This document shows positions 1 to 32,366 of a DNA stretch of 32,366 nt, piece by piece. Every line of letters begins with the position of its first letter. Positions within the stretch are counted from its first letter, which is position 1. The stretch is from Gammaproteobacteria bacterium (GTDB lineage: Bacteria; Pseudomonadota; Gammaproteobacteria; DRLM01): positions 1 through 32,366 of the forward strand of contig JAHFRV010000036.1 of NCBI GenBank assembly GCA_023266095.1. Direction: 5' to 3'. A program made the translations under genes and the position numbers. The notes beneath the pieces are model-generated. The model did no database searches. It was not told where the DNA came from and worked only from the letters and a program-made list of their open reading frames with translations.

Positions 1-432
1 AATGGGTCTTGATCTACGTTTCAGGCTTGATGCCTAAGGGTGGGCCCAAGATCGCCATTCCTCGTGATACGCTGATAGCTAATCAGCATAGCTGGAGAGA
101 TACAAGGGTGGGTTAGGCCGAAGGCCGTAACCCACCAAACGTCGCGTAGCGACTCATCAGTCAATCTTTATTGAGCGCCTGACGGCGCGGGTTGGTGGGT
201 TATGCTGCGCTAAGCCACCCCACATCGATTTCATGATCTCGAAATAACCCCTCGCCCGCGTCGCCGAATCACATGCTTAATTGCTTTTACCGTCGCACGC
301 CGTTTCTCAGCGCACCACCCGATTTGAGCGTAAGCGACATTCGCAGATCACCCATGTTAGTGAGTAGCGACTTTACAAACCCAGATTCACCGCCCATCAT
401 CCTAACGCAGGTGTCAGGCAAAGGAGTCCGCC
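1..432. other. Intergenic region upstream of mdh, no gene recognised
   Basis: No convincing coding region was found in these 432 bases. The stretch holds a small hairpin (stem GCTGAT at 71-76 with ATCAGC at 82-87) and two copies of a GGTGGGTTA-type palindrome, described separately. The mdh ribosome binding site AAGGAG lies at 421-426. A reading frame from 273 to 515 overlaps the start of mdh in another frame and resembles no known protein. No convincing sigma-70 promoter was seen, so mdh may be transcribed from a weak or non-canonical promoter here. Confidence 0.6.
107..219. repeat. GGTGGGTTA-type palindromic repeat pair
   Basis: Two palindromic units lie close together. In the first, GGTGGGTTA at 107-115 is the perfect complement of TAACCCACC at 128-136. 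The second pairs GGTGGGTTA at 194-202 imperfectly with TAAGCCACC at 211-219. Very similar GGGTAGGTTA / TAACCCGCC sequence recurs after hemE at 28269-28457, so this is a dispersed intergenic repeat of this genome rather than a gene-specific element. Its function is unknown; it could form RNA hairpins. Confidence 0.7.
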
Positions 433-1356
433 ATGAGGAAAATCGCGATCGTGGGGCCGGGGCGGGTGGGGGAATCCACCGCGCAGATTCTGGCGAAGGA
501 GTCGCTGTGCCGTGAGCTGGTGCTGCTGGGTATCGATGACGGTGTGGCGCGCGGCATCGCTTTGGATGTGCAAGAGTCGGCGCCGCTGTTCGGTTTCGAT
601 ACCAAGGTGAGTGGCGGTGCCGATCCGGCCTTGCTCGCGGGCGCGGAGCTGGTGATCATGACGGCGGGCTTGCCGCGCAAGCCGGGCATGAGCCGCGATC
701 AATTGCGCGACGCCAATCTGGCGGTGTCGCGCTCGGTGGTGGCCAATGTGCTGCGCCACGCGCCGAATGCGATGTTGCTGTTGGTCAGCAATCCAGTGGA
801 CGTGCTCACCTATGATGCCTTCAAGCAGACCGGCTGGCCGCGTGCGCGGGTGTTCGGCCTGTCGGGGGTGCTGGACAGCGCGCGCATGGCGAGTTTCGTG
901 GCGCAGGCCAGCGGTTATTCAGTGCGCGACATCACCGCCTTGGTGATCGGCGGTCACGGCGACGCCATGGTGCCCTTGCCGGACTACACCTGCATCAATG
1001 GCATCCCCATCAAACATTTTCTCGACGCGGCGACCATCGCGCGACTCATCGAACACACCCGCCAGGGCGGCGCGGAGATCCTCGCCCTCAAACAGACCAG
1101 CAGCGCCTACGACTCCCCCGCCGCCGCTATCGCCACCATGGTGGAAGCGGTCATCCGCAATCGCAAACGCATTTTGCCCTGCGTGGCGGTGTTGGCCGGT
1201 GAATACGGTCAAGGTGATATCGCCATGGGTGTGCCGGTGGTTTTGGGTGAGGCCGGCATGGAGAAAGTGCTTGAATTGCCGCTAACCGATGAGGAGCGGC
1301 GTGCCTTGACCCACTCGGCGGAATCGGTGCGGGCGAGCCTGACCGGCTCGCTGTAA
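433..1356 (+). CDS. mdh: Malate dehydrogenase (LDH-like type)
   Basis: This 307-residue cytoplasmic enzyme should oxidise malate to oxaloacetate with NAD in the TCA cycle. The N-terminal Rossmann segment IAIVGPGRVGESTA binds the dinucleotide. The active-site loop LPRKPGMSRDQL carries Arg82 and Arg88; an arginine at the first position marks malate rather than lactate specificity. GGHGDAMVPL supplies the catalytic histidine, His175. Length fits the LDH-like MDH family of about 310 residues. The ATG at 433 is preceded by AAGGAG with 6 bases of spacing. The next gene, gltA, makes citrate from the oxaloacetate produced here, so the pair is functionally coherent. Family assignment is secure, and substrate specificity rests on the loop arginines. 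Confidence 0.93.
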   Translation: MRKIAIVGPGRVGESTAQILAKESLCRELVLLGIDDGVARGIALDVQESAPLFGFDTKVSGGADPALLAGAELVIMTAGLPRKPGMSRDQLRDANLAVSRSVVANVLRHAPNAMLLLVSNPVDVLTYDAFKQTGWPRARVFGLSGVLDSARMASFVAQASGYSVRDITALVIGGHGDAMVPLPDYTCINGIPIKHFLDAATIARLIEHTRQGGAEILALKQTSSAYDSPAAAIATMVEAVIRNRKRILPCVAVLAGEYGQGDIAMGVPVVLGEAGMEKVLELPLTDEERRALTHSAESVRASLTGSL

Positions 1357-1536
1357 TGCCGTGGCATGGTTAATCGATATGTTGAAAATGACCGCCCGGT
1401 TTTTTTGCGCGTGATGAAGGACGGGCATGCCGTTTCGCGCCCTTGGTTCAAGCCGGCAAGGGTCGGTTGAAGGGCGCGGACAGAATATTGCGATGAGCTG
1501 GTTTTCTTTTAGCCGCGAGTAACGAGGAGCACGGCC

Positions 1537-2898
1537 ATGGGCGATAAAAAACACACCCTGACCCTTACCGATAACGCCACCGGTAAATCCATCGAGCTGC
1601 CGGTGCGCTACGGCGTCGAGGGTCCGCCCGCGGTGGATATCGGCCCGCTCTATCGCGACTTCGGTTATTTCACTTACGACCCCGGCTTCGTTTCCACCGG
1701 CAGTTGCCGCAGCGCCATTACTTTCATCGACGGTGAAAAAGGTGTGTTGCTGTATCGCGGTTATCCCATCGAGCAGCTCGCGGAGAAGAGCACGTTTCTC
1801 GAAGTCGCTTATCTGCTGCTCTACGGTGAGTTGCCCAGTCAGGACCAGCTGGACACCTTCACCAACGTGATCGTGCGCCACACCATGATCAACGAAAGCC
1901 TCAAGAGTTTTTATCAGGGTTTCTATCACGACGCCCATCCGATGGCGACCATGGTGGGGGTGGTGGGTTCGCTGTCGGCGTTTTATCACGACTCCACCGA
2001 CATCCGTAATCCGCAGCACCGCGAGATCGCCGCCCATCGTCTGATCGCCAAGATGCCCACCATCGCCGGCGCCAGCTACAAGCATTCCATCGGCGAGCCG
2101 TTCGTCTATCCGAAAAACAGTTTGAGTTACGCTGGCAATTTCTTGCGGATGATGTTCGCGGTGCCGACCGAGGAATACGAAGTGGACCCGGTGGCGGAAA
2201 AGGCCCTCGATTTGATCTTCATTCTGCACGCCGATCACGAGCAAAACGCCAGCACCTCCACGGTGCGCCTAGCGGGTAGTTCCGGCGCCAACCCTTTCGC
2301 CTGCATCGCCTCCGGCATCGCCGCCCTGTGGGGCCCGGCGCACGGCGGCGCCAACGAGGCGGTGTTGCGCATGCTGGCGCAGATCGGCGATGTCAAACAC
2401 ATCCCCGAGTATCTCGCCAAGGCCAAGGACAAAAGCGATCCCTTCCGTTTGATGGGCTTCGGCCATCGCGTGTATAAAAATTACGACCCGCGCGCCCGCA
2501 TCATCCGTAAGATGTGCCACGAGGTGTTGGAGAAGGTCGGTGATCAACACGACCCCTTGTTCGAACTGGCGCTGCGCCTCGAAGAGCTGGCGCTGAAGGA
2601 CGACTATTTCATCGAGCGCAAACTCTATCCCAACGTCGATTTCTATTCCGGGCTGATCTACAAGGCCTTGGGCATTCCCACCAATATGTTCACGGTGATG
2701 TTCGCCATCGCCCGCACCGTGGGCTGGGTGGCACAGTGGATGGAGATGATAGGCGAGCCGGATCAAAAGATCGGCCGGCCGCGGCAGATCTACGACGGTC
2801 CCGCGGCGCGGGACTATCTGCCCATCCGCCGCCGCAAGTCCGTAGCCCGCGGCGTGGGCATGGCCGACCTCAACGGCGAGGCGCGCAATACGGATTAG
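1537..2898 (+). CDS. gltA: Citrate synthase
   Basis: This 453-residue enzyme condenses oxaloacetate with acetyl-CoA to citrate. The three catalytic residues of the family are visible. His269 lies in [10 protein letters not shown], His310 in [15 protein letters not shown], and Asp368 in [11 protein letters not shown]. They match His264, His305 and Asp362 of the E. coli enzyme. [14 protein letters not shown] (His231, His234) is also typical. The length is slightly above the usual 425-435 residues of the hexameric NADH-sensitive bacterial type, with the extra residues mainly at the C-terminus. The start ATG has GAGGAG at 1524-1529, 7 bases upstream. The 180-bp gap after mdh leaves room for its own promoter, but no clear one was seen. 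It converges on the minus-strand gene ending at 3016. Confidence 0.96.
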
Positions 2899-2918
2899 GC
2901 TGGAGGAAGATGTTTGAG

Positions 2919-2990
2919 CCGCCAAGACGCCAAGGACGGCGAGGTTTTTTTATTTGCATCCGAGCGTTTTTGCTCTTGGCGTCTTGGCGG
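2919..2990. repeat. 16-bp-arm palindrome between convergent genes, CGCCAAG family
   Basis: CCGCCAAGACGCCAAG at 2919-2934 is the perfect reverse complement of 2975-2990, with a T-rich loop of about 40 bases. It lies between gltA (plus) and the convergent hypothetical gene (minus), where it could end transcription in both directions. A sequence of the same design sits between gltD and hemE (27116-27184), and a single arm follows aroK (14149-14165). It therefore looks like a dispersed repeat rather than a dedicated terminator. Confidence 0.8.
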
Positions 2991-3015
2991 TTAATCAATT
3001 TTTAGAGCACCGCAT

Positions 3016-3630
3016 TCAGCTCATCTCCAACAACACCCGTAACTCATCGGCATTGGCCCGTTCCATCGGCCGCCCGTCGACTTCGCTCTTGAAGGCCTGC
3101 CGCGCCGCGACCGGCGGCAACACCACCAGCAGCAGCGGCGTTTCTTCGGCGAGGAAGCGATAGGCCGGATAAGTGGTGGTCTCGCCGCCGCTCAAGGTCA
3201 GCCGTTTGTCGCAGAGTTGATGGGGGATGTGGTGCTCCATGAGAAATAACCCCGGCTCTTCCGGGGTGTCGGCGAATACATGCAGATGGATTTCGGTGTG
3301 CTCATCGGCGGTGCCGCGCAGCACCGGCCCCACCAGCCGGGGCTTGAAGCGGTCCAGAAACAGCATGGCGTGCAGCGCGGTTTCCCGCAGGTGTTTTAAG
3401 CGCGCCGGCTGGCTATCGGCGCGGAACAGCCGCTGATATTCCACCAAGGCCCGTTCGATCTCGTCATTGCGCGGCAGGTTGCGGGTGTTGCTGGCACCGA
3501 GGCGGGCCGCCGCCTTGTGTTTGGCCTTGTAAAAATCCGTCAGATGCTCCTCGCTCATGATGCGGGCGGCCTCGATGGCGATGAGCTGGCGCATACGGGC
3601 TTCGTTCGTGTTGCCGCGACGGGGTTTCAT
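3016..3630 (-). CDS. Conserved hypothetical protein downstream of ponA
   Basis: This 204-residue soluble protein has no signal peptide or membrane segment. The N-terminal half is basic and helical, rich in Arg, Lys and Ala. The second half begins with LRETALHAMLFLDRFKPRLVGPVLRGTA followed by a His- and acid-rich strand (EIHLHVFAD). That pattern loosely recalls the nucleotidyltransferase-like fold (helix, strand, G-S/T, then D-x-D-like acids), but the catalytic signature is not clear, so no function is assigned. The gene starts only 12 bp after the ponA stop on the same strand, so the two are very likely co-transcribed. Its 3' end faces the palindrome at 2919-2990. It is real by length, coding character and operon position. 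Confidence 0.7.
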   Translation of the reverse strand: MKPRRGNTNEARMRQLIAIEAARIMSEEHLTDFYKAKHKAAARLGASNTRNLPRNDEIERALVEYQRLFRADSQPARLKHLRETALHAMLFLDRFKPRLVGPVLRGTADEHTEIHLHVFADTPEEPGLFLMEHHIPHQLCDKRLTLSGGETTTYPAYRFLAEETPLLLVVLPPVAARQAFKSEVDGRPMERANADELRVLLEMS

Positions 3631-3642
3631 GGTGTGCTCCCC

Positions 3643-6105
3643 TTAAAATAATTGCTCCGGAATAGCCGGTGCCGCCCTGCCCGGTTGTGTGCCGTCGGTT
3701 TCGGGTGTCAACCCCGTCGCGGAGGTGGGCGGGATATTGTCGGCGAAAAAGGTTTCAAAAATGGCGTCGTTCTCGCCGGGCTCGGCTTGCAGGCCGGTCA
3801 CGGGATTGATGCGCATCGATACCAACCCCGGCGGCTGTTGCAAAGGCCGGTCCGGCACACCTTGCAACGCGGCACGCATGAAGTCTATCCACATCGGCAG
3901 GGCGGCGCGGCCGCCGGTCTCGGCATTGCCCAGCGGCCGGGTGTCGTCGAAGCCGACCCAGGCCACGGTGGCCACCGCCGGGCTGTAGCCGGCGAACCAG
4001 GCGTCGCGCTGGTCATTGGTGGTGCCGGTTTTACCGGCGATGTCGCTACGGCCCAGTTGCGCGGCGCGCTGGGCGGTGCCGAGGCGGATCACGTCTTTCA
4101 TCATACTGGTCATGAGATAAGCATTTTGCGCGCTGATTACCCGTGGCGCCACTTTCGTGGCGGGCGCGGTCCGGGTGATGAGATTATTAGCGGCGGAAGT
4201 ATCGGTGCTCGCTGGGATGGCAGGGCTGTCGTTGGTGCAGTCGGCGCAGACCCGGATCGGCTCGGCCTGCCAGAGGATCGCGCCCCGGGCGTCTTCGATG
4301 CGGTCGATGAAATAAGGCGCGATGCGATAGCCGTTATTGGCGAATACCGCATAGCCGGCCGCCAGCGTGAGAGGGGTGACGCTGTTACTGCCCAGAGCGA
4401 GGGACAGATTACGCGGCATCGAGGCTTTGTCGAAGCCGAAGCGGCTGATGTGGTTGATGGCGGTGTCGATGCCCACCGCGCGCAATACCCGGATCGATAC
4501 CAAGTTGCGGGAGTGGGTTAAAGCCTCGCGCAGGCGGGTCGGCCCATAAAACTCGCCCGAGTAGTTTTCCGGGCGCCAGGCGTTGTCCAGCTCGCCGCTG
4601 TCGAAGACCACGGGCGCATCGTTAATGACTGTGGCCGGGGTCATACCGTGTTCCAAGGCGGCGGAGTAAATGAAGGGTTTGAAGCTGGAGCCCGGTTGCC
4701 GAATGGCCTGGGTGACCCGGTTGAATTTGCTGCGGTAGAAATCGAAGCCGCCCACCAGGGCCAGCACCGCGCCATCGCTGGGCCGCAGGGCCACCAGCGC
4801 GCCTTCCACCTCGGGTACTTGGGCCAAGCGCGCCTGGCCGTTTTTGTCGATGGCTAAACGCAGGATATCGCCGGGCCTGGCCAGATCCATTGGGCGGACT
4901 GGGCCGTTGCTCTGCGTCCGTCGCGCCCATGCCGTTCCCTCCAGCGGGATGGAAATATATGTGCCGTTCTTGAGTAGCGCCCGGAGCTGACTCGCGTCGC
5001 TATTCACCACCAAGGCAGGCAGCAGGCCGCCTAGTGTGTCGTAAGCGGACAAGAGGGCGACATAATCTTCGGCCTTGGCCTGAGCCGGCAGTTTCACATG
5101 GGCCTCGGCGCCGCGGTAGCCGTGTCGCCGGTCATAATCCAGTAACGCATCGTGCAAGGCGTGGTTGGCGGCGGCCTGCAAACGGGTATCGAGGGTGGTG
5201 TAAACCTTCATCCCGGTGCTGTAGATGGTCTCCCCGTAGCGCTGGAACAACTCGGCACGAACCTGCTCGGCGAGGTAGGAGGCTTCTGATTCGATGGACT
5301 GACCGCGGAGCCGGGCGGTGTCTTGCTCTTCGATCGCCGCACGGTAGGCCTCTTCGGTGAGGAAGCCCAGGTCGCGCATGCGGCCCAGCACATAATTACG
5401 GCGGGAGAGGGCCCGGGCCGGATCGGCGATGGGGTTATAGCGCGACGGCGCTTTGGGCAGGCCGGCGATCATGGCCATCTGTGCCACCGTCAGCTGAGGC
5501 AGTTCCGTTCCGTAATACACGTGTGCGGCGGCGGCCACCCCATAGGCCCGCTGGCCCAGGTAGATCTTATTGAGGTACAGCTCGAGGATTTCCTGTTTGG
5601 TGAATTCCTGTTCGATCTTGAAGGCCAGCAGGATTTCGTTGAGTTTCCGAAGATAGGTTTTTTCGCGGCCGAGGAAAAAGTTGCGCGCGACCTGCATGGT
5701 AATGGTGCTGCCGCCCTGGGTCTTTTGCCCGGTCGAAACCAGAATCCAGGCCGCCCGCAGTAGGCCCTGGTAATCGACGCCGGGGTGTTGGAAAAAGCGG
5801 TCGTCTTCCGCGGCGAGGATGGCCTTCACCAGGCCGCCGGGGACGGCGCTGAGGCTGACCGGGGTGCGCTTCATCTCTCCGTATTCGGCCAATAATTTAC
5901 GATCCGAGGTATACACCCGCAAGGGGACTTGGTAGCGTACGTCCCGCAACGCCTCGGCGGAAGGGAGCTGGGGGATCAGATAGAAATAGAAAGTGGCGGC
6001 AGCGATGATGCCGCCGATCAGCGCCAGCCCCGCTAGCATGATTGCAGCCTTCCGGGCCGCTTTTGAGGAAAATGTCATTGCTTGGGAGATAGCTGTGGAC
6101 TGCAT
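3643..6105 (-). CDS. ponA: Penicillin-binding protein 1A, bifunctional transglycosylase/transpeptidase
   Basis: This 820-residue class A PBP polymerises and cross-links peptidoglycan at the periplasmic face of the inner membrane. A membrane anchor spans about residues 21-44. The GT51 domain shows EDDRFFQHPGVD with catalytic Glu100, then QGGSTITMQ and RNFFLGREKT, and a second catalytic region LNKIYLGQ. The transpeptidase domain has SxxK at 473-476 (PGSSFKPF), SRN at 532-534 and KTGT at 692-695. An OB-like insert (about 320-435) separates the domains. Length is normal for PBP1A. The start is uncertain: neither the first ATG (6105) nor an in-frame ATG ten codons later (6078) has a good ribosome binding site. 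It is divergent from pilM, the classical arrangement in pseudomonads and relatives. The symbol mrcA is also used. Confidence 0.95.
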   Translation of the reverse strand: MQSTAISQAMTFSSKAARKAAIMLAGLALIGGIIAAATFYFYLIPQLPSAEALRDVRYQVPLRVYTSDRKLLAEYGEMKRTPVSLSAVPGGLVKAILAAEDDRFFQHPGVDYQGLLRAAWILVSTGQKTQGGSTITMQVARNFFLGREKTYLRKLNEILLAFKIEQEFTKQEILELYLNKIYLGQRAYGVAAAAHVYYGTELPQLTVAQMAMIAGLPKAPSRYNPIADPARALSRRNYVLGRMRDLGFLTEEAYRAAIEEQDTARLRGQSIESEASYLAEQVRAELFQRYGETIYSTGMKVYTTLDTRLQAAANHALHDALLDYDRRHGYRGAEAHVKLPAQAKAEDYVALLSAYDTLGGLLPALVVNSDASQLRALLKNGTYISIPLEGTAWARRTQSNGPVRPMDLARPGDILRLAIDKNGQARLAQVPEVEGALVALRPSDGAVLALVGGFDFYRSKFNRVTQAIRQPGSSFKPFIYSAALEHGMTPATVINDAPVVFDSGELDNAWRPENYSGEFYGPTRLREALTHSRNLVSIRVLRAVGIDTAINHISRFGFDKASMPRNLSLALGSNSVTPLTLAAGYAVFANNGYRIAPYFIDRIEDARGAILWQAEPIRVCADCTNDSPAIPASTDTSAANNLITRTAPATKVAPRVISAQNAYLMTSMMKDVIRLGTAQRAAQLGRSDIAGKTGTTNDQRDAWFAGYSPAVATVAWVGFDDTRPLGNAETGGRAALPMWIDFMRAALQGVPDRPLQQPPGLVSMRINPVTGLQAEPGENDAIFETFFADNIPPTSATGLTPETDGTQPGRAAPAIPEQLF

Positions 6106-7892
<1,787 letters not shown>

Positions 7893-7896
<4 letters not shown>

Positions 7897-8492
7897 CCTT
7901 CGAAGAAATCAAGCAACAGTTACAGGGGCTGGAGTTCAGTGACATCGGTAATTGGCCGGTGTTCGCCAAGGTCGGCGCCGTGGTGATCCTCTGCAGTGCA
8001 GTATTGGGTGCCGGATTTTGGTTCGATACCCGCGGCCAGCTGGAACAATTGGAGGCGGCCGAAAAACAAGAAGCCGAGTTCAAGCAGAGTTTTGAAGGCA
8101 AGCAACACAAGGCCGCTAATCTGCAGATATATCGCGAACAGATGGCGGAAATGAAACGTTCGTTCGGGACCATGTTGCGCCAGCTACCTTCCAAGACGGA
8201 GATCGCCGAGTTGCTGGTGGACATTTCGCAAACCGGTTTGAGCAACGGTTTGGAGTTCGAATTGTTCAAGCCGGATGTGGAAAAACCCGCGGAGTTTTAT
8301 GTCGAGCTGCCGATCAAGATCAAGGTGACAGGCAATTATCACGAATTCGGCAGTTTCGTCAGTGGCGTGGCGCAATTGCCACGCATCGTCACCTTGCACG
8401 ATATCAATATCGTTCCGGCGAAAGAAGGCGGCGAATTGACCATGGAGTTGACGGCTAAAACCTATCGTTATCTCGAGGAGGGCGCGCAATGA
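7893..8492 (+). CDS. pilO: Type IV pilus assembly protein PilO
   Basis: This 199-residue partner of PilN forms the periplasmic heterodimer linking the inner-membrane platform to PilP and the secretin. A membrane helix lies at about residues 29-46 (VGAVVILCSAVLGAGFW). It is followed by a coiled coil (QLEQLEAAEKQEAEFKQ) and a periplasmic core containing the PilO signature VTGNYHEFGSFVSGVAQLPR. The start overlaps pilN by ATGA, and the end overlaps pilP in the same way. Length is typical. Confidence 0.94.
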
Positions 8493-9058
8493 GTGCAGGC
8501 GGCGCGCAATTTATTAACCCATCTCGCCAGCCTGATCTATGGCGCTTGGTGTGGATGGGCTTGCTGAGTTTGACGCTGGTGGCTTGTAGCGGCGATAGGA
8601 TGGACGACTTACGCGCCTATGTGGAAGCCACCAAGGCCAAGCCCGGCGGCAGAGTAGAACCGATACCCGAGGTCAAGCCGTTCGAGTCCTTCATGTATCA
8701 AACGGCCGGTCGTAAATCGCCCTTCGACACATGGACCGCCAATACCGGCACGTCGCGCAAGAACGCCGTGCCGGGTACCGGTCCGGCGCCGGATGACAAT
8801 CGCCGCAAGGAGGCCCTGGAGTCTTTCCCATTGGATACCTTGCGGATGGTCGGCACACTTTCCCAAAAAGACGGGATGTGGGCCATAGTTAAAGCCCCGG
8901 ACGGCCTGGTTTACCGGGTTGCCCGCAATAACTACATGGGACAAAACCATGGTCGGGTGGCGCGGGTGAGCGAAGACCGGATCGACCTGACGGAGATCGT
9001 TCCCGATGGGTTGGGAGGATGGCAGGAGCGCCAAGCGGGTTTGGCGTTAGCAGAATAA
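8489..9058 (+). CDS. pilP: Type IV pilus lipoprotein PilP
   Basis: This 189-residue inner-membrane lipoprotein connects PilN/O to the PilQ secretin. The signal sequence ends in the lipobox LVAC followed by SGD. A disordered linker follows (about 45-110), then the beta-sandwich HR domain with the family pattern LRMVGTLSQKDGMWAIVKAPDGLVYRV. The first ATG overlaps the pilO stop by ATGA. The leader before the hydrophobic stretch is rather long (about 20 residues), so initiation slightly downstream is conceivable, but no better start was seen. Confidence 0.93.
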   Translation: MSAGGAQFINPSRQPDLWRLVWMGLLSLTLVACSGDRMDDLRAYVEATKAKPGGRVEPIPEVKPFESFMYQTAGRKSPFDTWTANTGTSRKNAVPGTGPAPDDNRRKEALESFPLDTLRMVGTLSQKDGMWAIVKAPDGLVYRVARNNYMGQNHGRVARVSEDRIDLTEIVPDGLGGWQERQAGLALAE

Positions 9059-9077
9059 TCCCCATAGGGAGCCAGAT

Positions 9078-11258
9078 GTGATGAGCGGAACACAACGGAT
9101 GAGAGTGAGAATAATGGCTAGCATAGGCAAACGAAGGGTGCTGCTGCATTACTGTACTTTGGTCGCGATGATAGTGTTGCCGGTGCTGGGCGCGCCGGCG
9201 CGGGCGGCCGACGGAGCGGCGCCGCAATTGGAGGATGTGACCTTTCTGGCCTTGCCAGGCAACCGGGTGCAGGTGGATTTGACCCTGTCCGGTCCGGTGC
9301 CCGAGCCCAGCAATTTCACCACCGACACCCCGGCGCGCATCGCCCTGGATTTTCCCGGTACTACCAGCAACCTCGCCAAGAAAACTCATGCGGTGGGGAT
9401 AGGTGCGGTGACCGGCATCGCCGCCGTGCAGGGCAAGGACCGCACCCGGGTGGTGGTGGATCTGGTCAAGAAAGTGCCTTACCAGACCCGCATCGAAGGC
9501 AATCATTTTTATATCACCATCGAAAGCGGCGAAGTGGTGGCCGCCAGTCCCAGCCCGTCTTCCTTGGGCGGCGTCGCTAGTGCGCCTTCCGCACCGGGCA
9601 AAGCCGCCTTCCGCATCGACAACGTGGATTTCCGCCGGGGTGAAAAGGGCGAGGCGCGCATCGTGGTTTCTTTATCCGATGCGGCCGCGCCGGTCAATGT
9701 GCGCGAACAGGGTGGCAAACTGGTACTGGAGTTCGCCGGAACCGCCTTGCCCAAAGAATTGGAGCGGCGCATGGACGTGGTGGACTTCGCCACGCCGGTG
9801 AGCATGGTCGACGCCTTCAGCGTGGGCCACGACGCGCGCCTGGTGATCAGCGCCTCAGGCACTTTTGAACACCTGGCCTATCAGACCGATCGCCAGTTCA
9901 CCTTGGAAGTGAAGCCGGTCACCAAGACCGCCCAGGAGCAGAAGAAGAAAGCGGAACAGGGTTATACCGGCGAGAAGCTGTCGCTCAATTTCCAAGACAT
10001 CGAGGTACGCGCCGCGCTGCAGATCATCGCCGATTTCACCGGTTTGAACATCGTGGTGAGCGACACCGTGCAAGGCGCCATCAGCCTGCGCTTGAAAGAC
10101 GTACCGTGGGATCAAGCCATGGACATCATTCTGCGCAGCAAGGCCCTTGCCATGCGCAAAAACGGCAATGTAATCCTGGTGGCGCCCGGCGCGGAAATCG
10201 CCGCCCGCGAAAAAGAGGATTTAGAGTCTCAGAAACAAATCACCGAACTGGAGCCTTTGCGTTCCGAGCTGGTGCAAGTCAATTACGCCAAGGCTTCCGA
10301 TTTCGCCACCCTGATCCGCTCCAAGGAAAGCTCGTTGTTGTCCGAGCGCGGCAACGTCACCGTGGACGAGCGCACCAACTCGCTGCTAATTCAGGACACC
10401 GCCGGCCGCCTAGCCGAGATCCGTAAAGTAGTAACCGATCTGGATATCCCGGTGCGGCAGGTACTCATCGAATCGCGCATTGTCATCGCCAACGACGACT
10501 ACAGCCGTGAGTTGGGCGTGCGCTTCGGGGCGACCAGCATCCAAAAGAACGGTGACAGCGGCCTGGTCAGCGTCACCGGGTCGGCGGCGGGTAACGACAC
10601 CGTGATGGGAAGTGCCTTGGACAATCTCGCCACCACCGGCCAGGTCTTCCCGGTGACCGCCCCCAGCCTCATCGACCGGCTGGGCGTGAATCTGCCGGTG
10701 GCCTCGCCCGCCGGCCGCATCGGTCTGGCCCTGCTCGGCCAGGATTACCTGGTGGATCTTGAATTGTCCGCCCTGCAGGCCGAAGGGCGCGGTGAGGTGG
10801 TCTCCAATCCCCGGGTGATCACCGCCAACCAAAAAGAGGCCCTCATCGAACAGGGTGTGGAGATCCCCTATCAGGAAGCCAGTTCCAGCGGCGCCACCTC
10901 GGTGTCCTTCAAAAAAGCGGTGCTGAGTTTGAAAGTCAAACCGCAAATCACCCCCGACGACCGGGTCATCATGGATCTGAATGTGACTAAAGATACCGTG
11001 GGCCAGGTATTCGGCGGTGTGCCCAGTATCAATACCCGCGAAATCAACACCCAGGTGCTGGTGGAAAACGGGGAGACCGTGGTGCTCGGTGGCATCTATG
11101 AACAGACCCGCAGTCACCAAGTGAGCAAAGTGCCATTATTGGGGGATTTGCCGGTGCTGGGCGCCTTGTTCCGTAATACCACCAATGTCGATGACAAGGT
11201 GGAGTTGTTGATCTTCATCACCCCCAAGATTTTAAAAGAAGGCCTGGGCGGACGTTGA
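9078..11258 (+). CDS. pilQ: Type IV pilus secretin PilQ
   Basis: This 726-residue outer-membrane secretin forms the pore through which the pilus passes. A signal peptide ends near APARAADG. Two AMIN domains bind peptidoglycan (about 50-145 and 175-275). An STN/N0 domain (LSLNFQDIEVRAALQII, about 300-365) and an N1 domain (about 395-460) follow. The secretin core runs from RQVLIESRIV to the signature VPLLGDLPVLGALFRNT near the C-terminus. GTG at 9078 has AGGGAG 6 bases upstream; the following ATG at 9081 is an equally possible start. The pilP-pilQ gap is 19 bp, so this is the last gene of the tight operon. Confidence 0.95.
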   Translation: MMSGTQRMRVRIMASIGKRRVLLHYCTLVAMIVLPVLGAPARAADGAAPQLEDVTFLALPGNRVQVDLTLSGPVPEPSNFTTDTPARIALDFPGTTSNLAKKTHAVGIGAVTGIAAVQGKDRTRVVVDLVKKVPYQTRIEGNHFYITIESGEVVAASPSPSSLGGVASAPSAPGKAAFRIDNVDFRRGEKGEARIVVSLSDAAAPVNVREQGGKLVLEFAGTALPKELERRMDVVDFATPVSMVDAFSVGHDARLVISASGTFEHLAYQTDRQFTLEVKPVTKTAQEQKKKAEQGYTGEKLSLNFQDIEVRAALQIIADFTGLNIVVSDTVQGAISLRLKDVPWDQAMDIILRSKALAMRKNGNVILVAPGAEIAAREKEDLESQKQITELEPLRSELVQVNYAKASDFATLIRSKESSLLSERGNVTVDERTNSLLIQDTAGRLAEIRKVVTDLDIPVRQVLIESRIVIANDDYSRELGVRFGATSIQKNGDSGLVSVTGSAAGNDTVMGSALDNLATTGQVFPVTAPSLIDRLGVNLPVASPAGRIGLALLGQDYLVDLELSALQAEGRGEVVSNPRVITANQKEALIEQGVEIPYQEASSSGATSVSFKKAVLSLKVKPQITPDDRVIMDLNVTKDTVGQVFGGVPSINTREINTQVLVENGETVVLGGIYEQTRSHQVSKVPLLGDLPVLGALFRNTTNVDDKVELLIFITPKILKEGLGGR

Positions 11259-11273
11259 GCGGACTAAGTGAAA

Positions 11274-11302
11274 TTGGCGAGTTGATGAGTCCGATGTATA
11301 AA
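11274..11302 (+). promoter_or_regulatory. Candidate sigma-70 promoter before the Ig-like lipoprotein
   Basis: TTGGCG at 11274-11279 and TATAAA at 11297-11302 are separated by exactly 17 bp. The -10 matches the consensus in five of six positions and the -35 in four. It lies just after the pilQ stop and about 70 bp before the next start codon. The lipoprotein gene could therefore be transcribed independently of pilMNOPQ as well as by read-through. Confidence 0.45.
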
Positions 11303-11370
11303 ATTATTGAGCGGCGTATCAGTGGGGCGTGCGAGAGTTTGCCGTCATCCTACGTCGCTGGAGGTCAGGT

Positions 11371-13458
11371 ATGTTGAACATGATAAAAATGACAGGTGTG
11401 TTGTTAATGATCGCGGTCTTGAGCGCCTGCGGCGGCGGGGATGGGTTTAGCGGCGGGACAACGCCAGAGCCTGACCCGTCCGAACAGCCTCCCAGTGATA
11501 GCAATTCCGCAGTGACCGCGGCGATTAGTCTAGCGACCAGTCAAATATCGATCAAATCGGACAACTCGGACAGCGCCACCGTCACCGCGACGGTGCTGGA
11601 CGCCAATAACGCGGTGGTACCGGGCGTAGATGTGGCCTTCAAGGCCAGCGGCGGTCAATTGACCGCATCCGCGGTGAAAACCGATGACACGGGCAAGGCC
11701 ACGGTGTTACTTTCTTCGGGTAGCAGTGATCCAAGCAACCGCATCGCCACCGTCACCGCCACGGTAACCGGTATCGCCCCAGCACAGATACCCGTCAAAA
11801 TCAGCGGTTCGACTATCACTATTACGGCGAGTAAGACTTCGCTGATTCCCGTTACCGCGCCCACCGCGACCTTGACGCTGACCGCCAAGAACGCGAGCGG
11901 CCAAGGTGTTTACAATGCCCCGTTGACCTTGAGTGTTGCCGGGGTTGGCGCCACGCCGGGTGTGGCTACACTGTCTGCCACCACCGGCAATACCGATGTG
12001 TCGGGTGTGTTGAGCGCCACCATTACCGGCAGCTCGCCGGGCACCGTGCGTCTGGCGGTCAGCGGCTTGGGCTATGCCGCCACCCAAGATTTCACCGTGG
12101 TGTCGGTGGCCAGCGCCTTCCAGATCACGGCACCGACTTCCAGTCCGGCCTCCGCCTCTATCGGTTCCAATCTCACCGTCACCGTCTCGGCGCCCAATTC
12201 GAGCAGTGTAAGGTTCGTCACCACCTTGGGTGTATGGGACGGTTCGGCCAATTCCATGGTGATCAAGCCGGTAAGCGGCGGGGTAGCCTCCGCGGTACTG
12301 AGCTCCGCGGTCAATGGTGGTGTCGCGAATGTGCAGGTCTTGGATGCCAATAATTCGACGATCCAGGATTCCATCGCGGTATTGATATCCGCCCCGGCCA
12401 GCACGGCCAGCGCGATTACTCTGCAATCGGATGTCAGCGTACTGGCGCCAAGTAGCGGCGGTTTGGTAAATCAGGCGATTTTGACCGCCACGGTGAAAAA
12501 TGCCAGCCTGCAACCCGTCGCCAACGCCGCGGTGATCTTTTCCATCTCCAGCGCCACCGGCGGCGGCGAGTCCCTATCGATAGCCTATGGGCTTACTGAT
12601 TCCGCCGGTGAAATCAAATCGACATTCACCTCCGGCAATTTAGCTTCTACACAAAGTGGCGTAGTGGTGACGGCGACGGTAGTGGATGCTGCAGGTGTGA
12701 TGATTGACTCCGCGGACAAGAGCATCGTGATCGGCGGTGCCGCGGGTTCCGTGGTGGTCGGCGGCGGCACCGAGGTGGCTGCGCTCGACCCGGCTACCTA
12801 TTCTTATCCCATGTCAGTGTTGGTGGCGGACACCAACGGCAATGCCATCAGCGGCGCGGTAGTCACCTTGAGCGTATGGCCCGCCTATTACGCCGGCGGC
12901 TATTGGGTCGACACTGATCCCGATCCTTCTCCGGACGCGGTGATATGTGGGGTGGCTCGATTCGGCGCGTCCCTTAACGAGGATGGTAATGAGAATCTTA
13001 CTCTGGATGCGGGCGAAGACATTGGACCCAATGAGGATCTGAACAGTAATGGGTCATTGGATATCCCGACGGATCTCAATGGAGACGGTGACTATGTGGA
13101 TGCGGGTGAGAACCCGGGTGTGGCTTATGTGGATAATGGAATAACCATCCGGCTAAGCGAAGATTTGGATGGCGATGCGGCGCCCGATTTTGTGCTCCCT
13201 GATGGCCAGCTCACGCCTGGCAATTCCGCGGGTGGTGCCGCGCCCCGTACCCTGGTCACCGACTCCAATGGAGTGGCGACCTTCAGCCTGGTTTACCTCA
13301 AGGCCCACGCGGCCTGGATCAAAACCCGTATCCGTGCCAGCGTCGAGGTCTTCGGCACCGAAACCACCGGCACGATAAACTTATGGCTCCCGGCGCAAAG
13401 GGAAGAGGCCGAATCATGTCTATTGCCGGATTCGCCATTTAATCCGGCGGGTCTGTAA
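11371..13458 (+). CDS. Ig-like (BIG1/invasin-type) lipoprotein with calcium-loop-like repeats
   Basis: This predicted surface lipoprotein has 695 residues from the ATG at 11371, which is preceded by GGAGG at 11360-11364. The frame is open 14 codons further upstream, but that stretch looks non-coding. The signal sequence ends in the lipobox LSAC at Cys20. It is followed by a Gly-, Pro- and Ser-rich linker and several BIG1/invasin-like beta domains; the clearest is at about residues 49-141, with ATVTATVLDANNAVVPGVDV. Near residues 530-610 an acidic segment carries repeated D-x-[D/N]-x-[D/N]-xxx-D loops (DGNENLTLD, DLNSNGSLD, DLDGDAAPD, plus the related DLNGDGDYVD). These resemble the PilY1-type calcium site. 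Position between pilQ and aroK suggests an envelope or pilus-linked role, which is inference. An adhesin is the main alternative. Confidence 0.85.
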   Translation: MLNMIKMTGVLLMIAVLSACGGGDGFSGGTTPEPDPSEQPPSDSNSAVTAAISLATSQISIKSDNSDSATVTATVLDANNAVVPGVDVAFKASGGQLTASAVKTDDTGKATVLLSSGSSDPSNRIATVTATVTGIAPAQIPVKISGSTITITASKTSLIPVTAPTATLTLTAKNASGQGVYNAPLTLSVAGVGATPGVATLSATTGNTDVSGVLSATITGSSPGTVRLAVSGLGYAATQDFTVVSVASAFQITAPTSSPASASIGSNLTVTVSAPNSSSVRFVTTLGVWDGSANSMVIKPVSGGVASAVLSSAVNGGVANVQVLDANNSTIQDSIAVLISAPASTASAITLQSDVSVLAPSSGGLVNQAILTATVKNASLQPVANAAVIFSISSATGGGESLSIAYGLTDSAGEIKSTFTSGNLASTQSGVVVTATVVDAAGVMIDSADKSIVIGGAAGSVVVGGGTEVAALDPATYSYPMSVLVADTNGNAISGAVVTLSVWPAYYAGGYWVDTDPDPSPDAVICGVARFGASLNEDGNENLTLDAGEDIGPNEDLNSNGSLDIPTDLNGDGDYVDAGENPGVAYVDNGITIRLSEDLDGDAAPDFVLPDGQLTPGNSAGGAAPRTLVTDSNGVATFSLVYLKAHAAWIKTRIRASVEVFGTETTGTINLWLPAQREEAESCLLPDSPFNPAGL

Positions 13459-13463
13459 TTTCG

Positions 13464-13499
13464 GAGCTGGGGGCAAGCCGGGCGGTTTGCCCCCAGTTC
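13464..13499 (+). terminator. Hairpin after the Ig-like lipoprotein gene
   Basis: CTGGGGGCAA at 13467-13476 pairs perfectly with TTGCCCCCAG at 13487-13496. The stem extends to 13 pairs with one G-U, around a 10-base loop. It starts 5 bases after the stop codon. Only scattered T residues follow, so it is a strong stem but an imperfect intrinsic terminator. It separates the pil/Ig transcription unit from aroK. Confidence 0.65.
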
Positions 13500-13587
13500 A
13501 CTTGTTAAATTCTTTTGTTTGTTTGCGTGAACGCGGTTTGCTTGTTTGCCTTGCCTACTCCCCCGCCTCATGACGTAGGATAGGCCC

Positions 13588-14118
13588 GTGAACACTCCCC
13601 GCAACATCTTCCTCATCGGCCTCATGGGCGCCGGCAAGTCGACCATCGGACGGCAGTTGGCCAAGGAATTGGGCTGGGACTTCGTCGACAGCGATCACGA
13701 GATCGAGGCGCGCACCGGCGCCAGTATTCCGCTGATCTTCGATGTGGAGGGCGAGGCGGGTTTCCGTCTGCGGGAAAAAAAGGTGATCGACGAGTTGACC
13801 CGGCGCGAGCGCATCGTGCTCGCCACCGGCGGCGGGGTGGTGCTGGACCCGGAAAACCGCGCCCATTTGGCGGCGCGCGGGACGGTGGTGTATCTCTCCG
13901 CGACGGCGGATCAGCTCTTAGCCCGCACCGCCAAGGACCGCAACCGTCCGCTGCTGCAGATCGCCGATCCGCGCGCCAAGCTGGAAAGTCTGCTGGAGAT
14001 CCGCGACCCGCTTTACCGCGAGATCGCCGATCTGGTGGTGGATACCGGCAAACGCTCGGTGCGCACCGCCGAACGGGAAATCCTTGCTAAAATGCGTGAG
14101 CGCGGCCTGGCGGACTGA
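13588..14118 (+). CDS. aroK: Shikimate kinase I
   Basis: This 176-residue enzyme phosphorylates shikimate with ATP to shikimate 3-phosphate, the fifth step of aromatic amino-acid synthesis. The P-loop is LMGAGKST (about residues 12-19). Shikimate-binding acids are in VDSDHEIE, and ATGGGVVL holds the Gly-rich substrate loop. KDRNRPLL provides the lid arginines. The start is GTG at 13588, with AGGA at 13577-13580, 7 bases upstream. Length is typical. In related genomes aroK follows pilQ and is closely followed by aroB; here both junctions are expanded. Confidence 0.94.
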
Positions 14119-14143
14119 GCGCGGCCGAAAATCCGCCAGGCCG
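14103..14143 (+). terminator. Hairpin spanning the aroK stop codon
   Basis: CGGCCTGGCGGA at 14103-14114 is the perfect complement of 14132-14143, enclosing a 17-base loop that contains the aroK TGA. A second copy of the right arm's core, CGCCAGGCCGG, occurs at 14195-14205, so the left arm could pair with either. No T-run follows. It may act as an mRNA-stabilising or attenuating structure rather than as a full terminator. Confidence 0.5.
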
Positions 14144-14148
14144 GCTAG

Positions 14149-14165
14149 ACGCGAAGGACGCCAAG
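14149..14165. repeat. Single arm of the CGCCAAG/CGCGAAGG palindrome family
   Basis: ACGCGAAGGACGCCAAG combines the sequence seen in the two complete palindromes at 2919-2990 and 27116-27184. Here no complementary second arm follows, only an A/T-rich stretch. It looks like a degraded or half copy. Confidence 0.55.
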
Positions 14166-14221
14166 ATGAAAATTTTAGGGGGGCTTGATCAATTCGCCAG
14201 GCCGGGTGTGACCTAAGATAG

Positions 14222-14236
14222 GTCAACAGGCCCTAG
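14222..14236. repeat. Orphan 15-bp IS-end sequence
   Basis: The 15 bases GTCAACAGGCCCTAG are the exact reverse complement of 32247-32261, where the same sequence forms the outer end of an IS5-family element including its CTAG target. No transposase remains next to this copy. It is either a relic of an excised or deleted IS, part of a small non-autonomous derivative, or a pre-existing sequence resembling an IS end. Confidence 0.55.
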
Positions 14237-14269
14237 TGTGTAGCGCGTCGTGAATTCAGAAACGGAAAT

Positions 14270-14393
14270 CTCCCCTCCTTGTATCAAGGAGGGGTGCCCC
14301 GCAGGGGCGGGGTGGTTGATACATGGTGCACGATCAACAGGAACCCACCACCCCGGCGCTAGCGCGCCACCCCTCCTCTATTGAGGAGGGGAG
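14270..14393. repeat. Long imperfect inverted repeat (48-bp arms)
   Basis: The left arm 14270-14317 and right arm 14346-14393 are near-complementary along 48 bases. Both read CTCCCCTCCT from the outside and end in GGGGTGG on the inside. Each arm also contains its own smaller palindrome: CTCCTT/AAGGAG on the left and CCTCCT/GAGGAGG on the right. The 28-base centre is unrelated. The layout resembles a short mobile palindrome (MITE- or REP-like). It sits within the aroK-aroB gap and would fold into a very stable RNA hairpin if the two genes are co-transcribed. Confidence 0.8.
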
Positions 14394-14499
14394 TGATGAA
14401 ACAGTCATAAGCGTGCGCCATGCGCGCGAAACCACAATGGATCGTGCGCACGGCGCACGGCGATTACTCCTCAAACAAAGTATTACTCGCGAGTGGGTG

Positions 14500-15588
14500 A
14501 TGAGCATTAAAACTTTAAACGTAGCGCTGGGCGAACGCAGTTACCCTATTCATATCGGCGCCGGTCTGCTCGGCCGGCCCGAGCTGGTGAAGCCGCATGT
14601 GGCGGGGCGGCAGGTGCTGATCGTGAGCAACGAGACCGTCGCGCCGCTTTATCTGGCGCGCGCCCGCGCCTTGTTCGAAGGCTTCGACTGCGCCGAGGTC
14701 ATCCTGCCCGACGGCGAGCAATACAAAACCCTGGACGTGCTCAATCGTATCTTCGATACGCTGCTGGAAAAACACTATGACCGCCGCGTCACCCTGGTGG
14801 CCCTCGGCGGCGGCGTAGTGGGCGACATGACCGGTTTCGCCGCCGCCTGTTATCAGCGCGGCGTGCCTTTCATTCAAATCCCCACGACGCTGCTGGCGCA
14901 GGTCGATTCCTCGGTGGGTGGCAAGACCGGCGTGAATCATCCCCTCGGTAAAAATATGATCGGCGCTTTTCACCAGCCGCGCTGCGTGTTGATCGACACC
15001 GCCACGCTGGACACCCTGCCCGATTGCGAATTGAGCGCGGGTCTCGCCGAGGTGATCAAATACGGGCTGATTCGCGATCCGGGTTTTTTCACCTGGCTAG
15101 AAAATAATATAGACGCTCTGCTGGCCCGCGATAAAACCGCGCTGGACGAGGCCATCGAGCGTTCCTGCCGCAACAAGGCCGAGGTGGTGGCGGCGGATGA
15201 ACATGAGGGCGGCGTGCGCGCCCTGCTCAATCTCGGCCATACCTTCGGCCACGCCATCGAAACCGGCATGGGTTACGGCCGGTGGTTGCACGGCGAAGGC
15301 GTGGCCGCCGGCATGCTGATGGCCGCCGCCCTCTCCGCCCGTTTGGACTGGCTGAAGGAGACTGAAGTGGCGCGCATCGAGGCGCTGCTGTTGCGGGCCC
15401 GGCTGCCGGTGCGCGGCCCGCGCGCATTGACCACCGAGCGCGTGCTCGAACTGATGGCGGTGGACAAAAAGGCGCAGGACGGCCGGATCCGCCTGGTGCT
15501 GCTGCGCGCCCTCGGCGAAGGCATCGTCACGGCGGACTACGCACCGACGCTGTTACGTGCGATCATCGACGACTATCGGGCCCCGTAG
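14500..15588 (+). CDS. aroB: 3-dehydroquinate synthase
   Basis: This 362-residue enzyme converts DAHP to 3-dehydroquinate, the second shikimate-pathway step, using NAD and a divalent metal. ATG at 14500 is chosen because [20 protein letters not shown] matches family N-termini. The 59 extra codons open upstream come from an inverted repeat. Visible motifs are [50 protein letters not shown] and the metal-ligand helix [12 protein letters not shown]. Length is typical (about 360). The ribosome binding site is weak (GAG 14491-14493). aroK lies upstream and dgt starts 20 bp after the stop. Confidence 0.94.
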
Positions 15589-15608
15589 AGGCAAGCCTAC
15601 TTAAGAAT

Positions 15609-16784
15609 ATGAACAGTGACGCGCGTCATCATGAATTCCATCTCGCGCCCTATGCCGCGACGGTAGCCCGTTCCCGCGGCCGTCACCACGCCGAGCCGGC
15701 GCCGACCTATCGCAGTGAATACCAGCGCGACCGCGATCGCGTCATCCACTCCGGCGCCTTCCGCCGTCTCGAATACAAGACCCAGGTGTTCGTCAACCAC
15801 GAAGGCGATATGTTTCGCACCCGCCTCACCCATTCGGTCGAGGTGGCGCAGATCGGCCGCACCATCGCCCGCACCCTGCAACTCAACGAAGATCTCACCG
15901 AAGCCATCGCTCTCGCTCATGACCTCGGTCACACGCCGTTCGGCCACGCCGGTCAAGACGCCCTCAATCACTGCATGAAAGACCATGGCGGTTTCGAACA
16001 TAACCTCCAGTCGCTGCGGGTGGTGGATAAATTGGAGGAGCGTTACGCGGAATTCAGCGGGCTTAATCTAAGCTTCGAGACGCGGGAAGGTATTCTGAAA
16101 CACTGCGCCTTGAGCAAGGCCGTCGAACTCGGCGACATCGGCGAGCGTTTCCTCAACAAACAGCAGCCGGGCCTGGAGGCCCAGCTCGCCAACGTCGCCG
16201 ACGAGATCGCCTACAATAATCACGATGTGGACGATGGCCTGCGCTCCGGCCTGGTGAGCTTGGAGCAGCTGCAAGAGATACGGCTGTTCCATGATCAATA
16301 TGTGGCGGTCAAACGCGCCTATCCGGACCTCGCGCAGCGCCGCGTCATTTACGAGGTGGTGCGGCGCATGATCAATATCCAAGTCACCGATCTGGTGGAG
16401 TCCAGCCGCCGGCACTTGCAGGCCGCGGTCCCCGCCGACATCGACGCAGTGCGCGCGCAAGCAGCGCCCTTGATCGGTTTCAGTGATGGCATGCGCGAAC
16501 AGAATCTCGAGTTGAAACGCTTCCTGCGTAAACACCTCTATCAGCATTACCGGGTGCGGCGCATGAGCGCGAAGGCGCAGCGGGTGATCCGCGCCTTGTT
16601 CGAGGTCTTCATGGAAGACCCGCAACTTCTGCCGCCGGAGTACGCGGCGCACAGCGCGCGCCTGCGCGACAAACACGGTGAGGCCGGCCACGCCCGCGCC
16701 TGCGCCGATTACATCGCCGGCATGACCGACCGTTACGCCATCGCCGAATACGAGCGGGTACTCAATCCGGCGCATTTGACGTAA
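15609..16784 (+). CDS. dgt: Deoxyguanosinetriphosphate triphosphohydrolase-like protein (HD family)
   Basis: This 391-residue HD-domain phosphohydrolase is predicted to split dNTPs, classically dGTP, into the deoxynucleoside and triphosphate. The metal site is shown by [17 protein letters not shown] (first His) and [18 protein letters not shown] (His-Asp). [17 protein letters not shown] supplies the later Asp. The N-terminal [28 protein letters not shown] is typical of the short dGTPase-like type 2 group, shorter than the 505-residue E. coli Dgt. ATG at 15609 lies 20 bp after aroB, so co-transcription is likely. Position between aroB and damX differs from P. aeruginosa but fits other gammaproteobacteria. 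Exact nucleotide preference is uncertain. Confidence 0.9.
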
Positions 16785-16816
16785 CATGCTGCGAAGCGTG
16801 AGCGGACACATGGTGT

Positions 16817-17077
16817 ATGCGTATTTATCTACAAATACCAGCGAGCGAGGGTAATCCGCCGCGTTATTGCCAGTTCGTGTTGCAAGAAGATTTATTGGGC
16901 GGTTGGACGCTGGTCAAGGAAGCCGGGCGGCAGGACGGCGGCGGGCGGATCAAGCGTGAATATTATGTCAGCCGCGAAGAGGCGGAGCACGCCTTGATCA
17001 AAGCGCGCGATGCCCAGGTCGCCCGCGGTTATCAAGTCGTGTTCGTGCAAGGCGACCGCCTGGCACCGAGCCGCTGA
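16817..17077 (+). CDS. Small WGR-like domain protein
   Basis: This 86-residue soluble protein has the layout of a single WGR domain: an aromatic strand (RYCQFVLQ), GGWTLVKEAGRQDGGGR, then a helix headed YVSREEAEHALIKARDAQVARGYQ and a final strand. In canonical WGR domains the central motif is W-G-R; here the first tryptophan position reads Ala (EAGRQ). WGR domains bind nucleic acid in PARPs and occur alone in bacteria, so a DNA- or RNA-related role is possible but not shown. The gene lies 32 bp after dgt and 74 bp before damX on the same strand, probably in one transcript. The Shine-Dalgarno site is weak. Confidence in the gene is good, in the domain moderate. Confidence 0.75.
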   Translation: MRIYLQIPASEGNPPRYCQFVLQEDLLGGWTLVKEAGRQDGGGRIKREYYVSREEAEHALIKARDAQVARGYQVVFVQGDRLAPSR

Positions 17078-17151
17078 AACGGCCGACTGGTTTAAGTCGC
17101 CGCGGCTGCGTGTTCCGCGCTTTAATAACGCCATCACAGTGAGGTGAGGAT

Positions 17152-18741
17152 ATGAATTCGGAACAAGATGGTTTGCTGCACGACGAGGCGGCACCGCATA
17201 TCGCGCGGCTCGGTCTGCTCAGCGAACCATTCGCGGGTACCAGCGACGGCCAGCACTTTTTTTACGCCGACGCCAGCCGTGAACAGCGCTTGGATCTCAT
17301 GCAACATCTCGCCCCTTACAGCGAGCTGCTGGTGGTGATCGGCGTGCCCGGCGTCGGCAAAACCACGCTCCTGCACCAGTTCGTGGCCCGCGCCAGTGAG
17401 ACCTGGCGCATCGCGGTGGTGAGCGCCCAGCCAGGCATGGACTGCGACGAATTCATGACGCAGGTATTGGAAGGCTTCGACCTGCCCGGTGATGGCCAGT
17501 CCTCGGCCGACGCGCAGCGCGCCATGCTTGTCACCCATCTACGCGCCTTGCGGCAAAGCGCGCAAGTGCCCATGTTGCTGGTGGATGACGCCCATCTGCT
17601 CGATGCCGAGGTTTTGGAGCTGATTCTCAGTTTGGTCGAGGAAAACGACGCCGGACAGCTGCTGTCGGTGATGTTGTTCGGAAATCCCGCTTTGCAATCC
17701 AATTTGGCCGCCCCGGCCTTGGCGGCCTTGCAAAGCCGTATTGCCCACAGCTTCGATATTCCGCCGCTGAATGAACAGGAGACCGCCCGCTACATCCGCC
17801 ACCGCATGCGCGCCGCCGGCGCCCAGGACGATGGACCATTCAATCCGGTGGTGACCGCTAAAATTTACGACGCTTCCGGCGGCATCCCTTCCGCCATTAA
17901 CGAGCTGGCGCATCATTTCTTGTCCGACGCGCCCAGCGCCATGTCCGAACAGCGCGACCGGCCGCCGGGTGTAAAACGCGCCGCGCCCGGTGAAGCGAGA
18001 GTCGGCATCGACAAACGCTGGATCGCCGTGGCGGTGGCGGGCGTAGCGGTCGCCGCCGTGCTGCTGGTCGGGCGTTTCACTGATCAAGGTTCCGAAGGAG
18101 GCAAACCAGTGGACAACACGGCCACGGTATTGTCTTTGCCGCCGCCCGTCGATAGTGAGGCCGAATCGCGGGTCCTGCGCGACGAAAGTGAGCTGGCCTT
18201 GGGTGAAACGCCCGCTGAGGCGATGCCGCCCGAACCGGTATTTGAAGAGGCCGCGCCGGAGACAGCCGTTCCAGTGCCGGAAGCCGCCCCAGAAAGCGCG
18301 GTCGAGGTGACGCCTCCTCCCGTCAAACCGGTGCCGTCCGCGCCACCGCCACCGCCCAAGACGGTTGAGCCACGGGTGAAAGTGGTGGTACCGCCGGTGA
18401 AGAAGCCCGTCGTGGCGCCGGTCCCCGTTCCCGCTGCGCCAGGTGACATCAAACGCGAGGCCTGGTTACAGGGTCAACCGCCCGGCAGTTTCACCCTGCA
18501 ATTGATGGCGCTCAAAGATGAAAATGACGTGCGCCGCACCATGGAAAAGTACAAATTGCAGGATCAGGCCGCCTATTTCACCATCCAACGCAACGGCCAG
18601 ACCCTCTACGCTCTGGTCTATGGCGCCTATCCGTCGCGGGCCGAGGCCGTTCGCGCCGGCCAAAAATTACCCGTGGGCCTGGTCTCCGGCCAACCGTGGG
18701 CCCGCACCTTCAAGAGTATTCACGACGATATCCGCCAATAA
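17152..18741 (+). CDS. damX: DamX-like division protein: AAA ATPase plus SPOR domain
   Basis: This 529-residue inner-membrane protein has an ExeA/GspA-like cytoplasmic ATPase domain at about 20-265. Its Walker A is GVPGVGKTT (64-72) and its Walker B is MLLVDDAHLL (141-150). A single membrane helix spans 290-308. A long Pro/Val/Glu-rich periplasmic linker (about 315-440) and a C-terminal SPOR domain (about 445-529) follow. SPOR domains bind denuded glycan at the division septum. P. aeruginosa DamX (same locus, after aroB) has this architecture, which supports the name; E. coli DamX lacks an obvious intact ATPase. ATG at 17152 follows a purine-rich GAGGTGAGGA site. Both Walker motifs look intact, so ATP binding is plausible. 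Confidence 0.88.
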   Translation: MNSEQDGLLHDEAAPHIARLGLLSEPFAGTSDGQHFFYADASREQRLDLMQHLAPYSELLVVIGVPGVGKTTLLHQFVARASETWRIAVVSAQPGMDCDEFMTQVLEGFDLPGDGQSSADAQRAMLVTHLRALRQSAQVPMLLVDDAHLLDAEVLELILSLVEENDAGQLLSVMLFGNPALQSNLAAPALAALQSRIAHSFDIPPLNEQETARYIRHRMRAAGAQDDGPFNPVVTAKIYDASGGIPSAINELAHHFLSDAPSAMSEQRDRPPGVKRAAPGEARVGIDKRWIAVAVAGVAVAAVLLVGRFTDQGSEGGKPVDNTATVLSLPPPVDSEAESRVLRDESELALGETPAEAMPPEPVFEEAAPETAVPVPEAAPESAVEVTPPPVKPVPSAPPPPPKTVEPRVKVVVPPVKKPVVAPVPVPAAPGDIKREAWLQGQPPGSFTLQLMALKDENDVRRTMEKYKLQDQAAYFTIQRNGQTLYALVYGAYPSRAEAVRAGQKLPVGLVSGQPWARTFKSIHDDIRQ

Positions 18742-19006
18742 AAAATAGGCAGGTGTGCAGCACACGTGGCATTCACATTCGGCGGGTCGTGTTGCACGTA
18801 TCCGCTCTATGGTCCTTGACAACGAATCCGTTTCTGAATAGCGTTGGGTCCGCTGTCAAGAATAAGAATACCGCGAGTGCCATCATGGACCGGACTACTC
18901 CCCGCCGCGACACATCGGCAGCACCTCGGGGCTACCACAATGACCGCGGCGCCGCGTCGCGTCTACCCGGGCTCCCCGCCCTCGCTTCGCTCTCCTTGGC
19001 TCGTCG
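18742..19006. other. Intergenic stretch with a candidate promoter
   Basis: These 265 bases carry no recognised gene. TTGACA at 18816-18821 is a perfect -35 hexamer. At 17 bp spacing it is followed only by TAGCGT (18839-18844), a weak -10. It points toward the secreted-protein cassette. Open frames in this stretch have no protein-like character. Confidence 0.4.
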
Positions 19007-20085
19007 ATGGCTTGGCATGTATTGAGTGCCGCGCTGCTTTTCCCAACCGCCGGCCTTGGCGATAACTACCAGCCGAGCAACACCGCGCAATCCTTTCCCA
19101 CCCTGGAGCAGGCCGAGGCCGTCCTGCGCGCGGCCTACCCCGGCGGCGCCGATCTCACATTTGAGCACATTCTGAGCGAAACCCCCACGCACATTGTGCG
19201 TCTTTACTCCATACCCACCATCCCGCCCAATCCGCCTGTCTGGCTTAATTGCGACATACCAGGCGGCTACGCCTCAGGCCAGGCGCTGTGCGATGCGGCC
19301 CTGGCGCGCGACCCGCAGGGACCCTATGACAATATGCGCTATGTCGATTTCAACCCAGAGGGCTCCGACGGTGGCGGGGAAGGCAACCGGGGCGGATGCT
19401 TTTTATGTATCCCAGTCCTCCGTGGACTCCGGGGGCAGGTGTCCTGTTGTTTCATACTCAGCGTATGCGGTCCTGCCCCAGCAGCCATCCTTTCCTGAAA
19501 AACTATGTGCGCGCGATGGCCTGTGGCGGCGGACCCCCGACACATGGTAGCGGACCCGACCTGGCCTGCGGCAAGTCGCTCGCCTCGCTCACGGCGACCA
19601 TTACGGTGACCCGGGCGGCCTGCCCCATACAGCCGTTACCGCCCATCACGGATCCAGCCGCCCTGTTGTTTGAAAACAACCCGAGGCGCTCGGACACTAT
19701 ATGCCTGGTTCCTGCCATGTCCACCGCCTTGAGCTGCCTTTTGACGGCGGCAACCAACGCCGGCGGCACCCCCAGCGTCGGGTCGGCCTGCCGGCCGGCG
19801 GCGTATAATCGGCATTTGGGAAACGTGTGGACTAAGTGGGTTAAGGAGCTGAGGGACAACAATAATCCAGCCTGCGCGGCGTTGCGTAGTGAAGTGAAGA
19901 CGCATTTCAACGGGCATGGGTTGCTGAGGAGTCAGCGCCCCGTCCCCAACTCAAAACATATCACGGGTGAGGCGGTGGATGTGACCATCCGTCTACCTTC
20001 TGCCCAGATCGACACACTGGTGGCAGGCTGTCAACTGCGCCGTCCGTTACCTGTAAAAGACCGCGTCCATTTTATCCGCCGATGA
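19007..20085 (+). pseudogene. Secreted protein with C-terminal peptidase M15-like domain, frameshifted twice
   Basis: Coding sequence runs from ATG 19007 in one frame, continues in a second frame from near 19390, and in a third from near 19500. Removing one G from the GGGG run (19389-19392) and one A from the AAAAA run (19498-19502) gives one uninterrupted protein of 358 residues. It would have a hydrophobic N-terminus (VLSAALLFPTAG), a Cys-containing middle, and a C-terminal M15/VanY-like domain. That domain has SKHITGEAVD (zinc-ligand His and Asp, codons 19957 and 19978) and DRVHF (second His, codon 20068). M15 enzymes cut D-amino-acid peptide links in cell walls. It is either a decayed gene or two homopolymer sequencing errors. 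The start has no good ribosome binding site and is uncertain. Confidence 0.65.
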
Positions 20086-20098
20086 CAGGAGCACTGCG

Positions 20099-20971
20099 AT
20101 GAACCGCCCCAAAACACTCAAACACCCGCTGCTGTCGGTGCTGACTAGTTGCCTGCTAGCCGCGGCGTCACAGGCCGCCGAGCCGCCCGCCAGCGTCAAA
20201 GTCTACGCCCAGAACTTCGGCGACCGGGTGGTTTATCATTACCGCGTCATTAATCACGGTCCTTATGAGATTGCGAGAGTGGCAATCGGGGATGACGAAA
20301 AAAATCACGACGACAATGATGACTATATTTTTGAGCTGATAGAATTACCGTTAGGCTGGGATTTCGACACGGGTATTCCGGCCACCAGCGTCACGACACC
20401 CCCGGATTGGGAGGCGTACATGATCGTGCCCGAAGAAAGCGAAGTGATGGCCCTCGCCTTTGGGAAAAAGGAAGGCGCCTCGGCAACGATCCTGCCCGGC
20501 CAAACCCTGGACGGCTTCCTCAGCATCACGCTGCCCAAGGCGGATGACGCCTATCGTAACGGTCACGCCACCGTTTATTTTACTGATGGCTATCCAACAC
20601 GGGCGACGCTCCTCCTCGAACTCGCCGACACCACTCCACCTACTCTCAGCGTGAGCTTAACGCCCGCGACCCTCTGGCCGCCCAACGGCAAGCCTGTGCC
20701 CGTCACGGCTGCCATTACCGTGAAAGACGACTACGACCCCAACCCCGAGATCAAACTCGAATCCATCACCGCCAGCGAGCCGCTGCTGGCGGGTGACATC
20801 GCGGATGCCCAATTCGGTAGCGATGACCGGCGCTTCACCCTGAAAGCCAGGCGCGCAGGCGAAAATAAGTCAGGTCGTGTCTACACCGTCACCTACTCCG
20901 CCACCGATGCCTCCGGCAACAAAGCGACCGCCACCGCCGAGGTCACTGTTCCGCACGAGCAGGGCAAATAG
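20099..20971 (+). CDS. Secreted protein with HYR-like C-terminal domain
   Basis: This 290-residue protein has a clear signal peptide (residues 1 to about 26, LLSVLTSCLLAAASQA). The N-terminal domain (about 28-180) is beta-rich and contains a strongly acidic loop, DDEKNHDDNDD. The C-terminal domain (about 182-286) starts TPPTLSVSLTPATLWPPNGK and ends YSATDASGNKATATAEV. It resembles HYR/Ig-like modules with the recurring LWPPN motif found in secreted and surface proteins. AGGAG at 20087-20091 sits 7 bases before the ATG, and the gene starts 13 bases after the preceding M15-like frame ends, so the two form a pair. No enzymatic signature was seen; function is unknown. Confidence 0.8.
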   Translation: MNRPKTLKHPLLSVLTSCLLAAASQAAEPPASVKVYAQNFGDRVVYHYRVINHGPYEIARVAIGDDEKNHDDNDDYIFELIELPLGWDFDTGIPATSVTTPPDWEAYMIVPEESEVMALAFGKKEGASATILPGQTLDGFLSITLPKADDAYRNGHATVYFTDGYPTRATLLLELADTTPPTLSVSLTPATLWPPNGKPVPVTAAITVKDDYDPNPEIKLESITASEPLLAGDIADAQFGSDDRRFTLKARRAGENKSGRVYTVTYSATDASGNKATATAEVTVPHEQGK

Positions 20972-20979
20972 CACCGTTG

Positions 20980-21005
20980 GGCGGAAGCCCAGCAGGCGTT
21001 CCGCC
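20980..21005. terminator. Weak hairpin after the secreted cassette
   Basis: GGCGGAA at 20980-20986 pairs with TTCCGCC at 20999-21005 across a 12-base loop, 9 bases after the stop codon at 20971. No T-run follows. It is a possible 3'-end structure, with weak support. Confidence 0.3.
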
Positions 21006-21069
21006 GCGTTGCTTAGAAAATGGGGCTCCCTAAAATATTTAGCCTAATGCCGTTCTTGCCGGCATTGCG

Positions 21070-21099
21070 TTGAAATGCCCGGCCTCGCGCTTGTATACT
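21070..21099 (+). promoter_or_regulatory. Candidate promoter of gltB
   Basis: TTGAAA (21070-21075) and TATACT (21094-21099) are 18 bp apart, with four and five matches to the sigma-70 consensus. They lie about 100 bp before the gltB start, leaving a leader of roughly 90 bases. This is the best promoter-like sequence in the gap before the glutamate synthase genes. Confidence 0.5.
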
Positions 21100-21197
21100 C
21101 CTGTCCCATTTCGCCTCCGGCGGGGATGGGTTCGCGCGCCCTTTAGCTTTAGGGCATGCTATGAAATCGGTCAGCTAGCGAGACAGGCGAAAAAAGA

Positions 21198-24100
21198 GTG
21201 AACATCACCGACACACCCTTGGGGCTTTATAGGCCCGAATTCGAAAAAGACAGTTGCGGCTTCGGGCTGATCGCCCAGATGGACGGCAAGGCCAGCCATT
21301 GGCTGGTGCAGACCGCCATCAACTCCCTGGCGTGTCTGACCCACCGCGGCGCGGTGGCGGCCGACGGCAAGACCGGCGACGGCTGCGGCATCTTGATGAA
21401 GCTGCCGGTCTCCTTCATGCGCGCGATGGCGGCCGAGGCGGGTTTCGACGTCGCCGAGCGCTTCGCGGTGGGCATGGTCTTTTTGAATCAGGACACCGCC
21501 AAAGCTGCTACGGCCAAACAGCGCGTGACCGGCGAATTGGTCGAGCAAGGTTTCAAGGTGCCTGGCTGGCGGGTGGTGCCGGTGGACCCCAGCGCCTGCG
21601 GCGCCGAGGCCCTTAAGAGCCTGCCCCATATCGAGCAGGTGTTCGTCGATATTCCCGCCGGCATGGACGACGCGGCCGCCGAGCGGCATTTGTACATCGC
21701 CCGCCGCCGCAGCGAAAAGGGCCTCGCCTCGCAGGACCCGGTGTTTTATATTCCCAGCCTGACCCGCCGCGTGTTGTCGTATAAAGGTTTGATCATGCCG
21801 GCCAACCTGCCGGTGTTTTACGGCGACCTGCAAGACGAACGCCTGGCCTCGGATCTCTGCGTCTTTCATCAGCGCTTCTCCACCAACACCTGGCCCGAAT
21901 GGCGGCTGGCGCAGCCCTTCCGTTATCTCGCCCACAATGGCGAGATCAACACCGTGCAAGGCAATCGTTATTGGTCGGTGGCGCGCGGCAACAAATTCCA
22001 GATGCCCGCCATTCCCAATATGGACGACATCCGCCCGCTGGTGTCGATGACCGGCTCCGATTCCAGCAGTCTCGACAATATGCTGGAGGCCCTGCTGGCG
22101 GGCGGCATGGACATCTTCCGCGCCATGCGTCTCTTGATTCCGCCGGCGTGGAATAACGTCGAGACCATGGACCCTGATCTGCGCGCCTTCTACGAATACC
22201 ACTCCATGCACATGGAACCCTGGGACGGCCCGGCCGGTATCGTGCTCACCGACGGCCGTTATGCCGCCTGCGTGATGGACCGCAACGGCCTGCGCCCCGC
22301 GCGTTACGTGGTGACCAAGGACCGCCACATCACCCTCGCCTCGGAAATCGGCGTGTATCCGTATAAGCCGGAAGACGTAGTGGCCAAGGGCCGCCTGCGT
22401 CCCGGCGAGATGATCGCCGCCGATACCTTTACCGGCGAGTTGCTGTTGCCGGCCGACATCGACACTCTGCTCAAGTCCCGGCAGCCTTATAAAGAATGGA
22501 TGAAACAGAACGGCCGCAGTTTGGATGCCGGCCGTAACGAAGCGCCGCCCTCGCCGTGGGACGAGGAAACCGTGGCGGTGTACCAGAAGATGTTCCAGGT
22601 CAGCTTCGAGGAGCGCGACCAGGTGCTGCGGGTGCTGGCCGAGGCCGGACAAGAGGCGGTGGGCTCGATGGGCGACGATACGCCGATGCCGGTCCTGTCG
22701 CGCCAAGTGCGTTCGCTGTACGACTATTTCCGCCAGCAGTTCGCCCAGGTCACCAACCCGCCCATCGATCCGCTGCGCGAGCAGATCGTGATGTCGCTGG
22801 AGACCTGCTTCGGCCGCGAGCGCAACCTGTTCGAGGAAACCCCGGCTCATGCGACCCGGCTGGTGGCCGAGTCGCCGGTGCTGTCGGAGGAAAAATTCCA
22901 GAACCTGCTCAGCCTCGACGGTGTTGATTACGCCCATCAACGGCTCAGCCTGCAATACGATTCCGCCACGGGCCTGCGCGCCGCCATCGAGGCGATGTGC
23001 GATGCGGCGGAGGCGGCGGTGCGCGCCGGCAAGGTGATCCTGGTGTTGTCCGATCAAGGCATCGAGCCCGGCAAGTTGCCCATCCACGCCCTGCTCGCCA
23101 CCGGCGCGGTGCATCATCGCTTGATCAACCGCGGCCTGCGCTGCGACGCCAACATCGTGGTGGAGACCGCCACCGCGCGCGACCCGCACCACTTCGCCGC
23201 GTTGATCGGTTACGGCGCGACGGCGGTGTTTCCCTATCTCGCGTATCAATGTCTGTACGATTTGCTGCGCAGCGGCGAGATCAAAGGCAAGGAAGTGGAT
23301 CAGCTGGCGCCCGCCTATCGCAAGGGTATCAATAAGGGGCTGTACAAGATCATCTCCAAGATGGGCATCTCCACCATCGCCAGTTACCGCGGCGCCCAGC
23401 TGTTCGAGGCGCTCGGTCTCGGTAGTGAAGTGGTGGACCTGTGTTTCCCCGGCACCAGCAGCCGTATTCAGGGCGCCAACTTCGAGGACTTGGAGAGCGA
23501 TCAGCAGCAACTGGCCCGCGAGGCCTGGTTGACCCGTAAGTCCATCCAGCAAGGCGGCCTGCTCAAGTTCATTCACGGCGGCGAATACCACGCCTACAAT
23601 CCCGACGTGGTCACCACCTTGCGTCTTGCGGTGCAGAGCGGCGATTACGCGGATTATCAAAAATACGCGGCTATCGTCAACAGCCGGCCGGTCGCCACCT
23701 TCCGCGATCTGTTGAAGATCCGCGCCGGCATCACGCCGATCGCCATCGACGAAGTCGAGCCGGTGGAAGCCATCCTGCCGCGCTTCGATTCCGCCGGCAT
23801 GTCGCTCGGCGCGCTCTCGCCCGAGGCGCACGAGGCGCTGGCCACGGCGATGAACCGCCTGGGCGGCCGTTCCAACTCCGGCGAGGGCGGCGAAGACCCG
23901 GCCCGCTACGGCACGGAACGGATGTCCAAGATCAAACAAGTGGCCTCCGGCCGGTTCGGCGTGACGCCCGCGTATCTGATCAACGCCGAGGTGTTGCAGA
24001 TCAAGATCGCGCAGGGCGCCAAGCCCGGCGAGGGCGGCCAGCTGCCCGGCGACAAGGTCAACAAACTCATCGCGCGTCTGCGTTACGCGCGGCCCGGCGT

Positions 24101-25658
24101 GGCGCTGATCTCGCCGCCGCCGCATCACGACATTTATTCCATCGAAGACTTGGCGCAGCTGATCTTCGATTTGAAGCAGGTCAATCCCAAGGCGCTGGTG
24201 TCGGTGAAGCTGGTCGCCGAACCCGGCGTCGGTACCATTGCGGCCGGCGTCGCCAAGGCCTACGCGGACCTGATCACCATCGCCGGTTACGACGGCGGCA
24301 CCGGCGCCAGTCCGCTCACCTCCATCAAATACGCGGGCGGACCGTGGGAGCTGGGCCTCACCGAGACCCATCAAACCCTGCGCCGCAACGATTTGCGCGA
24401 CAAGGTGCGGCTGCAAACCGACGGTGGTCTGAAGACCGGTCTCGACGTGATCAAGGCCGCCATCCTCGGCGCCGAGAGTTTCGGTTTCGGCACCGGGCCG
24501 ATGATCGCGCTGGGCTGCAAATATCTCCGCATCTGTCATTTGAACAACTGCGCCACCGGCGTCGCGACTCAGGACGATCATCTGCGCAAGGTGCATTTCA
24601 TCGGCCTGCCCGAGATGGTGATGAATTATTTCCGCTTCATCGCCCGCGAGACCCGCGAGTGGCTGGCGGTACTCGGCGTGCGCAGCATGGCCGAATTGAT
24701 CGGCCGCACCGATTTGCTGGAGATCGTCGAGGGCGAGACCGCCCGCCAGCGCCGTCTCGATTTGTCGCCCATTCTTTCCGACGGCGGCGTGGCCAAGGAC
24801 AAACCGCAGTACTGTGTTTCGCCGAGTAATGCGCCCTTCGATAAGGGCGAGCTGGCGGAAAAAATGGTGCGCGATTGCCTCGACGCCATCGAGCATAAAA
24901 AAGGCGGCACCTTCAACTACGCGGTGCGTAACGTCAATCGCTCGATTGGTGCGCGCCTGTCCGGCGAGATCGCCCGCCGTCACGGCGACAAAGGCATGGA
25001 AGACGCGCCCATCACCTTGCATCTCACCGGCACGGCGGGTCAAAGTTTCGGCGTGTGGAACGCTGGCGGTTTGAATCTGATCCTCGAAGGCGACGCCAAC
25101 GACTACGTCGGCAAAGGCATGGCCGCCGGCAAGCTGGTGATTTATCCGCCCAAGGGCAGTCAATTCGTTTCGCGCGAGACCGCCATCATCGGCAACACCT
25201 GTCTCTACGGCGCCACCGGCGGCAGCCTGTTCGCCGCGGGCATGGCCGGCGAGCGTTTCGCGGTACGCAACTCCGGCGCCCACGCGGTGGTGGAAGGTTG
25301 CGGCGATCACGCCTGCGAATACATGACCGGCGGTGTGGTGGTGGTGCTCGGCAACACCGGCCTCAACTTCGGCGCGGGCATGACCGGCGGTTTCAGCTTC
25401 GTGCTCGACATGGACAAGGGTTTCGTCGACCGCTACAACCACGAGTTGGTGGACATCCACCGCATCACCACCGAGCCGATGGAGGCCCACCGCAATTATC
25501 TGCGCGGCATCCTCCAAGAGTTCGTCGCCGAGACCGGCAGCGTGTGGGGCCGGGCGATTCTCGACGATTTCGCCTCCTACCTGCCGCGCTTCTGGCTGGT
25601 GAAACCCAAGGCCTTGGAGATCCACTCCTTGCTCGATAGTTTGCTCAATGCGGCGTAA
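21198..25658 (+). CDS. gltB: Glutamate synthase (NADPH) large subunit
   Basis: This 1486-residue subunit transfers the amide nitrogen of glutamine to 2-oxoglutarate. The N-terminal Ntn glutaminase domain begins after a short propeptide at Cys20 (EKDSCGFGL), the nucleophile. A central domain, the FMN-binding synthase domain (about 830-1210, with [11 protein letters not shown] and [14 protein letters not shown]) and a C-terminal GXGXG beta-helix follow. Cysteines 1107, 1113 and 1118 ([12 protein letters not shown]) bind the 3Fe-4S cluster. Length is typical. The start GTG at 21198 lacks a strong ribosome binding site (AGG 21185-21187, GAG directly before it), but it gives the expected propeptide. 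gltD follows closely. A 1735-codon open frame on the opposite strand is a composition effect. Confidence 0.96.
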
Positions 25659-27110
<1,452 letters not shown>

Positions 27111-27115
27111 TCCAA

Positions 27116-27184
27116 CGCAAAGACGCGAAGGCGCAAAGAATAATGATTTATTGTTGGATTCTTTGTGACCTTCGCGTCTTTGCG
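27116..27184. repeat. 16-bp-arm palindrome between gltD and hemE
   Basis: CGCAAAGACGCGAAGG at 27116-27131 is the perfect complement of 27169-27184. Both flanks add further CGCAAAG copies (left 27132-27138; right side GCGCTTTGCG). The palindrome starts 5 bases after the gltD stop and ends 20 bases before the hemE ATG. It is the same kind of repeat as 2919-2990. It could terminate gltBD transcripts or hide the hemE translation start. Confidence 0.8.
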
Positions 27185-27204
27185 CTTTGCGTTGAGATGT
27201 TTAA

Positions 27205-28272
27205 ATGAGCGAACTTAAAAACGACCGTTTTCTCCGCGCCCTGCTCCGCCAGCCGGTGGACTGCACGCCGATCTGGATCATGCGCCAGGCCGGGCGGTAT
27301 CTGCCCGAGTATCGCGCGACGCGCGCCAAGGCCGGGTCGTTCATGGATCTTTGCACCAATCCCGACTTGGCTTGCGAGGTGACGCTGCAACCGCTGGCGC
27401 GTTTCGATCTCGACGCCGCGATTCTCTTCTCCGATATCCTCACCATCCCCGACGCCATGGGTTTGGGCCTGAGCTTCGCGCAGGGTGAAGGCCCGCAATT
27501 CGCGCGTCCCGTGCGTAGCGCCGCCGATGTGGCCAAACTCGGTGTGCCCGATCCCGAAATCGAATTGCGGTACGTGATGGACGCGGTGCGGGTGATCCGC
27601 CGCGAATTGAACGGCCGTGTGCCGCTGATCGGTTTCTCCGGCAGCCCGTGGACCTTGGCCACTTATATGGTGGAAGGCAGCGGCAGCAAGGAATACTCGC
27701 ACGTCAAAGGCATGTTGTTTGATCGCCCTGAGCTGCTGCATAAATTATTGGACACCACCGCGCGCTCGGTGACCAGTTATCTCAACGCCCAGATCGCCGC
27801 CGGCGCACAGGCGGTGATGATCTTCGACACCTGGGGCGGTGTGCTCAGTCCGCGCGACTATATTGAATTTTCCCTGCGCTACATGGCGCAGATCGTCGAC
27901 GGCCTCACCCGTGAAAACGAAGGCCGCCGCGTGCCGGTGATACTCTTCACCAAAGGCGGCGGCGCCTGGCTGGAATCCATGGCCGAGACCGGTTGTGATG
28001 CGCTGGGCGTGGATTGGACCACCGACATCGGCGCGGCGCGGGCGCGGGTCGGTCACCAATTGGCGCTGCAAGGCAATATGGACCCCTGCGTGTTATACGC
28101 CGCGCCGGAACGCATCCGCGCCGAAGCCGCGACCATACTCAAATCCTACGGCAGCGGTAGCGGCCATGTGTTTAATCTCGGCCATGGCATCCACCAGCAT
28201 ATCAATCCCGACCACGTGAAGGTGCTGGTGGACAGCGTGCACGAGTTGAGTAAACCGTATCATCCAATGTAG
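27205..28272 (+). CDS. hemE: Uroporphyrinogen decarboxylase
   Basis: This 355-residue cytoplasmic homodimer decarboxylates the four acetate side chains of uroporphyrinogen III to give coproporphyrinogen III in heme synthesis. The N-terminal signature [16 protein letters not shown]-type segment ([20 protein letters not shown]) carries the conserved arginines. The catalytic Asp lies in [29 protein letters not shown] and FDTWGG are the other family motifs, and VFNLGHGI closes the active site. Length is exactly as expected. The ATG at 27205 has a poor ribosome binding site, with the palindrome 20 bases upstream. Placement after gltD is the ancestral gammaproteobacterial order. Confidence 0.96.
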
Positions 28273-28457
28273 GGTAGGTTAGCGTTTTTTGCGTAACCCA
28301 CCATGGCGCGCCGTGAGGCGCACTTTGCATGTATTCAAGGAGTCGCTGCGCGGCGGGTTGGCGGGTTACGGCGCGACCCTCACCCCATCCCTCTCCCGCT
28401 CGCGGGAGAGGGGGGTCGGCCAAGAGTGCAATTAGATGGGCGCCTAACCCGCCCTAC
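28269..28457. repeat. Nested repeat mosaic after hemE
   Basis: The outer arms GTAGGGTAGGTTAGCG (28269-28284) and CGCCTAACCCGCCCTAC (28441-28457) are complementary with few mismatches and begin inside the hemE stop codon region. Inside lie further GGTTA / TAACCC fragments and a compact palindrome, CCCTCTCCCG (28389-28398) with CGGGAGAGGG (28403-28412). The outer element resembles the repeat at 107-219. The mosaic suggests one repeat inserted into another. An open frame through it joins the next gene but is not protein-like. Confidence 0.7.
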
Positions 28458-28515
28458 ATCCAGCTGGCCGGTGCAATCACGTCTCGCGCCGCACACGAAT
28501 TTGAGGAGCAGTTCT

Positions 28516-29379
28516 TTGATCGAACATTTCGAACCTTTGCGCAATATGGAAACCTTCAGCGATGAGATGTTCAATCGCATCATCGCCTTTCAAGAGCGCC
28601 AGCATCCGGCCTGGAATGCCGAACTGCCCTTTGCCCAGCGCATCGCCGGTCTGCCGCTGCATTATTTGATCTTCAGTTGTCCCGACCGCGATCCCGCCAA
28701 GTTCGGCCCCACGGTGGCGCCGTATATCCCGCTGCGCGACGAAATGCGCAAGATCGCGCTCTACGCGCGCCAAGTGGCGGAAGTGCCGGTGGTGTGCGAT
28801 TTTCATCCCGGTAATGGCTTCGTCGGCAGCCTGCTGGCACGCGAGGGCGTGAAAGTGATCGGCGTGCGCGACCCGGCGGCCAAGCCGAATCAGATCAAAA
28901 ATTTTTACGACCGCGAGGTGTATGAGCTGCGCGAGCAGGCCGTCGCCGACATCGGCTTTTCTTTCGACGTGGCTTTTTCATCGTGGATGCCGGCGGGCGT
29001 GAATCTCACGCCGGAGATCGTCAAGCACCGGCCCAAGCTCATCGTCTTCATCCACACCCAACACGTCAACGAAGAGACCGGCGTGCCGCAGACCGGCACG
29101 CCCGAAGCCTTCAGTGATTTGCCCGCCGGCTATGAACTCATACACGAGTGGGGGATGACGCGGCCCAAAGATATCTTGCACGAGGTGTGGCCCGATCTGA
29201 CACCCAGCATCGAAGAGACCCGCTACGTCAAGGTGTATGTGGATGAGGGTTATCATCACATCGAAGTGCCGGACTATCTGCCCCCCGCCGAGGCTTATGA
29301 TTGGGAGCGCGAGTTGGAGATGGCATTGCTGGCGATCCAGGCCAAGGAACATTTGCGCGCGCAAGGCGTACAGGTGTAG
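28516..29379 (+). CDS. Putative SAM-methyltransferase-fold protein, function unknown
   Basis: This protein has 287 residues from TTG 28516, which follows GGAG (28505-28508) at 7 bases. The frame is open back to 28303, but that part is repeat DNA. After a helical N-terminus (ETFSDEMFNRIIAFQERQHPAW), a Rossmann-like core appears. VPVVCDFHPGNGFVGSLLAREGVKVIGVRDP looks like motif I of class I methyltransferases, with D-x-H-P-G-N-G-F in place of the usual D-x-G-x-G-x-G. A conserved-looking FSSWMPAGVNLTPEIVKHRPKLIVFIHTQHV block follows at the motif IV position. No signal peptide or membrane helix is present. The substrate is unknown, and it may be a non-catalytic relative. It is a single gene bounded by repeats and a hairpin. 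Confidence 0.75.
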   Translation: MIEHFEPLRNMETFSDEMFNRIIAFQERQHPAWNAELPFAQRIAGLPLHYLIFSCPDRDPAKFGPTVAPYIPLRDEMRKIALYARQVAEVPVVCDFHPGNGFVGSLLAREGVKVIGVRDPAAKPNQIKNFYDREVYELREQAVADIGFSFDVAFSSWMPAGVNLTPEIVKHRPKLIVFIHTQHVNEETGVPQTGTPEAFSDLPAGYELIHEWGMTRPKDILHEVWPDLTPSIEETRYVKVYVDEGYHHIEVPDYLPPAEAYDWERELEMALLAIQAKEHLRAQGVQV

Positions 29380-29405
29380 CCGCGATCACCGTTTGGTGAG
29401 ATGAA

Positions 29406-29450
29406 GGCCGGCGGAAAAAGGCCTGATGGTTTCGCCTTTGCCGCCGGACC
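29406..29450 (+). terminator. Hairpin after the methyltransferase-like gene
   Basis: The 17-base arms 29406-29422 (GGCCGGCGG followed by AAAAAGGC) and 29434-29450 are complementary with two mismatches around an 11-base loop. The hairpin starts 26 bases after the stop codon. AAATTTGATT follows, so there is a modest T component only. The rest of the gap to 29600 holds nothing recognisable. Confidence 0.5.
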
Positions 29451-29599
29451 AAATTTGATTGGCGTCGTTTATTTCCACTTCGCAGATACGCAGCAGCGCA
29501 TGCAGCGGTACGGCTGTAATTCGTAAATCTAGCCCTGATTGTGAAAGATGATTCCGTAAAACGATTTGCCGCGTGTCATGGTATACGCCGTTTTCTCAT

Positions 29600-30484
29600 C
29601 TAGCGAATGTCACTGAGCAGCTGATCCATCATATGTTCCGCCTGCGCGGCGTAGCCGCCGCCGAATAAATTGAAATGATTCAGCACGTGATAGAGATTGT
29701 AGAGTTGCTTGCGCAGCGCGTAACCGTCATGCAGGGGATAGTGGTCGCGATAGGCCGCGTAAAAGCGCGGCGAAAAGCCGCCGAACAATTCGGTCATGGC
29801 GAGATCGGTTTCGCGATCGCCGTAATACACCGCCGGATCGAAGAGGACGGGCTCGCCGGTGGCCAGTGTCGCGTAATTACCCGACCAGAGATCACCGTGT
29901 AGTAGTGACGCGGTCGGTGCATGATTTCTCAACAAATCCGCGGCGGCTTCGAGCAAGTGTTCGCCTTTGCGGCGTAGCGCGGCGCCACAACCGCGTTGCG
30001 CGGCGAGTTGCAATTGATAACCCAGTCGTCGCTCGCGCCAGAATTCCGGCCAATCACCGCAGGGGCTGTTGAGCTGCGGTGTTGTGCCGATGGTGTTGTC
30101 GCGATGCCAACCGAAACGCGGCGCGGTGTGGCGATGCAGCGCGGCGAGTTGCGTGCCCAGGCGTTCGGCACTGTCAGCGTGTTCGCGGCCCAAGGGCAGA
30201 TATTCGAGGACCAAATAGGCCGCTTCGCCGCTGATGCCCCAACAAACCGGTGCGGGGACACGGATCGCGCCGCTGTCGGCAAGGGCCTGCAAACCTTCCG
30301 CTTCCGCGACGAACATCTCGCTGACCGCGGCGTCATTGAGTTTGACGAAGTATTGCGCGTCCGCGCTTTCGGTGACGTGGGTTTGGTTGATGCAACCACC
30401 ACCTACCGCCCGTTGCCGGACCGAGCTGAAGCGCCGTCCGGTGGCGGCGCCGATGGCTGCATCAATAGAGGACCAGGAAACCAT
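29600..30484 (-). CDS. Fructosamine-3-kinase family protein
   Basis: This 294-residue protein-kinase-like enzyme is predicted to phosphorylate the sugar of glycated amines or proteins, which then detach, so it acts as a deglycation repair enzyme. The P-loop region reads AVGGGCINQTH, with Cys31 at the redox-active position described for plant and human FN3K. LLHGDLWSGN (His196, Asp198) is the catalytic loop. FDPAVYYGDRETDLAM is the metal-binding motif, equivalent to the kinase DFG. Length fits the bacterial YniA-like group (about 290). The ATG at 30484 has no clear Shine-Dalgarno site. It lies about 125 bp downstream of tal on the same strand, so co-transcription is possible. Sugar metabolism next door makes the pairing sensible. 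Confidence 0.9.
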   Translation of the reverse strand: MVSWSSIDAAIGAATGRRFSSVRQRAVGGGCINQTHVTESADAQYFVKLNDAAVSEMFVAEAEGLQALADSGAIRVPAPVCWGISGEAAYLVLEYLPLGREHADSAERLGTQLAALHRHTAPRFGWHRDNTIGTTPQLNSPCGDWPEFWRERRLGYQLQLAAQRGCGAALRRKGEHLLEAAADLLRNHAPTASLLHGDLWSGNYATLATGEPVLFDPAVYYGDRETDLAMTELFGGFSPRFYAAYRDHYPLHDGYALRKQLYNLYHVLNHFNLFGGGYAAQAEHMMDQLLSDIR

Positions 30485-30545
30485 GATGGTGAATGGTGTT
30501 TGGTAGGTATGGTTTTTATTGTAATAGAAATTGTCAGTGCTGCGC

Positions 30546-30579
30546 CTGCCCTGCGCGAGGCTTGGCTGGCGCAGAGCAG
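30546..30579 (-). terminator. Weak hairpin between tal and the fructosamine-kinase gene
   Basis: CTGCCCTGCGC at 30546-30556 pairs with GCGCAGAGCAG at 30569-30579, with one mismatch and a 12-base loop. It lies just downstream of tal on the minus strand. No T-run follows on that strand, so termination would be partial at best. Confidence 0.35.
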
Positions 30580-30609
30580 GTAGCGAGATGCTGAGGGAAG
30601 CGTTGCGGG

Positions 30610-31761
30610 TTATCCCGCGGCGCGGACGTTGGTATTATGAAATGCGCTCAGTTTGGTGGCGATCGCCGCGAGCAGATTGTCGAAGGATTTGGCGAAGGAT
30701 TTGACACCCTCGTCTTCCAGTTGTTGAGTGATCGCCGCGAGGTCGAGGCCGGCGGTTTTGAGCGCGGCGAGTTGGGCATGCGCTTCATCCCAACCCGTCA
30801 GGAGGGTGGTTTGTGGCCGGCCGTGTTGCTTGTACGCGGCATAGGTGGCCGGCGGTATGGTGTTAACGGTATGGGGTCCGATCAGCGTCTCTATATACAT
30901 CACATCACTGTAGTTGGGGTTCTTGACGCCGGTGCTGGCCCATAACAGGCGTTGGGCGGCGGCGCCCGCCTGCTTAAGGTTGTCAAAGCGCGGCGAGTTG
31001 AATAGGTGTTGATACCACTCGTAGGCCACTTTCGCGTTGGCAATGGCGATTTTTCCTTGCAGATTTTGTAACTGCTCACGTTCTGGGCCGGTGGCCTTCG
31101 CTATACGTTCGTCGAGTAATTTGTCTACTGTGGAATCGACGCGACTGACAAAGAAGCTTGCCACCGAGGCGATGCCACTCACCGGCAGGCCGCGCCGCAG
31201 ACGCGCATCCAAGCCGGCGATATAGGCCTCGGTGACCGCTTTATATCGCTCCACCGAGAACAGCAGGGTGACGTTGACATTCAGCCCTTCCGCAGTCAGT
31301 TTCTCGAAGGCGACCACCCCTTCGCGGGTGGCCGGTACTTTGATCATCAGGTTGGCGCGGCCGACCCGTTTCCAGAGGCTGAGCGCTTCGGCGACTGTGG
31401 CCTCGGTGTCGTAAGCGAGATCGGGCGAGACTTCCAGGCTCACCATGCCGTCTTGACCCTGGCTGGACTTGTATACCGGGCTCAATAAATCGGCGGCGGC
31501 TTGAATGTCTTCGATGGCCAAGCTGAAGAAGGCCTCGCGCACATCGGGTTTGTGCGCCCCGCGGCTGAAACGGGCCAGGGCCTCATCATAATCCTTGGAG
31601 GCCGCGATGGCTTTCTCGAAAATGGTGGGATTGGAAGTGATGCCCCGCAACCCGTCATTCTCGATCATGCCCGCTAATTCACCGGAGCGTAGCATCTTGC
31701 GTTCGATGTTGTCGTACCAGACGCTTTGGCCGAATTCCTGTAGGCGTTTGAGTGGGTTCAT
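30610..31761 (-). CDS. tal: Transaldolase
   Basis: This 383-residue cytoplasmic enzyme of the non-oxidative pentose phosphate pathway moves a dihydroxyacetone unit between sugar phosphates. It forms a Schiff base on Lys141 in NLMIKVPATREG. The N-terminal GLRGITSNPTIFEKAI carries the other active-site signature. Length and motifs match the larger transaldolase subfamily (about 360-385 residues) seen in actinobacteria, cyanobacteria and some proteobacteria, rather than the 317-residue E. coli TalB type. The ATG at 31761 has AAGGAG 7 bases upstream. The fructosamine-kinase gene follows on the same strand. Confidence 0.94.
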   Translation of the reverse strand: MNPLKRLQEFGQSVWYDNIERKMLRSGELAGMIENDGLRGITSNPTIFEKAIAASKDYDEALARFSRGAHKPDVREAFFSLAIEDIQAAADLLSPVYKSSQGQDGMVSLEVSPDLAYDTEATVAEALSLWKRVGRANLMIKVPATREGVVAFEKLTAEGLNVNVTLLFSVERYKAVTEAYIAGLDARLRRGLPVSGIASVASFFVSRVDSTVDKLLDERIAKATGPEREQLQNLQGKIAIANAKVAYEWYQHLFNSPRFDNLKQAGAAAQRLLWASTGVKNPNYSDVMYIETLIGPHTVNTIPPATYAAYKQHGRPQTTLLTGWDEAHAQLAALKTAGLDLAAITQQLEDEGVKSFAKSFDNLLAAIATKLSAFHNTNVRAAG

Positions 31762-32033
31762 GCAGCTTCTCCTTCAATGGCGCATCAAAGCTTTGGATAT
31801 CTACCGAGGTTATCGGCGACTGGGGCATGAGGTTGAGGGCGGGCGGGGTATAGTGCTGTGACCCCTGCTTTTGCCGATGAGTTCCTTATTAGTTCCAGAG
31901 GCTGACATCCTTTCATGAATAAGCCTACACTTAAGGGACCTATTATTTATTCAGCGCTTCCTTAATTTAATATAGATTAAATGACTAGCTTAACGTAGAG
32001 AAATCGACCTTGCGGGTAAGGGAGGAACGAGTT

Positions 32034-32246
32034 ATGTACTTAAAACATAAGGTATCAGGTTCGTTGGTAGAAGTCTTGGACATGGCCGCGTTGAGTGACC
32101 CCTGTCGGGGGTACTTGGCCGGGCGGTTCCATGCCGGCGAGGAAATGCAGGATCCCTCGGATTTCGCCAAGGGTGAGCTGAGTTTTCCCTCGGGCGAGGA
32201 TCTGCCACGTTGCTGGAAGGATCCACGTTATAAAAATGTGATGTAA
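32034..32246 (+). CDS. Small conserved-looking hypothetical protein
   Basis: This 70-residue soluble protein runs from ATG 32034, chosen over an upstream in-frame ATG (32010) because GGAGG at 32021-32025 lies 8 bases before it. It begins YLKHKVSGSLVEVLD and ends FPSGEDLPRCWKDPRY. The middle, GRFHAGEEMQDP, looks well structured. No known domain is recognised. The gap before it (31762-32033) is AT-rich near the gene; TATAGA-like sequence occurs without a good -35. The stop codon is immediately followed by an IS end, so the native C-terminus may have been slightly altered. Confidence 0.7.
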   Translation: MYLKHKVSGSLVEVLDMAALSDPCRGYLAGRFHAGEEMQDPSDFAKGELSFPSGEDLPRCWKDPRYKNVM

Positions 32247-32249
32247 CTA

Positions 32250-32366
32250 GGGCCTGTTGACGTTTCACATGGGCAGCCATAGAAATCCGCAGGCTAGAGC
32301 GACCATGCTCTGGTAGTTTCTCTTCAATTTGTCATACCTTGTCGCGATCGACCGAAAGTGCTTGAG
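32250..32366 (-). mobile_element. IS5-family insertion sequence, partial (runs off the window)
   Basis: The element's outer end is GGGCCTGTTGAC at 32250-32261, bordered by CTAG (32247-32250). A CTAG target fits the IS427-like group of the IS5 family. The transposase 3' end begins 15 bases inside. Only one end is in the window, so the length and the second inverted repeat cannot be checked. Confidence 0.75.
32265..32366 (-). CDS. IS5-family transposase, C-terminal fragment
   Basis: The last 33 codons and stop of a transposase are read leftward from the window edge. The translation contains FRSIATRYDKLKRNYQ followed by a hydrophobic LACGFLWL end. This is the familiar C-terminus of IS5-family (DDE) transposases: the R-x-I-A-T-R-Y-D-K block followed by a short hydrophobic helix. 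The N-terminal part and catalytic residues lie outside the window, so activity cannot be judged. Confidence 0.85.
   Translation of the reverse strand, partial: LKHFRSIATRYDKLKRNYQSMVALACGFLWLPM

Follow-up and report, generated by a model that had tools for sequence, protein, structure and literature searches.

The stretch of DNA analysed here, called the window, is 32,366 nucleotides long and corresponds to contig C62 of a 110-contig, 3.3 Mb draft genome of a gammaproteobacterium. A gene with AAA and SPOR domains in Pfam, which we take to be DamX-like, is followed in the window by an insert and then by gltB, gltD and a gene that is presumably hemE. The insert carries a broken gene, whose N-terminal and C-terminal parts are called the head and the tip, and an open gene directly downstream, called the partner gene. 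The features are as follows.

18742-21055, plus strand: insert that separates the DamX-like gene from gltB; neither of the same-genus genomes has it, nor do two further members of the family.
18900-19006, plus strand: copy of a dispersed repeat of about 110 bp, ending exactly before the ATG at 19007.
19007-19389, plus strand: head in the first frame, with a possible signal stretch and likeness to the N-terminal leaders of RHS proteins (homology, shuffles, codon score).
19330-19496, plus strand: zone of the frame break if there is a single net shift, bounded by stops; the middle frame is unsupported.
19503-19617, plus strand: end of the head in the third frame, favoured by codon usage; leader similarity is marginal here (against L031, 34 of 2000 shuffles score as high).
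19618-20085, plus strand: M15/VanY-like tip, frame intact, with H-x6-D and a final D-R-V-H-F conserved.
20099-20971, plus strand: partner gene, predicted to be exported, with a DUF11-like start and a C-terminal Ig-like domain.

In four of four relatives in which the junction was read, gltB lies directly 3' of the DamX-like gene; two of them (L015 in G002 and L016 in G001) are of the same genus, and two (L017 in G003 and L018 in G004) of the same family. DNA similarity to G002 ends at 18741 and restarts at 21056. This gap indicates that the broken gene and its neighbour at 20099-20971 constitute an insert of about 2.3 kb. The original prediction had proposed to judge the break by comparison with close relatives. 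The same-genus genomes have no insert to compare, and the intact counterpart, a gene of 297 codons, is found in another gammaproteobacterial genome, at L025. Elsewhere in the window, a 709-codon protein with three Big_1/invasin-type domains is encoded at 11329-13458, between pilQ-like and aroK-like genes. A 358-codon open reading frame at 28303-29379 aligns with relatives only from residue 59-71 or so, and its true start is probably further downstream.

The open reading frames 19007-19498, 19194-19550 and 19396-20085 lie in three different frames and together tile 19007-20085, as the original prediction had described. The frame of 19007 meets its first stop at 19496, the middle frame is stop-free from 19176 to 19547, and the third from 19330 to 20082. 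The stop positions and codon usage agree with this picture, and the gene is truly broken in frame. The break had been ascribed to two +1 changes, one in a GGGG run at 19389-19392 and one in an AAAAA run at 19498-19502. Both runs are present, and the arithmetic holds, as dropping one base from each gives 358 residues. However, the first and third frames overlap at 19330-19496, where one net shift would be enough to tile the region, and two +1 changes are one solution among many.

Codon usage, scored with 13 window genes as the training set, was positive for the first frame up to 19389 (0.05, 0.14 and 0.33 bits per codon in three parts) and best for the third frame from 19503 (0.05, versus -0.42 and -1.02 bits per codon). 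Between 19390 and 19498 all three frames are negative (-0.45 to -0.80 bits per codon); this middle section, which had been thought plausible, is without any supported frame. Over 19067-19617 the codon scores of the proposed path sum to 3.7; a single switch reaches 12.2 at best, and two switches with free positions reach 21.3. Alignments to RHS leaders do not separate one-shift from two-shift paths. On these codon scores and alignments, two +1 changes are rejected as a unique explanation, and the number and position of the frame changes are not identifiable from the sequence. Homopolymer runs of at least 4 bases are ordinary in the window (308, or 9.5 per kb; 7 of them in 19194-19550), and therefore a run near each frame boundary carries little weight. 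The longest single open frame, of 251 codons, is reached by 30 of 2000 Markov-1 shuffles and is only modestly unusual. Support beyond chance for the broken gene thus comes from the homology of its first-frame and third-frame pieces and not from the length of its frames.

Genes that vary in phase through homopolymers carry a long tract, of about 7 bases or more. The original prediction had raised phase variation as an option, and both proposed positions are indeed homopolymers. However, the runs have only 4 and 5 bases, where the window's longest run has 7, and the intact relative at L025 needs no shift. Programmed frameshifting is opposed by the lack of an X-XXY-YYZ slippery heptamer in 19320-19500. 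It is very improbable that either process switches the protein.

The head in the first frame resembles the N-terminal leader of an RHS protein in another genome (L031 in G132; E=1.2e-10, 44% identity over 71 amino acids). Pfam, which was applied to L031 only among the leader proteins, finds RHS repeats and DUF6531 in it. A profile built from the window head and this leader retrieved RHS-type proteins in G085 and G027. The scores of the head against the leaders of L031, L041 and L042, from three other genomes, are reached by 0 of 1000 shuffles each. Significant similarity stops near 19297. RHS leaders of other types, one of them from the same genome as the window, show no similarity to the head (919 of 1000 shuffles reach the score for L067 and 397 of 1000 for L074). 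The likeness to the RHS-repeat proteins with DUF6531 is confined to the leader; unlike them, the window gene is without RHS repeats and DUF6531, and its head joins the tip directly. Pfam finds no family in the three frame pieces at E 0.1, neither RHS repeats nor DUF6531 included.

A search of 369 genomes with the head gave six matches at E 0.01, its own genome included; the five others are G132, G334, G095, G013 and G233, of which the first three were inspected. The matches in G334 (E=5e-5) and G095 (E=0.007) look like chance, as they fall within proteins that, from reading them, we take to be phosphoesterase-like and monooxygenase-like, respectively. The leader profile also gave six matches, in 229 genomes, among them the own genome, G132 and G149; those in G085, G027 and G058 were inspected. 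The one in G058 falls in what is presumably a glycosyltransferase-like gene and is not RHS-type. The window head has no matches in plasmids or viral contigs, and the L031 leader has none in plasmids. RHS repeats occur on seven contigs of the window's own genome (L065-L071, on contigs C57, C87, C101, C96, C58, C92 and C7 of G000). Several of the RHS genes there are cut by contig ends, which leaves part of their tips and immunity genes unassembled.

The gene at L025 (JAGVME010000016.1, a gammaproteobacterial metagenome-assembled genome) spans 5374-6267, is free-standing and has a signal-like start; a homologue of the partner gene follows from 6281. Its flanking genes, which from reading their frames we take to be argC-like and erpA-like, place the locus at a different site from that in the window. 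The two loci are 81% identical in DNA over 19618-20970, with abrupt ends on both sides: matches per 30 nt rise from 7 to 27 at 19618 and fall from 25 to 7 right after the stop codon of the partner gene. These sharp ends indicate that the exchanged unit consists of the last 155 codons and the partner gene. The third-frame piece is 77% identical to the intact L025 gene over 156 columns, and the partner is 82% identical to its counterpart. In contrast, no relationship is detectable between the heads; shuffles score as high in 79 of 1000 cases with the first frame and in 844 of 1000 with the third. The L025 head has no significant similarity to RHS leaders and matched 3 of 293 genomes, at E 0.0025-0.009; another search with it gave no match. 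Tip and downstream gene were thus exchanged as one block in this one comparison; the unit is known in two copies, and the term module depends on window versus L025. Just 3' of the partner's stop codon, 32 bases at 20976-21007 match an RHS-bearing region of the own genome (L070) at 87.5%.

Between the window and L025, tip and partner share an omega of 0.24 (bootstrap 0.14-0.37 and 0.16-0.34, respectively); the two equal values span both lineages and cannot date the break. They indicate that tip and partner were under purifying selection for most of the divergence, in agreement with a window copy that was broken recently.

Further copies of the tip were sought in overlapping sets of genomes. It matched its own genome alone in 95 and in 369 genomes, and its own genome and G510 in 398; a search of 144 genomes gave G749 itself and G780. 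The matches in G510 (E=0.0096, internal stop) and G780 (E=0.0095, four stops) were dropped. There is no convincing second copy across the searched genomes except in the genome of L025. Against genome contigs, a 229-aa piece gave no match and a 90-aa core gave one locus, L025; one more search for the tip was also negative. The tip was found neither in plasmids or phages nor at the C-terminus of any full-length RHS protein, and PADLOC reported nothing. According to PMC3150448, VENN and DPxGL motifs mark CdiA and Rhs tips. Neither motif precedes the tip here; the window and L025 tips both start ACPIQPLPPITDP, and they are not filed as CdiA-CT or Rhs-CT.

The zinc-ligand motif of M15/VanY peptidases is H-x6-D followed by a final H. 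The original prediction had noted this pattern as intact in the third frame, and it is conserved in L025 as well: the two known sequences (2/2) agree at tip residues H115, D122 and H152. Two phage endolysins that are clear M15_3 members, L022 and L023, carry a nearly identical short stretch around the motif (hhalign probability 88 over 33 columns). In Pfam the M15 label is sub-threshold. VanY (PF02557) scores 13.2 bits with the window tip and 15.3 bits with the L025 tip, and Peptidase_M15_4 (PF13539) scores 13.8 bits with the L025 tip, all below the cut-off of 25. The tip shares the H-x6-D ... H pattern and the endolysin-like stretch with M15 peptidases (PF02557, PF13539 and Peptidase_M15_3, PF08291), but differs from them in its best Pfam score, 15.3 against 25, and in a long extra region before the motif. 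We therefore call it M15-like, from its sequence features, and do not file it as a family member. NCBIfam recognises neither the L025 gene nor the pieces of the broken gene in the window, and PDB sequences give nothing beyond chance with the tip. The structure model of the tip, made from two sequences, has a mean pLDDT of 38.6 and a second model one of 43.1, both too weak to use; in a fold comparison with the weak tip model no chain reached Z >=5 among 59 aligned, and no M15 structure was listed.

The partner gene has an AGGAG Shine-Dalgarno sequence at a good distance from its start, and its product has a signal-like N-terminal stretch; its C-terminal Ig-like domain is sub-threshold in Pfam. 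Searches for the partner matched only its own genome among 20 genomes (1/20), nothing in a further search, and 3 of 7 genomes in another set, where the extra matches are partial Ig-like pieces. Its C-terminal part matched 8 of 72,556 plasmid records at E 0.01, in surface-type proteins; seven of these span approximately residues 193-290 at 35-51%, the eighth residues 100-290 at 27%. The surface proteins with this Ig-like C-terminus include Calx-beta and vWA proteins. Since this domain is common in surface proteins, a structural role fits the partner as well as immunity does. In the own genome, a 65-codon frame at L020 (865-981, minus strand) matches the Ig-like end at 54-58% over about 40 residues; it may be a remnant or a common domain.

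These occurrences in surface proteins speak for the possibility that the tip serves the producer as a normal secreted enzyme of the cell wall and the partner as an accessory protein of its surface, with no role as toxin and immunity. The free-standing L025 gene, with its 297 codons and signal-like start, also speaks for it. However, a unit boundary inside a gene, different heads, and the likeness of one head to RHS leaders are typical of tip exchange. We regard an ordinary pair of this kind as rather unlikely.

The broken gene begins at the edge of the 110-bp repeat. Copies 76-81% identical to it are found in G001, of the same genus (L077 once, L076 twice), and a further sample of that genome (20 stretches, 343,083 bases) gave clear matches at L113, L104 and L105 and a weak one at L120, full or partial. 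No second copy was found in 359,430 sampled bases of the own genome, G000. The repeat is thus common in G001, where two copies stand in tandem near an RHS gene, and apparently rare in the sample of the own genome. It has no unusual RNA fold (z 0.72), and at E 1 Rfam has no family in the stretch 18600-21300. No Shine-Dalgarno-like triplet precedes the ATG at 19007; it is the sole start without any among 19 tested, although several others have three bases only. The start of the broken gene may have been truncated by the repeat, which we infer to be a second lesion beside the frame break.

This putative second lesion helps to weigh decay against sequencing error, both of which the original prediction had offered. 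The gene could be intact in the organism, the break being an error of sequencing or assembly in a metagenome-type assembly. The existence of an intact relative, the purifying selection on the tip and the draft state of the genome, with its 110 contigs, all agree with an error. On the other hand, the four neighbours (DamX-like gene, gltB, gltD and hemE) are full length across the relatives compared, and 20 putative genes elsewhere in the window (26,235 bases, only part of them compared with orthologues) are open. Moreover, one base error would explain neither why a ribosome-binding site is absent nor why the repeat ends at the start codon. Because of these two features decay is favoured, and an error is in our judgement unlikely.

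Alternatively, the tip might never have been in frame with the head: an orphan tip could have landed beside a head fragment, and the mismatch would be a scar of the junction. The significant similarity of the head ends well before the tip homology begins (near 19297 and at 19618), and no frame is supported in 19390-19498, as such a scar would have it. However, codon usage favours the frame of the tip from about 19503, upstream of the homology boundary, and marginal leader similarity is found there. We consider this unlikely.

Our preferred reading, to which we give an even chance, takes the locus for an orphan module of tip plus partner that was acquired and has recently been broken, similar in kind to polymorphic toxin/immunity cassettes. 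It draws directly on what is shown, namely the frames and their break, the unit boundaries, the leader similarity, the absence in relatives, the conserved ligands and the purifying selection. The 3' end of one gene and the whole next gene are exchanged onto unrelated heads, as in polymorphic toxins and orphan modules, and for this reason an orphan module is proposed. In polymorphic toxins, a single recombination replaces the tip along with its immunity gene, as stated in PMC3482391. Orphan tips often have no initiation signals, whereas the immunity genes that accompany them are expressed, as PMC3150448 describes. The locus resembles the orphan cdiA-CT/cdiI and rhs-CT/rhsI pairs of that source in its sharp-ended block of tip and downstream gene, in a tip without initiation signals and in an intact downstream gene. 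It differs from them, as described there, in having no VENN or DPxGL and no adjoining full-length parent, and in a partner that is predicted to be exported and Ig-like. M15-like enzymes are reported among the antibacterial effector domains of type VI secretion systems, with adjacent immunity genes, in the WHIX class (PMC12135965). The present locus shares an M15-like domain next to a putative immunity gene with that class. No paper on this tip-partner pair was found in a literature search that covered some of its possible names, and this does not imply that the pair is unpublished.

In the preferred reading, the acquired module would consist of an RHS-leader-like head joined directly to an M15/VanY-like tip without an RHS core, followed by an exported Ig-like partner. 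Tip and partner would travel as one unit and occur on different heads at different sites. We infer export, enzymatic activity, toxicity, immunity and loss of expression along the following lines. The tip would act in the periplasm of neighbouring cells by trimming the stem peptides of their peptidoglycan, and the partner, likewise exported to the periplasm, would protect the producer. Here at least one frame change interrupts the head, whose own start has probably been lost as well, so a secreted tip is unlikely to be made; the partner, with its intact frame and ribosome-binding site, may still be produced. The locus would then be an orphan module, kept or decaying, as orphan cdiA-CT/cdiI and rhs-CT/rhsI pairs are. 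The two copies, the missing motifs, the missing parent RHS protein with this tip, an L025 head unlike RHS leaders, the low M15 profile scores and a possibly structural Ig-like partner speak against a module. A more specific proposal is doubtful: that such loci encode coreless relatives of RHS weapons, short exported proteins in which an exchangeable RHS-type head is fused directly with an M15-like peptidoglycan-cutting tip, each accompanied by an exported Ig-like protein serving as periplasmic immunity.

The locus illustrates that behind a frame break seen in raw sequence there can be a mobile unit whose ends are sharply defined. If tip and partner are toxin and antidote, the known exchangeable modules would gain an M15-like tip and an immunity protein of the periplasm that is Ig-like, and RHS-type heads would be usable without the RHS shell.
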